Shown: positions 1 to 64,000 of the stretch, piece by piece | How positions within the stretch are numbered: position 1 is the first letter of the stretch | Layout: the number at the start of each line of letters is the position of its first letter | From: Thermoplasmatales archaeon SW_10_69_26 | Lineage (GTDB): Archaea > Thermoplasmatota > SW-10-69-26 | Length of the DNA: 64,000 nucleotides | Reading direction: 5' to 3' | Assembly: GCA_003009755.1 (NCBI GenBank) | Contig: PXUB01000001.1 | Coordinates: forward strand, 1-64,000 | Made by a program: the position numbers and the translations under genes | Notes under the pieces: model-generated | What the model was told of the DNA's origin: nothing | The model's database searches: none | Seen by the model: only the letters and a program-made list of their open reading frames with translations

Positions 1-76
1 GCGGATCCTCGCGAGAGTCCGGATCTTCGATCCGGGCGAACCTTCGTCTCGGCTCCGCGCTTTCACCGCCTGAGGG

Positions 77-120
77 CGGCGAGAGCTTAACCCAAGCATG
101 GCCGGCTGAACTAGCCCGCC
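77..120. repeat. Structured repeat element, copy A
   Basis: The stretch shares the blocks GAGAGC, AACCCAAGCAT, GCCGGC and CTAGCCCG, in the same order and spacing, with 7252-7294. In both copies the block is preceded by a small GC hairpin (here CCGCC/GGCGG at 68-79) flanked by a GGCTC-like segment. Nothing else was found in 1-175 apart from a perfect hairpin (CCGGATC, TTC loop, GATCCGG) at about 19-35. It could be a small RNA, a terminator family or a shared promoter element. The function is unknown. Confidence 0.4.
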
Positions 121-175
121 CGGCCCCCGGCCGGGTTGCCAACGCTCTTGACCCGGCAGAGCCCTGCCTGTTGCG

Positions 176-802
176 ATGGTTCGCGCTTGGCTCGGTCCCG
201 TGCTCGTCGTCGCCTTGGTCGCGTCCGTCGGGGCGGCTGCGGCGCTGCCGGCGGACAAGCACCTCGTCGTCGAGGCCGACAACGGCCAAGGCTGCAAGGA
301 CGTCGACAAGAACGACTGCTACCGGGTGACCGAGGGAAGCCTCGAGGGCTTCGTGCCGGGCATGGACGTCCACATCATCTTGGAGAACGTCGGCTCGGCC
401 GACCACAACCTCTTCGTGACCGAGCAGGCCAACGCCGACGAGAACAACGCCGACACGGCCGCCGAGGACGCGATCAACGGCTCCGAGACGATCGCGCAAG
501 GCGAGACGACGAACCTCACCTTCACCGTGCCCGACGACGCCGAGGGCCTGTACTTCTGGTGCGATGTCGACACCCACGAGCCGCTGGGCATGTGGATGGA
601 GGCGCAGGTCGCCACGGAGCAACAGGTCGAGCCCAGCGACCCCGCGGACGAGGGCAACGAGACGGGCAGCGGCAACGTCAGCGACGACGGATCGAGCGCC
701 GAGGGCGACGACGTCGGCCGGTTCCTGCCGGCGCCGGGGGCCCTCGTGGCCCTCTTGGCAAGTGGGCTCGCGACCGTCGTGGCTCTCCGCCGGGAGCCTT
801 AG
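176..802 (+). CDS. Secreted blue-copper (cupredoxin) protein with PGF-CTERM-like tail
   Basis: A 208-residue exported electron carrier of the plastocyanin/halocyanin/sulfocyanin type. Residues 1-24 form a signal peptide. The cupredoxin domain spans about 30-150, and its copper ligands are visible: His77 in ADHNLF, then Cys129, His134 and Met139 in WCDVDTHEPLGMW. Type 1 copper sites use exactly this His/Cys-His-Met set. A Glu/Ser/Asn-rich linker follows (about 150-180) with an N-glycosylation sequon. The end has a sorting-type tail: LPAPG, a hydrophobic helix and an Arg-rich end (about 181-208). That layout resembles PGF-CTERM/archaeosortase substrates. Expected location is the outer face of the cell, carrying electrons in respiration. 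The neighbour on the opposite strand overlaps its stop by 4 nt. Confidence 0.85.
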   Translation: MVRAWLGPVLVVALVASVGAAAALPADKHLVVEADNGQGCKDVDKNDCYRVTEGSLEGFVPGMDVHIILENVGSADHNLFVTEQANADENNADTAAEDAINGSETIAQGETTNLTFTVPDDAEGLYFWCDVDTHEPLGMWMEAQVATEQQVEPSDPADEGNETGSGNVSDDGSSAEGDDVGRFLPAPGALVALLASGLATVVALRREP

Positions 803-1230
803 GGCTCCTGTTCGCCCAGCGTGCCGAGCAGCTCGGCGACGCGCTCGCGGCGACGTAGCGCAGGCAGCTGTTCGTCCCAGATCTCGTCGATCTCGGCCTC
901 GCCGACGGGGGCGCCCTGGGCCGCCATCGCCTGCATCGTCGACAGCTCGTCCTCCCGGATCCACAGGCCGTGGCAGACGGTGCAGACGTCGAGCTCGACG
1001 TCCTCGTCGACGAGCTCGATCGACTCCGAGCCCATGATCTCGTTGCAGCTCGGGCACTCCTGGCGGGGGGCCCCGACGTCCTCGGTCAGGTCCTCGAGCA
1101 GCAACGGGTAGAGGTCGAGGCCGAGCGCGAGCTGCTGGGTCTCGCTCTCGTCGACGAACACGCCGTCCCCGACGGGGCAGGCGTCGACGCTGACCGAGCT
1201 CTCTGCGGTTTCGCGCTGCTCGGTCACCAT
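799..1230 (-). CDS. TFIIB-type zinc-ribbon protein
   Basis: A 143-residue cytoplasmic protein of unknown role with a zinc ribbon of the zf-TFIIB (PF13453-like) type. CPSC and, about 25 residues later, CTVCHGLWI followed by an acidic REDEL match the family signature CxxC...CxxCxGxWlDxxEL. An extra Cys lies near the N terminus (DACPVG). The frame is open upstream to 1326, but the ATG at 1230 gives an ordinary acidic start, while the upstream extension is Arg/Pro-rich and looks like a shadow. It converges on the blue-copper gene with a 4-nt overlap. Proteins of this family are small metal-binding proteins without known catalysis. A specific function cannot be given. Confidence 0.7.
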   Translation of the reverse strand: MVTEQRETAESSVSVDACPVGDGVFVDESETQQLALGLDLYPLLLEDLTEDVGAPRQECPSCNEIMGSESIELVDEDVELDVCTVCHGLWIREDELSTMQAMAAQGAPVGEAEIDEIWDEQLPALRRRERVAELLGTLGEQEP

Positions 1231-1359
1231 GCGGTTCACCACAGAGCGGGCACACGCGCGCGGGCATGGTTGCATGTAGGGGCCCCCGGCCCTTGAGGCA
1301 GTCTCAGCGGGACCTGGCGTCACCAAGCGGGGGTCTGGCGGGGACAGGATCGGCTGGGC

Positions 1360-1581
1360 TCAGGTGCCCTGCAGGCCGGTGACGTCGTAGCCGAGCTGTT
1401 CGACGCTGTCGCGGATCCGGTCGGCGTCGGAGGTGCCGGCCTGGACGTCGACCGCGGCCGTGCCTTCCTCGTGGTCGGCGTCGACGCGTTGGACGCCCTC
1501 GAGCTCGCCGACGTTCTCCTCGACCCGCGAGGCGCACCCGTCGCACATCATCCCGTCGATCGTGAGGCGGACCGTAGGCAT
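1360..1581 (-). CDS. HMA-domain copper/heavy-metal chaperone
   Basis: A 73-residue single heavy-metal-associated domain (CopZ/Atx1 type). The metal-binding loop is GMMCDGCASRV, with Cys13 and Cys16 (MxCxxC). The rest follows the beta-alpha-beta-beta-alpha-beta pattern and ends LGYDVTG, the usual last strand. The frame is open far upstream, but the ATG at 1581 gives the canonical HMA start (MPTVRLTI), so it was chosen. It lies downstream of a P1B-type ATPase on the same strand and probably delivers metal to it. CopZ-like chaperones usually carry Cu(I), whereas the ATPase here looks Zn/Cd-type, so the cargo is uncertain. Confidence 0.85.
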   Translation of the reverse strand: MPTVRLTIDGMMCDGCASRVEENVGELEGVQRVDADHEEGTAAVDVQAGTSDADRIRDSVEQLGYDVTGLQGT

Positions 1582-1624
1582 CGTGCGGCTGATGGGCTCC
1601 CTGGCCAAAGGTGTTGCTCGCTTC

Positions 1625-1919
1625 TCGTCTCCCGTGGCGCTTCGATCGCCGTTGGGCACGTCGACGGCGGAACGCTGGCAGCCCTCGTCGGGCTCCTCGT
1701 GCTCGTCCTCGTCTGGTTCGGCGTCCACCGAGGCCAGCGGCGGGTGCTCACCGCGGTCGTCGGGCCCCGTCGTCGACCTGCTCGTGCTCTCGGTCGTGCA
1801 CGGGACCGCCACGTTCCACGACCACGCCCCCCAGCACCTCGGCGTCGTCGCCGTGGGCCTGCCGCTGTCGGCCATCGGCGCCGTCCTCGGCTGGCTGGGG
1901 ACGACAGCGCGGGCTGATC
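1625..1919 (+). pseudogene. Possible frameshifted small membrane protein
   Basis: Two hydrophobic segments lie in different plus-strand frames. One reads GGTLAALVGLLVLVLVWFGV. The other begins VVDLLVLSVVHG and continues as QHLGVVAVGLPL before a TGA at 1917-1919. Removing one C from the GGGCCCC run near 1762-1768 would join them as ...LTAVVGPVVDLLVLSVV.... No convincing start codon is visible in the first frame. It could be a decayed gene, a sequencing error in a homopolymer, or chance hydrophobicity. The 340 nt between the HMA gene and the ATPase holds nothing else that can be supported. Confidence 0.3.
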
Positions 1920-1921
1920 CC

Positions 1922-4213
1922 TCAGGCGGGGGGACCGTCGGCTCGGACGCGGGCCAGGCGGGCGGCGTTGCCCGTCACGCCGACCGTCATGCCGGCGTCG
2001 CCGGCCAGGACCGCCAGCCAGATCGGCACGTAGCCGAAGGGCACCGCGAGCGCGAGTAGCGCTTTGACGGCGATGCTGGAGGCGATGTTCTGGCGGATGA
2101 CCCCGTTGGCGTCGCGGGAGAGCTCGGCGAGGTAGGCCAGCTTGCCGAGGTCGTCGCCCAGCAGCGCGATGTCGGCGGTCTCGAGCGCGGTGTCCGTGCC
2201 GGCGGCACCCATCGCGACGCCGACCGTGGCCTGAGCCAGGGCGGGCGCGTCGTTGATGCCGTCGCCGACCATGGCGACGCCGTCGTGGCGGCCCTGCAGG
2301 TCCGCCAGGTGGTCCACCTTGTCCTCGGGCAGCAACCCGGCGTGGACCTCGTCGATGCCCAGCTCGTCGGCGACGGCCTGCGCGGTGCGCTCGTTGTCGC
2401 CGGTGAGCATCGCGACGGTCTCGACGCCGAGCGCGTGCAGGCGCTCCACGGTGGCCTCGGCTTCGCGGCGGGGCTCGTCGGCGAGCGCGATCACCCCCTC
2501 GACCTCCTCCTCGGTGCCGACGAGGACGACGGTCTTGCCCTCGGCCTGCAGCTCGGGGATCACGTCCTCGAGCAGGTCCAGGCAGCCGTGCTGCTCGCAG
2601 AGGTCCAGCGTCTTGGCCGGCACGGCGTCGTGGTCGCTGGTCGCGTGGACGTGGTCGAGGTCGAACCCGAGCTCGTCGAACAGGCCCGGCTTGCCGGCGT
2701 AGTGGAGGGTGCCGTCGAGGGCCGCTTTCACGCCTTTGCCGGCGAGGCTCTCGAACCCGGAGACGTCGACCTCGGGGGCGTGCTCGGCGGGGATCCGGTC
2801 GACGATGGCTTCCCCGATCGGGTGCTCGGAGCGCTGTTCGAGCCCGGCCGCGCAGGCGAGCACCTCCTCGCGAGAGCGGCCGCCCAGCGGGATGACGTCG
2901 GTGACGGTGACCGTGCCCCGGGTCAGGGTGCCGGTCTTGTCGAAGGCGACGGCGTCGGTCTCGCCCATCGCCTCGAGCGAGCGGCCGCCCTTGACGAGCA
3001 CGCCGTTGCGGGCCGCGCTGGTGATCCCGGAGACGACGGAGACGGGCGTCGAGATGACGAGCGCGCACGGGCAGGCGAGGACGAGCAGGGTGAGCCCGTA
3101 CAGGATGAACGTGGGCCAGGAGGCGCCGGCGACGAGCGGCGGGACGAGCGCGAGCAGGATCGCCAGGACGACGACGGTCGGCGTGTAGAGGGCCGCGAAG
3201 CGGTCGACGAACTGCTCGCGCTCGGTGCGGTCGGCGTGGGCTTGCTCGACGAGCGCGATGACGCGGGCCAGCGTGTTGTCCTCGGCGCTAGCGGTGGCCT
3301 CGACCTCGAGGTAGCCCTCCTGGTTGATCGTGCCGGCGTACACCTCGTCGCCGGGGATCTTGTCGACGGGGATGCTCTCGCCGGTGATCGGCGCCTGGTC
3401 GACGGCGCTTTCGCCCTCGCGGACCTCGCCGTCGACGGGGATCTTGTCGCCCGGTTCGACGACGACGATCTCGCCGGGCTCGATCGCCTCGACGGGCACC
3501 CTCACGGTCTCGCCCTCGCGGCGGACGCGGGCCTCGTCGGGGGACAGATCCACGAGCTCGCGCAGGGAGCCGCGGGCGCGCTCGACGGCGTGGCGTTCGA
3601 GCAGCTCGGCGACGCTGAACAGGAACGCCAGCAGGGCCGCCTCGAAGTAGAAGGACTCACCGAAGGCCAGACTGCTGGCCAGCGCGCCGGCGATCGCGAC
3701 CGACATGAGCAGGTCCATGTCGAGGCTGCGGGAGCGCAGCGAGCCCACGCCGGCGGGCAGGATGTCGTAGCCGGCCATCGCCACGGCGGCCAGGAAGGCG
3801 GCCTGGGGCCAACCGATCCCGGGCAGGGTCGAAGACAGCGGGGCCCTGAGACCAGCGAGAATGGCCACGCCGCCGAGGGCGACGAGGACGCCGCTGCTCG
3901 CGGTGCGGACGGCGCGCGGGCTGCGCCAGGTGTCGGTTTCCGCGGCGACGGACGCGCCCGCTGTGGTCTCGTCGTGGACGCCCTCGACCGTGTAGCCGGC
4001 GGCCTCGACGGCGGCGATCGCCGGTTCGCGGGCGTGCTCGCCGCTGAGGTCGATCGCCACCGTGCCGCTGGTGGCGTCGGCGTGCACAGCCTGCACGCCG
4101 GGCTCGCCCGCCAGCGCGCGCTGGACCTTCTCCGTGCACGAGCGGCAGTCCATCGCCGGGACGGACAGCCGCAACGTGGGCCCGTCCGCCTCGGCGGCGG
4201 CGTGGGTCGTCAA
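1922..4213 (-). CDS. P1B-type heavy-metal-transporting ATPase (Zn/Cd type)
   Basis: A metal-export ATPase of about 763 residues. In order: an N-terminal HMA domain with Cys23/Cys26 (AMDCRSC), TM helices, the actuator motif TGES, the transmembrane metal motif CPC (about residue 380, followed by ALVISTP), the phosphorylation site DKTGTLT (about 423), SEHPIGEAI in the nucleotide domain and GDGINDAPAL. The sequence around CPC and a Lys/Asp pair in the last helices resemble ZntA/CadA more than CopA. An unusual His/Asp/Cys-rich insert (LDHVHATSDHD, then CEQHGC) sits between the nucleotide- and phosphorylation-domain motifs and may bind metal. The frame is open to 4321. TTG at 4213 was chosen because a TATA-like CTTACC lies about 40 nt upstream and the longer version overlaps the next gene. 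The exact start is uncertain. Confidence 0.9.
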   Translation of the reverse strand: MTTHAAAEADGPTLRLSVPAMDCRSCTEKVQRALAGEPGVQAVHADATSGTVAIDLSGEHAREPAIAAVEAAGYTVEGVHDETTAGASVAAETDTWRSPRAVRTASSGVLVALGGVAILAGLRAPLSSTLPGIGWPQAAFLAAVAMAGYDILPAGVGSLRSRSLDMDLLMSVAIAGALASSLAFGESFYFEAALLAFLFSVAELLERHAVERARGSLRELVDLSPDEARVRREGETVRVPVEAIEPGEIVVVEPGDKIPVDGEVREGESAVDQAPITGESIPVDKIPGDEVYAGTINQEGYLEVEATASAEDNTLARVIALVEQAHADRTEREQFVDRFAALYTPTVVVLAILLALVPPLVAGASWPTFILYGLTLLVLACPCALVISTPVSVVSGITSAARNGVLVKGGRSLEAMGETDAVAFDKTGTLTRGTVTVTDVIPLGGRSREEVLACAAGLEQRSEHPIGEAIVDRIPAEHAPEVDVSGFESLAGKGVKAALDGTLHYAGKPGLFDELGFDLDHVHATSDHDAVPAKTLDLCEQHGCLDLLEDVIPELQAEGKTVVLVGTEEEVEGVIALADEPRREAEATVERLHALGVETVAMLTGDNERTAQAVADELGIDEVHAGLLPEDKVDHLADLQGRHDGVAMVGDGINDAPALAQATVGVAMGAAGTDTALETADIALLGDDLGKLAYLAELSRDANGVIRQNIASSIAVKALLALAVPFGYVPIWLAVLAGDAGMTVGVTGNAARLARVRADGPPA

Positions 4214-4271
4214 CGTGGCTGCCGTTGGCCGGCTGGGACGGGTAAGGCTTCCGGTCGCGTCCCGGCCGGGG

Positions 4272-4565
4272 CTACCCGTCCGCGCCCTCGTGCTCGACGA
4301 CGTAGCTCGCAAACGGCTCAAGCGGGACGGCGAAGCCGGCGGCGACAGGCTCGCCGTCGACGCGGACGGTGATTGTGGCGTTCCCCTCGGCCGCGTGGGT
4401 CTCCCCCTCGTCGGTCGTGATCGCGCCCGAACCGACCTCCCAACCGATCGAGGCGAAGAAGTCCTGCAGCGTGAGCCCCTCCTCGTGGATGTGGATCGTG
4501 GCCCCGGTGGCGTCCTCGGCGCCCTCCTCGAGGTGGACGTGGCGGACCGCCAGCTGGGCGTTCAT
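4272..4565 (-). CDS. Small His-rich hypothetical protein in metal cluster
   Basis: A 97-residue soluble acidic protein of no recognised family. Its N terminus carries two His-containing motifs, RHVHLEEG and IHIHEEG. A beta-rich segment (TITVRVDGEPV) and a short C-terminal strand follow. It lies between the HMA chaperone at 4653 and the P1B ATPase, all on the minus strand, and the His motifs suggest a metal-handling role. This is inferred from context and composition. The ATG at 4565 gives a normal coding start. Confidence 0.65.
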   Translation of the reverse strand: MNAQLAVRHVHLEEGAEDATGATIHIHEEGLTLQDFFASIGWEVGSGAITTDEGETHAAEGNATITVRVDGEPVAAGFAVPLEPFASYVVEHEGADG

Positions 4566-4652
4566 CGCCCGGCCCCTCGCCGTCGATCGACCATCGCCCG
4601 GGACACCCCGGGCAGGGTCAACAGGCTTCCCGTCCCCGGTCCTTCGACGGCC

Positions 4653-4862
4653 TCACCGCCAGCCCAGGAAATCGAACCCCAGCTCGTCGATCGCGGCCTC
4701 CAGGTTGGGATCGGCGCCCTCCGCCAGCGAGACCGTGGCCCTGCCCTCGCCCCGATCGGCTCGGGCCTCGAGCACCCCGTCGACCTCGCCGAGGGCCTCC
4801 TCGACGCGCTTCTCGCATCCACCGCAGTTCATCCCGCCGACGGCGATCGTGCGTTCCGACAT
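4653..4862 (-). CDS. HMA-domain metallochaperone
   Basis: A 69-residue single HMA domain. The metal-binding loop GMNCGGCEKRV carries Cys13 and Cys16, and the last strand (LGFDFLGW) matches the fold. ATG at 4862 was taken because it gives the canonical short start (MSERTIAVGG). An in-frame extension to 4961 is not typical of the family. It is the first gene of the minus-strand metal cluster, with the His-rich protein and the Zn/Cd-type ATPase downstream. It differs clearly from the second HMA protein at 1360, so the two may serve different metals or partners. Confidence 0.85.
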   Translation of the reverse strand: MSERTIAVGGMNCGGCEKRVEEALGEVDGVLEARADRGEGRATVSLAEGADPNLEAAIDELGFDFLGWR

Positions 4863-4977
4863 GGACGGAAAATTATGTGGCGGGTCCGGCAAGGACCTGT
4901 CGGTTCCCGCCATCGGATCGCCGCGAGACGGCTCGGCCCCTACCTTCATCACAGGCCGCACCCTTGAGGGGGGCGTC

Positions 4978-6018
4978 GTGGCCCCCGAGGATCCGTCGTT
5001 CGCTCACGTCTGCATGGGCGGGACCTTCTCGCCGCTGCACCGAGGCCATCGAGCGCTGTTGGCGCGGGCCTTGACGATCGGCGAGCAGGTGTTCGTGGGA
5101 GTCACCAGCGGCGATCTGGCGCGGCGGGGCCGGGAGCGCAAGGTGCCCGCCGTCGAGGACCGCATCGCGGGCATCGAGGCCTTCCTAAGCGAGCGGTCCG
5201 CGCTGGATCGCGTCGAGGTCGCCCCGATCGAGGATCCGTTCGGGCGGGCGCTGGAGCCTCGCTTCGAGGCGATCGTCGTCAGCCCGGAGACCAGCGACAC
5301 GGCCGAGGCGATCAACGCCGAACGCCGCAAGCGAGATCTCGATCCCCTGGCCGTCGACGAGGTCCCGTTCGTGCTCGGCCTGGACGGCCAGCCGGTCAAC
5401 GGAACCCGCGTCGCCCGGGGCGAGATCGACCCCGAGGGCCTGCAGCCGCGATCGGTGCAGCTGGCGGTGGGATCGGCGAACCCGGTCAAGGTGGAGGCCA
5501 GCGAGCAGGTGTTCGGTCGCTTCGTCCCGACCGTGGACGCGTGGACCGTGGACGTCGAGACGGGCGTCAGCGAGCAGCCGCGCGACGCCGAGGGACCGAA
5601 GGGGGCAGCCACGCGGGCCCGCAACGCGCTGGCAGCCAGCGACGAGGCCGGCTTGGGCGTGGGCATCGAGGCCGCGCTCGTCGACGACGAGGCCAGCGGC
5701 GAGACGTTCGACGTGCAATACGCGGCGATCGCGGACGCCCAGGGCCGCGTGACGACCGGCGCCGGGCCGGGCTTCAGCTACCCGCCGGGCGTGCTGTCGG
5801 CGGTCGAGGAGGGGCGCACGATCGGCGAGGTGTTCGACGCGCTCGAGGACCGGGCCGGCGTCGGCCAGGCCGAGGGCGCGATCGGCGTCTTGACCGGCGG
5901 GGCGGCCACGCGCACCGAGCTGACCGAGTGGGCCGTGCTGAGCGCGCTGGTGCCGCGCCTGCAGCCGGACTGGTACCGGCCGCTGCCGGGCGAGGAGCTG
6001 GACCTCGACCTCGAGTAG
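4978..6018 (+). CDS. Fused phosphopantetheine adenylyltransferase / DUF84 (inosine/xanthosine triphosphatase)
   Basis: A 346-residue two-enzyme protein. Residues 8-155 form an archaeal phosphopantetheine adenylyltransferase of the nucleotidyltransferase fold: GGTFSPLHRGH gives the HxGH motif (His21, His24). It would make dephospho-CoA from ATP and 4'-phosphopantetheine. Residues 160-340 match the DUF84/YjjX family, which hydrolyses ITP/XTP: AVGSANPVKVEA at its start and GVGIEAAL, AAIAD and GPGFSYPP further on. The GTG at 4978 was chosen because the upstream in-frame extension is Ser/Pro-rich shadow sequence and adenylyltransferases start just before the GTF motif. The link between CoA synthesis and nucleotide-pool sanitation is not obvious. 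Confidence 0.88.
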   Translation: MAPEDPSFAHVCMGGTFSPLHRGHRALLARALTIGEQVFVGVTSGDLARRGRERKVPAVEDRIAGIEAFLSERSALDRVEVAPIEDPFGRALEPRFEAIVVSPETSDTAEAINAERRKRDLDPLAVDEVPFVLGLDGQPVNGTRVARGEIDPEGLQPRSVQLAVGSANPVKVEASEQVFGRFVPTVDAWTVDVETGVSEQPRDAEGPKGAATRARNALAASDEAGLGVGIEAALVDDEASGETFDVQYAAIADAQGRVTTGAGPGFSYPPGVLSAVEEGRTIGEVFDALEDRAGVGQAEGAIGVLTGGAATRTELTEWAVLSALVPRLQPDWYRPLPGEELDLDLE

Positions 6019-6255
6019 GTGCGGCCACGGTCTCTGTGGGGAGGGAACACGCGGGGGAGCACAGACACAGAGGCCAGCAGAGGAAAGAGGGGCGAACAGA
6101 GCCGAGCGGCAAGGTGGCCGTTGCGGTGGAGTTTCCCCTCACCGGCCCTCCACGATGGTCCCTCCACTTTCACTCCGATCGTCAGCCTCCCCTTCCTCTC
6201 CGGGATCCCCTGCGCCTCCGTGTCCCTGGGGCGGGTTCGTCACCGCTCGCCCGCC
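6019..6255. other. Intergenic region, no gene seen
   Basis: Purine-rich then pyrimidine-rich non-coding sequence after the fused CoA gene (GAGG/AGAGG runs at 6040-6110, CCTCC/CCTTCC runs at 6130-6200). The opposed purine and pyrimidine tracts could pair in RNA and may act as a terminator. No gene could be supported here. Confidence 0.3.
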
Positions 6256-6285
6256 TGTCACGACCGGTGACACCCGGGTGTGACA
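6256..6285. promoter_or_regulatory. Inverted-repeat operator upstream of the 6470 gene
   Basis: TGTCAC (6256-6261) and GTGACA (6267-6272) form an inverted repeat with a 5-nt centre, and TGTGACA (6279-6285) adds a third half-site around a CACCCGGGTG palindrome. The cluster lies 30-60 nt upstream of a TATA-like box, a position typical of archaeal activator sites. The binding protein is unknown. Confidence 0.45.
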
Positions 6286-6310
6286 ACGAGGGCGTCCGGA
6301 CAGTTGCCAC

Positions 6311-6320
6311 AAGCTTTAAG
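6311..6320 (+). promoter_or_regulatory. TATA box for the 6470 transcript
   Basis: AAGCTTTAAG is a good archaeal TATA-like box with a preceding ACA-rich stretch. Transcription would start near 6345, about 125 nt before the start codon of the secreted protein, so this transcript would have a long leader. Most other genes in the window appear leaderless. Confidence 0.5.
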
Positions 6321-6344
6321 TTCGACCTTGCGACCGTATGGCAT

Positions 6345-6469
6345 GCCTCGGTGACGAGGCGGTGTTGCCGACCGAGCCGGCCGCTAACGCGGTCCGGGTA
6401 GTGCCGAGTACCCCAGCCGCGCGGCTGGCTCGGAGGGCGACACCTGGAGAAGAGGCCAGGTGTTGACCC
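6345..6469 (+). ncRNA. Structured 5' leader or small RNA
   Basis: The roughly 125 nt between the predicted start site and the ATG contain several perfect hairpins: GGGTA/TACCC around 6397-6414, CAGCCGC/GCGGCTG at 6416-6429 and ACCTGG/CCAGGT at 6442-6461. The last one ends about 8 nt before the start codon, so it could mask or expose initiation. It matches no riboswitch family recognised by eye. It could be a regulatory leader or a separate small RNA. Confidence 0.35.
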
Positions 6470-7036
6470 ATGCCCGCATATGCCAAGCTCGCCACAGCTC
6501 TCGCCATGTCCCTCGCCCTCGTGGGTGCAGGGACCTCGCTCGCCCAGTCGACGACCGCCCTCGCCAGCCACACGGCCTACGTGTCGATGGTGGACGTCGT
6601 GGAGACCCCCGGCGCCCAGGAGTGGGCCGGGACCGTCTCCTGCGACGTCCCCGAGCACGAGCGCATGATCCGGGAGACGTTGGGTCGGCCGACGTGCCTG
6701 ACCGACAAGTTCGCCTACGTCTACCCGAGCGACGGGCCGGCCCCCTGGACGGCCTCGATCGAGGACGTCGACCAGCAGACCTACGTCGACGAGGCGGGCA
6801 CCGTGCGCCAGGTGGCCGAGGTCAGCTACCAGACGATCAGCCAAAGCCCCGAGGGCGGCCCCGAGCTCGTGAAGGCCATGGCCTCCGAGATCCGACCGGA
6901 GGCCGGCGGGGGCGACGAGGGATCCTACGCGCTGCCGATGAACGAGGAGCTGCTCGAGGAAGGCGACGACGCGTTGACCGTGGACGTCGGGCCCGCGCCG
7001 GGCGAGGCCTCCCAGACCGCGCTGGGCGCCGACTGA
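6470..7036 (+). CDS. Secreted protein of unknown function
   Basis: A 188-residue protein with a signal peptide at residues 1-26 (MPAYAKLATALAMSLALVGA, then LAQS). The mature part contains two Cys (SCDV and PTCLTDKF) about 23 residues apart that could form a disulfide, and an acidic Gly-rich C terminus. No known domain was recognised. It has no C-terminal anchor, so it may be released or cell-surface associated. It sits behind a TATA box, an inverted-repeat operator and an unusually long structured leader, which suggests controlled expression. It converges on the BNR-repeat lipoprotein gene. Confidence 0.7.
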   Translation: MPAYAKLATALAMSLALVGAGTSLAQSTTALASHTAYVSMVDVVETPGAQEWAGTVSCDVPEHERMIRETLGRPTCLTDKFAYVYPSDGPAPWTASIEDVDQQTYVDEAGTVRQVAEVSYQTISQSPEGGPELVKAMASEIRPEAGGGDEGSYALPMNEELLEEGDDALTVDVGPAPGEASQTALGAD

Positions 7037-7251
7037 GGCGCCCGCCGTCGGCCGCGGGCCCTGGCGTTGTCGGCCCCTTGAGATCTCGCCCGCCCGGGCG
7101 ATCGCAGGCACGCCCGGATCGATGATGCGGGGGTGTCCGTCGACCACCCTTCGAGGGTTGGTTTCCGCGGGCTCGGCGACCTGGCCACGCTCCCTCGCAC
7201 GAGCCCTCCGGGCTCGTAGGCTCGGGAGACCGTGCCCGGTCTGCCGGGACC

Positions 7252-7294
7252 GGCGCGAGAGCCGAACCCAAGCATCGCCGGCAGTCTAGCCCGG
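7252..7294. repeat. Structured repeat element, copy B
   Basis: Matches copy A at 77-120: GCGAGAGC, AACCCAAGCAT, GCCGGC and CTAGCCCG in the same order. It is preceded by hairpins (GAGCCC/GGGCTC around 7201-7215 and CCCGG/CCGGG around 7235-7248). It lies between convergent genes ending at 7036 and 7286. A terminator or small RNA on either strand is possible. The 250-nt interval holds no gene. Confidence 0.4.
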
Positions 7295-8497
7295 GCCGAC
7301 GACGCCCAGGTGCATGTTCTCGCAGGACGAGTACACGACGACGGCACGGCCCCGGGTGGTTCCGTCGGCGTGGGCGAAGTCGGTCGGCGGCGCGCACGCC
7401 CGCCCCTGTGAGGTCTCGACCGGCTCGAAGGCTGGCTCCAGCGTCGAGACCCGAGCGGGCCCCTCGAGAGCCTCCCCGAGCGGCGCGCGGGCGACGTGGA
7501 CGTGCAGGCTGTCCCCGTGGTCGTCGTACCAGGCGATCTTGAGGCTGTCCTCGCGGACCTCCAACGTCGGCGGCGCGGTCGCGTTGGCGTCCTCGGGCGT
7601 CCACGAGGCGGGCTCGGCCCATTGCTGGAGGCCGTCCGTCGATCGCGTGTATCGGACCTCGCCCCCGTCGGTGGTCCACGCGAGGTGGACGTTGCCGTGG
7701 CGCTGCTCGCCGACCATCCACCGGTCGACGTCGGGGCCGGGCACGTCGAGGACCTCCCAGCTCTGGCCGGCGTCGGTGGAGACGTCGACGTGGGTCGTGG
7801 AGCGACCCGGCAGGATCACGGTGTCGCCGTCGACGACGGGCGCGCCCGGGCTACCGGCCGAGGGGCGGGGGTGGGCGTTGGCGAACTGCTGCCAGGACTG
7901 ACCGCCGTCCTCGCTGAGCGCGGCCCACACGCCGGTGCGGGGTGCGTACTGGGAGTAGACAAGGTGCACGCGCTCGCCCGGCCCGAGGCCCAGCCACTGT
8001 CGGTCGACCCCGCTCGTCGGCTCCGTGGGGTAGTTCACGGGGTTGACGGCCGTGTTGATCGTCCAAGTCTGCCCGCCGTCGTCGCTGGCGGCGACCTGGA
8101 TGCCCTCGGACCCGCAGGCGAGGTCGCAGAGGAGGGCGGTGAAGTACAACCGGCCCTCGTCGGTGACGCGGACGGTCTCGTCACCGGTCGTTGCATCCGG
8201 GTTGGCGGTCTCGGGCAGCGGGGGTTCGGGCACGGTGTCGGTCTCGCCGGTAGCCAGGTCGGTGACGAGGATCTCGTCGCGCGAGCCCGAAGCCACGTAG
8301 GCGGTGTCCTCGTGGACGGCGACGGTCGGCTCGAAGCAGGTGCCGCAATCTTCGGCGATCGTGAGCGTCTCCGTCGAGAGGCCCTCGACGGCGCCGGTCT
8401 CGTTCCCGGTTCCCGCCTCAGCCCCCGGGTCCGTGGTTCCCAGGCAACCGGCGAACACGACCAGCGCGGCGACCACCAGCCACCGATGCACGCGCAT
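7286..8497 (-). CDS. Lipoprotein with BNR/Asp-box sialidase-like propeller
   Basis: A 403-residue exported lipoprotein. The N terminus is a lipoprotein signal with lipobox VFAGC at about residues 15-19. A Gly/Thr/Glu-rich linker follows, then a beta-propeller with at least three Asp-box motifs (SDDGGQTW, SEDGGQSW, STDAGQSW). Such repeats occur in sialidases and in many non-enzymatic surface propellers. The Arg triad and Tyr/Glu pair of true sialidases could not be assigned, so catalysis should not be assumed. It probably faces the outside, attached through a lipid. Its promoter region is shared with the divergent tatA gene. Confidence 0.75.
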   Translation of the reverse strand: MRVHRWLVVAALVVFAGCLGTTDPGAEAGTGNETGAVEGLSTETLTIAEDCGTCFEPTVAVHEDTAYVASGSRDEILVTDLATGETDTVPEPPLPETANPDATTGDETVRVTDEGRLYFTALLCDLACGSEGIQVAASDDGGQTWTINTAVNPVNYPTEPTSGVDRQWLGLGPGERVHLVYSQYAPRTGVWAALSEDGGQSWQQFANAHPRPSAGSPGAPVVDGDTVILPGRSTTHVDVSTDAGQSWEVLDVPGPDVDRWMVGEQRHGNVHLAWTTDGGEVRYTRSTDGLQQWAEPASWTPEDANATAPPTLEVREDSLKIAWYDDHGDSLHVHVARAPLGEALEGPARVSTLEPAFEPVETSQGRACAPPTDFAHADGTTRGRAVVVYSSCENMHLGVVGPG

Positions 8498-8577
8498 GGA
8501 GATGACGACCCCACGGAACTCAAAAAGATTTCGTCGGCCGCCGGCGAGCGGGCGTTGGAACCCGTCCGAGCCGGTAG

Positions 8578-8587
8578 CCTTTTAAGT
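8578..8587 (+). promoter_or_regulatory. TATA box of leaderless tatA
   Basis: CCTTTTAAGT lies 26-30 nt before the ATG at 8611, the spacing expected for an archaeal transcript that begins at its start codon. It supports 8611 over the in-frame TTG at 8605. Confidence 0.5.
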
Positions 8588-8610
8588 ACGAAGACCTCGA
8601 ATGGTTGACC

Positions 8611-8823
8611 ATGCTCACGGGGCTCCTGATCGGACGCCCGGGCACGACCGAGATCCTGATCATCGCTGGGATCGTCGTGCTCCTCTTCGGCGCCTCGAAG
8701 ATCCCCAAGCTTGCGCGATCGATGGGGGAGGCCAAGGCCGAGTTCCAGAGAGGCCTCGAGGAGGGCGAGGAGCCTCCCGAGGACGACGAGGACGAGGACA
8801 ACGTCGCTCAGGCGGGCGCCTGA
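8611..8823 (+). CDS. tatA: Twin-arginine translocase subunit TatA
   Basis: A 70-residue protein with one N-terminal TM helix (TEILIIAGIVVLLFGASKIP), the conserved FG at the membrane exit, an amphipathic helix (LARSMGEAKAEFQRGLEEG) and a very acidic tail. This is the TatA/E pattern. TatA oligomers form the pore for folded, often cofactor-bound proteins exported by the Tat pathway, which salt-adapted archaea use heavily. No tatC is in the window. Its TGA overlaps the ATG of the flavin-reductase-like gene (TGATG), so the two are probably co-transcribed. Confidence 0.9.
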   Translation: MLTGLLIGRPGTTEILIIAGIVVLLFGASKIPKLARSMGEAKAEFQRGLEEGEEPPEDDEDEDNVAQAGA

Positions 8824-9305
8824 TGGACGAGGACGCAAAGACCAGCCTGCTTCGGGCCATCCCCTACGGCCTGTTCGCAGCCTGCACGAACAGCCCCGAG
8901 GGCGACGACCACGTCTTCTTGCTCTCCTGGGTCACGCAGGCCTCCTTCGACCCGCCGCTGCTGGCGTGCGGCGTCCACGAGGAATCCACCGCGCACGACC
9001 ACCTGGCCGAGGAGGGCCGAGAGATCGCGATCAACCTGCTGGCCGACGACCAGGAGGAGTTGGCCCGCACGCTGCTCGAAGGTCCCGAGTTCGGCGAGGA
9101 CGAGGTCGCCGGTACCCCCTACAAGGAGGGCGCCAACGGCTGCGGTCTGCTTCCCGAGACGTTGGGCGCGATCGAGGCTCGCGTCGTCAGCGTGACCGAG
9201 GGCGGCGACCACGACGTCCTGCTCGTCGAGATCGAGGACGTGCACCGCTTCCGCGAGGGCGAGGTGTTGACCCACGAGTCCTCCGGCATGACGTACGCCG
9301 GCTAG
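8823..9305 (+). CDS. Flavin-reductase-like FMN-binding protein
   Basis: A 160-residue protein resembling the flavin reductase-like domain family (split-barrel FMN fold). Visible features are the N-terminal AIPYGLFAACT strand, WVTQASFDPPLLACGV, INLLADDQEELA and a C-terminal VLLVEIEDVHRF strand. Family members reduce FMN/FAD with NAD(P)H or bind FMN as electron-transfer proteins. It starts inside the tatA stop codon. Several tat substrates carry flavin, but that link is only suggestive. No cysteine pair or metal site is present. Confidence 0.75.
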   Translation: MDEDAKTSLLRAIPYGLFAACTNSPEGDDHVFLLSWVTQASFDPPLLACGVHEESTAHDHLAEEGREIAINLLADDQEELARTLLEGPEFGEDEVAGTPYKEGANGCGLLPETLGAIEARVVSVTEGGDHDVLLVEIEDVHRFREGEVLTHESSGMTYAG

Positions 9306-9408
9306 AGGACCCGAGCCCTGCAGACACGGAGCCGACGAACCCACGGCTCCCCGTTCTCACCGACCGAACACCTGAGCGTTGACCATAGGGGAACAGGAGC
9401 CAGGCTCC

Positions 9409-9672
9409 ATGCTCGGTCGAGCCGGCCGGGTCCATCCGGCGTCGTACGCGCTGTTGGCCGCCGTCGGCGCGGTCGGCGGCCTGATCGCCGTCGGGCTCGT
9501 GGGGTCCTCGGCCCGGTCCTGCTGGCGCTGTTCCTCACCCTGTCGAGCCTCTACGTCGAGGAGCGGGAAGCCGTCGAGGCCGAGGCGGACACGTTCGCGG
9601 AAGTCGTGAGGCAAGCGGTGCACAGCGACGACCCACAGCCGGCCGAGAGCGCGGAGCAAGGCGCTGGGAGGC
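9409..9672 (+). pseudogene. Frameshifted small two-TM membrane protein
   Basis: The ATG at 9409 opens a frame with one TM segment (ASYALLAAVGAVGGLIAVGL). This frame then turns into Arg/Ser-rich nonsense and stops at 9609. Adding one G to the GGGG run near 9502 continues the protein as VLGPVLLALFLTLSSLYVEE, followed by an acidic coding-like tail (EREAVEAEADTFAEVVRQAV). The intended stop is not obvious before the sfsA 3' end. Either this is a recently broken gene or a base is missing from the sequence. No family was recognised. Confidence 0.45.
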
Positions 9673-10488
9673 TCAGGCGTCGATCGTGCCGCCGACGTCG
9701 ACCGTGGCCACGTCCACGACCGGGATCGGGTCGGCGAGGCGAAAGCTCCAGTCCTCGCCGATCGCCAGCGAGCGGGCGGCCAGCTGGACGCCGGCCTCCC
9801 GAGCCTCGCGCAGGGCGCGGGCGAAGGCGGGATCGGTGACGGCGTTGGGGGCGATGCGGTCGACGTCGGCGCGGTAGGCGGCGAACAAGAGCGTGACGGG
9901 CTCGCCTTGCCGGGCGCGGTCGGTGAGCGCCTTCACGTGGCGGCGGCCGCGCTCGGTCGGGGCGTCGGGGAACAGGCCGGTCGTGCCGTCCTCGCCGACC
10001 AGCGTGACGGACTTGACCTCGATCATGCGTTCGCGGCCGGGGTCGTCCCCGGCGACCGCGAAGTCGAAGCGGCCGTGCTCGACCTGGGGTTCGCGCCGGT
10101 AGGCGGGCTCGCCGTCGGCGATCTCCGGCAGCTGCCCGCGGTCGAGGGCCTCGGCCACCAGGCGGTTGGCCATGCTGGTGTCCAGCAGCACCCACTCGCC
10201 GTCGGCGAAGGTTGGCTCGGGTGGGGCTTCGCCGAGCTCGCGGTCGCTGGCGACGTGGAAGCGGGGGTCCTGGGCGGCGACGACGCTGTGCGTGGTGGCG
10301 GCGTCGGGCTCGGGGTCGGGGCGCTCGCGCACGAGGTAGGGGTTGCCCTCGTGCAGCATCTCGGTCAACCGGCCGGGGTTGGGGCAGTGGGCGCGCACCT
10401 CGTCGCCCCCGGGCGTCTCGACGACCGTGACGAAGCGGTTGGGGCGGTCGACGAAGCGGGCGCGGAACACGTCGCCTTCGGGGATCAC
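9673..10488 (-). CDS. sfsA: SfsA family protein (DNA/RNA nuclease SfsA)
   Basis: A 271-residue SfsA protein. Recognisable blocks are the N-terminal strand-rich region with RFVDRPNRF and HCPNPGRLTEML, LLDTSMANRLVAEAL, and the conserved acidic/lysine core (RFDFAV, then EVKSVTLV, with GLFPDAPTERGRRH after it). The last blocks resemble the PD-(D/E)XK nuclease core. The family was first named for an effect on sugar fermentation in E. coli and is now annotated as a nuclease. The GTG at 10488 overlaps the stop of the upstream YdjM-like gene (GTGA), so the two are translationally coupled. Confidence 0.9.
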   Translation of the reverse strand: MIPEGDVFRARFVDRPNRFVTVVETPGGDEVRAHCPNPGRLTEMLHEGNPYLVRERPDPEPDAATTHSVVAAQDPRFHVASDRELGEAPPEPTFADGEWVLLDTSMANRLVAEALDRGQLPEIADGEPAYRREPQVEHGRFDFAVAGDDPGRERMIEVKSVTLVGEDGTTGLFPDAPTERGRRHVKALTDRARQGEPVTLLFAAYRADVDRIAPNAVTDPAFARALREAREAGVQLAARSLAIGEDWSFRLADPIPVVDVATVDVGGTIDA

Positions 10489-11537
10489 AGGCACGGGGCG
10501 TCCTCCCACAGCGTCGAGGGGACGGGCGTCCGGTAGAAGGGTTCGCCCTCGGCCGGGTCGTTGCCGGTGACCCAGGCGTCCTCGACCCGCTCCTCGGTCA
10601 GCACGATCTGGACCTGGGGGCCGCCGGTGGCGGTCGCGTTGCGGACGAGGTCCCGGGCTTGGGCGACCCAGGCGTCCTCGGCCCGGCGCAGCGTCCACAC
10701 GGGCTCGTCGACGGGAGCAAAGGGCCCCATGTGGTCGAGCGCGCACTCGGCCCGCGGGACGGTGTCGGCCGGGGCCTGGGTCGCGTTGGCGGCGTAGGGG
10801 ACCCGGCGGGTGTCGCCCTCGTCGGCGGGGACCCAGCGCGTGGTCACGTTCCAGGCCTCCCGCTCGGCGTCGATCGGGGCATCGAGGGTGGCGGTGCGCG
10901 GCGCGTTGGCGGGCAGGGCGGCGCCGTCGGTCGTCGTCGCGGCCCAGCCGACCATCGCGCCGCTGAACACGAGGGCCCCCACGCTGGCGTAGGCCAGCGG
11001 GCGGCTCCATCGGCGCCCCCAGCGGTCGAGGCGGCGGCGCTTGGCCGCGCTTGGCCAGGAGAGCCGATCGGCGAGGACCGGCCCCAGCAGGGCTGCGATC
11101 GTGCCCAGCGAGGCCAGCGTCATCAGCGGATCGAGCCCGGTCACCAGCGGAGCCCTGAAGCTGGCCTCCGAGACCGGCCAGAACGGCATCGTGGACCAGT
11201 CGGTCAAGGTATCGAGGACGACGTGGGTCGACCAGGCGGTCGTGGCGGCCAAGGCGTGCTGGTCGTCCCGGGTGAGGCCCCAGATCGCCAGGCCGGCGAG
11301 CACGGCGGCGAAGACGGTGTGCGAGAAGCCGCGATGGCCCAGCAGGTGGCCGCCGAACCGGAGGGCATCGGCGCCGAGCGAGAGGTGGGGGGCTGACAAC
11401 GTCCAGGCCAGCGCGGGCCCTACATCGAGGTCGGGGGCCACGCCCCACAGGCTGACCAACGCGAGCCGGCGCCGCGGCATCTCGAAGGCGTGGAGGCCGG
11501 CGGCGGCGACCGCGTAGTGGGCCAGCGAACTGGGCAC
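10485..11537 (-). CDS. YdjM/DUF457-type membrane-bound metal-dependent hydrolase
   Basis: A 350-residue integral membrane protein of the YdjM family (predicted metal-dependent hydrolase). Signature residues in order: N-terminal SSLAHYAV, APDLDV (about residue 35), GHRGFSHTVF (about 70) and THVVLDTLTDW (about 105), which supply the His/Asp cluster. Several TM helices surround them. The C-terminal 170 residues are unusual for the family: a single TM segment followed by an exported-looking, Thr/Glu/Asp-rich domain with no recognised fold. It precedes sfsA with a 4-nt overlap. Confidence 0.8.
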   Translation of the reverse strand: MPSSLAHYAVAAAGLHAFEMPRRRLALVSLWGVAPDLDVGPALAWTLSAPHLSLGADALRFGGHLLGHRGFSHTVFAAVLAGLAIWGLTRDDQHALAATTAWSTHVVLDTLTDWSTMPFWPVSEASFRAPLVTGLDPLMTLASLGTIAALLGPVLADRLSWPSAAKRRRLDRWGRRWSRPLAYASVGALVFSGAMVGWAATTTDGAALPANAPRTATLDAPIDAEREAWNVTTRWVPADEGDTRRVPYAANATQAPADTVPRAECALDHMGPFAPVDEPVWTLRRAEDAWVAQARDLVRNATATGGPQVQIVLTEERVEDAWVTGNDPAEGEPFYRTPVPSTLWEDAPCL

Positions 11538-11605
11538 GCTTCGACCAGGGAGCCTGTCCGATATAGGGCTTGCCTGGGAGCCTGGCGCGCGGTGGCGGCG
11601 CCGAG

Positions 11606-11614
11606 GGCTTAAGG
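11606..11614 (+). promoter_or_regulatory. TATA box of leaderless DMT exporter
   Basis: GGCTTAAGG lies 26-29 nt before the GTG at 11636. It supports that start over earlier in-frame codons, whose translation is Gly/Arg-rich. Confidence 0.5.
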
Positions 11615-11635
11615 GGGGGAGACCCTGGGTCGGCG

Positions 11636-12529
11636 GTGCGTTCGAGCACGGCGATGCCGTACCTCGGGTTCGCGACCTGCGCCGGCATCTGGGGGTCCAC
11701 GTTCCTGGTGATCCGGCTGGGCAACCAGGTCGTGGACCCGCTGTGGGCAGCCACGTTGCGCCTGGTGCTGGCCGGCGTGGCCCTCGTCGGCCTCACGTCC
11801 CTGCTCGGGCGGGCCTGGCCCACCGGCGAGGCGCTGCAGGCTGCCGTCCTGTACGGGCTGGGCGAGTTCGGCGCCGGTTTCGCCCTGCTGTACTGGGGGG
11901 AGACGGTCGTGCCGAGCGGGATCGCCGCCACGCTGTTCGCCACCATCCCGCTGTGGACGGCCGGCATGGCGGCCGCGCTCGGCGTCGAGCGCTTCGACGG
12001 GCAGCGGCTCGTCGGCGCCCTCGTCGCCGTGACCGGCGTCGCGGTCGTGTTCGGCGGCGAGCTGTCGCGCGCGGTACCCTGGCAGGGCTTGCTGGCGGTG
12101 TTGGGCGCGGCGGCGTTCGCTTCGCTGGGCAGCGTGCTGCTGAAGCGCGGGGGCCGCGTGGACGTGATCCCCGTGAACGCGATCGCCACGCTCGTCGGCG
12201 CCACCGTGACCGCCTCGGCGAGCCTGCTCGCCGGCGAGACCCAGACGCTGCCGTCGACGTTCGCGGGCTGGTGGCCGATCGTCTACCTCACGGTCGGCGG
12301 CTCGCTGGTCGCCTTCCTCGTCTACGCGTGGTTGATCGACATCTGGCCGATCACGAACACGAACATGGTGAGCGTGACCGTGCCCGTGACGGGCCTCGTG
12401 CTCGGGACCGTCTTCGGCGGCGAGAACCCCTCGCCGTTGGCTGTTCTCGGCGCGGGCCTGGTGATGGTGGGCCTGGTCGTCGTGCTCCGCCGGGGTCCGG
12501 GCGAGCGGGAGCCGACCGAGCTGGACTGA
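11636..12529 (+). CDS. EamA/DMT-superfamily transporter
   Basis: A 297-residue protein with ten predicted TM helices arranged as two EamA repeats. Typical marks are CAGIWGSTFLVIRLG in TM1, PLWAATLRLVLAG in TM2, and a second-repeat WWPIVYLTVGGSLVAFL. RhaT/EamA exporters move amino-acid-like or other small metabolites across the cytoplasmic membrane. The substrate cannot be predicted. The short C-terminal tail is charged. It is convergent with the Lrp regulator, ending 14 nt from that gene's stop. Confidence 0.88.
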   Translation: MRSSTAMPYLGFATCAGIWGSTFLVIRLGNQVVDPLWAATLRLVLAGVALVGLTSLLGRAWPTGEALQAAVLYGLGEFGAGFALLYWGETVVPSGIAATLFATIPLWTAGMAAALGVERFDGQRLVGALVAVTGVAVVFGGELSRAVPWQGLLAVLGAAAFASLGSVLLKRGGRVDVIPVNAIATLVGATVTASASLLAGETQTLPSTFAGWWPIVYLTVGGSLVAFLVYAWLIDIWPITNTNMVSVTVPVTGLVLGTVFGGENPSPLAVLGAGLVMVGLVVVLRRGPGEREPTELD

Positions 12530-12542
12530 TCGGGCCGAAGGC

Positions 12543-13037
12543 CTAGTCCGAGCCCGCCTCGGCCTCGATCTCGACCGGGACGCGGTGCTCCTCCTTGATC
12601 GTGTTGAGCACCAGGTGCGTGGTCGTGTGCTCGACGTCCGGGTGGGCGAGCACGTTCTTCACGAAGTCGTTGAGGGTCATCCGGGACGAGAAGCGGGCGA
12701 GCACGACGCTGTCGAACTCGCCGGTCACGTCGTAGACGCCGAACACGTTGGCGCGCTCGGCGAGGTCGTCTTGGACCTCGATCAGCTTGCCGCGGCTGAT
12801 CTTGACCGAGATGACGGCGGTCATCTCGTACCCGAGCGCCAGCGGGTCCACCAGCGGCATGTAGCCTTGGATGACGCCAGCTTCCTCGAGCTGGTTGACC
12901 CGGGAGCTGACCGTGGAGAGGGCGATGTCGAGCTCGCTGGCGATGTCGCGGTAGGACTTGCGCGCGTCCTCGTTGAGGCTGGCGAGGATCTGGCGGTCCG
13001 TCTCGTCGAGCTCGTGGTCGATCTCCGCCTCGGTCAT
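12543..13037 (-). CDS. Lrp/AsnC-family transcriptional regulator
   Basis: A 164-residue regulator with an N-terminal winged helix-turn-helix (LDETDRQILASLNEDARKSY, then DIASELDIALSTVSSRVNQL) and a C-terminal RAM domain (about 75-155) that binds small effectors and drives oligomerisation. The ATG at 13037 was preferred to 13112 because the upstream codons lie inside the operator-rich promoter. A 15-bp block containing the palindrome CGAACGTTCG lies upstream of its own start (13076-13090) and is repeated exactly upstream of glnA (13402-13416). It is therefore a good candidate for an autoregulated controller of nitrogen assimilation. Effector identity is unknown. Confidence 0.88.
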   Translation of the reverse strand: MTEAEIDHELDETDRQILASLNEDARKSYRDIASELDIALSTVSSRVNQLEEAGVIQGYMPLVDPLALGYEMTAVISVKISRGKLIEVQDDLAERANVFGVYDVTGEFDSVVLARFSSRMTLNDFVKNVLAHPDVEHTTTHLVLNTIKEEHRVPVEIEAEAGSD

Positions 13038-13047
13038 CGATGGACCG

Positions 13048-13090
13048 AAGGTACGTTCGGGGTTGAACGTTTCGGGCGAACGTTCGTTCG
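13048..13090. promoter_or_regulatory. Probable Lrp operator cluster
   Basis: GAAGGTACGTTCGG, GAACGTTTCGG and GCGAACGTTCGTTCG follow each other immediately upstream of the Lrp gene. The last (13076-13090) contains the perfect 10-bp palindrome CGAACGTTCG. Repeated CGTTCG half-sites on one face of the helix suit a multimeric Lrp protein. Confidence 0.6.
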
Positions 13091-13184
13091 GTCTCTCGAG
13101 CGGAGGGAGCAACGGGCGGTGACGCCAGCCTCGCCCATGGCCGTCGTGAACCCTTATGGGAGCAGGCCCGTTCGTCGAGCGTCG

Positions 13185-13382
13185 ATGGAGCTGGGGCTCG
13201 CGGAACGGTGGTGGATGGGCGTGTTGGTGGCGCTCACGGGCGCAGGGTTGCTCACCCTGAACGTGCAGTCGCTGGGATCGGCGGGGGACTGGACCATCTC
13301 GGTCGTCTCGACGGCGTCGGCCGCCTGCTTGGCTGCGCTCGGGCTCGCGCTCGTCTTCGAACGCCAGGAGGAGAACATTTGA
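13185..13382 (+). CDS. Small two-TM membrane protein
   Basis: A 65-residue protein with two hydrophobic helices (WWMGVLVALTGAGLLTLNV and a second ending ASAACLAALGLALVF) and a charged end. A TATA-like CCTTATGG at 13152-13159 lies about 27 nt before the ATG, so it is likely leaderless. It lies between the Lrp operator cluster and glnA and could be under the same control. No family was recognised. Confidence 0.55.
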   Translation: MELGLAERWWMGVLVALTGAGLLTLNVQSLGSAGDWTISVVSTASAACLAALGLALVFERQEENI

Positions 13383-13401
13383 CCCGCGGAAACCTCAAGA
13401 A

Positions 13402-13416
13402 GCGAACGTTCGTTCG
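13402..13416. promoter_or_regulatory. Lrp-type palindromic site in the glnA promoter
   Basis: GCGAACGTTCGTTCG is identical over 15 bp to the site at 13076-13090 upstream of the Lrp gene. It lies about 15 nt upstream of the glnA TATA box, where an archaeal activator would help recruit TBP/TFB. Confidence 0.65.
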
Positions 13417-13431
13417 ACTTCCCGAGCGGAA

Positions 13432-13443
13432 GTCTTAAACATA
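13432..13443 (+). promoter_or_regulatory. TATA box of glnA
   Basis: GTCTTAAACATA is a strong archaeal TATA-like element. A start site near 13462 leaves a leader of about 35 nt before the ATG at 13496. Unlike most genes here, glnA is therefore not leaderless. Confidence 0.55.
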
Positions 13444-13495
13444 TGGCGTCCCTCGGGTCGTTGAGGCGGAAGACGTCCGTCTCGGTGACCAGACC

Positions 13496-14857
13496 ATGTC
13501 CCCCATCGAGACCCCCAAACAACCCACGACGGAAGACGAGGTCTTCGAGCTCGTCGACGAGCACGACGTCGAGTACATCCGGATCCAGTTCACGGACATC
13601 CTCGGCCACGTGAAGAACGTCGCCATCCCGGCCCGTCAGCTGGACAAGGCCTTCGACGACGGGATCTGGTTCGACGGATCCAGCATCGAGGGCTTCGTCC
13701 GGATCAACGAGTCCGACATGCGGATCGAGCCCGACCCCTCGACCTTCGCCATCCTTCCCTGGACCGAAGGGGAAGAGGGCGGTCCGGCCGCGCGCCTCAT
13801 CGGTGACGTCTACCACGAACACGGCGAGCCCTTCGCCGGCGACCCGCGATCGATCCTGCGCAGCACGCTCGAGCGCGCCGACGACATGGGCTACAGCGTG
13901 AACGTCGGCCCCGAGCCCGAGTTCTTCCTCTTCGAGACCGACGAGAACGGCAGCCCCACGACCAAGCCCTCCGACGCCGGCGGCTACTTCGACTTCGACC
14001 CCAAGGAGGTCGGCAGCCCCGTCCGCCGCGACATGAACGAGGCCCTCGAGAGGATGGGCTTCGAGATCGAGGCCAGCCACCACGAGGTGGCCGAAGGCCA
14101 GCACGAGATCGACTTCAAGTACGCCGATGCGCTCACGACCGCCGACCGGGTCTCGACCTTCCGCACCGTCGTCAAGGTCATCGCGCAGAACCACGGCTAC
14201 CACGCGACCTTCATGCCGAAGCCGATCTCCGGCATCAACGGCTCCGGCATGCACTGCCACCTCTCCCTGTTCGACAACGACGGTGGCACCGAGATGTACA
14301 ACGAGGACGACGAGTTCGGCCTCTCGAAGACCGCCTACACGTTCATGGGCGGCGTCCTCGACCACGCCGAGGCCTTCACCGCGATCACGAACCCGATCGT
14401 GAACTCCTACAAGCGGCTCGTCCCCGGCTACGAGGCACCCGTCTACGTGGCCTGGAGCACCCGGAACCGCTCCTCGCTGGTCCGCATCCCGCGCGCCGAG
14501 GGCGCCGGCAAGCGCATCGAGCTGCGCAGCCCGGACCCCTCCTGCAACCCCTACCTCGCCTTCGCCGCGATGATCAACGCCGGCCTCGACGGCGTCGAGA
14601 AGGGCACGATGCCCGACGACGCGATCCGCGAGAACATCTACGAGTTCGACGAGGCCAAGCGCCGCGAGCAAGGCATCGAGTCGCTGCCGGGTTCGCTCGG
14701 CGAGGCGCTCGAGGCGCTCGAGCAGGACGAGGTCATGACGGAGACCCTCGGCGAGCACACGCTCGAGAAGTTCGTCGAAGCCAAGAAGGCCGAGTACAAG
14801 GAGTACAGCGCCCAGGTCTCCCCGTGGGAGATCGACCGCTACCTGCAGGAGTTCTGA
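13496..14857 (+). CDS. glnA: Glutamine synthetase type I
   Basis: A 453-residue type I glutamine synthetase, which makes glutamine from glutamate, ammonia and ATP. The usual signatures are present: [10 protein letters not shown] near residue 60, GPEPEFFLF with metal-binding Glu (about 138-146), [10 protein letters not shown] (about 197), the [12 protein letters not shown] block (about 248), and NRSSLVRIP followed by [17 protein letters not shown] (about 325-360). The C terminus is [13 protein letters not shown]. No clear adenylylation-type Tyr loop was identified, as in the GSI-alpha group of archaea and Gram-positives. Control is probably transcriptional, by the Lrp-type palindrome in its promoter. 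A strong hairpin follows the stop. Confidence 0.97.
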
Positions 14858-14873
14858 GCGCGCGTGCCCTCCA

Positions 14874-14913
14874 CCCGCCGAGAGGGGCCGACCCGTTGGC
14901 CTCTCTTGGCGGG
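14874..14913 (+). terminator. Hairpin after glnA
   Basis: A 16-bp stem (CCCGCCGAGAGGGGCC pairing with GGCCTCTCTTGGCGGG, two G-U pairs) with an 8-nt loop starts 17 nt after the glnA stop. A CCCCCC and later TTTT stretch follow. It is likely a terminator or 3'-end stabiliser. Confidence 0.65.
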
Positions 14914-15332
14914 GTCCCCCCTGCCGACCCTTTTCTCCGATCTCTTCGCCCTGCCAGCGCAGCTCACAGCCGCCAACAGCAGGGTTGGCGACCGCGGCAC
15001 CGATCCGGTGGCGGCCGCGAGGCGAGCGATGGCGGGGGCTGGCTGTCGGGGTTTGGCGAGAAGATCTACCGCGGGTTGCCCCGCAGCAATCGTCCTTTAC
15101 GAGACAGCGGCCGACATCCCCTACAAATCCGTTGGGGGTGACGGGGGAGCAGCCGGCACCGCAGGCCGTCGCGTCGGCCCGGAGCCCTTCGACCGCATAC
15201 CTTTCATATGCGTTTCGGTTTCGCCGCGGGTGCGGAGGGGCGAGCCGGCCGGACGTGCGAGCTGGACCGGGAGCGGTTTTGGCCCGAGGGTCCGGTTGAT
15301 ACCTTCTCGCATCCGAGCATGGGGCACACGAG
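14914..15332. other. Intergenic region, no gene seen
   Basis: About 420 nt without a supported gene. TATA-like stretches occur at 15090-15099 (CCTTTACGAG) and 15200-15211 (CCTTTCATATGC), about 125 nt before the GTG of the next gene, so a long leader or a small RNA is possible. No conserved structure was recognised. Confidence 0.3.
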
Positions 15333-15563
15333 GTGGATGCCCTGAGCGACGATGGAACCGAGGTCCCGGATCGCAAAGAGATCAAGGTGAAGATCTTCGA
15401 GGAGCAGCACGTGCGACTGCACACCGTGAAGATCCTGCAAGGCCAGACGATCAGCGCGACGATGGAGGAGGCGCTGGGCCGGTACTTCGAGGAGATCGGT
15501 GACGACGTCGGCGTCGACGGCCTCGAAGAGATGTGGGAGCAAGGCCCGGAGTCGCTCACCTGA
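15333..15563 (+). CDS. Small ribbon-helix-helix-like protein
   Basis: A 76-residue acidic protein. Residues 15-50 (IKVKIFEEQHVRLHTVKIL, then QTISATMEEALGRYFEEIG) fit a beta-strand followed by two helices, the ribbon-helix-helix layout of small DNA-binding regulators. The strand lacks the very basic pattern of classic RHH antitoxins, so the assignment is tentative. The start is a GTG preceded by GAGGTG-like sequence. It converges on the histidine kinase gene with an 8-nt overlap. It could be a regulator linked to that kinase, or unrelated. Confidence 0.5.
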   Translation: MDALSDDGTEVPDRKEIKVKIFEEQHVRLHTVKILQGQTISATMEEALGRYFEEIGDDVGVDGLEEMWEQGPESLT

Positions 15564-16719
15564 CCTCGGTCCCATCCCCGTCGGTCCTCCCGGCGGGGAG
15601 CTGTACCCAGAACGTGGCCCCCTGTCCCTCGGTGGACTCGACGCCGATCTCGCCGCCGTGGCGGTCGGCGATCCGTTGGCACACCGCGAGCCCGATGCCG
15701 GTCCCGTCCCCGCTGGCCCTGGATCCGCGGTTGAAGATCCCGAACAGGTCCCCCTGCTCTTCTTCGGGGATGCCAGGCCCGTCGTCGGCGACCCTGAGCC
15801 GGACGGTCCCCTCGACGGGCTCGGCCCCGACCTCGATCGTCGGCGCGGGGCCGCCGTGGTCGAGCGCGTTAGCGATCAGGTTCTGAACGAGGTGGTGAAG
15901 CTGGCTCTCGTCGGCTTCCACGGTCGCTAGATCCCCCGCGTGGACCTCGGCACCGGCCTCCTCGATGCGGACGTGGAGGTTCTCCAGCACGTCGTCGACC
16001 ACCCCCGATAGCGCGACGGGCTCCGGGTCGACGCCCTGGGACTCCACGCGGGAGTAGGCGAGCAGGGCGTCGATCATGTCCCGCATGCGAGCGGCACCGT
16101 CGACGGCGTAGTCGATGTACTCGTGGGCGTCCCCGTCGAGCTCGTCCCCGTAGTCGCTGGCCAGCAGCTGCAGGTAGCTCGTGATCATGCGCAGCGGCTC
16201 CTGGAGGTCGTGGGAGACGACGTAGGCGAACTCCTGGAGCAGCTCGTTCGACCGTTCCAGCGCGGCGGCCTTCTCCTCGATGGCGCGCTCGGCTTGCCTG
16301 CGGGCCTTCAGCTCGCGCCGCATCTCGCGCTGGGCCTCGTTGAGCTCGTCGTTGAGGGACATCACGCGCTCGCGGAGCTTCTCCTCGGCGGCGAGGTCGC
16401 GCTCGGCGAACACGACGACCCGGTCCGCGCGGGCGCGGACTCGACCCTCGAAGGTGACCATCTCGTCGCCGGCGGGGTCGCCGAGGTTGACGAACCCCTC
16501 GTGGACGAGGGTCCACTCCTCTCGATCGGTGGTCAGCTCCTCGAAGGGTGGCTGACGGAACAGCTGGGCCGCGTCCTCGGTCTCGTCCTCGTCGGCGACG
16601 TTGCGGAAGCCGGCGTTGGCGGCGACGACCTCGCCCGTCGGCCGGAGGATGGTCGCTGCGACGGTCTCGAGCCCGGTCAGCGTCGACGGGATCGCATCGG
16701 TGAACGGGGGCTCGGTCAC
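15556..16719 (-). CDS. Cytoplasmic PAS-type histidine kinase
   Basis: A 387-residue sensor kinase without TM helices. Residues 1-110 look like a PAS-type sensor, 110-160 form a coiled coil, and the HisKA dimerisation helix carries the phospho-acceptor His170 in VSHDLQEPLRMI. The ATPase domain has the N box (NLIANALDH), G1 (DDGPGIP) and G2 (GTGIGLA), so it should be active. The domain order matches soluble archaeal redox/light-type kinases. Its GTG start overlaps the stop of a 56-residue gene upstream (GTGA). No response regulator is adjacent. The nearest CheY-like protein is at 22.7 kb. Confidence 0.9.
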   Translation of the reverse strand: MTEPPFTDAIPSTLTGLETVAATILRPTGEVVAANAGFRNVADEDETEDAAQLFRQPPFEELTTDREEWTLVHEGFVNLGDPAGDEMVTFEGRVRARADRVVVFAERDLAAEEKLRERVMSLNDELNEAQREMRRELKARRQAERAIEEKAAALERSNELLQEFAYVVSHDLQEPLRMITSYLQLLASDYGDELDGDAHEYIDYAVDGAARMRDMIDALLAYSRVESQGVDPEPVALSGVVDDVLENLHVRIEEAGAEVHAGDLATVEADESQLHHLVQNLIANALDHGGPAPTIEVGAEPVEGTVRLRVADDGPGIPEEEQGDLFGIFNRGSRASGDGTGIGLAVCQRIADRHGGEIGVESTEGQGATFWVQLPAGRTDGDGTEVR

Positions 16720-16886
16720 GCTTCCCCCGCCTCGAGCTCGTGCTGGATGCCGCCGGCCCCGGCGTCGGCGTCGGTCTGCTGGACCACGGTGTCGGGTTCC
16801 CCGTCGAGGAGCGCGTCCACGAGCGCCTGCACTGGAGGGCTTGGACCCTCGCCGGGCTCGAAGGGGTGCGCGTCGTCACCGGGCAT
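16716..16886 (-). CDS. Small acidic protein coupled to histidine kinase
   Basis: A 56-residue acidic protein (HPFEPGEGPSPPVQALVDAL, then LDGEPDTVVQQ). A short helix is flanked by Pro/Gly- and Asp/Glu-rich ends. It resembles no family recognised here. Its stop overlaps the kinase start by 4 nt, so expression is coupled, which suggests a partner or regulator of the kinase. A TATA-like AAATACT lies about 27 nt before the ATG. Confidence 0.5.
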   Translation of the reverse strand: MPGDDAHPFEPGEGPSPPVQALVDALLDGEPDTVVQQTDADAGAGGIQHELEAGEA

Positions 16887-17009
16887 GGTATCCCTCGAAA
16901 TGGGCGGCCACGAGTATTTGAACTTGTGCATGCAGGCTCTCGGCCGCTCGGCGGCTCGGCGTCTCGAGGGCCGAAAGACCCACCACGGGCCAGGCCCTGA
17001 GCCGGCGTG

Positions 17010-17819
17010 ATGACGGTCCCGATCGTCCAGGTCGACGCGTTCGCGAACCTTCCGTTCACGGGCAACCCTGCGGCCGTCACGCTCCTCGAGGAGGAGCCCT
17101 CGGCCTCCTGGATGCAGCGGCTGGCCGCCGAGATGAACCTCTCGGAGACGGCCTTCCTGTGGCCGGAGGACGAGGGCTACGGCTTGCGCTGGTTCACGCC
17201 GGAGACCGAGGTCGACCTCTGCGGCCACGCCACGCTGGCGGCCGCCCACGTCCTGTTCGAATCCGGGCGGGTTGACGAGGAGGAGACGATCACGTTCGCC
17301 ACCGACAGCGGCCCGGTCGAGTGCGAGCAGGACGAGCCGTGGATCCGCATGGCCTTCCCCTCGCATCCGCCCTACAGCCGCGAGGAGGACGCCGGCCGGG
17401 TGGCCCAGGCGCTCGACCAGAAGCCGACGTGGGTGGGCGAGAACCGCCTGGATCGGTTCGCGGTGCTGGACGAGGAGACCGCGGTCCGCCAGCTGGAGGT
17501 CGACCTCGACGCCGTCCGCCAGCTCGGCGGGCGGGGGTTGATCGTCACGGCGCCGGCCGACGACGAAAGCGAGGTCGACTTCGTATCCCGGTTCTTCGCG
17601 CCCTCGGCGGGGGTCGACGAGGACCCGGTGACGGGGTCGGCGCACTGCGCGCTGGGCCCCTACTGGGCCAACCGGTTGGACCAGAGCGAGGTCGTCGGCC
17701 GCCAGGTGTCCAAGCGCGGCGGCATGGTCCGCGTCCGCGTCACGGACGAGGGCGTCGATCTCGAGGGGCAGGCCGTCACGGTGTTCGACGCCGAGCTCCG
17801 CGAGATCGCCGAACCCTGA
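17010..17819 (+). CDS. PhzF-family isomerase/epimerase
   Basis: A 269-residue PhzF/DapF-fold protein. Signature residues are the N-terminal IVQVDAFANLPFTGNPAAV, the catalytic-type Glu in NLSETAFL (about residue 46), VDLCGHATLAAAHVL (about 69) and DEDPVTGSAHCALGPY (about 205). The fold is two similar halves with the active site between them. The phenazine enzyme isomerises an amino-dienoate. The archaeal members' substrates are mostly unknown. Either GTG 17007 or ATG 17010 could start it. It converges on the CARDB-like gene and the two stops abut. Confidence 0.88.
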   Translation: MTVPIVQVDAFANLPFTGNPAAVTLLEEEPSASWMQRLAAEMNLSETAFLWPEDEGYGLRWFTPETEVDLCGHATLAAAHVLFESGRVDEEETITFATDSGPVECEQDEPWIRMAFPSHPPYSREEDAGRVAQALDQKPTWVGENRLDRFAVLDEETAVRQLEVDLDAVRQLGGRGLIVTAPADDESEVDFVSRFFAPSAGVDEDPVTGSAHCALGPYWANRLDQSEVVGRQVSKRGGMVRVRVTDEGVDLEGQAVTVFDAELREIAEP

Positions 17820-19070
17820 TCAGCGCCCACCGACGCCGGCGTTGCCGACGATGACCGAGGTGTCCTTGCAGGCCTCGTCGTCGGCTTCCTGGGTCTGCGG
17901 CCGTTCGTAGGCGAGATAGGCGCAGATCTCGTAGTTGCCGACGTTGCCCTCGGGGTTCCACTCGGTGACGACCTCGCGCTCGGCGTCCGTCCCCATCGCC
18001 GAGATGCTCCAGTCACCGAGGTGCGTGCATCTGTCCTCGGCGGGCGTCAGGACCCCGTCCTCGGAGCAGACGCTGGCCTCCATCACGGCCGGCTGGACCG
18101 TGGGACCGGGCCCATCGTTCGCGACGGTCAGGGTGACCTCGCGCTCGGCCCACGGGTTCGGCGGACCTTCTTGGCCCAGGACCGTGACGTGGCTGCGCTC
18201 GACGGTGATGTCCACCACGGCCGGGTTGGCCTTCTCGAGGACGGTGAAGGTCGAGCTCATCTCGTTGTTCGTCTCGTCGAGCTCGGGTTCCTCCTCGTAG
18301 GGATCCGCAGTGATCGTAGCTGTATGCTCGCCGGCCGCGAAGCCGTCGACGGTCTCGCCGAGGCGGATGGCGAACCCCGTCTCGTCGCCGGTGGGATCCA
18401 GGCGGCCGAAGTCCCGTCGGTCGACCTCCTCCCCGTCGGCTTCGAGAAGGCCTAGACTGGTGGCCGGGTAGCCCTCGCCGACGTTGGCCAGCGTCCACGT
18501 GACCCGGACGCGTTCGCCCTCGACGATCTCGCCGGTCCCGGAGGGGCTCGGCGGGTCGCCGGTGTCGGGCGTGACGGACAGCTCGTCGGGCACGAGATCC
18601 GAGCGGTTGCGTTCGGTCACGAGCAGCTCCTCCGTCTCGGACGACCGCGTCGTCGATCCGTTGTCGGCGGGGACCGTGCCTTCCGCCGTCACGGTGATGT
18701 CGTGTTCCCCGCCGGCGAGCGGCGGGTGCTGGACCGATACGTCTGCCTGCGCGAAGGGCTCGACCGTGCCCACGGCGTCCTCCGCCTCGACGGTGCCGTC
18801 GACCGCGATCCGGGCTGTGACGTTCTCGATCGAGGTGGACCGCTGGTTGGTGAGGGTGCCCTGGATCAGGACCTCCTCGTCGACGAACGGCCCCTCGGGG
18901 TTCGTCAGCACGTCGACGCGCAGATCGCTGAACGTCTCATCCTCGTGATCCTCGCTATCCACCGTCTCCGCCGTCGACACGGGCGCGATGCCGGCCGTCG
19001 CGAGCAACGCGACGCCGAGCAACAGCGCGACCGGTACGGGGCCTCCCTCGAACCGATTCGCAGCTCCCAT
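17820..19070 (-). CDS. Secreted CARDB-like adhesion-type protein
   Basis: A 416-residue exported protein. After a signal peptide (about 1-35, ending in PVSTAET) come three or four repeated beta-sandwich segments of the CARDB/COG1361 kind, each with a pattern like VTWTLANVGEGYPA or TLTVANDGPGPTV. CARDB domains are bacterial and archaeal surface adhesion modules. Several N-x-S/T sequons are present. Four Cys occur near the C terminus (VCSED, DRCTH, EICAYL, EACKD) and may form disulfides. There is no C-terminal anchor. The ATG at 19070 was chosen because a TATA-like AATACTTTTG lies 24-34 nt upstream. Confidence 0.7.
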   Translation of the reverse strand: MGAANRFEGGPVPVALLLGVALLATAGIAPVSTAETVDSEDHEDETFSDLRVDVLTNPEGPFVDEEVLIQGTLTNQRSTSIENVTARIAVDGTVEAEDAVGTVEPFAQADVSVQHPPLAGGEHDITVTAEGTVPADNGSTTRSSETEELLVTERNRSDLVPDELSVTPDTGDPPSPSGTGEIVEGERVRVTWTLANVGEGYPATSLGLLEADGEEVDRRDFGRLDPTGDETGFAIRLGETVDGFAAGEHTATITADPYEEEPELDETNNEMSSTFTVLEKANPAVVDITVERSHVTVLGQEGPPNPWAEREVTLTVANDGPGPTVQPAVMEASVCSEDGVLTPAEDRCTHLGDWSISAMGTDAEREVVTEWNPEGNVGNYEICAYLAYERPQTQEADDEACKDTSVIVGNAGVGGR

Positions 19071-19198
19071 GATGGACAGAGATGGCCCACCGTGCAAAAG
19101 TATTCCCAACGGTCAGTCGAAACCTTGCCTCGAGCACGCCCGCGGGACCGCGATGGACCGGCCCAACGCTCAAGAGGAGCTGCACCCTACCTTGGGCC

Positions 19199-20392
19199 AT
19201 GGCGGACGAGGTCGTCCTGGCCGGCGCCGTGCGCACCCCCGTGGGCAAACTGTTGGGAGACCTGGCGGGGTACTCGGCCACCGAGCTGGGCGCGCGCGTC
19301 GTGGAGGAGACCGTCGATCGGACCGGCGTGGATCCGGACGCCATCGACGAGGTCGTCGTGGGGAACGCCATCCAGGCCGGCAACGGCCAGAACCCGGCCC
19401 GTCAGGCCGCCCTGAACGGAGGCCTGCCGGCGACCGTGTCGGCGTTCACGGTCAACAAGGTCTGCGGCTCGAGCCTGAAGGCAGCCATGCTGGCCGACCA
19501 ATCGATCCGCCTGGATCAGGCCCAGGCGACCGTGATCGGCGGGATCGAGTCGATGACGAACGCGCCCCACCTCATGCGCGATGCCCGCCGCGGCCAGCGC
19601 ATGGGCTCCGCCAGCCTCGAGGACTCGATGCTGCACGATGGCCTCACCGACCCGTTCAACGAGATCCACATGGGCGAGACGGGCGAGATCGTCGCCGAGG
19701 AGAACGGCATCACGCGCGAGCAGGCCGACGAGTTCGCCGAGCGCAGCCACGAGCGAGCCGCCCGCGCCCACGAGAACGGCTGGTTCAAGGACGAGATCGT
19801 GCCGATCGAGGCTCGCCGCCCCGACGGCAAGCGTGAGGGCGAGCTCGTCACGGTCGACGAGACGATGCGCCCGGACACGACGGCGGACGAGCTGTCGACG
19901 CTGTCGCCGGTGTTCCGCGAGGACGGCGTCGTCACGCCCGGCAACGCCTCCCCGATCAGCGACGGTGCGAGCGCGATGGTCGTCGCCAGCCGCGAGTTCG
20001 CCGAGGAAAGCGGTCTCCCCGTGCAGGCCCGCATCGAGGGCTACGGGATGGCCGGCGTCGAGCCCGAGCGCGTCATGTCGGCGCCGATCCCCGGCACCCG
20101 CCAGCTGCTCGCGGACCTCGATCTGACGATCGACGACATCGACCTGTTCGAGCACAACGAGGCCTTCGCCACGGCGTCCTGCGCGGTCCGGGCCAACCTC
20201 GAGGTCCCCGACGACATGTTCAACGTCTCCGGCGGCGCGATCGCGCTGGGCCACCCGCTGGGCGCCTCCGGGGCCCGCATCCTGACGACGCTGGTCCACA
20301 ACCTCCAACGCACGGGCGAGCACCGCGGCCTGGCCACGCTGTGTCTGGGTGGAGGGAACTCGGTCCAGATGGTCGTGGAACGGACCGAGTAG
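19199..20392 (+). CDS. Acetyl-CoA C-acetyltransferase (thiolase)
   Basis: A 397-residue thiolase. The nucleophile Cys lies in NKVCGSSLKA (about residue 90), the His in EHNEAFATAS (about 345), GGAIALGHPLGASGAR (about 370) is the family signature, and CLGGGNS near the end contains the second catalytic Cys. It condenses two acetyl-CoA to acetoacetyl-CoA or cleaves 3-ketoacyl-CoA. With the 3-hydroxyacyl-CoA dehydrogenase at 27 kb it could serve beta-oxidation, the mevalonate route or both. The ATG at 19199 was chosen over 19082 because thiolases start MADEVVLAGAVRTP-like. Confidence 0.92.
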   Translation: MADEVVLAGAVRTPVGKLLGDLAGYSATELGARVVEETVDRTGVDPDAIDEVVVGNAIQAGNGQNPARQAALNGGLPATVSAFTVNKVCGSSLKAAMLADQSIRLDQAQATVIGGIESMTNAPHLMRDARRGQRMGSASLEDSMLHDGLTDPFNEIHMGETGEIVAEENGITREQADEFAERSHERAARAHENGWFKDEIVPIEARRPDGKREGELVTVDETMRPDTTADELSTLSPVFREDGVVTPGNASPISDGASAMVVASREFAEESGLPVQARIEGYGMAGVEPERVMSAPIPGTRQLLADLDLTIDDIDLFEHNEAFATASCAVRANLEVPDDMFNVSGGAIALGHPLGASGARILTTLVHNLQRTGEHRGLATLCLGGGNSVQMVVERTE

Positions 20393-20587
20393 GCCCGAAG
20401 ACCGGGTCAGCCGGCGCAAGTCGACGGGCGAGGAGGCTGCGCCAGCCCAGCGGCTCGTTGAACATCTTCAACCGAGAATCACCGTCCCCAGCCGCTGGGG
20501 CCCGCCATCAGCGGACCTCGCAAGCTCGTCCCTACAGCGTTGAGCCTCGCGGAGGGCTTAGGGCCGAGGACGTGCGAGGGCAAGCCT

Positions 20588-20830
20588 ATGGGCATGACTC
20601 GTTCGTTGACCTGGGCGCTCGGTGCGATCTTGATCGCCATCGGTATCGCCATCATCCTGTTCTGGTCGGGGGTGGCGAACTGGATCCCCGGCGCGGTGCT
20701 GGCGGCAGGCGTCGTCATCGTGCTCGGCATCATCGTCATGGGGATGGCCGACCGCAGCGAGGGCGGCGGAGGCGGGACGACCGTCCACGACGAGGACGAC
20801 GGCTCGCCGGACGTCGTCAAGGTCGACTGA
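20588..20830 (+). CDS. Small two-TM membrane protein
   Basis: An 80-residue protein with two hydrophobic helices (LTWALGAILIAIGIAIILFW and IPGAVLAAGVVIVLGIIVMG), then a Gly/Asp/Glu-rich cytoplasmic tail. TTAGGG at 20557-20562 lies about 27 nt before the ATG, consistent with a leaderless start. No family was recognised. It lies tail-to-tail with the GT-C-like gene. Confidence 0.6.
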   Translation: MGMTRSLTWALGAILIAIGIAIILFWSGVANWIPGAVLAAGVVIVLGIIVMGMADRSEGGGGGTTVHDEDDGSPDVVKVD

Positions 20831-20853
20831 CGGCTCCAACCCGGGAGCCGTGG

Positions 20854-22581
20854 TCACCGCGTCCGCTCGTGCACGTACAAGGTCATCTGGTAGCGGGACC
20901 CCAGCTCGGCCCCGCACCACGAGCCGGTCGCGGTCCAGGGCTCCTCGTCGAGGAAGCCGAGATCGACGTCGGGCTTCTCCGTCCGGAGGTGGCGGTCGAC
21001 GAGGAGGTAGGCCGAGCCGTCCTCGGCCTCGAGCTCGAGCGCGATCCCGCGCCGTTCGCTGGCCGAGACGAAGAACGAATCGCTGACCCACACGCGAGGC
21101 CCGGGATCGACGAGGGCGGAGAGCACCGTGTTGGGTCGCCAGTCGCCGGTGACCACGACCGAGCGCGGGTGAGAGCCGACGCGGTCGGCCACCTCCTGCA
21201 GCCCCTCCATCTCGCAGGGTTCGTAGAGGCGGTACCAGCCCTCGTCGTAGGGACCGGGCGTGGTCACGGCGAGGGTTCCCGCCGCGACGCCGGCGACGGC
21301 GACCGTGAGGGCCAGCGTCCCCGCCGACACCCCCGCCCATCGGCGGCTTCGGGCCCCGCGGGCGCCGACGAGGGCTCCGCCACGGGCCAGGCCTTGGACG
21401 AGCCCGCCGGCGAGCAGCGCGGCGGCCAGGCCGAGGTAGGCGACGACGCGGTGGGAGACGAAGCCACTGCCCAACAGCGGGAAGATCGTCAACGGGTACG
21501 TCGCGATGCCGAGGCCGAGGGCCGTGTAGGTCAACGGTCCGGCCAGCAGGGGGGCCCCGACGACCCCGAGGGCCCCGAGGCCGATCAGCGGCCAGCCCAG
21601 CATCCGGGGCAGGTCGACGAACTCGGGGAACCCGCGTTGCAGCGCCAGCCACGTCAAGCCGGCCAACGCGCCCCCGAGCATGGCGGCGACCCCGAGGCGG
21701 ACCACGAGGGATCGGCGGCCCGTCTCGATCGGGGCCGAGGGATCGGCGGCTCGTACCCACAACAGCCCGCCGACGATCGCCGTGGCGGCGAGCACGACCG
21801 GGGCCGCCAGCAGCAGCGAGGCGCCGCCGGGCAGCACCTGCTGGTAGCCGGGACCGCACAGCCCGGCGCAGGTGGACAACACCAGCGCGAGCGCGCCGCC
21901 GACGACGCCGAGGCCAGCCGCGAGCCCGCGGGCCGAGGGCCGGGGGGCCTCCTCGGCCGACCAGGGGACGGCCAACGTGAGCAGCCCGAACACGAGGCCG
22001 GCGGCGGCCAGCATCCCGATCAGCCACGGGTGGGAGAACACGAGGTAGAGGGTGAGCAGGGCCGCCGGCGGCACCCAACCCATGAGGTCTGCGACGACCG
22101 CCAGCAAGGCGTACACGGTGAACCCCAGCAAGGCGACGTCGATGGCGGTCGGGGCCATCATCGTCGTGCGGAACACGAGCTCGGGCGCCAGCGCGACGGC
22201 CAAGCCGCCGACGAAGGCTGCCAGGCGGCCGGCGTGGTGCCAGAGCAAAAGCGCCGTGCCGAGGATGCTGAGGCCGCCGAACACGACGGGCGAGAAGCGG
22301 ACGATCGTGTAGAGGTCCTCGCCCGTGAAGGCCCACACCGCGGCCAACAGCGCGTGCATGCCGGGCGGGTAAAGCTCCTCGCCGAAGGGGTCGGTCGGCT
22401 CGAGGGACCCGGCGGCGAGGTGGGCCTTGAGCCGCGCCATGTGCGTGAACGGGTCCTCGGCCGGGATCACCGGCGAGGACAGCGGCTCCTGGAGCCGGAG
22501 GACGAGCCCTGCGGCGAGGGTTGCGGCGACCGCAACCAGCCCGACAGCATCCGCGAGCTGGCTGCCCCGCGAGCGTTCCAT
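20854..22581 (-). CDS. GT-C-like multi-TM membrane protein
   Basis: A 575-residue membrane protein with about 12-13 TM helices and a C-terminal soluble domain of about 130 residues. The first extracellular loop has EDPFTHMARLK, similar to the acidic motif of GT-C glycosyltransferases such as STT3/AglB and related lipid-linked transferases. YPPGMHALLAAVW follows, as in the same superfamily. The WWDYG motif of true oligosaccharyltransferases is not visible, so the donor and acceptor are unknown. The ATG at 22581 was chosen because upstream codons are Arg/Pro-rich. It is divergent from the receiver gene. Confidence 0.7.
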   Translation of the reverse strand: MERSRGSQLADAVGLVAVAATLAAGLVLRLQEPLSSPVIPAEDPFTHMARLKAHLAAGSLEPTDPFGEELYPPGMHALLAAVWAFTGEDLYTIVRFSPVVFGGLSILGTALLLWHHAGRLAAFVGGLAVALAPELVFRTTMMAPTAIDVALLGFTVYALLAVVADLMGWVPPAALLTLYLVFSHPWLIGMLAAAGLVFGLLTLAVPWSAEEAPRPSARGLAAGLGVVGGALALVLSTCAGLCGPGYQQVLPGGASLLLAAPVVLAATAIVGGLLWVRAADPSAPIETGRRSLVVRLGVAAMLGGALAGLTWLALQRGFPEFVDLPRMLGWPLIGLGALGVVGAPLLAGPLTYTALGLGIATYPLTIFPLLGSGFVSHRVVAYLGLAAALLAGGLVQGLARGGALVGARGARSRRWAGVSAGTLALTVAVAGVAAGTLAVTTPGPYDEGWYRLYEPCEMEGLQEVADRVGSHPRSVVVTGDWRPNTVLSALVDPGPRVWVSDSFFVSASERRGIALELEAEDGSAYLLVDRHLRTEKPDVDLGFLDEEPWTATGSWCGAELGSRYQMTLYVHERTR

Positions 22582-22688
22582 GCGGGGACAAGTTCGGTCG
22601 CGACGGCTTACCGGTGTTGGGACATCCCTCGGCCAGGCTCGGCGCCCCACCCCGGAAGTTTAGACGGTCGAGCACGTGGGGGCGTGCG

Positions 22689-23105
22689 ATGACGCGGGCG
22701 GCGACCGTCCTGCACGTGGACGACGACGAAGCGCTTCGGCGTCTCGTGGAGGAGATGTTCAAGCAGGAGGCCCCGGACCTCGACTACGTGTCGGCGGGCT
22801 CCACCGAGGCGGCGCTGGAGGCCTTGTCGGACATCGAGCCGCCGATCGTGCTGTTGCTGGATCGCCGGTTGCCCGCAACCGACATCTGGGGCTTCCGGGA
22901 CGAGGTCGCAGGCACGCTGGACCGCGTGTCTGTGCCGACGTTCGTCCTCTCGGGGAGCGAGCACCCCGACGACGTGGCCGAGGCCTACGCCAAGGGTGCC
23001 GTCGCCTACCTCGAGAAGCCGGTCGACGCGGACGGCTTCGGCCGCATCGCGAGCCTGATCGACCGCTACACCGAGGTCGCCACGATGCCGGGCCCCGAGG
23101 CCTGA
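22689..23105 (+). CDS. CheY-like response regulator
   Basis: A 138-residue single receiver domain. It has the acidic pocket DDD (11-13), the phospho-acceptor Asp58 in VLLLDRRLP, a Thr/Ser-type switch in TFVLSGSE and the conserved Lys in YLEKPVDADGF. There is no output domain, so it either passes phosphate on or binds a partner. Candidate kinases in the window are those at 15.6 kb and, less likely, 25.6 kb. GTTTAGAC at 22657-22664 lies about 27 nt before the ATG, consistent with a leaderless mRNA. Confidence 0.9.
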   Translation: MTRAATVLHVDDDEALRRLVEEMFKQEAPDLDYVSAGSTEAALEALSDIEPPIVLLLDRRLPATDIWGFRDEVAGTLDRVSVPTFVLSGSEHPDDVAEAYAKGAVAYLEKPVDADGFGRIASLIDRYTEVATMPGPEA

Positions 23106-23148
23106 GGACGCCGGCGGCCGCCGGCAGCCGGCCGGGTACTTGATTGTT

Positions 23149-23214
23149 GCTTTCGTTCACTTCCGGAGGAGGACCGGATGGCGCGCTGGGGCGCCGGGCC
23201 GGTTGAACGAAAGC
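23149..23214. promoter_or_regulatory. 11-bp inverted repeat between genes
   Basis: GCTTTCGTTCA (23149-23159) is perfectly inverted as TGAACGAAAGC (23204-23214), with a GC-rich centre of 44 nt that can itself fold. It lies after the receiver gene and before the small gene at 23264. It may be a terminator, an operator or a small structured RNA. Confidence 0.45.
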
Positions 23215-23263
23215 CGCCTGTCGAGGGGGGGTATGTAGGAGCCAGCTCGATGGTAGGCTTGCG

Positions 23264-23542
23264 ATGATGGAGCTTGCCTACGCCCCTTCGCTCCCGGATG
23301 GGTTGATCGCTCGCCTGGAGGAAGCCGCCCGTGGCGTCGGCCTCCCGCTGCGCGAGATCGAGCTGCTCGGTCAGGACCGCTACCTAGCGCGCGCGTTCGT
23401 CGAGGCCGTGCGTGGAGGCGACCACGACGTGTTCCTCTCCGGGGTCGACTGGGACGCGCTCTACGAGCGGTTGGAGGGCCGCGGGCTCGAGCCGCCCGAG
23501 GGTCCCTTCGCCGGCCCCAGCCCGGATATGGCGCAGGCCTGA
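23264..23542 (+). CDS. Small hypothetical protein
   Basis: A 92-residue acidic soluble protein with a predicted alpha-beta pattern (LPDGLIARLEEAARGVGL, then LREIELLGQDRYLARAFVEA). No domain was recognised. The frame has normal coding composition and starts with two consecutive ATGs. It follows an inverted repeat and converges on the LVIVD-repeat gene 4 nt away. The function is unknown. Confidence 0.55.
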   Translation: MMELAYAPSLPDGLIARLEEAARGVGLPLREIELLGQDRYLARAFVEAVRGGDHDVFLSGVDWDALYERLEGRGLEPPEGPFAGPSPDMAQA

Positions 23543-23546
23543 GGCC

Positions 23547-24944
23547 TCAGCCGTAGAGACCCCAGCGGGGCTCGAGCACGTAGAAGCCGGTGTACATGTC
23601 GGCGGTGACGAGGTAGCCGTGGTGGTCGAACATGCCACCCCAGACGCGCGGGATCGACGGATCGCCGGTCGCCTTGAACGTCGGCACTTGGGTGACGGGC
23701 TGCTCGTGGGGTTGGTAGAAGCCCAGCGTGACGGGATCTTCTTGACGCTCCTGCGTGGATACGTCGAACACCCAGATGCCGGCGTGGTTCCACGCGATGG
23801 CGACCTGCCCGTGCGGGGTGACGTCGATGTTGTGCGGGCTCCAGCGGTAGTTCGTCCAGCCGGGCAGATCCTCGACGGGTAGCGTCCACTGCGAGAGCAC
23901 CTCGGGCTCGGTCGGGTCGGTCACGTTGAGGACGGTGATCATCGGCGGGTCGGAGCCGTCCATCGTGCCGGCGGGATCCGCGAACACCTCGCCGCCGACG
24001 ACGAGCAGCGCGCGTCCGTCGACGAGCTGGGAGCTGGCCGTTTGCTCGTGCCAGCCGGTGATCTCGGGACCCTTCTCGGTCAGGACCTCGGGCTGCTCGG
24101 GATCGGAGACGTCGAAGATCGCGAACGTGTTCCCGCTCGTCGTGTACAGGGTGGGCTCGCCGGTGATCGGGTGCTCGTCGACGAAGGCGTCGTGGCCGCC
24201 GGGCACCTCGGCGACCTGCTCGAAGGCCTCGCCCTCGCCGGCCGAGGCGTCGAAGCGCAGGATCTCGACCCCGTTCGTGAACACGTAGAGCTCGCCGTCG
24301 ATCGTGTGCGTCCAGATGTTGTGGGTGTTGACGCCCGAGACGAAGTCGACGAACTCGGGGTTCTCGGGATCGGAGACGTCGTAGGCCACGATCCCGTCCG
24401 ACCGGTCGGAGCCGGGGTTGGGCTCGTCGGTGGTGCAGTCGCCGGCGGCGCCCATCGCGTCGTTGCGCTCGCTGGGTTGGCAGGACACGAACAGGATCCC
24501 GGCGTCCTCGCTGAGGCGGGCGTCCTGGTCGACGCCGGTGGAGGGCACGAGGCTCAGCGGATCGGGGTTGCGCGGGTCCGAGATGTCGACGAGCGCGGCG
24601 CCGACGTCGTCCTTGTAGGAGGCGACGGCGGCGAGGTGGCCCTGGATGTCGACCTCGGTCCAGCCGGCCTGGTCGTCGGTCCCGTACAGATCGCTGAAGT
24701 CGGTGTGCCCGGCCACCGACAGGCCGACGCCTTGCGTGTGGGCGTCGGGGTTCTGGTGGTCGGGGTGGTCGACCGGCAACATGCCGGTGAGGTTCTCTTC
24801 GGGTTCGGGCGGCACGAACGCGGTCTCGTTGGCCTCCTCGGCGTCGGGGGTCTGGCTGGCGGGGGTCTCGTCGGTCCCGATGCACCCGGCCAGGCCACCG
24901 GTCAGGAGGACGAGCGCCAGCGCGACGGTCCAACCTCGGCTCAT
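23547..24944 (-). CDS. LVIVD-repeat beta-propeller lipoprotein
   Basis: A 465-residue exported lipoprotein with lipobox LAGC (about residue 19-22) and an acidic linker. The rest is a propeller of LVIVD-type repeats: AALVDISDPRNPDPL, IVAYDVSDPENPEFV, FAIFDVSDPEQPEVL and ITVLNVTDPTEPEVL at regular spacing. The family occurs on bacterial and archaeal cell surfaces and has no defined activity. Several conserved His residues (HNIWTH, GGHDAF, SPHNIDV, NHAGIWV, FDHHGYL) cluster at blade tips and resemble the metal-binding His of selenium-binding-protein/methanethiol-oxidase-like propellers. That is a speculative lead. A TATA-like TTACAC lies about 27 nt upstream. Confidence 0.8.
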   Translation of the reverse strand: MSRGWTVALALVLLTGGLAGCIGTDETPASQTPDAEEANETAFVPPEPEENLTGMLPVDHPDHQNPDAHTQGVGLSVAGHTDFSDLYGTDDQAGWTEVDIQGHLAAVASYKDDVGAALVDISDPRNPDPLSLVPSTGVDQDARLSEDAGILFVSCQPSERNDAMGAAGDCTTDEPNPGSDRSDGIVAYDVSDPENPEFVDFVSGVNTHNIWTHTIDGELYVFTNGVEILRFDASAGEGEAFEQVAEVPGGHDAFVDEHPITGEPTLYTTSGNTFAIFDVSDPEQPEVLTEKGPEITGWHEQTASSQLVDGRALLVVGGEVFADPAGTMDGSDPPMITVLNVTDPTEPEVLSQWTLPVEDLPGWTNYRWSPHNIDVTPHGQVAIAWNHAGIWVFDVSTQERQEDPVTLGFYQPHEQPVTQVPTFKATGDPSIPRVWGGMFDHHGYLVTADMYTGFYVLEPRWGLYG

Positions 24945-25054
24945 CGATCCCAAGGACGGGGCCTGGGCGTGTAACCGTTTCGGGGCACCGGTCCCTCGGT
25001 TCCCGGTCCACGGCCGGGCGTGAGCGTTTTGACTGGGGCTAGCCTAGGGCCTGC

Positions 25055-25546
25055 GTGGACGTGGAGCTGGCCGACCCCGAGCCCGCGAGCGTGGACAACG
25101 CCATCGCTCTGCTGGCCCTGGGTCTGGCCGGGTTCGGGGCCTACCGCGTGTTCACGGAGATCGGCCAGGAGGGCGGCCTCGTCGGGTGGGCGTTCCTGTT
25201 GGCCGGGTTCCTCGGCATCGTACCGCGCGTGTTCCTGCAGATGCGGTTGCAGGACGACGAGCTCGTGGTCGAGGTCGTGTCGGGCACCCGGACCGTCGAT
25301 CTCGCCGAGGTGACCGGGGCCCGCGTCATCGACCGCTGGCTGTTGATCCGCCTGGGCGGGGTCGGGGCCGCCCGCTACCACACCGGCAACTTCTTCGTGT
25401 TCGGCGAAGGGCACGTGAAGGCCTACGCCTCCCGCATCCACGGGCCCTTCGTCCTGCTCGAACGCCGCGAGGACCGGCCCGTCATCTTGTCCCCGGCCGA
25501 TCCCCAGCGCTTGCGCGAGACCGTCGGCTCCCGCCTGGGCCGGTGA
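25055..25546 (+). CDS. Membrane protein with PH-like domain
   Basis: A 163-residue protein. Two TM helices occupy about residues 13-60 (IALLALGLAGFGAYRVF and GWAFLLAGFLGIVPRVFL). A C-terminal domain resembles the bacterial pleckstrin-homology (bPH) fold: ELVVEVVSGTRTVDLAEVTG, TGNFFVFGEGHVKAY and FVLLERRE, followed by SPADPQRLRETV, a typical end of these domains. The role is unknown. The start is GTG at 25055. Confidence 0.65.
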   Translation: MDVELADPEPASVDNAIALLALGLAGFGAYRVFTEIGQEGGLVGWAFLLAGFLGIVPRVFLQMRLQDDELVVEVVSGTRTVDLAEVTGARVIDRWLLIRLGGVGAARYHTGNFFVFGEGHVKAYASRIHGPFVLLERREDRPVILSPADPQRLRETVGSRLGR

Positions 25547-25599
25547 ACCGGCGGCTCCGGTGCACCAAGCGTTAACTCGTGCCTTGGGTATCCGACCCT

Positions 25600-26796
25600 A
25601 TGGTGGAGAGGACGGATCCGGCCTTCCCCGAGCCCGACGCCGAGATGCAGCGTCTGGCCGACCTCCACGCCTACGACATCCTGGACACGGCGCCGGAGGA
25701 GACCTACGAGGATCTCACCGCGCTGGCGGCCAAGCTGTGCGGGCGCCCGATGGCGGCGATCACGTTCATCGACGAGCACCGGCAGTGGGTGAAAGCCGAG
25801 GTCGGCGGCGGCGCTGAGGACACCGCTCGCAGCGAGTCGTTCTGCGCGCACGCCATCGCGGACCCGCAGGACGTTTACGTCGTCGAGGACGCCAGCAAGC
25901 ATCCGGCCTTCGAGGAGAACCCCTACGTCGTCGGCGACCCCGGGATCCGGTTCTACGCCGGGGCCCCGATCACCAGCTTCCGGGGCAACGGTCTGGGCAC
26001 GATCTGCGTGCTGGACTCGGAGCCCGGCGATCTCAGCGAGGACGAGAGCGCGGCCCTCGAGGCGTTGAGCCGGACCCTCACCATGCAGTTGGAGCTGCGT
26101 CGGCGCGGTCGGGAGCTGCGCCGGGCCGTCGAGGACATGGAGCTGGTCGCCTCGGCGGTCGGCGGCGACGTCCAGGAGGACCTCTCCACCGTCCACACGG
26201 CGTTGGGGACGCTGGCCGAACACGTCGACGAGGACGAGACCGAGGCTCGCGAGGAGCTGGCGGCCGGGCGGGAGGCCGCGCGCAGCCTGGCCCGATCGAT
26301 CGGCAGCCTCGAGGAGTACGTCGATCTGGCGCGCCGACGGGATCCGCGCGATCCGACACCCTTGGCCGACGCGCTCGAGCAGGCCAAGGCGGAGGCCGAG
26401 CTGCCCGACGACGTGCGGATCGAGGCTCACGGGCTCCCGGTCGCCTGGGCCGACCGCCGCCAGCTGGTGACCCTGCTGGGCAACCTGGTCGGCCTGCTCG
26501 TCGACCTCACCGACGCCCGATCGCCGATCCACGCGACCGCGCATCGCGGCGAGCAGCGCTGGCGGATCGAGCTCTCCTCGGAGACCGACGACGTCTCCCA
26601 GGCCCGACGGAAAGCCACCCAGGCCGGGCTGGCCTCCCAGACGCCCCCCGGTCCCGAGGAAGGGGAGCTGTGGGGCGTGGCCCTGTGCCGGCGGATCGTC
26701 GACCGTCACGGCGGGCAGATCGGGCTCTCGCCCGGCGAGGACCGGCTGGGCGTGTGGTTCACGTTGCCCGGCCCCGAGGCCAGCCCGCAGCCCTAA
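25600..26796 (+). CDS. GAF-domain protein with degenerate histidine-kinase core
   Basis: A 398-residue soluble sensor. Residues 12-165 form a GAF domain preceded by the common MQRLADLHAYDILDTAPEE lead-in, with SFCAHAI and GIRFYAGAPI. Residues 170-270 look like a dimerisation coiled coil without the phospho-acceptor His: where SHD would be expected there is GGDVQEDL. The ATPase-like region keeps LLGNLVGLLVDL and ALCRRIVDRHGG, but the DxGxG nucleotide motif is missing. It therefore probably does not phosphorylate and may act as a ligand-binding adaptor. GTTAACTC at 25571-25578 lies about 25 nt before the ATG, consistent with a leaderless start. Confidence 0.8.
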   Translation: MVERTDPAFPEPDAEMQRLADLHAYDILDTAPEETYEDLTALAAKLCGRPMAAITFIDEHRQWVKAEVGGGAEDTARSESFCAHAIADPQDVYVVEDASKHPAFEENPYVVGDPGIRFYAGAPITSFRGNGLGTICVLDSEPGDLSEDESAALEALSRTLTMQLELRRRGRELRRAVEDMELVASAVGGDVQEDLSTVHTALGTLAEHVDEDETEAREELAAGREAARSLARSIGSLEEYVDLARRRDPRDPTPLADALEQAKAEAELPDDVRIEAHGLPVAWADRRQLVTLLGNLVGLLVDLTDARSPIHATAHRGEQRWRIELSSETDDVSQARRKATQAGLASQTPPGPEEGELWGVALCRRIVDRHGGQIGLSPGEDRLGVWFTLPGPEASPQP

Positions 26797-26956
26797 CCGG
26801 CAGCTGGCGGCCGACGATCCGAGCGAGACTGCTCGCATGGCCCCCAGTGCTCGGTCGGGTGCCTGGCAGCCAACCGGACGGGAGACGCCGCCAACGATGC
26901 AGGGGCCCGCCCCCGCCGCCCAACGGTTTTGAACGAGCTGGCCCCTGCCGGGGGCG

Positions 26957-27844
26957 ATGAGCCTCGACGACATCGACACGATCGGCGTGGTGGGCGCCGG
27001 CCAGATGGGTTCCGGCATCGCGCAGATCGCCGCCTCGACCGGGTACGACGTGGTGATGCGGGACATCAAGCAGGCGTTCCTCGACGAGGGGCTGTCGACG
27101 ATCGAGGGCTCGCTGGCCCGCTTCGTCGAGAGGGACGCGATCGACGAGCGGGAGAGGGACGAGATCCTGGCCCGCATCGAGACGACGACGGCGATCGAGG
27201 AGATGCGGGAGATCGACGTCGCGATCGAGGCCGTCGTCGAGGACGAGGACGTCAAGACGAGCGTGTTCGCCGACCTCGACCAGGTCACCGACGAGCACGC
27301 GATCTTGACGACGAACACCTCCTCGATCCCGATCACGACGCTGGCCTCGGCCACCGACCGCCCCAACCAGGTCGCCGGGATGCACTTCTTCAACCCGGTC
27401 CCGGTCATGGACCTCGTCGAGGTCATCCGCGGTCACGACACCTCGAACGCGACGGCCGAGACCGTGATCGCGCTCGCCCGGGACATGGGCAAGGACCCGG
27501 TCGAGGTCGAGGACCTCCCCGGCTTCGTCAGCAACCGCGTGCTCATGCCGATGCTGAACGAGGCGATGTTCGCCCTGCACGAGGGCGTGGCCGACGCCGA
27601 GGCGATCGACCAGGTCATGCGCATGGGCATGAACCACCCGATGGGGCCGCTCGAGTTGGCCGACTTCGTCGGGCTCGACACCTGCCTGCACATCCTGGAC
27701 GTGCTTCGGGACGGCTACGGTGACCCTAAGTACCGCCCGGCTCCGATCCTCAAGCAGAAGGTCGAGGCCGGCCACCTCGGCAAGAAGACCGGCCGCGGGT
27801 TCTACGTCTGGGACGAGGGCGACAAGGTCGCGCCGGCGGATTAA
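26957..27844 (+). CDS. 3-hydroxyacyl-CoA dehydrogenase (3-hydroxybutyryl-CoA type)
   Basis: A 295-residue NAD(P)-dependent dehydrogenase of stand-alone HBDH type. It has a Rossmann GVVGAGQMGSGIAQ, the catalytic His in GMHFFNPVPVMDLVEVI, NTSSI for substrate contact and a helical dimerisation domain ending LGKKTGRGFYVW. It oxidises 3-hydroxyacyl-CoA to 3-ketoacyl-CoA or the reverse. It pairs in pathway with the thiolase at 19.2 kb, although no enoyl-CoA hydratase is in this window. A TATA-like GGTTTTGAAC lies about 30 nt upstream. Confidence 0.93.
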   Translation: MSLDDIDTIGVVGAGQMGSGIAQIAASTGYDVVMRDIKQAFLDEGLSTIEGSLARFVERDAIDERERDEILARIETTTAIEEMREIDVAIEAVVEDEDVKTSVFADLDQVTDEHAILTTNTSSIPITTLASATDRPNQVAGMHFFNPVPVMDLVEVIRGHDTSNATAETVIALARDMGKDPVEVEDLPGFVSNRVLMPMLNEAMFALHEGVADAEAIDQVMRMGMNHPMGPLELADFVGLDTCLHILDVLRDGYGDPKYRPAPILKQKVEAGHLGKKTGRGFYVWDEGDKVAPAD

Positions 27845-27943
27845 CGTCGAGGAAGCTGGCCTCGGCCAGCGAACGCGGCGGGCTGCCAGAGGTAGGGCGG
27901 GAGCCGTCGCAAGTTCCTTATCCCCGAGGCATCTCGGCCCGCC

Positions 27944-28456
27944 GTGCTCGGCTGGATCATCCTGGCCTTCGTCGTGATGCCGTTCGTCGAGCTGTGGCTG
28001 CTGATCCAGATCGGCGAACGGATCGGGTTCTGGCCGACCCTCTGGATCGTGCTCGGCACCGGCGTGCTCGGCGGCGTGCTCGCCCGCTACCAGGGCAGCC
28101 GGGCCTGGCGGGAGATCTTCGAGGCGATGCGCGAAGGCCGGGCACCCAAGCGCGAGCTGGTGGCCGGCGCCTTGTTCCTGTTCGGGGCGGCGCTTTTGTT
28201 GACGCCGGGCGTGATCACGGACGCGTTCGGGTTCGCGATGATGGTCCCGCCGTTGCGCCGCGGCTTGGCCGGCTACCTGATCTCGCGCGTGAGGGACAGC
28301 GACCGCATCCAGACGTACACGAACACCGGCGAGCGCTTCGGCGGGTTCGCCGGGTCGGGTGGCGGCCGGGCCGAGCAGGGCTACGACGTCGACGTCGAGG
28401 GGTACGCCAAGGACGAGGACCGCGACGACGACGAGGGCCCGCCTCGGATCCCGTGA
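27944..28456 (+). CDS. FxsA-family membrane protein
   Basis: A 170-residue membrane protein of the FxsA family. LILAFVVMPFVELWLLIQIG is TM1. GTGVLGGVLARYQGSRAW with EMREGR-like segment and LLLTPGVITDAFGF (family signature LxxPGxxTDxxG) follow. The C-terminal tail is Gly-, Asp- and Glu-rich. E. coli FxsA relieves phage T7 F-exclusion when overproduced, but the general role is unknown. The start is a GTG. TTCCTTATCC at 27914-27923 is a suitable TATA-like box. Confidence 0.85.
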   Translation: MLGWIILAFVVMPFVELWLLIQIGERIGFWPTLWIVLGTGVLGGVLARYQGSRAWREIFEAMREGRAPKRELVAGALFLFGAALLLTPGVITDAFGFAMMVPPLRRGLAGYLISRVRDSDRIQTYTNTGERFGGFAGSGGGRAEQGYDVDVEGYAKDEDRDDDEGPPRIP

Positions 28457-28686
28457 GAGCGATGCCGCTGGACCGGGACCGAGCAAGCCGTCGGTTGCCC
28501 GACCGAAACCTCCCCCGACAAGAGGTGGACAGGTCCGATGGGGCTCGAAGGGAGAGGGTGCCGGCCCGGCGACGTAGAAGTTGATGCGGCGGGCGAGGCC
28601 GCCGGGCCGACGGTAGTCGCCACAATCGAACGGTCTGAAAAGCTTTTCTCGGTTCCCCGTCACACGTCCGCAACCACGTTAAGGGT

Positions 28687-30303
28687 TCACCTTGGACCAC
28701 CGGTTGCGGCCACGTCAGCCACCGTCGCGGCTCCCCGGACCGGCTTGTCGTCCCGGATGGCGGTGATGCGAGCGAACCGCAAGGCGTGACCACTGCGGTA
28801 CTTGGAGCTGTCCTGCACGGCCTCGAAGGTGACCTCGACGACGAGGCTCGGCGCGACCTCCACGCCCCACCCGTGCTCGGTCTCGGCGAGCTCCTGGAGG
28901 CGGTCGGTCATCCAGCCGAACTGCTCGTCGGTGAGCCCCTTGAACGTCTTGCCGACCATCGCGTGGCCCTCACGCCGGGTCACCGGATCCTGCCCGGGTT
29001 GGCTCGGCTCTTGCAGGAGGTCTCGTTGGTCGTCGGGGACGCGCACGCCGAGGTGGTAGTTGGACAGCCACTCCGAGCGGCGGCCGTGGCCCCACTCGGC
29101 ACCGAGCACGATCAGATCCAGCGTCTCGGCGGGCTTGACCTTCAGCCAGCTTCGCCCGCGACGGCCGGGCTCGTAGGTGCTCTCCGCCGCCTTCACCATG
29201 ACGCCCTCGTGGCCCTCGCCCTGCGCTTGGTCGTAGACGGTCTCGGCTTCGGCCAACCGGCTGGTCTGCACGGCGGGCGTGAGGAGGTCCTCGGGCGCGA
29301 GCTCCTCCAGACGAGCGCGGCGCTCGGTGAGCGCGTCGTCGATCAGGGTGGTGCCGTCGACGTGCAGCAGGTCGAACAGACGGATCGCGACCGGCACCTC
29401 GGCGCGGCTGGCGCGGCGCTCGTGCTCGCGACGGAACCGGCGCATCAGATCCGGGAAGGGCCGGGGTCGCCCGTCTTCGTCGACGGCGTAGACCTCCCCG
29501 ACCGCCAGGGCCTGCTCGGCGTCCAGCTGGTCGCCGACCTCGCGAGCCTCGGGCAGGCTGTCGGTGACCTCGGTGAGCCGGCGGGAGAACACGCGCACGT
29601 CCTCGCCTCGCCGGTGGATCTGGATGCGGGCGCCGTCGAGCTTGGGCTCGACGAAGGCTCGCGGTCCGGCCTCGGCGAGGGCCGTCTCGAGGTCCTCGGC
29701 CTTCTCGGCCAGCATCGGGCCAAGCGGTCGGCCGAGCTCGAGGTCGACGTCCGCCAGCGGAGGCTCGTCGTCGGCGAGCGCCCGCGCGGCCACCTCGCCC
29801 ACGTCGCCGCGCAGCTGGTGGGCCCGGCGGACGATCTCGGCGTCCTCGTCGGCGGCTTCGGCGATCGCGTCGAGCACGAGGCCCTCCTGAACGCCGGTGC
29901 GCAGCTCGCCGAGGAACAGCGCCCGCAGCCAGGCCTGCTCGTCCTCGTCCAGCCGCCCGAGCAGGCCGCCGAGCAGGGCCGATCGTCGCTGGCCGCTGCC
30001 GGTGCCGGAGACGTCGGCCAGCCCGTCCACGACCCGGGCGACGTCGGCGATCGTGGCCTCGCCGCCGAACAGGGGCGTTTGCCCTTCGCCGGCGGCGTCG
30101 GCCAGCACCGAGGACCCGACGTTGAGATCGCGCTCGTCCAGCGGGGAGAGCGTCTGCCCGGCGAGGAAGCGGGCCGTCGGAGCCCGCTCGTCCCGATCGA
30201 CGGCGGCTAACAGCTCGGCGGCGCCCTCGCGCTTGGCGTTGCGACCGTCGAGCTGGCGCAGGGCATCGCATGTCGCCGCGAACCGGGCGAAGGGCGTGGG
30301 CAC
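28687..30303 (-). CDS. lig: ATP-dependent DNA ligase
   Basis: A 538-residue archaeal-type DNA ligase that seals nicks in replication and repair. The N-terminal DNA-binding domain (1-200) has the LxxLLGGLLGRLDEDE-type helices. The adenylation motif EPKLDGARIQIHR places the nucleotide-carrying Lys near residue 221. Motif III is GEVYAVDEDG, motif IV includes EGVMVK, and motif V is SWLKVKP. The OB-fold end has ALRFARITAIRDDKPV. A GTG at 30303 (GTG-PTPFARFAATCDAL) gives the usual start of this family, and the longer upstream frame is Arg/Pro-rich. The C terminus lacks a PIP box that could be seen. Confidence 0.93.
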   Translation of the reverse strand: MPTPFARFAATCDALRQLDGRNAKREGAAELLAAVDRDERAPTARFLAGQTLSPLDERDLNVGSSVLADAAGEGQTPLFGGEATIADVARVVDGLADVSGTGSGQRRSALLGGLLGRLDEDEQAWLRALFLGELRTGVQEGLVLDAIAEAADEDAEIVRRAHQLRGDVGEVAARALADDEPPLADVDLELGRPLGPMLAEKAEDLETALAEAGPRAFVEPKLDGARIQIHRRGEDVRVFSRRLTEVTDSLPEAREVGDQLDAEQALAVGEVYAVDEDGRPRPFPDLMRRFRREHERRASRAEVPVAIRLFDLLHVDGTTLIDDALTERRARLEELAPEDLLTPAVQTSRLAEAETVYDQAQGEGHEGVMVKAAESTYEPGRRGRSWLKVKPAETLDLIVLGAEWGHGRRSEWLSNYHLGVRVPDDQRDLLQEPSQPGQDPVTRREGHAMVGKTFKGLTDEQFGWMTDRLQELAETEHGWGVEVAPSLVVEVTFEAVQDSSKYRSGHALRFARITAIRDDKPVRGAATVADVAATGGPR

Positions 30304-30523
30304 GAGCAGAGGGGAAGCCGGGTGGCGGCCCAAGAGCGTGCCGGCCAACGCCGTTGGTCTCGGTGGGTTGATGCGTGGGGTTCGTGCCCGTTGTCGCTGG
30401 GGCCATCCCATCTCCGCCCGATGGGCGCTCGAGCGGGCTTCCCATGGTGCCCCGCTTGGTCAACGGCAGTGGATCGTATCCCGTGAGCGGGGCTCGTCGA
30501 TCACTTCGTGCAAGCCCCCTGGT

Positions 30524-31203
30524 TCAGTCAGTGACCGTGATCTCCGTATCATACGGTGCCGCGCCACGAGCAATGCCGTGTACGAACCTTCCGATAAGCC
30601 TCCTTCCGAGAATCCTATATTGCCTGCGTCCTTTCTAATATCAGAGTCAACGATGTCGCCGTTGCTGTCGTACAGGTACATATCCAAATCGGAAGAGTAT
30701 ACGAGGCCGTTCTGCCCCAAGTTAGGAATTAACTCGTCGTCAGGAACGACATCTCGGCTTTCGTAGTTCACGTCTGCGTTGATGCGGCTGGCGTTCTGTC
30801 CGTCATCGTTCATTCCATCGAGGTGGATGCTGTATGTGACTGCGTTCCCGACGTGTTGGTGCTCGCCGTTCGGACCTGTATCCACTTCCATCCCAGCACC
30901 CGGTACAGACACGTTCTCACCCGTTGCCGGATTCTCAACGTGACCGCCAAGTGGACTAATAACCGGGCCGCCATACCCGGTTAACACACCCTAATCCGTG
31001 ACCTGGTACAGTCGATCACTGTTTTGATCCGCTGTATGCGCCGCGGCGTCTTGGACGGGTGCGAGGTCGGCGATGAGCGCTGTGATGTCATCTTCGGAGA
31101 CGCTTTCCAAGACCTGCGCAGCATATGCAGCGGCATGATCCCCGGTTACGTCATCATCCAGGAACACGGCATCAGCCGCAGCAGCTGCGCCGAACGCCAT
31201 CAC
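30524..31203 (-). pseudogene. Broken lower-GC gene for a secreted PPC-like protein
   Basis: Base composition and codon use here (TAT, ATA, TCA, TTA) differ sharply from the neighbours. An upstream piece (from 31203 or ATG 31200) encodes a short hydrophobic Ala-rich N terminus and DAVFLDDDVTGDHAAAYAAQ, and ends at an in-frame TAG at 30991-30993. Reading past that stop gives LTGYGGPVISPLGGHVENP and then SSDLDMYLYDSNGDIVDS, similar to bacterial pre-peptidase C-terminal (PPC) domains. Near 30595 the frame shifts, and the other frame supplies a natural end (FVHGIARGAAPYDTEITVTD, stop at 30524). It is a decayed or misread gene, probably foreign. Confidence 0.5.
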
Positions 31204-31406
31204 ACCGGCAAGGCGCAGGCCACGGCCCTGGACCGAGCGGCTTGCTGCGTGGCATCGTTCACCACTGCCCGGGCGTCGCGCATGACGCGGGGGAACGGGT
31301 CGGCGCTCGGGCTGCCCGCTCGCCGGGTGCGGATGCGGTGAAGCGTCCAGGCGATCAGGCCCACGAGCGTCGCGATCAGCCAGGCCAGGGTCCTCGCCTC
31401 CGCCAC
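31200..31406 (-). CDS. Small single-TM protein
   Basis: A 68-residue protein with one TM helix (TLAWLIATLVGLIAWTL) followed by a basic stretch (HRIRTRRAG) and a soluble tail. The frame is open to 31535, but the GTG at 31406 sits about 25 nt after a TATA-like AACGTTTACG (31425-31434), so this start was chosen. It overlaps the broken secreted-protein gene downstream by 4 nt. The function is unknown. Confidence 0.45.
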   Translation of the reverse strand: MAEARTLAWLIATLVGLIAWTLHRIRTRRAGSPSADPFPRVMRDARAVVNDATQQAARSRAVACALPV

Positions 31407-31531
31407 ATCGATCGGTTCGCGGTCGCGTAAACGTTTCGTCGTCAAGCGCGTGAACGACCAGCGTTTGCCGCCTCCAACGCGCCGGCGCGCTCGACGAACG
31501 CCTCGCGGTCCTCGGCCGTGCCCATCACTCG

Positions 31532-32053
31532 TCAATGGCTCGTTTTCGGGTTTGAACGTGTCGTTCGGGAGCCTACAGGCTCCGACGAAGCAGGGTCGGC
31601 CAGCTTGGCGACCGTGGATTCAGGCGCACGACTATCGATCCCGCTGGATCCACTCGACAACGCGCTTGGTCGACCAGACTCGATTCCACCATTCTCGAAG
31701 TCCTGCGCGTTCTGGGTCCAGATCCCCTCGCACGGCTGGGCTATAGCCAACGCCAGGAACGGAACGTCACCGGGATCCTGGTCCCCGATGCGGCGCTTAG
31801 CCTCGGGGAGTTGTTCCTCGAACGTCTCTCGCGGCACAACCTCGATATCCTCCGTGAGCAAGGCGAGCAGGAGCTCGACCCCGTCGATCGAGAGGCCGGA
31901 TCGCTCGGCGATCGCGTCAGCGTTGCGGCGGATCTCGGCAAGCATCCGCTCTGGTGCCAACAAGCCGAGCGGTGAATCGATCAAAAGCCCCCGCGTCGTG
32001 CCGTCGCGCAGGATTCCGGCGAAGAGGATGTTCGTGTCGACCACGAGTCTCAT
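31532..32053 (-). CDS. vapC: VapC-type PIN-domain toxin, frameshifted at the C terminus
   Basis: A PIN-domain ribonuclease toxin. Visible acidic residues are Asp6 (VVDTNILF), Glu about 41 (MLAEI) and Asp about 98 (DPGDVPFLALAIA), with WTQNAQDF later. These coordinate Mg ions that cleave RNA. The family end is spoiled: after FENGGIE the frame runs into Ser-rich sequence, whereas the neighbouring frame reads VWSTKRVVEWIQRDR and stops at 31632-31634. One extra base near 31680 would restore it. So the toxin may be inactive, or the sequence may have an error. It overlaps vapB by 4 nt (ATGA), forming the usual toxin-antitoxin operon. Confidence 0.8.
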   Translation of the reverse strand: MRLVVDTNILFAGILRDGTTRGLLIDSPLGLLAPERMLAEIRRNADAIAERSGLSIDGVELLLALLTEDIEVVPRETFEEQLPEAKRRIGDQDPGDVPFLALAIAQPCEGIWTQNAQDFENGGIESGRPSALSSGSSGIDSRAPESTVAKLADPASSEPVGSRTTRSNPKTSH

Positions 32054-32274
32054 GCAAGCTCGTACTCCTCGCCCATCCCCTGTTTGACGAGCGCGTCGAG
32101 TTCCTCGATGTCCTCGTCGGTGAGTTCGCTCTTCTCGGCGACCGCGTCCGCGATCGCGAGCTTCCGCAGGTGCTCCTGGACGGCTTTCCGCATCACCGCG
32201 CTCCAGTTCACCTCGTCGCGGCTGCGCATCTCCTCGCGCAAGTCCTCCGGGACGGAGACCGTCACGTTCGGCAT
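32050..32274 (-). CDS. vapB: VapB-type ribbon-helix-helix antitoxin
   Basis: A 74-residue antitoxin. The N-terminal strand-helix-helix (MPNVTVSVPEDLREEMRSRD, then VNWSAVMRKAVQEHL) is the archaeal RHH/CopG-like DNA-binding module. The acidic C terminus (ELTDEDIEELDALVKQGMGE) would wrap the toxin. In such operons the complex represses its own promoter. Its ATG follows AGGTGAAC and an AT-rich promoter with TTTACAAAG and AAATATTGC. The AT-rich promoter is unlike the rest of the region. Confidence 0.85.
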   Translation of the reverse strand: MPNVTVSVPEDLREEMRSRDEVNWSAVMRKAVQEHLRKLAIADAVAEKSELTDEDIEELDALVKQGMGEEYELA

Positions 32275-32859
32275 GTGTTCACCTGTGTAAGCAATATTTC
32301 TACTCCTTTGTAAATAAGCCTTCCTGTTGCCGAGAGTGCCCCGAAACCGCTCGGCCACAGCGCTTGAACAACTGGCAGCCGAGAACAAACACGAGCCTCG
32401 CGGAGGACCCGCGTCGCTCGCCACCGTCCCGCGACCACGGAGCCGCTGGGAACGACGAGATCGGTCTAAGACCCCCAAGCGCAAGATCACCGAGCTCGAG
32501 GACTCATCAAACGGATGATGACACACCCTAACACCTTGCCGCCGCGAGCGCGCCGGCGGGCGAGCGGAGACCCCGTCACCGGTCCGACAACCCGGCGCTG
32601 TCGAGGTGGCGATCGGCGCTGGCGAGCAGCGGGCCGACCACCGTGCGCCCTGGACCAAGCCCCCGAGCACGACCGATCCCTGCCGTGCCCGCTGGGGGCG
32701 TTCTCCCCACCTTGCATGGCGCCGTGACGCCAGCCCGCCGCTCGCCACGGGTTCCACCCGGACCGGCTCCGGTCGATTGAATCACCATCGAGCGCTTGCT
32801 CCTGAGATTCCCGGGCGAGGCCTAGAACATTTTTCTCCGTGCTTCTTTGTGTAAATACA
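32275..32859. other. Intergenic region with vapBC promoter, otherwise no gene
   Basis: 32280-32320 carries AT-rich promoter sequence for vapBC on the minus strand (CTTATTTAC and AAATATTGC). The remainder, to 32826, shows no supported gene. A plus-strand frame at 32327-32518 with a Lys/Arg-rich translation is weak and was not called. CATTTTTC at 32828-32835 is a likely TATA box for the lipoprotein gene at 32860. The region is a plausible accessory-region junction. Confidence 0.35.
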
Positions 32860-33354
32860 ATGTCTGCCTTACGAGTTCTTCTGGTTGCTGCCTGTCTTCT
32901 CTTCCCTCTGGGTTCGGGCTGCCTGTCGGACAGCCCCTCTTCGCCCTCCGAGCCTCGACCTCAGGCCACCCAGCCATCGCTCGACTTCACGTGGCACAAC
33001 CGAACCTGGAACGGTACCTTGGGGCAAGCGAACGTGTCCGGGAACCACGTAACCGAGCCATTGCTGACGGAGAATCGGTCGATCTCGTTCGAGGTTACGC
33101 CTGCGGTGGAGCGGATGGAACTCGAGATATCGGGGGGAGTGAGCGAGTTGAACCTTCGCATCGCGCCTCCCGACTGCACCGTCGAGCGCGCCGACGAGTG
33201 CGGGTGGGTCGTGCCGACGGAGAACATCGAGGCTCGCTGGCAGCAAGCCAACGTCTCAGCGGGGGTCTGGAACGCTCAGGTGAACATCCAGTCCACGGAG
33301 TCCACGACCCAGTACGAGATCGTGAAGCGCGTGAGGGTTCCGGTCGCTCCCTGA
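32860..33354 (+). CDS. Lipoprotein of unknown function
   Basis: A 164-residue exported lipoprotein. The signal sequence ends in the lipobox LGSGC (about residue 21). A Ser/Pro/Gln-rich linker follows and then a beta-rich domain (SFEVTPAVERMELEISGGV, NLRIAPPDC, EARWQQANVSAGVWNAQVNI). The last pattern recalls PPC-type or CARDB-like beta sandwiches. Five N-x-S/T sequons (NRT, NGT, NVS, NRS, NVS) suggest N-glycosylation. Two Cys in the mature region (PDCTVERADEC) could form a disulfide. Codon use is less GC-biased than the neighbours. An in-frame GTG at 32839 is an alternative start. Confidence 0.65.
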   Translation: MSALRVLLVAACLLFPLGSGCLSDSPSSPSEPRPQATQPSLDFTWHNRTWNGTLGQANVSGNHVTEPLLTENRSISFEVTPAVERMELEISGGVSELNLRIAPPDCTVERADECGWVVPTENIEARWQQANVSAGVWNAQVNIQSTESTTQYEIVKRVRVPVAP

Positions 33355-33383
33355 CGTGCTTCCGTGACGGGGGTGCGCGGGTG

Positions 33384-34751
33384 TCAGGGTCCCAGCTCGT
33401 CGGGCAGATCGCCCATGTCGAGCTGCTGCATCAACCGTTTCTGCATGCCGCGGTCGCCCGACAAGCCTTCGATCGCGCGCTGGCTCATCTCGTAGTACTT
33501 GAGCAGCTCTTTGACGTCCTCGGGCTCGCAGCCGCTGCCCGTCGCGATGCGGCGCAGGCGTGAGCCTTTGATCTCGTCGGGGTTGGACATCTCCCAGTCC
33601 GTCATGGAGTCCATGATGATCTGGAACTGCTCCATCTGCTCCTCGGATTGAGCCATCTGGTCCTTGGGGAGGTTCTGCTTCATGCCGCCGATGCCGGGGA
33701 TCATGTCCACGATCTTGTTCATCGGCCCCATGTTGGAGAGCATCTCCATCTGGTCCTTCAGCTCGTGGAGCGTGAAGTCGCCCTCGAGGATCTTCTCGGC
33801 CGTCTCCTCGGCCTTGTCCTCGTCCTCGACGGCGTGCTGGGCCTTCTCGAGCAGGGTCTGGATGTCCCCCATGCCCAGCAGGCGGGAGATGAAGCGCTCG
33901 GCGTCGAAGGTCTCGATGTCGGCCAAGTCCTCGCCGGTCCCGACGAACACGATCGGGGCGCCGGTCTCGGAGACGGCGGACAGCGCGCCGCCCCCCTTGG
34001 CCGACCCGTCGATCTTGGTGAGGATGACGCCGGAGACGTCGACGGCGTCGTTGAACGCCTCGGCCTGGGGACCGGCTTGTTGACCGACGGTCGCGTCGAT
34101 GACGAGGATCTTCTCGTCGGGGTCGGCGACCTCGAAGACATCCTCCATCTCCTGGATGAGGTCGTCCTCGAGGCTGTGGCGACCGCTGGTGTCGACGATC
34201 TGGATGTCGGTGCGGTCCCGGAGCTCGGCGAGGCCCTCGTCGACGATCTTGGCGGCGTCGTCGTCACCGGCTTCCTTGTCCCCGTAGAAGGGGGCGTCGA
34301 CCTGGTCGCTGATCTGCTGCAGCTGGTCGTAGGCCGCCGGTCGGTGCACGTCGGCGGCGACGAGGCCGACCTGGAGGCCGCGCTGCTGGAAGTACTGGGC
34401 CAGCTTGCCGGCCGTGGTGGTCTTCCCTTGCCCGTAGAGACCGACGAGCATGATCGTCTGCGGCTTGAGCTCGATCTCTCGGCTCTCGCCGAGCACCTGG
34501 ACGAGCTCGTCGTGGACGATGCGGATGACGTGTTCGCGGGGGCTGGCGCCGGCGGCCGGCTCCTCCTCGAGGGCGCGCTCCTTGATCGAGCGCGTCATCT
34601 GGAGCGCCAGCTTGACGTTGACGTCGGCCTGGAGGAGCGCCCGCTGGATCTCGCGGACGATCTCCTCGATCAGGTCCTCGTCGACGCGGTTGGCGTTGGC
34701 CACCTTGGCGAGGGTGTCCCGCAAGTTCTCGCTGAGCGAGTCGAGGACCAC
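33384..34751 (-). CDS. srp54: Signal recognition particle 54 kDa protein
   Basis: A 455-residue SRP54 GTPase, which binds signal sequences and 7S RNA and targets ribosomes to the membrane. The N domain (1-85) is helical. The G domain has the P-loop VGLYGQGKTTTAGKLA, DVHRPAAYDQL, DTSGRHSLEDDL and LTKIDGSAKGGGALS. The M domain is Met-rich (MEMLSNMGPMNKIVDMIPG; MQKRLMQQLDMG). The GTG at 34751 was chosen: it gives the family start (VLDSLSENLRDTL), and a TATA-like GCTTTATGA (34776-34784) lies about 28 nt upstream. The ATG at 34778 would sit inside that box. One G-domain feature differs from most: GLYGQGKT instead of GxQGxGKT. Confidence 0.96.
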   Translation of the reverse strand: MVLDSLSENLRDTLAKVANANRVDEDLIEEIVREIQRALLQADVNVKLALQMTRSIKERALEEEPAAGASPREHVIRIVHDELVQVLGESREIELKPQTIMLVGLYGQGKTTTAGKLAQYFQQRGLQVGLVAADVHRPAAYDQLQQISDQVDAPFYGDKEAGDDDAAKIVDEGLAELRDRTDIQIVDTSGRHSLEDDLIQEMEDVFEVADPDEKILVIDATVGQQAGPQAEAFNDAVDVSGVILTKIDGSAKGGGALSAVSETGAPIVFVGTGEDLADIETFDAERFISRLLGMGDIQTLLEKAQHAVEDEDKAEETAEKILEGDFTLHELKDQMEMLSNMGPMNKIVDMIPGIGGMKQNLPKDQMAQSEEQMEQFQIIMDSMTDWEMSNPDEIKGSRLRRIATGSGCEPEDVKELLKYYEMSQRAIEGLSGDRGMQKRLMQQLDMGDLPDELGP

Positions 34752-34775
34752 GCTTGGAACGAGCTGGCGGCTCGT

Positions 34776-34784
34776 CATAAAGCT
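34776..34784 (-). promoter_or_regulatory. TATA box of leaderless srp54
   Basis: On the minus strand GCTTTATGA lies about 28 nt before the GTG at 34751. The spacing supports a leaderless transcript and argues against translation from the ATG at 34778. Confidence 0.5.
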
Positions 34785-34824
34785 TCGGTGGACGGCCGGC
34801 GGTGACAGCCCGCTGGGCGGGCGT

Positions 34825-36060
34825 TCACCCGCTCGTGGCCCGCGGTCGGGGCCGGTCGGCCGCCAGACAGGCGCGCTCGGCGGCCTGCAGGCGGGGGGCG
34901 AGCCCGAGCGCGAGCGGGCGGGCGAGGTGGCGGCGGGCGCTGGGGTCGGCCTCGTGCCAGCGTGGGGGGCGCTTGCTGGTCTCGCCGGGCTGGCGCGTCC
35001 CGCAGCGGGGGCACCGGTAGCCGGCCTCGTGCCCGATCGAGCGCATGTGGCCCCCGCAGCCGGGACAGGCGGGCGCCTGGGTGCCCTCGGCGGGCACGTG
35101 GAACAGCTTCTCCAGGTTGACCTGGCGGCCGGCGTCCTTGAGCGATCCCAGCGCGAGCAGGCGGTCGCCGGGTTCCACGGCTCGCAAACCGGTCCGCAGG
35201 TCGCCGGTGGGCTCGAAGGCGAGCACGGTGCGCTCGGCCTCGCGGGGCGTGCGCGTGGCCAGGCGGACGTGGCCGCCCTCGAGCCGCTGGGGCTCGTCAG
35301 CGGCAACGAGCGGTTGCAGGCTGGCCGCCGCGAGGTGGTCGTCGCTGGCTTGGTTGGTGACGAAGGTATAGGCTTGCTCGATCGGTTCCTCGGCCAGGCG
35401 GGCCGCGCGGTCGGCGAGGTCGTCGGGCTCGCTGGCCCGCAGGCCGAGGAGGAGGGGGCCTGGGGTGCGGGGGGCGACGAGGGCATGGTCCTCGCGGGCG
35501 TCGTAGGCGTCGAAGACGGCCTCGTGGTGGGTGTCGAGTTCGCGGGCGTGGCGAGCGTTGATCGCTCGCGGCGTGCCCCGTGCCTTGGGGTGGCGGTAGG
35601 CGATCCGTGTGTAGGTGGCCGAGGGGCCGGGCCGCCAGGCGGCGGCGCACAGGCACCCGACCAGGCCGCGACCGGTGCCGGCGGTCCAGGTGGGCACGTC
35701 GGCGAGGGCCGAGCGGGCCTCGTCGAGGCCGACGCGTTCGCGTACGCCGCGCTCGTACCAGGCCGGGGCCGGCGGCTCGGAGAGGACGGCCAGGCCGGCG
35801 CCTTTGCCCTCGGCGATGCGGGCGTGGTCGTCGACGACGGCGGCCGCGGTCTCGAGCACCGTCTCGGGGTGGAGGTCCCTCGAGAGAGGGATCGCGACGG
35901 CGGCGTTGCCGCGCGTCTTCCAGGGGTTGTCGGGATCGAGGCGGACCAGACGCGGCCGGCCATCCAACGCGTCGGGGCCGAGCCGATCGGCGATGCAGGC
36001 GGCGGCGTAGGTGGTGCATCCCCCCTGGGGGCCGTCGGTGTCGTCCAGCGTCAACAGCAC
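34825..36060 (-). CDS. tiaS: tRNA-Ile2 2-agmatinylcytidine synthetase
   Basis: A 411-residue TiaS, the archaeal enzyme that uses agmatine and ATP to modify C34 of tRNA-Ile2 so it reads AUA. Signatures are LTLDDTDGPQGGCTTY at the N terminus, RLDPDNPWKTRGNAAV (about residue 40), GTGRGLVGCL (about 125), an OB-like region and a C-terminal zinc ribbon with CPGCGGHM and CPRCGTRQPG. The GTG at 36060 is 5 nt before the end of the receptor-kinase gene on the same strand, so the two may be co-transcribed. It is essential in most archaea. Confidence 0.93.
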   Translation of the reverse strand: MLLTLDDTDGPQGGCTTYAAACIADRLGPDALDGRPRLVRLDPDNPWKTRGNAAVAIPLSRDLHPETVLETAAAVVDDHARIAEGKGAGLAVLSEPPAPAWYERGVRERVGLDEARSALADVPTWTAGTGRGLVGCLCAAAWRPGPSATYTRIAYRHPKARGTPRAINARHARELDTHHEAVFDAYDAREDHALVAPRTPGPLLLGLRASEPDDLADRAARLAEEPIEQAYTFVTNQASDDHLAAASLQPLVAADEPQRLEGGHVRLATRTPREAERTVLAFEPTGDLRTGLRAVEPGDRLLALGSLKDAGRQVNLEKLFHVPAEGTQAPACPGCGGHMRSIGHEAGYRCPRCGTRQPGETSKRPPRWHEADPSARRHLARPLALGLAPRLQAAERACLAADRPRPRATSG

Positions 36061-36064
36061 CGGA

Positions 36065-39000
36065 TCAGCCTCCGGCCACGCGGTCGACGGTGCGGGAGCC
36101 GCCGGGGTCCAGCTGGTCGAGGGCGTCGGCGAAGGCGCTTGCGTCGGGGTAGCGGTCCTCGGGGTCGCGGGCCAGGGCCTTGGCGAGGACCTCGTTGACG
36201 GCGGCGGGGACGCCGTCGATCGGGAGCCGGACGTCGCGTTCGATCAGCTCCTCGGGGGGAGGCGTGGTGTCGGTCTGCAGGCCGAGGTGGTGCTCGCCGG
36301 TGAGGAGGTTGTAGACGAGGGCGCCGGCGGCGTAGACGTCGGCTTGGGGACCGGGCGGGTCGCCGAGGAGTTGTTCGGGCGCCATGTAGCGCGGCGTGCC
36401 GACGAAGGCGTCCTCCTGTCCGGGCGGTTCGTCGCGGCGGACGGCGACGCCGAAGTCGGTGATCTTGGCGGTCCCGTCGGGGGTGAGCAGGATGTTGGAG
36501 GGCTTGAGGTCGCGGTGCACGATGCCGGCCTCGTGGAGGGCAGCCAAGCCGTCGAGCACCTCGGCGGCCATCGGCAGGGCCTGTTTGGTCTCCATCGCCT
36601 GGTCGGTGCGGTCGGCGAGCGTGCCGCCCTCGATGTACTCCATGACGAGCAGCAGCCGGCCTTCCTCCTCGATGACGTCGTGCACGACGACGACGTTGCG
36701 GTGCTGGAGGTTGGCGGCGGTCTTGGCCTCGTGCAACAGGAGCTCGCGGGCGTCGGCGCCGACGTTCTCGAGGTCCTTGAGGACGACGTCGCGCTCGAGC
36801 ACGCTGTCCTCGGCGAGGTAGGTCGTGCCGAACCCGCCCTCGCCGAGGACGCGTTCGACGCGGAAACGGTCCACCTTGCGTGGCATGAAGCCGTGGGCAA
36901 CGGTGGCGCTGCCGTCGTCGGCGGCGACCGGCGAGGCGCTGGCGGGGCTCGTGGAGAACTCGGTGGGTCCGGTCCCGGTCCCCGTCTCCTCGCGGCGGCG
37001 GTGGTACCAGATGCCACCGGCGGCGGCGAGCCCGAGCAGTACGGCCAAGCCGAGGCCGCCGGCGAGGTAGGGGTTGTCGCTGGCGGCGCGTGTGGCGAGC
37101 GTCAGGGGGCTGGGCTCGGAGATGTCGAAGGTGCGCTGGACCTCTTCGCCGCTGGCGGGCGAGACGAGCGCGCGGTCGGGGTCGGCGGTCTCGGCGACGA
37201 TGGTGCCCGTGAACGAGCGGGGGGCCTCCGGCACGAACGAGAGCATCACGGTCCGGTTGGCGGGTTCGCCGGCGCGGAGGTTGACGTCCTGGACAGCCAA
37301 GGCCTGCGAGCCCGAGCGCAACGAGAACCGCAGGGAGACGTCGCCGGGCGGGTCGTCGCCGGTGAGGGCCAACTCGATCGTGCTCGTCGTGCCGGCCTCG
37401 AGGTCGGTGTCGGTGACGGTCCACGTGACGTGGGCCGGGGCTGGTCGGACGTCCAAGGCGAGGGGGGTCGGGTCGGAGCCGACCGGCGCCATCAGGATAG
37501 CATCCGAGCGGTCCTGGTCGGCTTCGACGAACAGCTGGCCCTGTTCGCGCGGTTGGAGCACGATCTCCTCGGGGCCGCCCGGCACGACGGGGGCGTTGGG
37601 TTCGACCGTCATCGTGCGGCCGATGCCGTTGGCGACGGTGATCTCGGCCAGCGAGCCGCGCGTGAAGGACAGCTGGGCGGGCACGGTGCAGACGTCGGCG
37701 GGGCAGTCGCCGCTGAACGTGGCCACGGTCTCGTTCCGCCAGGCCTGCTCGCTGGGGGAGAGCACGGTGCGTTGGCGGGTGGCGTTCAGGTCGCCGTCGG
37801 AGACGTGCAGCGTGACGTTGTAGACGCGGGGGGCCTGGCCGGGCAGCGTAAGCCACGCGCCGGTCTGGCCGCTGTCGTCGTCGACGGACCACCAGTAGGT
37901 CAGGTCCTCGTCGTCGGGATCGCTGGTCTCGTTGGCGGTCAGGGCCAAGCGACCGTCCTCGGTGGCCCGTTGCGTGATGCTGGGTTGAGGGGGGAGGTTG
38001 ATCTCCATCGTCCGCGAGGCGGTGACCTGGGAGGAGCCGTCGTCGACGGTGAGGTGGATGGTGTGGTTGCCGGAGGTGGTGAAGCGGTGGGTGACGGTGG
38101 AGCCTCGCTTGACCGGGCCCTCGTCGAAGCGCCAGGTGTAGGTGAGCGGGGAGCGGTCCGGGTCCTGGGACCCGCGGGCGTCGAAGACGTGGCCTTCGCC
38201 CTGCTGCCACGCGACGGTGAACTGGGCTTCGGGGGGTCGGTCCTTGCCCAGCATGCGGAGCTCGCCGTCGGGGCCGGCCCAGAGGACGCCGCCACCGTCG
38301 GCGATCGCGATGCCGGTCGGGATCTGCGAGCAGCCGGAGGGGGTCAGCGTCTTCGTCCACCGGGAGTCCAGCAACCGACGGTCCTGGTGGGGGTGGCCGA
38401 CGAGGGAGCGGATGACGGCCACGCCGCGCTCGGCCGAGCAGACGTCGGCGAGGTAGATGTCGCCGTTGGCGTCGACGGCGGGTTGGCCGAGGAGGGGGCC
38501 GAACACGTTGCCCAGTGACTTGATGTGGGCGCCGCCGAGCGTGACGATGTGGATGGACCCGCCGGCGTCGACGATGAACACGGGCTGGCTGCCGTCGGCG
38601 CCCCATCCGACGGTCGGGGCCGCGTAGATCTGGCCGTCGAGCTCGGAGCCGGGCCGTTCGGCGTCGCCGGTGCGCCAGGCGACGTCCCCGCTGGCTCGGT
38701 CCACGGCGACGACCTCTTCGTCCCCCATGACGAGGGCGATCGACGAACCGGGAGCCAGGGAGACGCCGCGCGGCGTGCAGTTGCAGTCGATGCGATCCTC
38801 GACGCTGAGCGAGCCGGCGGAGAGCTCGACGATGCCGCCCTCCTGGATGGCGACGATCGTGTCGTCGTTGTCGACGGCGACCGGGGGGCCCGGCGTGGGG
38901 CCCGGCGTCGAGGAGAGGGGCGGATCGTAGTTCGTCGGCTCCTGGAGGCTGCGCTCGTCGACGATGTCCCCCTGGGTGGTGACGGCCAGCACCGTCCAGG

Positions 39001-39856
39001 GCTCCCGGACGGTGTAGATCCGGCCGTCGGGGTCGACGACGGGGCCGGAGAGCAGCTCGCGGTCGCCGTCGATCTCGGTCTGCCAGGCCTCGGCGCGTTC
39101 CGGGTTGACGCCGCGGAGCTCGCCGTCGCCGGTGGCGGCGATGACCAAGCCCTCGGGCGTCGAGGCGGGCGGGAACGGGACCGAGGATCCCAGACGCAGT
39201 GGGGGGTCCCACAGCGGGTCACCGTCGGAGGTGAACCGGTAGGCGAGCCCGCTCCAAGTGATGGCGGTCACGTTGCCGTCCTCGTCGACGATCGGGTCGT
39301 GGAACGGCTGGTCGTCGGAGGAGCGGGCCGACCATCGCACGAGGTCGACCTGCTGGGGGCCGATGTTGAGCGATCGGCCGGAGTGCTGGGCGTCGGCGCC
39401 GTGCTGGGGCCAGGCGGGGCCGAGGCCGCCGGCGACGGGCTCGTCGGCGTGGACGAAGAAGATCGTGGAGCTGGAGCCGGTGATCTCGAGCTCGGTCGCG
39501 TTGTTGCCGGTGTCGTTGCGCGCGCTGTCGACGCTCACCGAGTGCAGCCCGGGTTGGGTCTGGGAGGGCAACGGGACGTCGATCGTGCCGGTCACGAGCG
39601 AGGAGCGGTCGGAGACGAGCGTGCGCGAGATCGAGGAGGCTTGCCGGCGGTCGTCGGGGTTCTCGACGCCGACGGTCACGTTGAGCCGGTCGACCGTCGT
39701 GTTGATCGTGAGCTGGACCTCGATCGTGGCGTCGGAGGGCCCGACGACGAGGGGCGTGGCCTGCATCTCGACGACCGCGACCTCGTCGGAGGACTGGGCC
39801 GCGGCCGGAGCGGAGAACAGCGTTCCTGCGGCCAAGAGGGCGAGGACCAACGTCAA
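36065..39856 (-). CDS. Receptor Ser/Thr protein kinase with extracellular propeller and PKD domains
   Basis: A 1263-residue membrane kinase. A signal peptide (about 1-22) is followed by an exported part of some 900 residues. This has a CARDB-like N-terminal domain, a PQQ-type beta-propeller (about 150-560; repeats such as GVLWAGPDGELRML and DGQIYAAPTVGW), a PKD-type beta sandwich (about 570-720) and two further Ig-like domains. One TM helix (about 930) precedes a cytoplasmic Hanks-type kinase (about 990-1263). The kinase has GEGGFGTTYLAED, VVLKDL with Lys, HRDLKPSNILL, TDFGVAV and TPRYMAPEQLLG, so it should be active. Bacterial PASTA-type kinases have the opposite order (kinase N-terminal). 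The start is a TTG. An FHA-domain regulator lies 1 kb upstream. Confidence 0.9.
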   Translation of the reverse strand: MTLVLALLAAGTLFSAPAAAQSSDEVAVVEMQATPLVVGPSDATIEVQLTINTTVDRLNVTVGVENPDDRRQASSISRTLVSDRSSLVTGTIDVPLPSQTQPGLHSVSVDSARNDTGNNATELEITGSSSTIFFVHADEPVAGGLGPAWPQHGADAQHSGRSLNIGPQQVDLVRWSARSSDDQPFHDPIVDEDGNVTAITWSGLAYRFTSDGDPLWDPPLRLGSSVPFPPASTPEGLVIAATGDGELRGVNPERAEAWQTEIDGDRELLSGPVVDPDGRIYTVREPWTVLAVTTQGDIVDERSLQEPTNYDPPLSSTPGPTPGPPVAVDNDDTIVAIQEGGIVELSAGSLSVEDRIDCNCTPRGVSLAPGSSIALVMGDEEVVAVDRASGDVAWRTGDAERPGSELDGQIYAAPTVGWGADGSQPVFIVDAGGSIHIVTLGGAHIKSLGNVFGPLLGQPAVDANGDIYLADVCSAERGVAVIRSLVGHPHQDRRLLDSRWTKTLTPSGCSQIPTGIAIADGGGVLWAGPDGELRMLGKDRPPEAQFTVAWQQGEGHVFDARGSQDPDRSPLTYTWRFDEGPVKRGSTVTHRFTTSGNHTIHLTVDDGSSQVTASRTMEINLPPQPSITQRATEDGRLALTANETSDPDDEDLTYWWSVDDDSGQTGAWLTLPGQAPRVYNVTLHVSDGDLNATRQRTVLSPSEQAWRNETVATFSGDCPADVCTVPAQLSFTRGSLAEITVANGIGRTMTVEPNAPVVPGGPEEIVLQPREQGQLFVEADQDRSDAILMAPVGSDPTPLALDVRPAPAHVTWTVTDTDLEAGTTSTIELALTGDDPPGDVSLRFSLRSGSQALAVQDVNLRAGEPANRTVMLSFVPEAPRSFTGTIVAETADPDRALVSPASGEEVQRTFDISEPSPLTLATRAASDNPYLAGGLGLAVLLGLAAAGGIWYHRRREETGTGTGPTEFSTSPASASPVAADDGSATVAHGFMPRKVDRFRVERVLGEGGFGTTYLAEDSVLERDVVLKDLENVGADARELLLHEAKTAANLQHRNVVVVHDVIEEEGRLLLVMEYIEGGTLADRTDQAMETKQALPMAAEVLDGLAALHEAGIVHRDLKPSNILLTPDGTAKITDFGVAVRRDEPPGQEDAFVGTPRYMAPEQLLGDPPGPQADVYAAGALVYNLLTGEHHLGLQTDTTPPPEELIERDVRLPIDGVPAAVNEVLAKALARDPEDRYPDASAFADALDQLDPGGSRTVDRVAGG

Positions 39857-40002
39857 GGTCGCCGCGCCGTGGCGAGCTCGTGCGCGCGGGTGCAGGATGG
39901 CTGTGCCCCTCCCAAGCCCATTCCGACGGGGAGGACGTAACGTTTGCGGTCCCGGCCTCCGGCTCTCGGGGCCTCAGGGGGCCCGCAGGGGCTCAGCCGT
40001 GG

Positions 40003-40315
40003 GAGAGGGAAGGGATGACCCGGCCCCACGACGGGACCCGCTGCCGGCACCCAGGCGAGCGCGAGCTCCCCAGGCCCCGGCAGCGGGGGGATGCACACTG
40101 TGCGTATCGTCGATGGGATGTGGGATGGGACGGGTCGGGAGCCGGGTGGGCTTGGTGCCCACCGCCGCGATGGGCGTGTTGTATTTCAAAGCCGTGAAAG
40201 CTGACGAGAGGGAACGCCAACAGCCGGTTGCACGGTCTTCGGACGTTCAGATCGGACGTTTCCGTCGACACGGGAACCCCGTTCCAAGCGACGTCCTTCA
40301 CGACGTAGCCCCCGA
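40003..40315. repeat. Tandem repeat copy 1
   Basis: Begins GAGAGGGAAGGGATG..CCGGCCCCACGAC, has an insertion of about 45 nt not present in copy 2, then runs ATGCACACTGTGCGTA.. through GGTGGGCTTGGTGCCCACC (a perfect 7-bp hairpin), TTGTATTTCAAAGCC and GTGAAAGCTGAC to ACGTAGCC. The best-conserved part, about 100 nt around the hairpin, is nearly identical to copy 2. The flanking parts have diverged. Confidence 0.7.
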
Positions 40316-40421
40316 CGACCGCGGGTCGATCGAGGGACGAGCTGCGACGCTGACGCCGGCGAGGAGCGGGAGCAAGCGCCTCCAGCTCCCCGACGAGAGG
40401 GGAACCTGCAAGCGTGGCCGT

Positions 40422-40679
40422 GAGAGGAGAAGGATGGCCCGGCCCCACGACGCGGAGGGATGCACTGTGCGTACCGTCGATGGGATGTGGGATGGGACGG
40501 GCCGGGAGCCGGGTGGGCTTGGTGCCCACCCCCGCGATGAGGGTGTTGTATTTCAAAGCCGTGAAAGCTGACAGCAGGATACGCCAACCGCCGGTTGCAA
40601 GGCTTGTCGACGTTCAGACGCGGCGTTTCCGCTGACAAGCGAACCCCGTTCCAGGCGGCCTCCTTGACGATGTAACCCG
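40422..40679. repeat. Tandem repeat copy 2
   Basis: The second copy lies about 420 nt after the first. It keeps the same hairpin (GGTGGGC, TTGGT, GCCCACC) and the same TTGTATTTCAAAGCCGTGAA block. High identity in the hairpin core and lower identity in the flanks suggest selection on a structure or on a DNA site. Confidence 0.7.
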
Positions 40680-40874
40680 GCTCAGCGGTGGGCCCATCTT
40701 CCACTCCGAGCGGTGGATCGCAGCCCGGGCACCGCCGATGCAAGGCGAGGTGGTTGGGGTCGCAGCGGGCCACGAAGCGGGCGAGCCACGCCCGTGGTTG
40801 CCCGATGCAGCTGCTCGTGAGGCTAGGCTATCGTCCATCGCTTCCGGGGCCTCTCCCCAGCCGACGAGGGGCCC

Positions 40875-41639
40875 TCAGGGGTTCCGGAAGAGGAGCAACG
40901 AGCGCCCGACGCCGATCACGTCGCCGTGGGTGAGCTCGACCTCGTCGCCGCCGCGCAGCTCCTGGTCCCAGTTGACGATGGTGCCGTTGAGGCTCTCGGC
41001 GTCGCGCAGGCGGAACGTGCCGCCTTCGTGGGTGAGGACGGCGTGCTTGCGCGAGATGAACAGGTCGTACTCGAGGGGGACGTCGACCTCCTCGCCGCCC
41101 ACCTGGCGTTCGCGGCCGACCAGCCACTCCATCGGTTCGGCCTTGCTCCGCAACGGGAACACGCGGCCCTCGCGGATCCCGCGGATGAGGATGAGCTGGG
41201 CGAGCGCGTCCTCGGTCTCGGGGGTCTCGGGCTCGGATTGCTGGACGCGCGTGCGGTCGGGCACGCCGCCGGCGGCGGACTCCATGGCGAGGTTGCCCAG
41301 CGTGCGGACCTCCTCGAGCACCATGAACAGGTGGTCCTCGCGGGCGTAGTACTCCTTCGTGTGGCTGCCTTCGCCCTGGGCGACGCGGGTCTCGACGAGG
41401 TCGACCTCCTCGAGCTTGTCGATGTGGCTGAGGATCGCTTGACGGGTGAGGGGGATCTCGCGGGTGTCGCTCTCGGCGTCCTTGGACGTCTCCTCGCGGT
41501 AGGCCTCGATCTCGCCCACGTTCTTCGGTGTGGTGAGCTGGCGGAGGATGTCGAGGCGTTGGCGGTTGCCGAGCGCGGAGAGGACCAGGGACAGGCGCTC
41601 GGTGTCCACCTTGCCACCGGGGGATTGGGGATCCGGCAT
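40875..41639 (-). CDS. Winged-helix regulator with FHA phosphothreonine-binding domain
   Basis: A 254-residue two-domain regulator. Residues 12-110 form an ArsR-type winged helix (LVLSALGNRQRLDILRQLT, TRQAILSHIDKLEEVDLVET). Residues 165-254 form an FHA domain with the signature GR (WLVGRERQ), SRKH (DLFISRKHAVL) and NG (LRDAESLNGTIVN), which binds phosphothreonine peptides. This is the natural output domain for a Ser/Thr kinase. Such a kinase lies next on the same strand across a 1-kb duplicated spacer. A likely model is kinase-dependent control of DNA binding or of partner docking. The ATG at 41639 was chosen because the upstream frame is Arg/Pro-rich. Confidence 0.9.
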   Translation of the reverse strand: MPDPQSPGGKVDTERLSLVLSALGNRQRLDILRQLTTPKNVGEIEAYREETSKDAESDTREIPLTRQAILSHIDKLEEVDLVETRVAQGEGSHTKEYYAREDHLFMVLEEVRTLGNLAMESAAGGVPDRTRVQQSEPETPETEDALAQLILIRGIREGRVFPLRSKAEPMEWLVGRERQVGGEEVDVPLEYDLFISRKHAVLTHEGGTFRLRDAESLNGTIVNWDQELRGGDEVELTHGDVIGVGRSLLLFRNP

Positions 41640-41788
41640 CGCGCTGGCAAGGGGACAGGGAGGGTTTCGGTGTTTCGGGTGGGTACGGGGTGGACCGAAC
41701 AGATGGCGGACCGCTCTCGGACCTGGGAACCGCCGGTCCCCGTGATGGTCTCTCCCGACGCAAGGGGGAGACTGACCGCGAGGGAGAC

Positions 41789-42280
41789 ATGCTAGATCTG
41801 CGGTGGGACCGACGAACGGCGAACGATGGAGACCGCCCGCGGGACCGCAACCGTCGGACGTTGACCGTGTGCGAGGCCTGCCTGGGCCAGCGCACCGCCA
41901 AGCGCTGGCACGCCGACGGCAGCAAGAGCTATCGGTGGGCCGAAGCTTCGACCGAGACACCGCACGCGCATCCGCAGGATCGCTACGCCTACCTGGCGGA
42001 CGCCGATGAAGTGAGCCTGGTCCGTCTCCAGCAGGCCTGGATCGACACGCACGCCGCCACGGCCTCGCGCCGGAACGAACGAGTTAACCGACCCCTTCCG
42101 TCTGGGCCGGCGTGGACGGCTCTCGCCGCTGGTGGTGGCCGGCCATGGCCCTGCTGGCGCTCGGGCTCGTGGCTGGGACCGTCACCGCTCACGTCGAGTA
42201 CGTGGCCTCCGAGGGCGACCCCGTCGGCCCCCTGGACCTGTGGGGAGCCGTGGCCTCGGACCCGCTGGGCCTCACCCTGA
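41789..42280 (+). CDS. Doubtful hypothetical protein overlapping the next gene
   Basis: Residues 1-105 of this frame look protein-like (TVCEACLGQRTAKRW, then YLADADEVSLVRLQQAWIDT). The remaining part runs out of frame through the membrane-protein gene that starts at 42112 and becomes Trp/Pro-rich. Either the true gene is shorter, with a sequence error hiding its stop, or the frame is spurious. One CxxC is the only motif. Confidence 0.3.
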   Translation: MLDLRWDRRTANDGDRPRDRNRRTLTVCEACLGQRTAKRWHADGSKSYRWAEASTETPHAHPQDRYAYLADADEVSLVRLQQAWIDTHAATASRRNERVNRPLPSGPAWTALAAGGGRPWPCWRSGSWLGPSPLTSSTWPPRATPSAPWTCGEPWPRTRWASP

Positions 42281-43155
42281 TCGCCACCACGGTCGTCGCC
42301 GCCGCGGCGGCCGGGTTCGCGTGGCGCCGGTGGGGCGAGCGGATCCCCGACGTGGACGTGCTGCGCGAGGTGCTCGACGGCTACGAGGACCTCGTCCCCT
42401 GGATGATCCGCCTCAGCGTCGGCGTTCCCCTCGTCGGTGCGGGCTTCTCCGGGTACCTGTTGACGCCGGCGTTGCCCGTCGAGCTGCGCCTGCTGCAGGT
42501 CCTCGTCGGGTTCCTGCTGCTCCTGGGCCTGACCACGCGAGGCGCCGCCCTGCTGGGCCTGGTGGGCTGGTTGTCGGTCTTCGGCGTTTACGGTCCCACG
42601 CTGTTCTTGGCCGGCGAGTACACCGGCGCGTTCATCGCGTTGATCCTCGTCGGGCCCGGCCGGCCGAGCCTCGACCACATGCTCGAGCAGGTGGCCGAGG
42701 ACGAGGGCACCTGGTACCATCGGGTCGATCCCATCCACGAGGCCGGCGAGCGGTTCCGGGCCTTCGTCGCGCCGGCACGCCCGTGGGCGCCGGTGGCGGT
42801 CCGCTTGACGTTGGGTGCCACGCTGGCTTACCTCGGCATCTGGGAGAAGATCCTCGACCCGGGGCCCGCGATCGCGTTGGCCCGCGATCTGGGCCTGCCC
42901 GGCTCGATCTCGGCCGAGGCCTGGGTCGTGGGCGCCGGGCTCGTCGAGCTCGGCGTCGGCCTGCTGCTCGTGGCGGGGCTGTTCACGCGCGCCGCGAGCG
43001 CGGCCGCCTTCCTCGTGCTGACGGTCACCTTGTTCGCGTTGCCCAACGACCCCGTGCTGGCGCACGTTTCCCTGTTCGGGCTCGCCAGCGTCGTCTTCAC
43101 GTGGGGCGTCGGTCCCCTCAGCCTCGACCGGTCCATGCAGACGGGTGATGGCTGA
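42112..43155 (+). CDS. DoxX-like multi-TM membrane protein
   Basis: A 347-residue membrane protein with about nine TM helices. The second half (PWAPVAVRLTLGATLAYLGI, WEKILDPGPAIAL, GAGLVELGVGLLLVAGLFTR) resembles the DoxX/DoxD-like family, whose members are small quinol-oxidase-associated or redox membrane proteins. The first half repeats a similar pattern, suggesting an internal duplication. The GTG at 42112 has a TATA-like GAGTTAACC about 26 nt upstream. It overlaps the next membrane-protein gene (GTGATG), so both are one unit. Confidence 0.65.
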   Translation: MDGSRRWWWPAMALLALGLVAGTVTAHVEYVASEGDPVGPLDLWGAVASDPLGLTLIATTVVAAAAAGFAWRRWGERIPDVDVLREVLDGYEDLVPWMIRLSVGVPLVGAGFSGYLLTPALPVELRLLQVLVGFLLLLGLTTRGAALLGLVGWLSVFGVYGPTLFLAGEYTGAFIALILVGPGRPSLDHMLEQVAEDEGTWYHRVDPIHEAGERFRAFVAPARPWAPVAVRLTLGATLAYLGIWEKILDPGPAIALARDLGLPGSISAEAWVVGAGLVELGVGLLLVAGLFTRAASAAAFLVLTVTLFALPNDPVLAHVSLFGLASVVFTWGVGPLSLDRSMQTGDG

Positions 43156-44296
43156 CATGGGGCGAGAGCTCGGCGAGACCCGCATCGCTGGCCTCCATCT
43201 GCCGGTGGCGTTGAGCCTGATCGCCGTCGGCGTGGGCCACCTCGTCGTGGACGGCCTGCAGCCCTTCACGGTGCTGCGGGCGGCCTTCCCGTTGGCGCTG
43301 GGCGGTTTCGTCGTGCTCGTGATCGGCACCAGCCGGATGCTTCTGTCGGGTCGAGCCAACGTGGCCGTCGCCGGTCGCTGGGCGTGGTGGGTGCCGGGTC
43401 TGGCGGCGACGTCGGGGAGCCTGGGCCTGTACGCAGCCTTCGGCGGTCGTGCGTGGCTGTTGTCGCCCGCGGCGCTCCTGTGGGGTGCGGGCCTGGGTCT
43501 GCACGTGGGCCTGCTCGGGTTCAGCCTCGCTCGGGCCCGCCAGGGTGCCTCCGTCGTGGATGGCTGGCCGGCGCTTTCGGCGACCGTGGCCGGGCTCGGC
43601 TACGGGTTGGCCGCGGCCGTGGCCATCCCGTCGGTCCCGTTGCTGGGCTTCGGGCTGCTGGCGGCCCTGCATCTGGTCCTCACGGGCTTCGTCGTCCTCG
43701 CGATCGCGGCCGTCGTGCTCGGGGTCCTGCCGGGCATCACCGGCCGAGCGATCGCGACCCCGGTCGCCGGGGTCCTGGCGGTCGGGTTGAGCCTGGGTCC
43801 GATGCTGCTGGCGGAGGGGTTGAACGGCTCGGCCCTCCAGCTGCGGCTCGGCGCGATCGTCGAAGGGATCGGCCTCGTCGGGCTGGGTGGCGTGCTCGTG
43901 TGGTCGACGATCACCAGCGAGCGCGAACGGGCCTCGTTCTGGCTGTACGGGGCAGCCGGCATCTCGGTCCTGCTGGGCGCGATGCTGGGCGCCGCCATCG
44001 TGATGGGCTGGACGACGCGGGGGCAAGCGCCCTGGCACGGAGCCGTGACCCTGCTCGGGTTCGTCGGGCTCGTCGTCCTTGGCGCGGTCATGGACCTGTT
44101 CGCGCCGGCGCTGGAACCCCGTGCCGACCCGCTCGAGCGGCACAATATCACGGTGGTGGGGTTGGCGCTCACCGGGATGGCGGGCCTGGTGGCGGTGCCC
44201 CTCGTGCCCGGCTGGACCCTGCGGGTGGCCTTGGTCGCCTACCTGGCCGCGGTCGGGCTGCACCTCGTCGGGTCGATCGCTCGGTTGGAGCGGTGA
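43148..44296 (+). CDS. Multi-TM membrane protein of unknown function
   Basis: A 382-residue membrane protein with about eleven to twelve TM helices separated by very short loops. Scattered His (VGHLVVD, GLHVGLLG, LHLVLTG, APWHGAV, GLHLVGS) could bind haem or metal, as in haem-copper-oxidase-like or NnrS-like proteins, but no definite motif was found. It overlaps the DoxX-like gene upstream and lies just before the remains of a nitrite reductase gene, so a role in denitrification or respiration is possible. That is inferred from position only. Confidence 0.6.
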   Translation: MADMGRELGETRIAGLHLPVALSLIAVGVGHLVVDGLQPFTVLRAAFPLALGGFVVLVIGTSRMLLSGRANVAVAGRWAWWVPGLAATSGSLGLYAAFGGRAWLLSPAALLWGAGLGLHVGLLGFSLARARQGASVVDGWPALSATVAGLGYGLAAAVAIPSVPLLGFGLLAALHLVLTGFVVLAIAAVVLGVLPGITGRAIATPVAGVLAVGLSLGPMLLAEGLNGSALQLRLGAIVEGIGLVGLGGVLVWSTITSERERASFWLYGAAGISVLLGAMLGAAIVMGWTTRGQAPWHGAVTLLGFVGLVVLGAVMDLFAPALEPRADPLERHNITVVGLALTGMAGLVAVPLVPGWTLRVALVAYLAAVGLHLVGSIARLER

Positions 44297-44344
44297 GAGG
44301 AGAAGAGGAAAGGCCCCCTCCCAGACAGGGGCTAGGCCGGAAGG

Positions 44345-44895
44345 TCAGCTCTCGTCGACGGGGTGGCAGACGTCGTGGTTGGCCTCACCGTCGACGGCGA
44401 TGTGGCCGACCAGGCCCTTGTTCATCCGGAAGGTCGAGTGGTCGACCGGGATGTAGGTGCCCGACACCTCGAACGTCATCTCCACGCCGACGGCACCGCC
44501 GGCGGGCACCAGCGTGCTTTGCACGTTCTCGTTGACGAGGGCGAAGCTGCCCTCGACGTACACGCGGTCGGAGATCTCGCCGATCATGTGGAAGCTGGAC
44601 ACCAGGTGGGCCCGTGTTGCCCATGTACAGGCGCGCGGTGTCGTTCACCGTCAGGTTCGTGTCGTAGGCCCCAGCGCGCGGTTGCCGGTGATGCTGTCGG
44701 GGCGGCCGTTCCAGTTTACGAACGTCGGCTCCTCGAGGTTGCCCTGGGCGGCATCGAAGTCGAGGTGGCCGCTGCCTTCGAGCGCGGCGAGGCTCTCGTC
44801 GCCCTTGGCTTCGGAGTAGTATGCGCTTTACATCTTGTATTACTCCTCGTCGACCGCGGGCAGGCCCTCGGTGGTTCTGGGTAGGTTGGAGTGGG
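44345..44895 (-). pseudogene. nirK: C-terminal remnant of copper nitrite reductase (NirK)
   Basis: Joined across frames, the minus strand reads like the second cupredoxin domain of NirK: GLPAVDEE, YYSEAKGDESLAALEG, EEPTFVNWNGRPDSITGNRA, LTVNDTARLYMGNTG, SSFHMIGEISDRVYVEG, NVQSTLVPAGGA, GTYIPVDHSTFRMNKG. The last blocks contain the His typical of NirK. The frame is broken by two in-frame TAA codons near 44826-44846, one base missing from GGGG near 44670 and one from a CCC run near 44610. The gene cannot make a full enzyme. Its first cupredoxin domain is missing, and the lower-GC cassette begins at about 44895. Confidence 0.75.
44813..44846. repeat. 9-bp inverted repeat within the nirK remnant
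   Basis: GGAGTAGTA (44813-44821) and TATTACTCC (44838-44846) are inverted with one mismatch and an AT-richer 16-nt loop. It sits exactly where the nirK remnant acquires two stop codons. It may mark a rearrangement scar, or be chance symmetry of the repeated YYS codons. Confidence 0.3.
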
Positions 44896-44939
44896 CGGCG
44901 GGCTTGTCAGTCGGCTGTGAGATTCGGGCCGCGGACCCG

Positions 44940-45125
44940 ATGCGGAGAACGCTTGATGGATTGGCCAAGGATCTCTGTGCTCGTGGGTTCGAAGTGCCGG
45001 GAGATCCTGAGTTCCAATCGAAACGAACAGCGCGGGCCTGGTGCAGATGGATCGCGTCCGATAAGCCTAATTGGTGTCACACGGTCGAGCACGTGCGTGC
45101 CAAACTCGGACGAGTGGATCCGTAA
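44940..45125 (+). CDS. Small hypothetical protein of the cassette
   Basis: A 61-residue protein (MRRTLDGLAKDLCARGFEVP, ending TVEHVRAKLGRVDP) with predicted helices. No family was recognised. Codon use is less GC-biased than in flanking chromosomal genes. It ends 29 nt inside the cyclase-like gene in another frame, so the two could be coupled. The frame stays open upstream to 44835, but the ATG at 44940 gives the more protein-like start. Confidence 0.4.
   Translation: MRRTLDGLAKDLCARGFEVPGDPEFQSKRTARAWCRWIASDKPNWCHTVEHVRAKLGRVDP
45063..45072 (+). promoter_or_regulatory. TATA box of the cyclase-like gene
   Basis: AAGCCTAATT lies 25-34 nt before the GTG at 45097, the usual distance for a leaderless archaeal transcript. 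It supports that start and suggests the cassette gene is expressed. Confidence 0.45.
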
Positions 45126-45786
45126 GGACGAGCCGCCAGAGGAGGTGTACCTCTGCCTCCTCGATGTTCTCGGATTCCGGAGCTTCGTACACGGGAAGCA
45201 TCTCAGGACCGTAGCCAAGGCGCTTGGTGATGCTAAGGCCAAAAGCTCGCAGGAGATCCCCGACGATGTGGACGACGAGCATGCGCCAGAATCGCTGATG
45301 TTCAGTGACTCGGTGCTATTTTGGGCTGACGGGGAGGACGCGTCCCACTTGGACGGACTGGCGCGAACGGCACAGTCCTTCTACGCGGCGCTGTTCCAGG
45401 ACGGTCTCTTGCTCCGCGGAGCGATCGTGAGAGGAGAGCTTTCGATCGCCAGTGAGGGCGAGGTAATCGTCGGGGAGGGATTGATTCGAGCCTACGAGCT
45501 CGAGCAGGGCCAGAAGTGGGGCGGGATCGTTCTTGACCCCCGTCTCAGCCGGGACGGGGTCGACGGACTCGACGATCTCCACGACCAGGGTGTCCTCGTT
45601 GAGCACGACGTGCCCTGGGCGTCGAACCCGAGCCCTCGGCCTCATACGGTGGTCTGCTGGCCCGAGAACTGCCAAGTCACTCGTGCGGAGCTTCGGGAGG
45701 CCTTTTACGACTCCTTCCCCAAGATGGCAGAGGACGGGCGGGCGAAGCTCGCCGCTACGCTCCAATTCTTCGATGAGTACGCCTAG
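45097..45786 (+). CDS. Class III nucleotidyl-cyclase-like protein
   Basis: A 229-residue soluble protein. Its order of motifs matches a class III cyclase-like fold: a first strand with an acidic residue (YLCLLDVLGFRSFV), a beta-hairpin with a second one (ESLMFSDSVLFW), then LLLRGAIVRGEL and VGEGLIRAYELEQGQKWG. In classical cyclases two Asp at such positions bind the metal ions. Related stand-alone proteins occur widely and unannotated in bacterial genomes, some near defence genes. That last point is recalled rather than checked. It sits in a lower-GC cassette inside a dead nitrite reductase gene, with an own leaderless promoter. The C-terminal 70 residues are helical. Nucleotide specificity and activity are unknown. 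Confidence 0.6.
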   Translation: MPNSDEWIRKDEPPEEVYLCLLDVLGFRSFVHGKHLRTVAKALGDAKAKSSQEIPDDVDDEHAPESLMFSDSVLFWADGEDASHLDGLARTAQSFYAALFQDGLLLRGAIVRGELSIASEGEVIVGEGLIRAYELEQGQKWGGIVLDPRLSRDGVDGLDDLHDQGVLVEHDVPWASNPSPRPHTVVCWPENCQVTRAELREAFYDSFPKMAEDGRAKLAATLQFFDEYA

Positions 45787-46133
45787 CTCCCTGACTCCGA
45801 GGGAAGAGGGAAACGATCCACAACAGACCCTGTAGGCGTCAGAAGCACGAGTTCAAGACGGTCTTCCTTCTGGACGGCTGCATGGACAACTCGGGGAATA
45901 TCCATCGAGATCTGTACTGGAGAGGGGTCCTGGTGCTCATCCGACCAGCGGAACTTCATCGTGTGCTGGGATTTGGACGCGGTGAGCACGATCTCCCCGC
46001 CTTCCCGCTGAACAGCTAGGTTGAAGCCCTTCTCTCCGGTAGCTTCATACTCTTTGGCGCCCTCTAGCCAGGAGTCAAGGCGCTCGAAGGCACGCCGTAG
46101 CGGGACATGCCCGAAGGTTGCAGAGGAGGGCAC
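45783..46133 (-). CDS. Hypothetical protein of the cassette
   Basis: A 116-residue soluble protein with an alpha-helical first third (PLRRAFERLDSWLEGAKEYE) and a beta-rich remainder (GFNLAVQREGGEIVLTASKS, ELVLLTPTGSVVDRF). No family was recognised. It has a GTG start with a TATA-like CCTAACATAGG (46153-46163) about 26 nt upstream. It converges on the cyclase-like gene with a 4-nt stop overlap. Its lower-GC codons place it in the same cassette. Confidence 0.55.
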   Translation of the reverse strand: MPSSATFGHVPLRRAFERLDSWLEGAKEYEATGEKGFNLAVQREGGEIVLTASKSQHTMKFRWSDEHQDPSPVQISMDIPRVVHAAVQKEDRLELVLLTPTGSVVDRFPLPSESGS

Positions 46134-46174
46134 GATACGATAGTGTGTGCCAACCTATGTTAGGCTTTTGTGGT

Positions 46175-46556
46175 ACGTCCGCAAGGAGGCAGCCTCCGGC
46201 GCGGTCGACACTGCCGGCGTCGTTCCCGTCCTCTCAACGGGCCCACTCGGTGTCGGCCGGCATGTCGGAGGGATGGCGGCTGATCTCGTCGATCGTGACC
46301 TCCTCGGGCTCGCCGAACGCGTGCTCGGAGCCGGCCTCGCCTTCGGCGTCGGCCGCCTGTCCCTCCTCGTGCACGATCACGGTGCCGACCATGCCCTGCA
46401 TCTGGCCCTCGTCGCCCTCGGTGGCGTGCGGGATGCAGTGGTAGCTGTACGTGCCGGTGGCCTGGAAGGCGTGCTCTCAGGACGTCTCGGCTGCCAGCCA
46501 GTCGTCGGGGTCCTCGCCGCTGCCTTCGACGCCCCACCGCACTTGGCGTCCGAGGG
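46175..46556 (-). pseudogene. nirK: Halocyanin-like domain and NirK N-terminal remnant
   Basis: The minus strand reads the end of a halocyanin-like cupredoxin domain (VRWGVEGSGEDPDDWLAAET, then EHAFQATGTYSYHCIPHA and GQMQGMVGTVIVHEEG). This gives the Cys, His and Met copper ligands. A linker and VTIDEISRHPSDMPADTEWA follow, which resembles the start of NirK (ITRDPTDVPPP-like). An in-frame TGA (46477-46479) splits the copper domain and another TGA lies at 46234-46236, after which the other frame continues as VERTGTTPAVST. The first 50-60 residues of the domain are missing. It is the 5' part of the same fusion gene whose 3' part is at 44345-44895. Confidence 0.7.
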
Positions 46557-46566
46557 AGAGCGGTGT

Positions 46567-47445
46567 TCAGCCCTCGTCGGACCCCGCGGGAGCCAGCGTC
46601 TGCTCACGCGCGGACCGATCGAGGGCGGCCTCGGCGATCGATCGGGCGTACAACCCGACGCGTTCGGTGTCCTCCAGCAGCGAGAAGTAGCCGCGGTACA
46701 GCCGGTCGTCGGGCAGTTGGTCGGGTCGGCGGGGGCCGCCGGCGAGCGAGATCGCGTCGCCTTCGACGTCCTGGGTCCAGTCCTCGATGTCGTCGATGAC
46801 GCCGTGGGCGAGCGTGGCGTCCGGTTCGGCGAGAGCGCGGTGGGCTCGGTCGACCAGGTCCATGGCTTCGCCGATCGCCGTCTCGATCCGGTCGGCGATG
46901 GCGCCGATGCGCTCTTGGGGCGTGAGCTCGGCCGCTCGGAGCGTGATCTCCTCGGCGTAGTCGGCGATGCGTTCCAGGCGGTCGGCGCCGCGCAGCAGGG
47001 CGTCGCCGGGACGTAGGCGGGCGTCGTCCTGGTTGGCGGTGCGCTGCAGCGCGAACAGCTGGCGGTCGCAGCGGCGCTCCTCCTCGGAGAGGCGGTCCAC
47101 GATCTCGGTGTCGGGGCGCTCCTCGATGCCGGTCTTGGCGATGGCGAGGGTGCGACGGGTCGCTTTGTGCAGCCGGCGCAGCCGCTCGTCCGGGTCCGGG
47201 CCCTGCGAGCGGGGGAACCCGACCCGGACCTCGTCGTCCGCGTCGAGGACGCGGGCGCCGGGCAGGCGGCTGAGTATCGCTTGCAGGTGCTCGCCGCCCT
47301 CGGACGGCCGGGGGAAGCGGACCCCGCGGGCGCCGGCGATGTAGTAGGCGATCAGGATGCGTTGCAGACGCGCGGGGTTGCGCGCCTCCTCGCCGAGGTC
47401 GGGAAGCTCGTCCTCTCGGGTCTCCGCGGGACCGGCATCGGTCAT
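46567..47445 (-). CDS. PhoU-domain protein
   Basis: A 292-residue all-helical protein. Residues 20-90 look like the AbrB-like lead-in of archaeal PhoU proteins, though degenerate. Two PhoU-type helical bundles follow, with GADRLERIADYAEEITLRA (about residue 175) matching the conserved xDxLERIGDxAxxIA motif. PhoU proteins down-regulate the phosphate transporter and signal to the phosphate regulon, usually binding metal through acidic residues. No pst genes are in the window. ATG 47445 was chosen; 47472 is also possible. Confidence 0.7.
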   Translation of the reverse strand: MTDAGPAETREDELPDLGEEARNPARLQRILIAYYIAGARGVRFPRPSEGGEHLQAILSRLPGARVLDADDEVRVGFPRSQGPDPDERLRRLHKATRRTLAIAKTGIEERPDTEIVDRLSEEERRCDRQLFALQRTANQDDARLRPGDALLRGADRLERIADYAEEITLRAAELTPQERIGAIADRIETAIGEAMDLVDRAHRALAEPDATLAHGVIDDIEDWTQDVEGDAISLAGGPRRPDQLPDDRLYRGYFSLLEDTERVGLYARSIAEAALDRSAREQTLAPAGSDEG

Positions 47446-47680
47446 CGCAGACAAGGAGACCTCGAGGGGCATGAACGCTGCGGACCGCGAGGGCGGATCG
47501 GTGCGGTGAACCGAAAGCCCCTCGCCGATGGGCTCCGCCGAGGTTCGCACCAGCGCCGCTACGGGCGAGACCGAGGTAGGCCGAGCCGCCGTGGCGGGAG
47601 GCCCGCGCCTGCGGCAAGCACCGCCGCGCCGGCCCGCAGGCACCTCAGCCCCCGCCTTCCTCGACGGTCACGGTCGGCTC

Positions 47681-48883
47681 TCACCCCGTCAGGCCGCGGA
47701 CGAGGGCAGGCCCCAGCAGGGTGGCCATCAACAGCGAGCGGCGGGCGCCAGCGGCGTGCGCGGCGCGGGCGAGGGTCCACCCGGCCAGGCACACGAGGCC
47801 GCCGGCCCACCCGGTGAACAGGCCGATGCCGACGAGCCAGGGCACGACGAGGCCGCGAGCCAGGCCCGGCACGTGCGCGGCCAGCGCCTCGGCGTGGCGG
47901 CAGGCGAGCCCCAGCCCGGCGAGACCGACGAGGCCGCCGGTGGCCATCGCGGCGAGGTCGCCCACGAGGGCGTCCCACCCGGGGATCGGCCACGCCAGGG
48001 CCAGGCGGGCGGCGTGGACGCCCGTCCGGGTGCGCTGGAGGGCGTGGAGGACGCCGGTGGCGACGCAGACGCTGGCGGTGTTGACGGCGCCGACGGTCGC
48101 CATGAGCGAGGTCTCGCGCTGGTGGCCGATCTGGGCGGCGACGGCGGTGGCGGGGCCGGCGGTGAACCCGGAGAACACGCCGGAGACGAGACCCAGCAGC
48201 GAGCCCACGATCGGCCCGCGGCGGGCGGGGGTGGGCACGTGGCCGTCCTCGCCGGGCAACGGCTCGTGATCCGGCGGCGGGCTGCGGGCCGCGTGCACCA
48301 GCGCTGGCAGGCCGAAGAGCCCGATGAACAAGGGCAAAAGCGGGGTCGCGGGCCAGCCCAGCGGCGAGGTGACCGGGACCGCGAGGCCGACGTGGCCGAG
48401 CAGGCCGGCGGCGAGCGCGACGAGGGCGGCCGTCGGCGGGCCGGCGGGGTCGCTTGCGACGAGGACGAGCAACGCGATGCCGGCCACCCAGGGCGTCGCG
48501 GCTTGGACCGCCGAGCGGGCGCCGGGCGTGGTGAGGAGGTGGGCGATCGCGAGGGCGGCCGGCACGCCGAGCGCGAGCCCGGCGAGGCTGCCGGTGGCGC
48601 TGGCGGTGAGGGCCTCCTCGGCGTGGCCGCCGCGAGCCAGCCGCTGGCCGGGATGCAGGGCCGGGGCGAGCTCGCCCTCGGGGACTCCGAGCACGACGAG
48701 CGGGAGCGCGCTGGTGAACGTCCAGGCGCCCAGCGCGGCCATGAGGAACGCGATCGTGGGCAGCGCGGGCAGGCCCCAGCGGGCCTCGACGGCGAGGGCG
48801 CCGGCGGCCAGCGTGTTCGGGTGCAGCCCGGGCACGAGCCCGGCCAGGCCGCCGGTGAGGCCGCCGACGGTCGCGAGGGTCAC
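47681..48883 (-). CDS. TctA-like (DUF112) membrane permease
   Basis: A 400-residue membrane protein with about ten TM helices in two halves. GGLTGGLAGLVPGLHPNTLA at the N terminus and SLLGLVSGVFSGFTAGPATA in the middle are the repeated Gly/Pro signatures of TctA/DUF112 proteins. TctA is the large permease of tripartite tricarboxylate transporters. Archaeal members often lack the solute-binding partner and their substrate is unknown. Its GTG overlaps the stop of the OB-fold gene (GTGA), so expression is coupled. Confidence 0.8.
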   Translation of the reverse strand: MTLATVGGLTGGLAGLVPGLHPNTLAAGALAVEARWGLPALPTIAFLMAALGAWTFTSALPLVVLGVPEGELAPALHPGQRLARGGHAEEALTASATGSLAGLALGVPAALAIAHLLTTPGARSAVQAATPWVAGIALLVLVASDPAGPPTAALVALAAGLLGHVGLAVPVTSPLGWPATPLLPLFIGLFGLPALVHAARSPPPDHEPLPGEDGHVPTPARRGPIVGSLLGLVSGVFSGFTAGPATAVAAQIGHQRETSLMATVGAVNTASVCVATGVLHALQRTRTGVHAARLALAWPIPGWDALVGDLAAMATGGLVGLAGLGLACRHAEALAAHVPGLARGLVVPWLVGIGLFTGWAGGLVCLAGWTLARAAHAAGARRSLLMATLLGPALVRGLTG

Positions 48884-49461
48884 GGCGAGGGGGGTGTCCA
48901 GCCTCGCCACCCCTGAGCCTCGAGCTCGTACCCGGCCCGGTCGGGCTCGTACACCAGCCGCCCCCAGACGACGACGGGCTCGGGCGGGGGCGCGATCCCG
49001 CTGGCGTCGACGGGGAGCCGGCCCTCCTCGTCCAGCAGCGCGGCACCGTCGTCGGCCCAGGTGCCGGTGACGGCGATCGGTTGCCCCCGCAGGCGGGGCG
49101 CGTTCTCGAGGACCTGGCCCAGCGGCCGGTGCTCGGGAGAGGCCTCGGTCTCGATGGCGCCCTCGGCCCACACGATGGGTCCGTGCTCGCCGGGGCTGGG
49201 TTGCCCGCGGACCGTGACCTGCTCGCCGAGGCTGGGGGCCGAGCCGCGGGTGAGCACGGTGGCCTGCCGGTTGCCCTCGGTCAGCTCGAACCGGAGGACG
49301 TCGCCGTGGGCGTCGATCGCCGTGACGCGGCCGTCGAGCTGCACGGTCTCGCCGTAGTGCTGGCTGAGCTCGTCGAGGGTGATGCTGGTCGGATCGACGA
49401 GCGGCGTGAGGGCGTGCAGCAGGGCGACGATCGCGAAGGCTTGCACGATGCGGGCCCGCAC
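48880..49461 (-). CDS. Membrane-anchored tandem OB-fold protein
   Basis: A 193-residue protein with one N-terminal TM helix (RIVQAFAIVALLHALTPLV) and two successive beta-barrel OB-like domains: SQHYGETVQLDGRVTAIDAH..VLRFELTEG and APRLRGQPIAVTGTWADDGA..LPVDASGI. OB folds of this exported type bind nucleic acid, sugar or haem (CcmE-like). No CcmE His motif is present. The GTG at 49461 has CAACGTTCACC about 26 nt upstream as a possible promoter. It is coupled to the TctA-like permease downstream. Confidence 0.6.
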   Translation of the reverse strand: MRARIVQAFAIVALLHALTPLVDPTSITLDELSQHYGETVQLDGRVTAIDAHGDVLRFELTEGNRQATVLTRGSAPSLGEQVTVRGQPSPGEHGPIVWAEGAIETEASPEHRPLGQVLENAPRLRGQPIAVTGTWADDGAALLDEEGRLPVDASGIAPPPEPVVVWGRLVYEPDRAGYELEAQGWRGWTPPSP

Positions 49462-49699
49462 AGGCAGGGACGCGAGCCGCGAGAGGGTGAACGTTGTCCT
49501 GGGGCAGTGTGGAGGTGGAGGGCGCGGAGGGGATGAAGGCGCCGACAACGACCAACCACCTCGCGAACGCGGGGGCCGGTTTGGGAGGCCTTCGCCACCA
49601 CCGTCCAAAGGGGAGGGCCGCGGGGACGCGGATCCCCCTGCTACAGCGGCTAGCGGCCGTCGTGGCAAGGGTTTTCCATGTTCAGATAACTCGAACCGC

Positions 49700-50200
49700 A
49701 TGGCCGGTCGGAGCGTCCTGGTGGTGTTCCTGACGACCCTCGTCCTCGGGTCGGCCGCGCCGGCGATTCAATCCTCCGGCGCCCCCGATCAGTACACCGT
49801 GGACCTGGAGCCCGCGGAAGCCCAAGCGGAACCCGGGGAGGAGGTCGCGTTCCGTACGGAGGTCGGGGGCCGCGATCCCGATCACTACCCCGGGGACGGG
49901 CACCTCAAGGTCTGGGTGGAGGCCCCGGACAACGTGACCGTGTCGAACGTCACGCCGAAGCGGATCTTCCTCGAGGAGAACGAGACCGAGGTGTGGACGT
50001 TCTCCGCCAACGCGGAGAGCCCGGGGACGTACGTCATCGAGGCTTGGATCGAGGACGACGGGGACAACTACCGGTTCCGTGAGGCAGACGACGCCGTCCT
50101 CCAGGCGGGAGGCTCCCGGACGATCCCAGTTCCGGGGTTGGTGCCGGTCGTGGCGGGGTCTCTGGCCGCGGCCGCCTGGCTCCAGAGGAAGCCACAGTGA
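49700..50200 (+). CDS. Secreted beta-sandwich protein with PGF-CTERM-like tail
   Basis: A 166-residue exported protein: signal peptide (1-24), a single Ig-like beta domain (YTVDLEPAEAQAEPGEEVAF, KVWVEAPDNVTVSNVTPKRI, ETEVWTFSANAESPGTYVIE) and a C-terminal sorting-type end (PVPGLVPVVAGSLAAAAW plus a basic tail). Three sequons (NVT, NVT, NET) suggest glycosylation. GGTTTTCC at 49669-49676 lies about 26 nt before the ATG. The function is unknown. Confidence 0.65.
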   Translation: MAGRSVLVVFLTTLVLGSAAPAIQSSGAPDQYTVDLEPAEAQAEPGEEVAFRTEVGGRDPDHYPGDGHLKVWVEAPDNVTVSNVTPKRIFLEENETEVWTFSANAESPGTYVIEAWIEDDGDNYRFREADDAVLQAGGSRTIPVPGLVPVVAGSLAAAAWLQRKPQ

Positions 50201-50408
50201 AGCTCTCGCTCGTCACGACCATGGGGGGATCGGCGTCAGGGTTCGCTTGGAGGGCACTGGCGAGTCCGTGTTCGCCCGGCGGCCTCGTCGAGCCTCCCTT
50301 GGACGAGGATGGCGAGACCGAGACGATGGCGGAGGCCCCGAGGGGGATGCCGCCGGAGCTTCCCACGTGGAACGCGGGCGGACGCTCGGAGGTGGATTCC
50401 AGGGTCCT

Positions 50409-51494
50409 TTACAACGACAACGTCCGCAGCCCGCGATCCGCGTGCGTCAACCGCCGACACCCGTTGCTGGTGACGACGACGTCCTCCTCGATGCGGACGC
50501 CGGCCTCTCCGGGCACGTAGACGCCGGGTTCGACGGTGAACACCATGCCCTCCTCGATCGTGACCTCGCTGGAGGGCGACAGGCCGGGCCCGTCGTGGAC
50601 CTCGACGCCGAGCGCGTGGCCCAGCGAGTGGATGAACCGGCCCTCGAAGCGGGTGTCGTCGATGACCTGGCGGGCGACGTCGTGCACGTCGGCGGCCTCC
50701 ATGCCGGGCTGGATGGCGTCGAGCGCGGCTCGCTGGGCCTCGAGCACGACCTCGTGCATGCGGCGCAGCTGCTTGGAGGGCTCGCTGATCGCGTACGTGC
50801 GCGTGATGTCCGAGCAGTACCCGGCCAGCTGGGCGCCCATGTCGATCAACAGGGGCCCGTCGGTCAGCTCGGCGCGGCCGGGCGCGTAGTGGGGTTCGGC
50901 CGAGCCGGCGCCGTTGGCGACGATCGGGTCGAAGGAGAGCTTGGCGCCCTCGGTGAGGATCTCGTGCACGATGCCGGCCGCCAGCTCGGCCTCCTCGTCG
51001 GCCCGGTCGACGTAGGTCTGCATCTCCTCGGCGATGCGGTCGGTGATGCGGGCGGCCTCCTCGATGCGGTCGACCTCGGCGGGGTCCTTGACGAGGCGGG
51101 CCCGTTGGATCGCCTCGTCGGCGGGCTCGAGGTCGACGGGCAGCTCGTCGTCGAGCTTGCGGTGGCGGTCGACGCTGACCTGGGTGGCGTCGAAGCCGAC
51201 CCTCTCGCCGTCGGTGAACCGGTCGGCGAGCTCGTCCCAGAAGTCTTCGCGGTCGTCGTAGATGACGACGCGGTTGTCGGATCTGCGGGCGGTCGTCTCC
51301 TCGAGCGGCGAGGTGACGACGGTCACGGGCTCGTCGGGCCGCAGGATGGCGGCCGAGCCCTCGAACGTGCCGCCGTCGTGGAGGCCGGTGGCCCAGAAGA
51401 ACGTCGCGTCGGGCGGACCGTTGACGGTGACGACGGCGTCGAGGTCCTCGGCGTGCTCGAAGAGGCGGCGGACGCGGGCGGGCGGCTGGGTCAC
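50409..51494 (-). CDS. Xaa-Pro peptidase-like M24 metallopeptidase
   Basis: A 361-residue M24 family peptidase. The N-terminal creatinase-type domain (1-130) precedes the pita-bread catalytic domain. Metal ligands are visible: two Asp in LLIDMGAQLAGYCSDITRTY, His in FIHSLGHALGVEVHD, Glu in FTVEPGVYVPG and Glu in RIEEDVVVT. This is the full set for a binuclear metal centre, so it should cleave X-Pro bonds. The GTG at 51494 was chosen because the residues upstream are atypical. Confidence 0.9.
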   Translation of the reverse strand: MTQPPARVRRLFEHAEDLDAVVTVNGPPDATFFWATGLHDGGTFEGSAAILRPDEPVTVVTSPLEETTARRSDNRVVIYDDREDFWDELADRFTDGERVGFDATQVSVDRHRKLDDELPVDLEPADEAIQRARLVKDPAEVDRIEEAARITDRIAEEMQTYVDRADEEAELAAGIVHEILTEGAKLSFDPIVANGAGSAEPHYAPGRAELTDGPLLIDMGAQLAGYCSDITRTYAISEPSKQLRRMHEVVLEAQRAALDAIQPGMEAADVHDVARQVIDDTRFEGRFIHSLGHALGVEVHDGPGLSPSSEVTIEEGMVFTVEPGVYVPGEAGVRIEEDVVVTSNGCRRLTHADRGLRTLSL

Positions 51495-51520
51495 ACCGGC
51501 TGAAGGGCGGGCCTGGTTCT

Positions 51521-51661
51521 TCAACGGCGCGGTCGGCCGGCCCTCGCCAGCGCGGCGATCGCTGCCGCGAGGAGCGCGAACGCGGCGGCCGGCGCCGGTC
51601 CCGCCGGCGACCGACTCGATGCCAGGCCGACCAGCAGCGCTCGTCGCTTGCCGGCGACCAT
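51521..51661 (-). CDS. Possible small single-TM protein
   Basis: A 46-residue frame with one Ala-rich hydrophobic helix (PAPAAAFALLAAAIAALARA) and basic ends. It fills the gap between two minus-strand peptidase genes. In high-GC sequence such Ala-rich frames can arise by chance, so the call is weak. Confidence 0.3.
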   Translation of the reverse strand: MVAGKRRALLVGLASSRSPAGPAPAAAFALLAAAIAALARAGRPRR

Positions 51662-51715
51662 GCTCGACCCATCGCCGTCCCGTTTGCAGGGGGTGGGGGC
51701 CGTGGCGTTGACGGC

Positions 51716-53116
51716 CTAGGGTCGTCGGCGGGTTCGAGCCGGGGCGAGGGCGGCGAACACGGCGACGAGCAGCGCGAGCCCCGGGCCAGGCACGGACAGG
51801 AAGCCCCCGTCGTCGGTCTGGGTCTCGGTGGACGCGTTCAGGGGGGCGGGGAACGAGAGCGTCTTGACCTTCTGCTCGGGGTCGTCGCCGTCGATCGTGA
51901 CGCGCTCGTAGCCCAGCTCTTCGGTGCCCTCGGGCAGGTCGAGCGTGACCTCCTCGCCGGGGGCGATTTGGCGGTCGGGGGCGGGAACCGAGGTCTTGGC
52001 GGTCGCGTTGTCGCCCGTGCCGTTGTCGCTGGCGCCGGTGTCGGCGGTCCCCTCGTCGACGTTGGAGGCGGGCGTGGGGAGGGGCGTCAGGTTGTAGGCG
52101 GGGCCCCAGCCGTCGTTGAGCACGGTGACGCTGGTGCCGTTCACGTCCTCGAGGTGCAGGGCGCCGCCGAGGTGGTGGAGGTTGTCCCAGGTGAGCTCGT
52201 AGACGCCGAGCACCTCGTTGAGGCGGGCTTCGACCTCCTCGGTCGACGCGGGGGCGCTTTGCTCCTCGTCGACCTCGGGGAGCAGCGCCATCGCGGAGCG
52301 GTTGCCGTAGGCCCAGGCGTGGGCCTCGCCGGCGCCGCTGGGGTCGCGGTACTCGAGCCCGGTCTCGTTCTCGATGTTCGTGAGCCAGGTCTCGTAGGTG
52401 GGCCAGTCGGGGATCTCGCCGTCCTGGTCCTCGCTCCAGGGGAGCACGAGGTCGTAGGTGCCGGTGTGGCCGGTGAGGTAGGCGTAGAGGTTGAGGTCCC
52501 TCATCAGCTCCATGTTCGTCTGCGTCTCGGTCTCGCTGGCCGGCTCCTCGCCGCGGTAGTTGCCGGTGAACGGCTGGTCGCTGGTGCCGTACAGGCCCCA
52601 GTGGAAGGGGTAGTTGCGGTTGAGGTCGACGCCGTTCGTGTTCTCCCGCTGGTCGCGGGTGTACCCGTCCGGGTTCACGATCGGGTTGACGACCAGCCGC
52701 TTGTCCTCGAGGTACGAGGCGCCCTCCTCGGTGGCGTTCTCGAGGACGCGCGTGAGGAAGTAGTAGGCGGCCTCGGCGGAGAGGATCTCGTTGCCGTGGT
52801 GGGCGCCGTCGACGTACAGCGTCGGCAGCTGAGCCAGCTCCTCCTCGGAGCGGTCGGAGATGTTCGCGGCGACGTCGACGACGAAGATCTCCTGGTCGAG
52901 GGTGCTGGTGCCGACGCCGCGGAACTCGGCCGCGTCGTACTCCTCGGCCAGCGCCTGCATGTCCTGCTTCATCTCGTCGTAGGTGTGGTAGGCCTCGGGC
53001 TGGCCTTCGGTCACCTGAGCTTGGGCGCTGGGAGCCATCGCCATGCCGATCATGGCGAACTCGACCGTGAGCGCGAGAGCGAGCGCGACGCTGAGCGTAC
53101 GGCCTCCCCTGGTCAT
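51716..53116 (-). CDS. Secreted M14 zinc carboxypeptidase with PGF-CTERM-like tail
   Basis: A 466-residue exported M14 peptidase. A signal peptide ends in PSAQAQ (about residue 34). The zinc ligands are His and Glu in DGAHHGNEILSAEA and His in TGHTGTYDLVLPW. Substrate-binding Arg is in NGVDLNRNYPFHWG, and a Glu base candidate lies in ALLPEVDEE. After an Asn/Thr/Asp-rich segment with sequons the protein ends SVPGPGLALLVAVFAALA plus Arg-rich residues, an archaeosortase-type sorting tail. It removes C-terminal amino acids from peptides outside the cell. ATG 53116 was chosen over 53143 because a TATA-like AAGGGTTCAT lies about 26-35 nt upstream. Confidence 0.9.
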   Translation of the reverse strand: MTRGGRTLSVALALALTVEFAMIGMAMAPSAQAQVTEGQPEAYHTYDEMKQDMQALAEEYDAAEFRGVGTSTLDQEIFVVDVAANISDRSEEELAQLPTLYVDGAHHGNEILSAEAAYYFLTRVLENATEEGASYLEDKRLVVNPIVNPDGYTRDQRENTNGVDLNRNYPFHWGLYGTSDQPFTGNYRGEEPASETETQTNMELMRDLNLYAYLTGHTGTYDLVLPWSEDQDGEIPDWPTYETWLTNIENETGLEYRDPSGAGEAHAWAYGNRSAMALLPEVDEEQSAPASTEEVEARLNEVLGVYELTWDNLHHLGGALHLEDVNGTSVTVLNDGWGPAYNLTPLPTPASNVDEGTADTGASDNGTGDNATAKTSVPAPDRQIAPGEEVTLDLPEGTEELGYERVTIDGDDPEQKVKTLSFPAPLNASTETQTDDGGFLSVPGPGLALLVAVFAALAPARTRRRP

Positions 53117-53165
53117 CGACGGTGCAGACGACGGGTCCGTCATGAACCCTTGGGGGGCGCCCTCG

Positions 53166-53690
53166 TCAATCGGGGCGGGCCAAGGGGACGAAGGCGTCGT
53201 CGGCGAGGATCGCGTCGACGTTGTCCTCGGGGGATCGTGTCCCGTCGAGAACGAGGTGGGGACGGGTGCGGTCGCTGGGACGGGCCTGGCGGTCGCCCAG
53301 CGCCTCGAGGGCCTGCCGGGCGTCGGGGCCCATCCGGTCGGCGCGGTCGCCGAGCACGGTGTCGGGCGCGTGGACGAACGCGACGCGACCGGGAGCCTCG
53401 AACGCGTCGGCGATCGCGTAGGTGGCTTGCCGGTCGGATTTGCGGAGGTTCGTGGCGTCGTGGACGACGTGGAGGCCTCGCTCGAGGGCTTGCTCGACGA
53501 CGTGGCGGGCGGCCTCGTAGGTGGCGTGGTTCTCCTCGCCGTCGAAGGTCGACTGTTGGCGGCCCATCGCGTCGACGACGAGTCGGCGCAGCCGGTCGTT
53601 CTCGGCGTGGACGGCCTCGGTGGGGACGGCCCTCACGAGGTGCCGGGCCAGCGTGGTCTTGCCGACGAGCGGGACGCCGGCCATGAGCAC
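53166..53690 (-). CDS. Small P-loop kinase (AAA_33/zeta-toxin-like)
   Basis: A 174-residue P-loop protein with Walker A MAGVPLVGKTTLA near the start, HAENDRLRRLVVDA, GLHVVHDATNLRKSDRQAT and a lid-like Arg-rich C terminus. It resembles the AAA_33 group of small kinases/zeta-type kinases, with substrates from polynucleotides to sugars. The frame is open further upstream and a protein-like stretch (AAERYWDQVRPGIDPRPRPS) precedes the GTG at 53690, so the true start may lie near the end of the SDR gene. The substrate is unknown. Confidence 0.75.
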   Translation of the reverse strand: MLMAGVPLVGKTTLARHLVRAVPTEAVHAENDRLRRLVVDAMGRQQSTFDGEENHATYEAARHVVEQALERGLHVVHDATNLRKSDRQATYAIADAFEAPGRVAFVHAPDTVLGDRADRMGPDARQALEALGDRQARPSDRTRPHLVLDGTRSPEDNVDAILADDAFVPLARPD

Positions 53691-53785
53691 GAGCGTGGGT
53701 TGGCTGGGACGGGGGCGAGGGTCGATCCCTGGGCGGACCTGGTCCCAGTAGCGTTCGGCGGCGACGCGGCTCGGTGTGGTCGTCC

Positions 53786-54541
53786 TCAGATCGATTCCCC
53801 ACCGTCGGCGACGAAGACGGCGCCGGTCGTGTACGAGGTCTCCGGCGAGGCGAGGAACCGGACGAGCGGCGCGATCTCGTCGGGTTCGCCGAAGCGCCCC
53901 ATCGGGACCGTGGCCTCGAGCTGCGAGCGGATCTGCTCGTTGCCGCGGACGCCCTCGGTCATGTCGGTCTTCGTCCAGCCGGGCGCGACGGCGTTGACCC
54001 GGATCCCGTCGTCGGCCCACGCGGTCGCCAGATCGCGGGTGAGTTGGACGAGGCCGGCCTTGCTGACGGAGTAGGGCAGCATCCGCGCGGCGGCCTCCAT
54101 GCCGGCGATCGAGGCGACGTTCACGATCGCGCCGCCGTCGGCCAGCTCCTCGCGGGCAGCCTGCGCCAGGAAGAAGGGGGCCTCGAGGTTGACGTCGAGC
54201 AGCTGGTCCCACTCCGATCGGTCCAGATCCTCGGCGTCCTTCCACGGGGCCGGGAGGCCGGCGTTGTTGACGAGGACGTCGAGGCCGCCCAGCTCTTGGC
54301 AGGCCTCGTCGACGATGCGTTGGGGGGCCTCGGGCTCGGCGAGGTCGGCGGGGATGACGGTGGTCGAGCGGCCGCGCTCGGTGACCTGGGCGGCGGTCTC
54401 GCGCAGGTCCTTCTCGCTGCGCGCGGTCAAGGCCACGTCGGCACCGGCCTCGGCCAGCTCGTCGGCGATGGCTCGCCCGATGCCGCGTGAGGCGCCGGTG
54501 ACGAGCGCGCGCCGGTCGCGAAGGGGCGTGGCGTCGACCAT
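53786..54541 (-). CDS. Short-chain dehydrogenase/reductase (FabG-like)
   Basis: A 251-residue classical SDR. It has cofactor motif TGASRGIGRAI, NNAG in DVLVNNAGLP, the Ser in NVASIAGM, and the catalytic YSVSK (Tyr and Lys). The ending GAVFVADGG is typical. It reduces or oxidises a carbonyl with NAD(P)H. The 3-oxoacyl-ACP reductase-like sequence does not fix the substrate. TCTATACCC on the minus strand (about 54560-54568) is a good TATA box for a leaderless start. The small kinase gene is directly downstream. Confidence 0.9.
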   Translation of the reverse strand: MVDATPLRDRRALVTGASRGIGRAIADELAEAGADVALTARSEKDLRETAAQVTERGRSTTVIPADLAEPEAPQRIVDEACQELGGLDVLVNNAGLPAPWKDAEDLDRSEWDQLLDVNLEAPFFLAQAAREELADGGAIVNVASIAGMEAAARMLPYSVSKAGLVQLTRDLATAWADDGIRVNAVAPGWTKTDMTEGVRGNEQIRSQLEATVPMGRFGEPDEIAPLVRFLASPETSYTTGAVFVADGGESI

Positions 54542-54729
54542 CACCCCCGAATCGGCTCCCGGGTATAGAGGCCTTGGCGTCGGGTCGCCGAACGGTGACG
54601 CCGACGGCGGCGATCGGGGACCGAGACGGTCCCTCGCGCGCCGTCGCCCTCGGGTGTCTCCGGAGACGTGGGGAGTGATCCAGCGTCTCCCCGCAGCAAA
54701 CCTAACACTGGGCCCTCGGCTGGGTAACC

Positions 54730-55986
54730 ATGGACGTAGGACGCCTGGTTGGGATCGCCGTCGTCGGGATCGTGATCTTCTCCGCGGGGGCTCCCGGCAT
54801 CACGGCCGACCGGAACGTGGATCCCTCGGCCTTCGTCGGGCCGGAGGGCGAGCACCTGGCGGGAACGGAGCGCCTCGAGCCCTACCGAGGCGATATGCAC
54901 GCTCACACGGCCTTCTCGGACGGGGAGAGCCACCCGCGCGAGGCGTTCAACGACGCCAAGCAGGTCGAGTGGCTGGACTTCTGGACGCTCACCGACCACG
55001 CGAACCTGCTCACCAACCCGATCCCCGTCAACGACACCTGCCCGTCGACCAACCCCGACCAGGCCTCGGACGTCTGCTACATGTCCCCGGCGCCGGGTCG
55101 GACGGAATTCGCGGAGATGAAGCACCAGGCCCAGCGCTTCCAGGGCGAGGCCTTCGTCTCGCACGCCGGTTTCGAGTGGTCCAGCTTCATCGAGGGCCAC
55201 GTCAACGTCTACAACACGCAGGCGTGGACGGATGCCTTCCAGACCGGCCAGGCGCCGATGGATGGCCTGTACACGTGGCTGGAGGGCGAGAAGCTCGACG
55301 ACGACCGGTACGCGACCTTCAACCACCCCGGTCGCGAGCCCCTGACGTTCGACAACTTCAGCTACGAGCCGCGGATGGACGAGTTCTTCGTCAGCCTCGA
55401 GGCCTTCAACAAGGACGACGACTACACGGACACGTACCTCAAGGCGCTGGACAAGGGCTGGCACGTCGGCGCCCACGGTGTCTCCGACGGCCACGAGGAC
55501 GACGAGCGCGTGGACCCCGACCGGGGGCATAGCGTGTCCTTGATGACCGAGCTCAGCGAGCCCGCGCTGGATCGGTCTTTCCAGCAGCACCACACGGTGG
55601 GGATCCGCGGGATGGACCAGGATGCTCGCCTGTACGTCGACGACACCCTGATGGGCGAGGTCGTCCCGAACCCCGGCAGCACCGTCGAGGTCGAGGCCAC
55701 CGTGTACGATGCGGGGACCAACGGCCCGACGACGTTCGAGAAGCTCGAGCTGTTGGGCCCCCGAGGCTGGCACAAGACCCTCGACCTCGACGAGCACGAC
55801 CGCGGGTTCGAGCACGAGACCGTCGAGATCGACGTCGACGAGCTGGGGACGACCGATCTCGACGAGCGCTACATCACCCTGCGCGCCTACCAGGATTACG
55901 AGCAGGACGGCGACAGCGATCCGACCGTCATGACGAGCGCGGTCTGGCTGGGCAACCAGGGCGACAGCGGCCTTCCCGAACCCTGA
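54730..55986 (+). CDS. Exported PHP-domain phosphoesterase-like protein
   Basis: A 418-residue protein with an N-terminal hydrophobic segment (LVGIAVVGIVIFSAGAPG) for export or anchoring. The PHP domain follows: GDMHAHTAFSDGESHPREAF, WTLTDHANL, SHAGFEW, FNHPGREPL and VGAHGVSDGHEDDE supply the metal-binding His/Asp/Glu set. PHP proteins are metal-dependent phosphoesterases, and an exported one probably acts on extracellular phosphoesters. The C-terminal third is a beta-rich domain of unknown role. AACCTAACAC lies about 25 nt before the ATG. Confidence 0.82.
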   Translation: MDVGRLVGIAVVGIVIFSAGAPGITADRNVDPSAFVGPEGEHLAGTERLEPYRGDMHAHTAFSDGESHPREAFNDAKQVEWLDFWTLTDHANLLTNPIPVNDTCPSTNPDQASDVCYMSPAPGRTEFAEMKHQAQRFQGEAFVSHAGFEWSSFIEGHVNVYNTQAWTDAFQTGQAPMDGLYTWLEGEKLDDDRYATFNHPGREPLTFDNFSYEPRMDEFFVSLEAFNKDDDYTDTYLKALDKGWHVGAHGVSDGHEDDERVDPDRGHSVSLMTELSEPALDRSFQQHHTVGIRGMDQDARLYVDDTLMGEVVPNPGSTVEVEATVYDAGTNGPTTFEKLELLGPRGWHKTLDLDEHDRGFEHETVEIDVDELGTTDLDERYITLRAYQDYEQDGDSDPTVMTSAVWLGNQGDSGLPEP

Positions 55987-56012
55987 ACAGATCCGAGCGG
56001 CGTGGACGGCCG

Positions 56013-56579
56013 ATGACCGGCCCCCTGGCTCGCGACCTGGCCGACCACGTACCGGCCGACGAGGTCGAGGCCGCCTCGCTCAAGCGCGTCCGCAACTACG
56101 TCGAGGACGCCGAAGCGCCGATGGACCGCGAGGACGCCTTCGGCCACGTCGTCGCCAGCGGGCTGGTCGCCTCGCCCGACCGCGAGCGGATCGTGTTGTT
56201 GCACCACCGCCAGTTGGGCATGTGGTTGCAGCCCGGCGGCCACGCCGAGCCCGGCGAGAGCCGGCCGCGGGCGGTCGCCGAGCGCGAGGCCCGCGAGGAG
56301 ACCGGGCTGGACCTCGAACCGCATCCCGATCGGCCGGGCCTGGTCGACGTGGACGCCCACCGCATCCCGGCCTCGGAGGCGATGCCCGAGCACTGGCACT
56401 TCGACCTGCGCTACGTGTTCCAGGCCGATCCCGGCGAGGAGCCGGTCGTGCCGGATGCGGAGGGCCACGAGGTGCGCTGGTTCACCGTGGACGAGGCGAT
56501 GGCCGAGCTGGAGCTGGACGAGGGGTTGCAGCGGTTGATCGGGAAGGTCGCTGAAGGCAGCCGATCGTCGCGGTCCTGA
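56013..56579 (+). CDS. Nudix hydrolase
   Basis: A 188-residue Nudix protein. The Nudix box is GGHAEPGESRPRAVAEREAR followed by EETGL, with the catalytic Glu present (GX5EX7REUXEEXGU). A helical segment of about 45 residues precedes it, and the GHEVRWFTVDEAM end is typical of the ADP-ribose/NTP-pyrophosphatase-like groups. It cleaves a nucleoside diphosphate linked to another moiety. The substrate is unknown. It lies 26 nt after the PHP gene on the same strand. Confidence 0.88.
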   Translation: MTGPLARDLADHVPADEVEAASLKRVRNYVEDAEAPMDREDAFGHVVASGLVASPDRERIVLLHHRQLGMWLQPGGHAEPGESRPRAVAEREAREETGLDLEPHPDRPGLVDVDAHRIPASEAMPEHWHFDLRYVFQADPGEEPVVPDAEGHEVRWFTVDEAMAELELDEGLQRLIGKVAEGSRSSRS

Positions 56580-56691
56580 GGCTCGGCCGACCAGGAAGCC
56601 TGAGGCGGGACGTTCGGTTGGGCAGGACAACGTCGCGTTCCCCGGCAATCTTTATGCATGCGCGGAGCGGTCCGGCCGCCGACACCGCCCG

Positions 56692-57699
56692 ATGCGCTGG
56701 ACCGCACCCCTCATCGCCTTGTTGCTGCTGACCACCACGTTCCCTGGCTTCACTCAGGCTGCCGGGGCCTCCGACGACTGCGGTCGCGTCGACGCGAGCG
56801 TCGAGGACGATACCTGCGGCAGCCTACTCAGCGCCAGCGTCGATGGAGACGCCGACGGTCGAGATTGCAACGGGGCGGCCGCCTGCATCACCGTCAGTGG
56901 CACGGGGAACGCCTCCAGCGAGGCAGGTGACGAAGCTTGCGAATCCGGCGACGTCGGGGAGGTATCGGCTGGCTGCATCACCGTGAGCGGAACCGGCGAT
57001 GCGAGCAACACCGGTCAGGACCGTTCCTGCGGTGCGGGGTTCCTCACCGTGGCAGCGGGCTGCATCGCGATCAGCGGCACTGGGAACGCGAGCAACGAGG
57101 CCGGCGACCGGTCCTGCGGCTCGGGAGTAGGCGTCCACGCGGGGTGCATCGCGGTCAGCGGTGCCGGGAACGCCTCCAACGGAGGCGATGATAGGTCCTG
57201 CGGGATCGGGGTCGTCGTGCCGAGCATCGGCTGCGTCGCCATCAGCGGCACCGGCGACGCAAGCAACGAAGCGGAGCGGGGTGCCTGCGGTCTCGGAGGC
57301 CAAGGAGCAGGGATCGGCTGCATCGCGATCAGCGGCACCGGCGACGCCGAGAACCGCGGCGACCGCGACTCCTGCGGCGTCGCCGTTGTGGTCGGGGCCG
57401 GGGTCGGATGCGTCGCGATCAGCGCAACCGGCAACGCATCGAACGAAGCGGGGGACTACGCGTGCGGCTACAGCCGGGGCGCCGTGGCGGCCGGATGCGT
57501 CGCGATCAGCGCAACCGGTAATGCATCGAACGCGGCAGGCCACACGTCGTGCGGGCACGCGGATCCGTACTACTCCGTTCCGTTCCGCATCGCTGCGGTC
57601 GGCTGCTCGGCGGCACCGGGCCCGGACCCGACCCCAGAAGCGATGGGCCCGCTCGGGGTCACCCTCGACGATCTTCTCTCGACGTCTCTCGAGGGCTGA
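56692..57699 (+). CDS. Secreted eight-repeat Cys/Asn-rich protein
   Basis: A 335-residue exported protein with a signal peptide (1-23, ending FTQAAG). Residues about 64-303 consist of eight tandem repeats of 28-36 residues with the pattern GC(I/V)(A/T)(I/V)SGTG(N/D)ASNxAGDxSCG. Each repeat carries two Cys. Five carry an N-A-S sequon, others an Asp in place of the Asn. The regular Ile-Ser-Gly-Thr turns suggest a beta-solenoid stapled by disulfides and decorated with glycans. The C terminus is a short Pro/Leu-rich segment without a visible anchor. CTTTATGCAT at about 56650-56660 is a likely TATA box. It matches no family recognised here. Surface adhesion or S-layer-associated function is a guess. 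Confidence 0.75.
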   Translation: MRWTAPLIALLLLTTTFPGFTQAAGASDDCGRVDASVEDDTCGSLLSASVDGDADGRDCNGAAACITVSGTGNASSEAGDEACESGDVGEVSAGCITVSGTGDASNTGQDRSCGAGFLTVAAGCIAISGTGNASNEAGDRSCGSGVGVHAGCIAVSGAGNASNGGDDRSCGIGVVVPSIGCVAISGTGDASNEAERGACGLGGQGAGIGCIAISGTGDAENRGDRDSCGVAVVVGAGVGCVAISATGNASNEAGDYACGYSRGAVAAGCVAISATGNASNAAGHTSCGHADPYYSVPFRIAAVGCSAAPGPDPTPEAMGPLGVTLDDLLSTSLEG

Positions 57700-57728
57700 C
57701 AAAGGGATCCGCCGGCTGCTTCGACGCC

Positions 57729-58703
57729 TCACACCCGCGCCAGCAGCACGCGGATCGCCTCGTCGACGTCCTCGTCCTCCTCGGTGACCTGGTAGACGGC
57801 CTGCGTGAGCGCCAGGTCCAGGCCCTCGTCCTCGGCGGCACGGTGGAAGGCCTGGGCCGCGGGCACGCCCTCGACGACCTTGCCGCCCAGGGATTCGATC
57901 GCCTCGTCGACGGTCGTGCCCTCGCCGACGCGGCGGCCGAAGGTGCGGTTGCGGGAGTGGTCGCTGCCGGCGGTCGCGATCAGGTCGCCGACGCCGGCGA
58001 GCCCGTAGGCGGTGCGGCGTTCGCCGCCGAGCTCGGGCAACAGGCGGGCCATCTCGTTGAGGCCGAGCGTGATGAGGGCCGAGGTGGTGTTGTCGCCGTA
58101 GCCGAGCCCCTTGCTCATGCCGGTCCCGATCGCGATGACGTTCTTGTAGGCGCCGCACAGCTCGACGCCGGTGCGGTCGGTGTGGGCGTAGGCCTTGAAC
58201 GTGGGCGTCGAGATCGCGGTGACGACCTTGCGGGCCAGCGCCTCGTCGGGATGGGCCACGATCGTGCCGGTCGGCTGGTCGCGGGAGACCTCCTCGGCGT
58301 GGTTGGGGCCGGAGAGCGCGACGGTGTCGTGGCCGGTCTCCTCCTCGATGACCGCGGCCATCGTCTGGTGGGTCTCGTAGGCCAGGCCCTTGGTGGCGGA
58401 GACGATCGTGGCGTCGTCGGCGAGCAGGTCGGCGTAGCGGGCCGCCAGCTCGCGCGTGGCGTGCGAGGGGACGGCGTGGATGACGATCTCGGCGTCCTCA
58501 AGGCACGTGGCGAGGTCGTTGGTGACCTCGAGCGCTCGGGGTAGCACGACGCCGGGCAGGTACTTCTCGTTCTCGCGGTCGGTCTGGATGCGCTGGGCGC
58601 GCTCCTTGCCGCGAACCCACAGGTGGGTGTCGACGCCGCGCAGCGAGGTGACGCGGGCCAGCGTGGTGCCCCAGGCACCGGCGCCGACGACGCCGACCTT
58701 CAT
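57729..58703 (-). CDS. gpsA: NAD(P)-dependent glycerol-3-phosphate dehydrogenase
   Basis: A 324-residue GpsA. It has the Rossmann motif GVVGAGAWGTTLA, the SHATREL-type loop, TKGL, LSGPNHAEEV, the catalytic Lys in ELCGAYKNVIAIGTGM, NTTSALITLGL and GLAGVGDLIATAGSDHSRN with substrate-binding Arg. It reduces dihydroxyacetone phosphate to sn-glycerol-3-phosphate, the bacterial/eukaryotic backbone, not the glycerol-1-phosphate of archaeal ether lipids. Its start overlaps the stop of the plsC-like gene by 4 nt (ATGA), so the two act together. No EgsA/AraM-type G1P dehydrogenase is in the window. It could instead serve glycerol metabolism. Confidence 0.95.
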   Translation of the reverse strand: MKVGVVGAGAWGTTLARVTSLRGVDTHLWVRGKERAQRIQTDRENEKYLPGVVLPRALEVTNDLATCLEDAEIVIHAVPSHATRELAARYADLLADDATIVSATKGLAYETHQTMAAVIEEETGHDTVALSGPNHAEEVSRDQPTGTIVAHPDEALARKVVTAISTPTFKAYAHTDRTGVELCGAYKNVIAIGTGMSKGLGYGDNTTSALITLGLNEMARLLPELGGERRTAYGLAGVGDLIATAGSDHSRNRTFGRRVGEGTTVDEAIESLGGKVVEGVPAAQAFHRAAEDEGLDLALTQAVYQVTEEDEDVDEAIRVLLARV

Positions 58704-59392
58704 GCGGTCGCCTCCTCGTCGTCGCGGTGCTCGGCGGGCACGTAGTCGGGGTTGCGCTGGTACTCGTGGACGTACTCCTGCCCGCTGAGGGCCTGGATGG
58801 CCTCCATGATCTCGTCGGTGACCTCGCGGCAGGTGTCGTAGTCGTCCTGTTGGCCGTGGCGGTCCTCGAAGGTGAGCGGCTCGCCGAAGGCCACCTCCAC
58901 GTCGGGGAAGCGGGGCAGCTTTTGGCCTTTCGGCATGGCCTCGTAGGTGCCCTCGACGCCGACCGGGACGACGGGCACGCCGACACCGAGCGCGAGCCGT
59001 GCGACGCCCGTGTGGCCTTTGTGCAGGCGGCCGTCGAGCGAGCGGGTGCCCTCGGGGTAGATGCAGAACAGCTTGCCGTCCTCGAGGACTTGGACGGCGC
59101 GGTCGAGGGCCTCGTCGTCGCCCTTGCCGCGTTCGATCGGGATCACGCCCCACTGCTCGAACAGCCACGCCTTCAGGGGAGCCTCGAAGTGCTCGACCTT
59201 CGAGATGAAGGACACCGGTCGGTCGATGACCGCCGGCTTGACGAAGTGATCCAGGAACGAGAGGTGGTTGCTCGCGAGGATCGCGGCGCCCTCGCCGGGG
59301 ATGTGCTCGCGCCCGGAGGCCTCGATGCTCCAGGCGCCGCGGATGAGGGGGCCGAGGGTGGCGTGGCTGAGCTTGTAGAAGCGCTCGCCCAT
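58700..59392 (-). CDS. plsC: 1-acyl-sn-glycerol-3-phosphate acyltransferase
   Basis: A 230-residue PlsC-type acyltransferase. The signature motifs are NHLSFLDHFVKP (catalytic HxxxxD variant), VIPIERGKGDDE, YPEGTRSLDG and VPVVPVGVEGT. It transfers acyl chains to lyso-phosphatidic acid. True archaeal lipids use isoprenyl ethers, so a PlsC beside gpsA suggests bacterial-type acyl-ester lipids. The N terminus (MGERFYKLSHATLG) gives a membrane-associated start. A TATA-like TTTTAAGC lies about 28 nt before the ATG at 59392. The longer frame to 59569 is not supported. Confidence 0.9.
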   Translation of the reverse strand: MGERFYKLSHATLGPLIRGAWSIEASGREHIPGEGAAILASNHLSFLDHFVKPAVIDRPVSFISKVEHFEAPLKAWLFEQWGVIPIERGKGDDEALDRAVQVLEDGKLFCIYPEGTRSLDGRLHKGHTGVARLALGVGVPVVPVGVEGTYEAMPKGQKLPRFPDVEVAFGEPLTFEDRHGQQDDYDTCREVTDEIMEAIQALSGQEYVHEYQRNPDYVPAEHRDDEEATA

Positions 59393-59540
59393 GCGTGGCC
59401 CAAGCAAGCACCGAGGGAGCTTAAAACCCGCTGGCGGGAACCGCCTTTTCGGCCGCCGCGAGGGGTCGGCTCGGGCCGCGGGCGGCCTTTCGAAGGCGAA
59501 AAGGCTTTCGTGGCCAGGAACGTCGTTGGTTCCGGTACCC

Positions 59541-59774
59541 ATGGCCATCGGCTTCGTCCTCATCAGCACCGAGCCCGGGCACGAGAAGGAGGTCTACAAC
59601 GCGCTCCTCCGACTCAACCAGGTTCAGGAGCTGCACCCCCTGTTCGGCGAGTACGATCTCATCGTCAAGCTGGAAGCCCAGGACTTCGACTCCCTGGGCC
59701 ACCTCGTCGTCGAGAAGGTCCGTTCGATCGACGGCGTCAAGGAGACCAAGACCCTGACGGGGACGAAGTTCTAG
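59541..59774 (+). CDS. Stand-alone Lrp/AsnC effector (RAM) domain protein
   Basis: A 77-residue protein with only the RAM domain of Lrp/AsnC regulators: IGFVLISTEPGHEKEVYNAL, GEYDLIVKLEAQDF and EKVRSIDGVKETKTLT follow the beta-alpha-beta-beta-alpha-beta pattern. There is no DNA-binding domain. Such single-domain proteins may bind amino acids or co-assemble with full-length Lrp proteins such as that at 12.5 kb. ATG 59541 gives the usual start. It is divergent from plsC. Confidence 0.85.
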   Translation: MAIGFVLISTEPGHEKEVYNALLRLNQVQELHPLFGEYDLIVKLEAQDFDSLGHLVVEKVRSIDGVKETKTLTGTKF

Positions 59775-60121
59775 CCCGGCGAGGTCGTCGACCCCCGAGG
59801 GGCCTGCTCCAGGGGCTGTCGCGAGCACAGCTGGGTCGTGGACGATCACCTCGTCCACGCCGGGCTCCCGTTCGGAGTGGGCGCCTTCGGCCTGGGCCGC
59901 ATCCTCGGCCTCGACCGCCGCCGGAAGGAGAGAGCTCGTCGACAGCAACCCTGGCGTCGCTACCTGCGCGGGTGACCGCCCGGGCGACCGCGACAGCGAC
60001 CTCGGTCTCGGCCCGAAGGTCGAGGGACGCGGGTCTGCCCGGCAACCTTCGCTGGTCCCGTCACGTGCTCGGTGAGCAGCCAGCCCTGGCTGCGTACCTG
60101 TTGGGGTGAGCCAAGCGAGCC
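59775..60121. other. Intergenic region with doubtful 45-residue frame
   Basis: No supported gene. A plus-strand frame from GTG 59838 to TGA 59973-59975 encodes 45 residues (HAGLPFGVGAFGLGRILGLD, then a very basic tail) and could be a small protein but lacks independent support. It lies between the RAM-domain gene and the minus-strand zinc-binding gene. Confidence 0.3.
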
Positions 60122-60454
60122 TCAGCGGGCCTCGGTGTCGCCGTCGCGGGTGCCGTCCCCACCGGGGATCTCGTCGTCCTCGACGAGGTCGATCTCCTCG
60201 AGGTCGACGACCTGGAACAGGTCGCAGATCAGGCAACCGGACGTGACGAGGGCGACCGGGACGTCGGCGTCGCCGCGCTCGATCACGTCGATCGTCGGAT
60301 GCCCGCACGTCGAGCAGGATCCAGCAGCCTCCACCTCGAACTCGTCCCCGATCTGGGGCCACTCGGCCGTGGACAGCAGCGCCCGGGCCCGGTCGGGGTT
60401 GCGGTTCATTCGGTCGATCGTGGCCCGGGCCCAACCCGGGATCTCGTCAGCCAT
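60122..60454 (-). CDS. Small zinc-binding hypothetical protein
   Basis: A 110-residue acidic protein with two probable metal-binding pairs: CSTCGH (about residues 47-51) and CLICDLFQV (about 74-77). The interval of about 25 residues fits a zinc ribbon. The N-terminal RATIDRMNRNPDRARALLST is helical. No family was recognised. It is followed downstream by the PGI/PMI gene in the divergent direction of the RAM-domain gene. Confidence 0.6.
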   Translation of the reverse strand: MADEIPGWARATIDRMNRNPDRARALLSTAEWPQIGDEFEVEAAGSCSTCGHPTIDVIERGDADVPVALVTSGCLICDLFQVVDLEEIDLVEDDEIPGGDGTRDGDTEAR

Positions 60455-60482
60455 CGCAACCCGGCCATGGCGAGGGGTGTAC

Positions 60483-61499
60483 CTAACTCTGGGGGGTCGC
60501 CGGATCGAACGCTTCGGCCAGCCGGGCCTTGAGCGCGTCGATCACGGAGACCGGTTCGGGATCGGTGCCCTCGCGGCGCGCCAGGTGCAGACTGACGAGG
60601 TCACCGAGGAGGATCGCCTCGAGCGCGGCCCCGATGTCCGACCCCTCGACGCGGGCCTCGACGACGGGGGCGCCGGCGTCGCTGGCGCGTTCGGCGAAGA
60701 AGCGGGTGCGGGCGCGCTCGAGCGGCTCCTCGTCCTCGCGGCCGACGACGACGAGCGTCGCGTCGCCGGGGTCGCCGTCCCAGCCGACGATCTGGTTGTG
60801 GGCGGCCTCGGGCAGGGTGGCGTGGAAGCCCAGGCGTTTGCCGTTCTCGGCGACCTCGCCGGCCCAGCGGCGGGCGACGACGCCGAACACGTCGTGGCCG
60901 ACGACGCCGACGGGGCCGTCGCCGAGCTGGCCGGCGATCTCGTCGGCGCGGCCGCCCTCGCGCGCAAGCTCGTCGACCTTGTCGCTCAGGCGCTGGGCGG
61001 TCGAGCGCACCCGATCGAGGTCGTCGACGCCCAGGATGCGCGACAGCGCGGCGTGGTTGGCGCCCCACAGCCAGCCGACGGCGGCGCGGGGCTGGTAGCC
61101 GGCGGGCACAGAGACCGTGGCCGCGCCCACCTCGTCGGCGACGTCGCCGAGCTCGCCGCCGGTCGTGATCGCGACGAGGTCGGCACCGCGGTCGGCGCAG
61201 GCGCGGGCGGCGTCGACGGTCTCGGCGGTGTCGCCGGAGTAGGAGGTGGCGACGACGAGCGTGTCCTCGTCGACGAAGCCCGGCGGCTCGTGGTCGCGGA
61301 GGACGTGGATCGGGACGTCCACGCGGTCCTCCAGGAGGGCGGCGGCCAGGGCCCCGCCGAACGACGATCCACCCATCCCGCAGACGACGACCGACGTGTG
61401 GGGACCGGTGGGCAGATCGGCCGCTTCGGCGGCCGAAACGGCCGCCTCCACGTGGTCGGGCATCTCGCGGGTGGCCGTCATCATCGCATCCAGCGCCAT
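60483..61499 (-). CDS. Bifunctional phosphoglucose/phosphomannose isomerase
   Basis: A 338-residue archaeal-type PGI/PMI with two SIS domains. Motifs are VVVCGMGGSSFGGALAAALL, VVATSYSGDTAETVDAA, ITTGGELGDVA, and AVGWLWGANHAALS and LPEAAHNQIVGWDG (Glu and His of the active site). It interconverts glucose-6-P, mannose-6-P and fructose-6-P. ATG 61499 was chosen because CCTAAGGGC on the minus strand (about 61522-61530) lies about 26 nt upstream. 61511 is an alternative. Confidence 0.92.
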   Translation of the reverse strand: MALDAMMTATREMPDHVEAAVSAAEAADLPTGPHTSVVVCGMGGSSFGGALAAALLEDRVDVPIHVLRDHEPPGFVDEDTLVVATSYSGDTAETVDAARACADRGADLVAITTGGELGDVADEVGAATVSVPAGYQPRAAVGWLWGANHAALSRILGVDDLDRVRSTAQRLSDKVDELAREGGRADEIAGQLGDGPVGVVGHDVFGVVARRWAGEVAENGKRLGFHATLPEAAHNQIVGWDGDPGDATLVVVGREDEEPLERARTRFFAERASDAGAPVVEARVEGSDIGAALEAILLGDLVSLHLARREGTDPEPVSVIDALKARLAEAFDPATPQS

Positions 61500-61546
61500 G
61501 AGCGCGCCCATGGAGCCCCCCGCCCTTAGGATGCTCGGCCAACATG

Positions 61547-62743
61547 CTAGCTGTGCGAGGGGCCCCGGGTCCGGCCGGCGAGGACGAGGGCGAGGGCGCC
61601 GAGCACGACGGCCAAGCCTCCAGAGATCCACAGCAGGATCCGGCGGCCGAGGACGGGGGTCAGGCCGGCGTAGAGCGGTGGCCCGATCGTCTGGCCCAGG
61701 CGGACCATGCTCGTGCGGAGGCTCATCGCGCCGCCGCGGAAGCGGTCGGGGACGAGCTGGCTGACCTCGGTATCCAGGGAGGGCATCGAGAGGCCCATGC
61801 CGGCGCCGAAAGGTAGGATGCCGATCGCGGCGAGCGTGGGCGTGGGCGCCCAGGCGACGCCGGCGAGGCCGAGGCCGAGCGCGAGGACGCCGGCGGCGAT
61901 GATCGGCGGGTTCGAGAACCGGCGAGCCAGGCGGCCGTTGAGGCTGGAGGAGACGGCGGTGGCGGCCGAGGAGGCGGTCAAGACCACGCCGATGGCGACG
62001 GCCGACAACCCCAGGTCCTGGTCGAGCAGGAACGGCATCGTGGTGAGGACGCCGCCGTAGAGGAGGACGAAGATCCCGAGCGCGGTCGCGTACAGGAGGG
62101 CGGATTCGATGCCGCGCAGCGCTCGCAGGGCGCCGGTGATGTAGGACAGCCCGCCGACGGGGTCCTCGATCACCGGCTCCTCGAGGATCTCGAGGGCGAG
62201 CAGGCCGACGGGCACGCCGACGAGGTACAGGGCGAAGGGCGCCCGCCAGTCGATCTCGGACAGCAGGCCGCCGACGAGCGGGTAGATGCCGGTCCCGATG
62301 GAGAGCACGGCGCCGTTGAGGCCCATGATCGCGTTGCGTTGGCTGCCCTCGAAGGTGTCGCCGATGAGCGTGATCGCGAGCGTGATCAGCCCGGCAGCGG
62401 CCGCCCCCTGCACGACGCGCAGCGCGACGACCGTCCACAGGCCCGGGGCCAGCAGGACCGCACCGCCGGCGACCCCGTAGACGACGAGGGACGGGATCAG
62501 GACCGGGCGGCGGCCGTAGCGGTCGGCCAGGATGCCCACGACCGGCCCCATGAGGATGCCGGGCAGCGTGAACGCGGACAGGATCAGGCTGGCTTCGGCT
62601 TCCGTGATGCCCAGGCTGTTGCGGATGGCCGGCAGAGCCGGGCTGATGAGCGAGACCCCCATGACGCCCATCAGCGTGCTGGCCAGGATGACCTGGACGG
62701 TGGGCATGCGGACGGAGCCGAGCGTGCCCTCGTCGTTGGCCAC
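61547..62743 (-). CDS. MFS transporter (drug exporter type)
   Basis: A 398-residue major facilitator with twelve TM helices. Characteristic marks are the TM1 end (ISPALPAIRNSLG), loop 2-3 (GILADRYGRRPVLIP), TM5 motif C-like (LNGAVLSIGTGIYPLVGGLL) and a second DRFRGGAMSLRTS in the C-terminal half. These are typical of DHA-type exporters. The substrate is unknown. The start is GTG at 62743. It lies on the same strand as PGI/PMI, 48 nt apart. Confidence 0.88.
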   Translation of the reverse strand: MANDEGTLGSVRMPTVQVILASTLMGVMGVSLISPALPAIRNSLGITEAEASLILSAFTLPGILMGPVVGILADRYGRRPVLIPSLVVYGVAGGAVLLAPGLWTVVALRVVQGAAAAGLITLAITLIGDTFEGSQRNAIMGLNGAVLSIGTGIYPLVGGLLSEIDWRAPFALYLVGVPVGLLALEILEEPVIEDPVGGLSYITGALRALRGIESALLYATALGIFVLLYGGVLTTMPFLLDQDLGLSAVAIGVVLTASSAATAVSSSLNGRLARRFSNPPIIAAGVLALGLGLAGVAWAPTPTLAAIGILPFGAGMGLSMPSLDTEVSQLVPDRFRGGAMSLRTSMVRLGQTIGPPLYAGLTPVLGRRILLWISGGLAVVLGALALVLAGRTRGPSHS

Positions 62744-62852
62744 GGCGCGGGGACAGCGGAGGTCCGGGAAAGGGGTTGTGCCCGGCCTCGGCAGGCGCGA
62801 GCGTCAGCTGCTCTGTCCCACGTTCGCCTATCGTCCCGGCAGACGCGACGAC

Positions 62853-62879
62853 GCGAGGGAGGTCGGCGACCGAAGGGTC
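62853..62879. repeat. 27-nt direct repeat, copy 1
   Basis: Exact match to 63106-63132. It contains GGTCGGCGACC, a short palindrome able to fold. The two copies are 253 nt apart in the same orientation. Confidence 0.7.
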
Positions 62880-63105
62880 AGCCGAGCTTCGGAGACCGCC
62901 CATGTCCACCCGTCTCCGGATCTGCACGCCCTCGGCTATGCCCGCGGTCGGGCGTGCGCTCGGCAGAGCCCCCTCACTCCTCACCGCGAGCCCCATGACG
63001 GCCTGCCTCTGCCAATCGAACCGAGGTAGGATGGCCGCCTCACTGTGAAGACAGGACTGTCACTGCCATCGTGCCCCCAGGAAGCCCGGTCCTATCCGCG
63101 GAGAA

Positions 63106-63132
63106 GCGAGGGAGGTCGGCGACCGAAGGGTC
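63106..63132. repeat. 27-nt direct repeat, copy 2
   Basis: Exact match to 62853-62879. The sequence downstream also resembles that after copy 1 for about 30 nt, so the duplication is probably older and longer than 27 nt. Confidence 0.7.
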
Positions 63133-63298
63133 GGACCGAGGCAGGACGCCCGCGTCCACCATGGAACCTGAGCTGCCGCTGACAAGGAGCTCGAAGCAGG
63201 CATCCCGGCGGGATGCCGATGCAGAGCGACGCCGTCAGCGTGGCCTGCTCAGGGCAGCCTGCCGACGGGAGACCCTGAGGGAGCCGACCTTCCCCGAG

Positions 63299-63595
63299 CT
63301 AGTACTGCCGCCACTTGTTCCCGCATTCGGCGCAGGTGAGGATGATGGTGGTGGGCTCGTCGGCTGCCCGCGTCTGTTCGGTCCGGTAGTAGGCGTCGCG
63401 CTCGCCGCACTCCTCGCATTCGTACTCGTCGGTCTTGGGGAGGGCGTGCGCGTGCTCGTCCTCGTCGACCATCGTGATCTCCTCGCCTTCCGAGGACTGG
63501 GAGACCTTCTGGCCCTCACCCTCGGTGCCGCAGTCGTCGCAGATGGGGCCCTCGGGTGACGGCTGCATCATGCTCCCGCATTCCGGACAAAGCAT
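63299..63595 (-). CDS. tfs: Transcription factor S (TFS)
   Basis: A 98-residue archaeal TFIIS-like elongation factor that stimulates RNA cleavage by backtracked RNA polymerase. The N-terminal zinc ribbon has CPECGSM and CDDC. The C-terminal ribbon has CEECGERDAYYRTEQTRAAD, EPTTIILTCAECGNKW and RQY, containing the catalytic acidic pair of the family (here ADE in RAADEP). The minus-strand GGCTTACATC (63619-63628) lies about 26 nt before the ATG, so it is probably leaderless. It is divergent from the hydrolase gene. Confidence 0.95.
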   Translation of the reverse strand: MLCPECGSMMQPSPEGPICDDCGTEGEGQKVSQSSEGEEITMVDEDEHAHALPKTDEYECEECGERDAYYRTEQTRAADEPTTIILTCAECGNKWRQY

Positions 63596-63618
63596 CGGCC
63601 CCGCGGTAGCAGCCGGTG

Positions 63619-63635
63619 CGATGTAAGCCTTTTGC
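63619..63635. promoter_or_regulatory. Divergent promoter of tfs and hydrolase
   Basis: GATGTAAGCC serves as TATA box for tfs on the minus strand (start at 63595) and GTAAGCCTTTT for the plus-strand gene starting at 63660. The boxes overlap, so the two genes may compete for TBP. Confidence 0.4.
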
Positions 63636-63659
63636 CGGGAGAGCTCGTCCGCGAGCCCG

Positions 63660-64000
63660 GTGCTCGTCGAGGCGTTGCGAGGCTCGATCCGCGTCCTCTA
63701 CCACGTGCTCGATGGCCGACCCTTCGAGCACGCGAGGGACACGGCCACGGTGCGCGGGTTCGTCTTCGAGCCGGACGCCGAGGCCGAGCGGACGGTCGCG
63801 TTCGTGCACGGGCTCGGGGACGCCTCGACGACGTGGCTGCGTCAGGTGCGAGGCCTGCGCCAGGATGCGCGGTTGGTGCTGGTGGACCTGCCGCCGTTCG
63901 GGCGCTCCAAGCTGGCGGACGGTTACGCGCTGGGCCCCGACGAGCACGCCCGGCTGTTGGCGCCGATCGTCGCCGAGCACGCCGTGGGTCCGACGACCGT
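63660..64000 (+). CDS. Alpha/beta hydrolase (partial, runs off window)
   Basis: The first 113 residues of an alpha/beta-hydrolase-fold protein, cut by the window end. GTG at 63660 opens VLVEALRGSIRVLYHVLDG. Visible features are the oxyanion-hole HGLGDASTTW and VLVDLPPFGRSKLADGY, as in esterases and lipase-like hydrolases. The nucleophile elbow (GxSxG) lies beyond the end. The substrate cannot be predicted. Confidence 0.7.
   Translation, partial: MLVEALRGSIRVLYHVLDGRPFEHARDTATVRGFVFEPDAEAERTVAFVHGLGDASTTWLRQVRGLRQDARLVLVDLPPFGRSKLADGYALGPDEHARLLAPIVAEHAVGPTT

Follow-up and report, generated by a model that had tools for sequence, protein, structure and literature searches.

A receptor Ser/Thr kinase and a winged-helix-FHA regulator encoded as a probable phospho-signalling pair in Thermoplasmatota

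The window analysed here is a stretch of 64,000 nucleotides, positions 1 to 64,000 of contig PXUB01000001.1 from Thermoplasmatales archaeon SW_10_69_26 (assembly GCA_003009755.1). It contains a gene for a receptor Ser/Thr kinase of the Hanks type and, upstream on the same strand, a gene for a regulator that combines a winged helix (wHTH) with an FHA domain (Table 1). The two genes are co-directional and, because 1018 bp lie between them, a simple operon is not evident. The pair is flanked by the housekeeping genes TiaS, assigned by Pfam, and SRP54, assigned by sequence. At window positions 36060-36065 only a few bases separate the kinase stop codon from the start of TiaS downstream, and SRP54 follows on the same strand; it is possible that the kinase and these housekeeping genes are co-transcribed.

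Read from a TTG start codon, the kinase comprises 1263 residues. Pfam matches were obtained for Pkinase (residues 999-1235, E 5e-48), PQQ_2 (175-396) and PKD (543-619), with PKD domains beginning at residue 543. The set of Hanks motifs is complete (GEGGFG, VVLK, E, HRDLKPSN, DFG and APE) and the protein meets the criteria for a Hanks-type kinase, i.e. the Gly loop, the VAIK Lys, HRD, DFG and APE within a Pkinase fold. Hydropathy revealed a signal-peptide-like N terminus and one transmembrane (TM) segment at about residue 931, and nothing else. The juxtamembrane segment is rich in threonine and serine. The start of the protein remains uncertain, since the open frame extends to 39973 without a further ATG, GTG or TTG and basic residues are encoded upstream of the TTG.

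The regulator gave a Pfam match to FHA with an E value of 6e-13 and only a weak match to the ArsR-type HTH_20. Its AlphaFold2 model, with a mean pLDDT of 91, shows a winged helix, a long helix, a linker and a beta sandwich. The criteria for an FHA-family protein, namely the FHA fold with Arg, Ser and Asn in the binding loops, are met, though without binding data. By sequence and fold, the nearest solved FHA domains are those of GarA and OdhI; EmbR was matched too. A preliminary description, made from sequence alone, had proposed a 1263-residue kinase with an exported propeller/PKD part, one TM segment and an intact C-terminal Hanks domain, together with an upstream regulator on the same strand that joins a winged helix to an FHA domain. 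Both claims held, the first apart from the uncertain start codon and the second by Pfam and AlphaFold2. Its statement that the FHA domain reads Ser/Thr-kinase output is matched by the retained phosphothreonine-binding residues, again in the absence of binding data.

Table 1. Features of the kinase-regulator locus. Positions refer to the window.
Feature	Position	Strand	Remarks
Receptor Ser/Thr (Hanks) kinase gene	36065..39856	-	1263 aa from TTG; ectodomain N-terminal and outside, kinase C-terminal; start codon uncertain
Catalytic kinase domain	36149..36862	-	GEGGFG, VVLK, HRDLKPSN, DFG, APE
Single transmembrane segment	37010..37066	-	Residues ~931-949, by hydropathy; followed by a Ser/Thr-rich juxtamembrane stretch
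PKD domain of the kinase ectodomain	38000..38230	-	Pfam match
PQQ/BamB-type beta-propeller repeats of the kinase ectodomain	38669..39334	-	Pfam match
Signal-peptide-like N terminus of the kinase	39794..39856	-	Sequence and hydropathy
216-nt non-coding repeat, copy 1	40096..40311	-	Intergenic, between the two genes; G001 retains part of it at the orthologous site
216-nt non-coding repeat, copy 2	40463..40678	-	86% identical to copy 1
wHTH-linker-FHA regulator gene	40875..41639	-	254 aa, ATG at 41639
FHA domain	40884..41201	-	R176, S196 and N218 of the phosphothreonine-binding site present
Codon of T130, conserved linker threonine	41250..41252	-	Predicted phosphorylation site and FHA ligand; phosphorylation inferred
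ArsR-like winged helix and following helix	41304..41609	-	Predicted DNA binding and dimerisation

The intergenic region harbours two copies of a non-coding repeat. No further copy was found in the organism's own genome, and no Rfam family was detected in the window. A part of about 80 nt (76%) is present at the orthologous place of another genus (G001:C238). A promoter, a 5'UTR or a small RNA is conceivable, as suggested by the conserved core CTTTCACGGCyTTsAAATAC and a GGGC/GCCC hairpin. A 29-nt match to the repeat elsewhere in that genome (G001:C37) has the appearance of a coding stretch; it was not counted as a target of the regulator.

All five strong Hanks kinases of this genome have a wHTH-FHA gene beside them. 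Conversely, each of the five FHA genes above the curated Pfam cut-offs adjoins a kinase, one to one, and all five encode wHTH-FHA proteins. A genome-wide search with a family profile added two more wHTH-FHA genes without a kinase neighbour, both with a degenerate FHA site. The survey of linkage was carried out on ten genomes of the phylum Thermoplasmatota, comprising seven of the class (G000-G006) and three obtained from a scan of 390 Thermoplasmatota genomes. Regulators were collected by unbiased profile searches and were considered linked when a Hanks kinase was present within 4 kb. A kinase domain within this distance was detected for 35 of the 47 regulators, and a 36th is the G001 orthologue of the window regulator (78% identical), behind which the orthologous propeller kinase is present as its N terminus only, the contig ending there. 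The total of 36/47 compares with approximately one expected by chance; the estimate, 1.2, was computed on 37/48, which includes one extra regulator truncated at a contig edge. In the three genomes outside the class, which were held out and found only after the idea had been formed, 9/9 regulators are linked to a kinase. Linkage conserved in relatives, one of the two criteria for a dedicated kinase-regulator pair next to phosphotransfer with an effect on transcription, is thus met, and co-occurrence in related archaea, which the preliminary description had named as a check, was confirmed. Up to seven linked pairs were found per genome.

The linked pairs are arranged convergently in 19 cases, regulator-first in 10, kinase-first in 5 and divergently in 1. 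Since orientation varies, operon structure does not explain the linkage and co-transcription is not general. No partner was visible for 11 regulators and about 15 kinases, some of them at contig edges; the contigs of metagenome-assembled genomes (MAGs) are fragmented, and partners may hide at contig ends. The sequences are moreover related to each other, so that the counts for linkage, as well as those for the threonine described below, do not represent independent events. Beyond Thermoplasmatota the survey was limited to a pattern scan of GTDB contigs with a narrower regulator alignment, which returned only 11 loci, all of them relatives confirmed by tblastn and several matching genomes already in the survey. 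No relatives were found on plasmids. Two candidate groups were rejected as members: the weakly matching FHA proteins of G043 are not of the wHTH type, and an FHA protein of G046 is unlinked, lacks a wHTH and has zinc-ribbon-like CxxC motifs. The few public records among the relatives are of Thermoplasmata or Euryarchaeota MAGs from soda-lake sediment and groundwater, with some labels evidently wrong. At one locus (L015, ~5616-5710, G000:C19) the 3' part of the FHA gene enters a G-tract, where the final strands are lost, and the frame of the neighbouring kinase reads on across it; a frameshift or an assembly error is the likely cause.

The catalytic domain is located at or near the C terminus in 35/35 linked kinases, which extends the C-terminal placement already claimed for the window kinase to every linked one. 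Most of them display 6-10 hydrophobic segments before the catalytic domain as judged by hydropathy. A few resemble the window kinase in having a single TM segment and a large ectodomain; for one, hydropathy shows no TM segment. Pfam parts were recognized in a few of them and include PQQ, PKD, Kelch, NosD and HisKA_7TM-like domains, the last as the sensor of two kinases, as well as a receiver domain in one. The sensors therefore vary across pairs while the kinase-regulator core is constant. At L102 (G004:C36) and L082 (G003:C98) a receiver-domain match and a Hanks kinase share one open frame, and the G004 kinase is paired with a wHTH-FHA gene; some kinases may thus be driven by histidine kinases. 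The PP2C_2 profile gave no match in the seven genomes of the class (G000-G006), despite the many Hanks kinases, and no PP2C phosphatase was found adjacent to the pairs in the class.

The evolution of the two partners was compared by a mirror-tree analysis of the 31 complete pairs. The distances in the kinase-domain and regulator trees correlated with r=0.65, a value reached in 0/5000 free permutations and in 0/5000 permutations within genomes. True partners thus match better than random re-pairings within the same genome, as expected if they were duplicated as a module.

The Arg, Ser and Asn of the FHA site are intact in 34/35 assessable linked regulators as compared to 5/11 unlinked ones. The linker between the wHTH and FHA domains is variable save for one conserved threonine, T130 in the window regulator. 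When the linkers are counted without gaps from where the wHTH helix ends, 20/35 have a threonine at offset +14, whereas shuffled linkers gave a mean of 6.9 and a maximum of 13 in 20,000 trials. In the alignment, a threonine lies within two columns of this position in 39/39 regulators with an intact FHA site but in only 2/7 with a degenerate one (Fisher test, 1.5e-5). Most of the degenerate cases come from a single family and another stands apart in G236, so that they represent two or so independent losses and not seven. The linker threonine accompanies an intact FHA site, a rule that is new here.

Seven regulators of family f1 form an orphan subclade without a Hanks kinase neighbour, in which the FHA sites are mostly degenerate (L153:5892-6608, L154:5237-6166, three regulators of L096, L095 and L093). 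Within this subclade, one regulator precedes a PAS/GAF histidine kinase at a distance of 45 bp, and three form a cluster on a single contig. Conceivably, these regulators have become phospho-independent.

The closest counterpart in layout and logic is PknH-EmbR of M. tuberculosis, where a membrane Ser/Thr kinase and a winged-helix-FHA transcription factor are also encoded side by side. The FHA domain of EmbR is required for its interaction with, and phosphorylation by, PknH (PMC9239209, PMC4601284). Matches to Pfam and PDB profiles, together with the AlphaFold2 model, place the window regulator outside the EmbR (SARP-FHA) family. In EmbR, a SARP protein, an OmpR-type DNA-binding domain and then a BTAD precede the FHA, whereas the window regulator has an ArsR-like wHTH, a short linker and no BTAD, and the two align mainly over the FHA domain. 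EmbR is in addition the target of several kinases and has been reported to be unphosphorylated in vivo under normal growth, in contrast to the many one-to-one pairs per genome found here. PknH-type receptor kinases are usually described as having an N-terminal cytoplasmic kinase and a C-terminal external sensor, a criterion that the linked kinases, with their opposite domain order, do not meet.

Among archaea, a Hanks kinase that phosphorylates an FHA protein and alters promoter binding is represented by ST1565-ST0829 of Sulfolobus tokodaii and by ArnA/ArnC (PMC7472852, PMC6509490); promoter binding of ST0829 is reduced by ST1565 phosphorylation (PMC7472852). ArnA and ST0829 are members of a Thermoprotei family and have an N-terminal zinc finger (PMC6509490). 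The present regulators have a winged helix instead, so the criterion for the ArnA family (N-terminal zinc finger plus FHA) is not met, and unlike ST1565-ST0829 the present kinases and regulators are encoded adjacently and have multiplied as pairs. The GarA/OdhI proteins of the PknG/PknB systems, which have the closest FHA domains, carry a threonine outside the FHA fold that is phosphorylated, and an intramolecular FHA switch has been described (PMC8546545, PMC4601284). These proteins bind metabolic enzymes, lack a DNA-binding domain and have their phosphothreonine at the N terminus and not in a wHTH-FHA linker. The pairs also resemble two-component systems with 7TM histidine kinases, in which a dedicated sensor kinase and a DNA-binding regulator have expanded as cognate pairs, although the chemistry inferred here is that of Ser/Thr with an FHA reader and without histidine phosphorylation. 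By analogy, the present proteins plausibly work like EmbR and ArnA while standing outside both families. No description of archaeal wHTH-FHA/kinase pairs was found in the open-access literature searched, and most archaeal genomes analysed by 2019 lack FHA proteins (PMC6509490).

These data establish the architecture, the linkage, the co-diversification of the partners and the fact that linker threonine and FHA site vary together. The likely interpretation is a dedicated Ser/Thr phospho-signalling pair of one kinase and one regulator with a switch at the linker threonine. The preliminary description had likewise inferred a phospho-signalling pair; linkage supports this, while phosphorylation, phospho-dependent binding through the FHA domain, the effect on DNA, the ligand and the targets remain inferred. 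It had not included the expansion to multiple pairs, the conserved linker threonine or the mostly polytopic sensors (6-10 TM segments) of the other pairs. Since the linker threonine is kept where the FHA site is intact and mostly missing where it has degenerated, the data are most simply read as phosphorylation of this residue by the partner kinase and its binding by the FHA domain. In the proposed mechanism, the ectodomain would sense an external cue of unidentified nature, and the C-terminal Hanks kinase would autophosphorylate and then phosphorylate T130 in the linker of the partner encoded next to it. The FHA domain would bind phospho-T130 in the same chain or across the dimer, and this docking may rearrange the winged helices and thereby switch DNA binding. 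Within a class of Thermoplasmatota, copies of the module would have arisen and diverged with both genes kept together.

The most serious rival is a recruitment model, in which the main ligands of the FHA domain are threonines that the kinase has autophosphorylated on itself, for example in the juxtamembrane segment, so that the regulator is brought to the membrane and T130 is secondary or has another role. PknG recruits GarA and OdhI in this way via autophosphorylated N-terminal threonines (PMC8546545), and the juxtamembrane segment of the window kinase is indeed rich in threonine. Docking on the kinase and phosphorylation of the linker are compatible, as for GarA, and docking could come first. 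We nevertheless regard recruitment as the main role of the FHA domain as unlikely, for it offers no reason for the conservation of just one linker threonine or for the disappearance of this residue along with the FHA site.

Less probable still is a regulator that is independent of phosphorylation, where the FHA fold serves only for dimerisation or the locus is co-regulated without phospho-transfer. The orphan subclade, with its seven unlinked regulators, largely degenerate FHA sites and one neighbouring histidine kinase, speaks for this view and indicates that the wHTH-FHA architecture can persist without phosphothreonine binding. The linked regulators, however, almost all keep the three FHA residues, and their tree co-varies with that of the kinases, which makes this explanation very unlikely for them. 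Finally, the kinase might be a defence or promiscuous enzyme, its proximity to the regulator reflecting a genomic island and not a signalling pair. The kinase domain matches the PADLOC models PD-T4-6 and mad6, as any Hanks domain would, but these matches span the catalytic domain only, the wHTH-FHA partner is found again in many unrelated surroundings and in varied orientations, and the flanks of the window pair are of a housekeeping nature. This possibility is all but excluded.

Returning to the linker-threonine switch, a bolder reading, which we favour by a small margin only, is that a Ser/Thr equivalent of two-component signalling arose in the class, built from repeatedly duplicated and mutually specific pairs in which the phosphorylated linker threonine and the regulator's own FHA domain form the switch. 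A replacement of two-component systems by the pairs was considered and rejected, since classical response regulators are still present in this genome (17 matches). According to a review, bacterial genomes have few Ser/Thr kinases and these act pleiotropically, whereas a histidine kinase has a single partner (PMC4601284). The pattern described here is the opposite, even though two-component proteins are also present. The co-diversifying pairs follow one sequence rule, a linker threonine together with an intact FHA site, and the conservation of this one residue makes the proposed switch directly testable. Should the inferred chemistry be borne out, Ser/Thr phosphorylation can be organised into insulated pathways of one kinase and one regulator each.

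Follow-up and report, generated by a model that had tools for sequence, protein, structure and literature searches.

Several known anti-phage systems run on signalling nucleotides, and those found so far draw on few enzyme families. Pycsar combines a class III pyrimidine cyclase, PycC, with a receptor effector, and the Panoptes mCpol and Cas10-type palm proteins are small nucleotidyl-cyclase/palm-like proteins that act in phage defence. In canonical class III cyclases, recognised positions are occupied by a base-selecting Lys and by a transition-state Asn and Arg, together with two metal-binding Asp residues. In the DUF2652 family, a Lys-Glu pair and the transition-state Arg are reported to be retained by the mycobacterial proteins (PMC4886424).

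The window analysed in this study is a stretch of 64,000 nucleotides from Thermoplasmatales archaeon SW_10_69_26, and the assembly around it is archaeal, comprising 2.8 Mb in 49 contigs. An earlier sequence-only reading had described a lower-GC cassette within a dead nirK gene and proposed that its cyclase-like gene belonged to a mobile signalling or defence module. The features of the locus are listed below with their window coordinates and strand.

44345..44866, minus strand: NirK domain 2, the 3' part of a dead halocyanin-NirK fusion gene (tblastn, reading frames)
44867..46236, no strand: foreign low-GC segment replacing NirK cupredoxin domain 1 (GC; flank alignments to L072:2869-4284)
44940..45125, plus strand: 61-aa open reading frame (ORF) that overlaps the cyclase-like gene and is unlikely to be a gene (codon-position GC)
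45097..45786, plus strand: 229-aa protein with a predicted class III nucleotidyl cyclase fold (AlphaFold2, Foldseek, hhalign; putative GTG start)
45163..45165, plus strand: Asp23 codon, predicted metal ligand 1, in DVLGF (82/82 relatives; hhalign)
45307..45309, plus strand: Asp71 codon, predicted metal ligand 2, in FSDS (82/82 relatives; hhalign)
45415..45417, plus strand: Arg107 codon, in RGAI, a conserved Arg/Lys (of 82 relatives, 75 have Arg and 5 have Lys)
45783..46133, minus strand: convergent 116-aa ORF, an orphan and possibly a real gene (no relatives, no family, weak coding character)
46237..46548, minus strand: halocyanin-type part of the dead halocyanin-NirK fusion gene (tblastn, reading frames)

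The 229-codon gene is intact, contains the DVLGF, FSDS and RGAI motifs to which attention had been drawn, and is a member of a real family. An AlphaFold2 model based on an alignment of the window protein with 36 relatives had a mean pLDDT of 88.6 and a pTM of 0.86. The 50 matches listed by Foldseek against the PDB were all class III cyclase entries, with E values of 1.4e-6 and up and TM scores of about 0.5, a level of similarity that shows a common fold and not a common activity. When the family profile was compared to five canonical cyclases with hhalign (E 5.4e-6, probability 86%), D23 and D71 were placed on the two metal Asp residues, with D71 falling on the Asp of MGD. The cyclase guess originally made from two Asp motifs is thus upheld by structure prediction and profile comparison alike, and both Asp residues are invariant, as is G108 (82/82 aligned family members). 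The base-selecting Lys is absent, its position being L67 in the window protein and variable across the family, and neither member of the transition-state pair, Asn and Arg, is present, their positions holding I130 and E134 in the window protein and I/V/T and K/E/L/Q in the family. The predicted fold and metal site of the family are well supported, and canonical cyclase chemistry is not supported by the residues present. With these three canonical residues gone, the family may have no cyclase activity; a non-canonical product, destruction of nucleoside triphosphates (NTPs) and a protein that only binds nucleotide are all possible.

No model in Pfam, NCBIfam or PADLOC matches the window protein or covers the family. 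PF00211 gave 0 matches above its cut-off for the window protein and made sub-threshold contact with 4 of 37 family members (best E 0.012). In PHROGs, the phage members correspond to phrog_23933, which is listed as 'unknown function' and matches over the core domain, the window protein at E 1.1e-7 and other members at values as low as 4e-37. Nearly all members are 210-310 aa in length and have no extra domain; one relative of 613 aa (L056:7029-8870) has its cyclase-like domain in the C-terminal half, after ~320 residues of unassigned sequence. No canonical class III cyclase was found in the host genome. Additional searches led nowhere, including those of viral contigs with P0001 and a two-row alignment, a scan with a nine-row alignment, tblastn of two family members in phage isolates, and a profile search of PDB sequences. 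A description of the family was not found in the literature searched, outside which lay most subscription papers and preprints; the fold is already known, and none of the curated libraries searched has a name for the family.

Judged from alignments of its flanks, the low-GC segment lies between the two ends of a single dead halocyanin-NirK gene. The reference for both flanks was an intact 471-aa halocyanin-NirK fusion from a genome of the same class (L072:2869-4284), to which 44866-44369 on the minus strand aligns over residues 306-459 (tblastn, E 5e-23) and 46545-46351 on the minus strand over residues 88-152 (tblastn, E 1.5e-13). The NirK domain 2 piece begins with two in-frame stops and contains two frameshifts, and the halocyanin-type piece has one in-frame stop and has lost its N-terminal half. 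The host gene is therefore dead, as had been claimed. Of the two minus-strand nirK-like halves reported earlier, the left one stands, while the right one is not NirK proper and covers the C-terminal half of a halocyanin-type domain that precedes NirK in the fusion. The missing part, roughly residues 170-305 (~135 codons), is the first cupredoxin domain of NirK, including the YHC copper motif, which indicates that the segment replaced DNA and did not merely interrupt it, so that the event was a loss as well as a gain; with these codons gone, a simple insertion into an intact nirK is ruled out. No other NirK-like copy besides this decayed gene was found in the host genome. A misassembly at the locus is unlikely, since the pieces on either side come from a single gene and keep its order and orientation.

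The GC content of the segment is 61.0%, compared to 70.6% for the window, bearing out the lower GC noted previously, and third-position GC is 0.77 in the cyclase-like gene versus 0.89-0.94 in flanking genes. A cassette is thus present, although its borders, originally set at 44895 and 46175, should be moved to about 44867 and 46236. Neither a target-site duplication nor a terminal inverted repeat was convincing at these borders; the candidate transposon ends were just short repeats such as chance would give, and part of a 10-bp inverted pair at 44849/46200 belongs to the old gene. Near the window copy there was no defence neighbour, no integrase and no recognisable element end.

Elsewhere in the window, a second low-GC patch (30400-33300, GC about 0.61) lies between the DNA ligase and SRP54 genes, and a PIN-domain gene on the minus strand (31532-32053) follows a small VapB-like ORF, making up a probable VapBC toxin-antitoxin pair. 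Two overlapping minus-strand ORFs at 39993-40773 have a direct repeat in common, HGFEIQH.HRGGGHQAHPAP..SHPTSHRRYAQC, and the gene at 40875-41960 combines an N-terminal HTH-like region with a C-terminal FHA domain and is near a kinase, a possible phospho-signalling pair.

The convergent gene had been put forward as a possible partner of the cyclase-like gene, and here the sequence-only reading fared less well. The small upstream gene (44940-45125) has codon-position GC values of 0.61/0.53/0.56, without a gene-like pattern, and marginal matches only (the best foreign one reaching E 0.003 in a single genome); with the coding pattern absent, it was ruled out as an operon partner. The convergent 116-residue ORF does exist, but its coding character is weak, it has no relative in 194 genomes and no family match, and its single-sequence structure model has a pLDDT of 44. 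Being an orphan that does not recur near relatives, it was ruled out as the second half of a defence pair. A survey of the relatives' loci found that neither adjacent ORF recurs and that there is no constant neighbour gene family. No nucleotide-sensing effector gene recurs beside the relatives either, the neighbours in the window being orphan or non-coding. The sole recurring neighbour type was the OLD/Gabija-type AAA ATPases (OLD/AAA_15), seen at four loci (L009, L047, L051 and L056), with the ATPase gene ending 3 bases ahead of the cyclase-like gene in L051 and 9 in L056. In addition, the cyclase-like gene adjoins a ResIII-type restriction endonuclease in L052 and a tyrosine integrase in L050. 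Many bacterial relatives adjoin ordinary housekeeping genes, and most bacterial loci are outside evident defence islands, those with OLD/Gabija or restriction neighbours being a minority by raw counts.

Relatives were identified in 14 of the 390 genomes examined from the host phylum, in 35 contigs spanning bacteria and archaea, on plasmids, and in about 34 viral contigs, some of them near-identical. The family tree departs from taxonomy: a single clade with support of 100/100 and short tips unites an Altiarchaeales archaeon with one member each of Bacillota and Chloroflexota. The long branch of the window protein makes its own placement uncertain. These findings support a family that moves horizontally between phyla and domains, and the earlier suggestion of a mobile module accords with the patchy distribution, the inter-domain transfer and the prophage and plasmid copies.

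The positions of the family's genes in P2-like prophages were read against the P2 map, on which orf30 is nonessential. Family members were located beside the portal gene Q (L099, L104, L124), on the opposite strand in the S-V interval, which is the position of P2 orf30 (L125, L127, L130), beside D (L091), between FII and T in near-identical contigs (L092-L094), and beside an int-like gene (L106). The Q-site copy in L124 is about 60% identical to the orf30-site copies in L125, L127 and L130, indicating that one gene lineage has used two cargo sites. Variable non-core positions between conserved phage genes are thus occupied by the prophage relatives, though not by the window copy. It is also important to note that prophage cargo includes toxins, partition genes and metabolic genes. 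Gene A was not found on the far side in the Q-side contigs, two of the three of which end close by. The gpA-gpQ interval is a hotspot for anti-phage systems, and P2 itself carries old and tin there (PMC9122126). On positional grounds, namely the P2 cargo sites and the A-Q hotspot together with some OLD/Gabija and restriction neighbours, a defence role for the family is plausible.

The explanation favoured here, to which we assign a probability of roughly one half, is that the window protein is a stand-alone, horizontally moving class III cyclase-fold enzyme that serves as an anti-phage accessory and that replaced part of a halocyanin-NirK gene. The cyclase fold and the mobility are supported by computation; we infer defence and catalysis, and the family is probably an anti-phage accessory. 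Lateral transfer would have brought the segment to the archaeon, replacing part of the now dead gene. The protein would bind a nucleoside triphosphate with divalent metal in a two-metal-dependent manner, and its turnover of NTP would be non-canonical, giving a cyclic or linear nucleotide product or a loss of the nucleotide pool. Mobile elements would then carry it as an accessory factor that excludes rival phages. A stronger form of this proposal can be put forward only tentatively: that the family, found in bacteria and archaea as well as prophages, would be a new anti-phage system made up of one gene, in which a two-metal cyclase-fold enzyme that uses neither the canonical base selector nor the transition-state pair makes an unusual nucleotide product or destroys NTP on infection.

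There are several other potential explanations. The family-wide loss of the Lys and the Asn/Arg with retention of the metal Asp, along with the location of the family in prophages, would fit a pseudoenzyme whose cyclase fold retains the pocket for nucleotide and metal but binds nucleotide and makes none, acting as a sensor or sponge for defence signals and, when carried by a phage, in counter-defence. This is rather unlikely, as the metal Asp residues are strictly invariant, a pattern typical of catalysis, and a sponge has no obvious need of two metal ligands; moreover, members are found on chromosomes and plasmids as well, where OLD and restriction genes adjoin them. The class III fold and the many housekeeping neighbours in bacteria could instead reflect an ordinary host enzyme of cyclic-nucleotide signalling, laterally transferred by chance and unrelated to phage. 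However, nearly all relatives of the host are without the gene, nearly all members are without an extra domain, there is no constant neighbour, copies occupy prophage cargo positions, and a canonical class III cyclase is absent from the host, so that this explanation is improbable. Equally improbable is that a mobile element left the window copy behind as a non-functional remnant with no present role. Such a remnant would be expected to sit, as this copy does, in a dead gene without element genes or ends, and the low GC suggests a fairly recent arrival, but the 229-codon frame is intact with all family motifs, whereas no fewer than three stops and two frameshifts disrupt the surrounding gene.

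The family is a directly testable candidate for a further nucleotide-based anti-phage system, being widespread and combining strict metal ligands with a missing canonical catalytic set and a location in prophage defence slots. In addition, a gene family known here as prophage cargo is seen in chromosomes of archaea.

Compared to the described systems, the family has the predicted fold, the topology and both metal Asp residues in common with class III cyclases (PF00211; e.g., CyaC of Arthrospira (Spirulina) platensis, PDB 1wc4/2bw7), and the IGI..G strand of the latter is aligned with its Gly-rich strand, but it lacks their base-selecting Lys, transition-state Asn/Arg and regulatory domains. 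The class III cyclase fold and a link to mobile elements are also features of Pycsar, from which the family differs in having no adjacent receptor effector gene and no match to the PADLOC models for Pycsar, nor to those for CBASS. Like Panoptes mCpol and the Cas10-type palm proteins, the family consists of a small nucleotidyl-cyclase-like protein; however, Foldseek ranks class III cyclases for it and not Cas10/GGDEF, and, unlike mCpol, it has neither a partner effector gene nor a PADLOC match. DUF2652 is likewise a single-domain, divergent class III cyclase of about 250 aa (PMC4886424), although its Pfam model matches no family member examined here. DUF2652, Pycsar and mCpol were each considered as the identity of the family and set aside on these differences. 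PHROG 23933 does match the core domain in sequence, and the family described here reaches far beyond phages.
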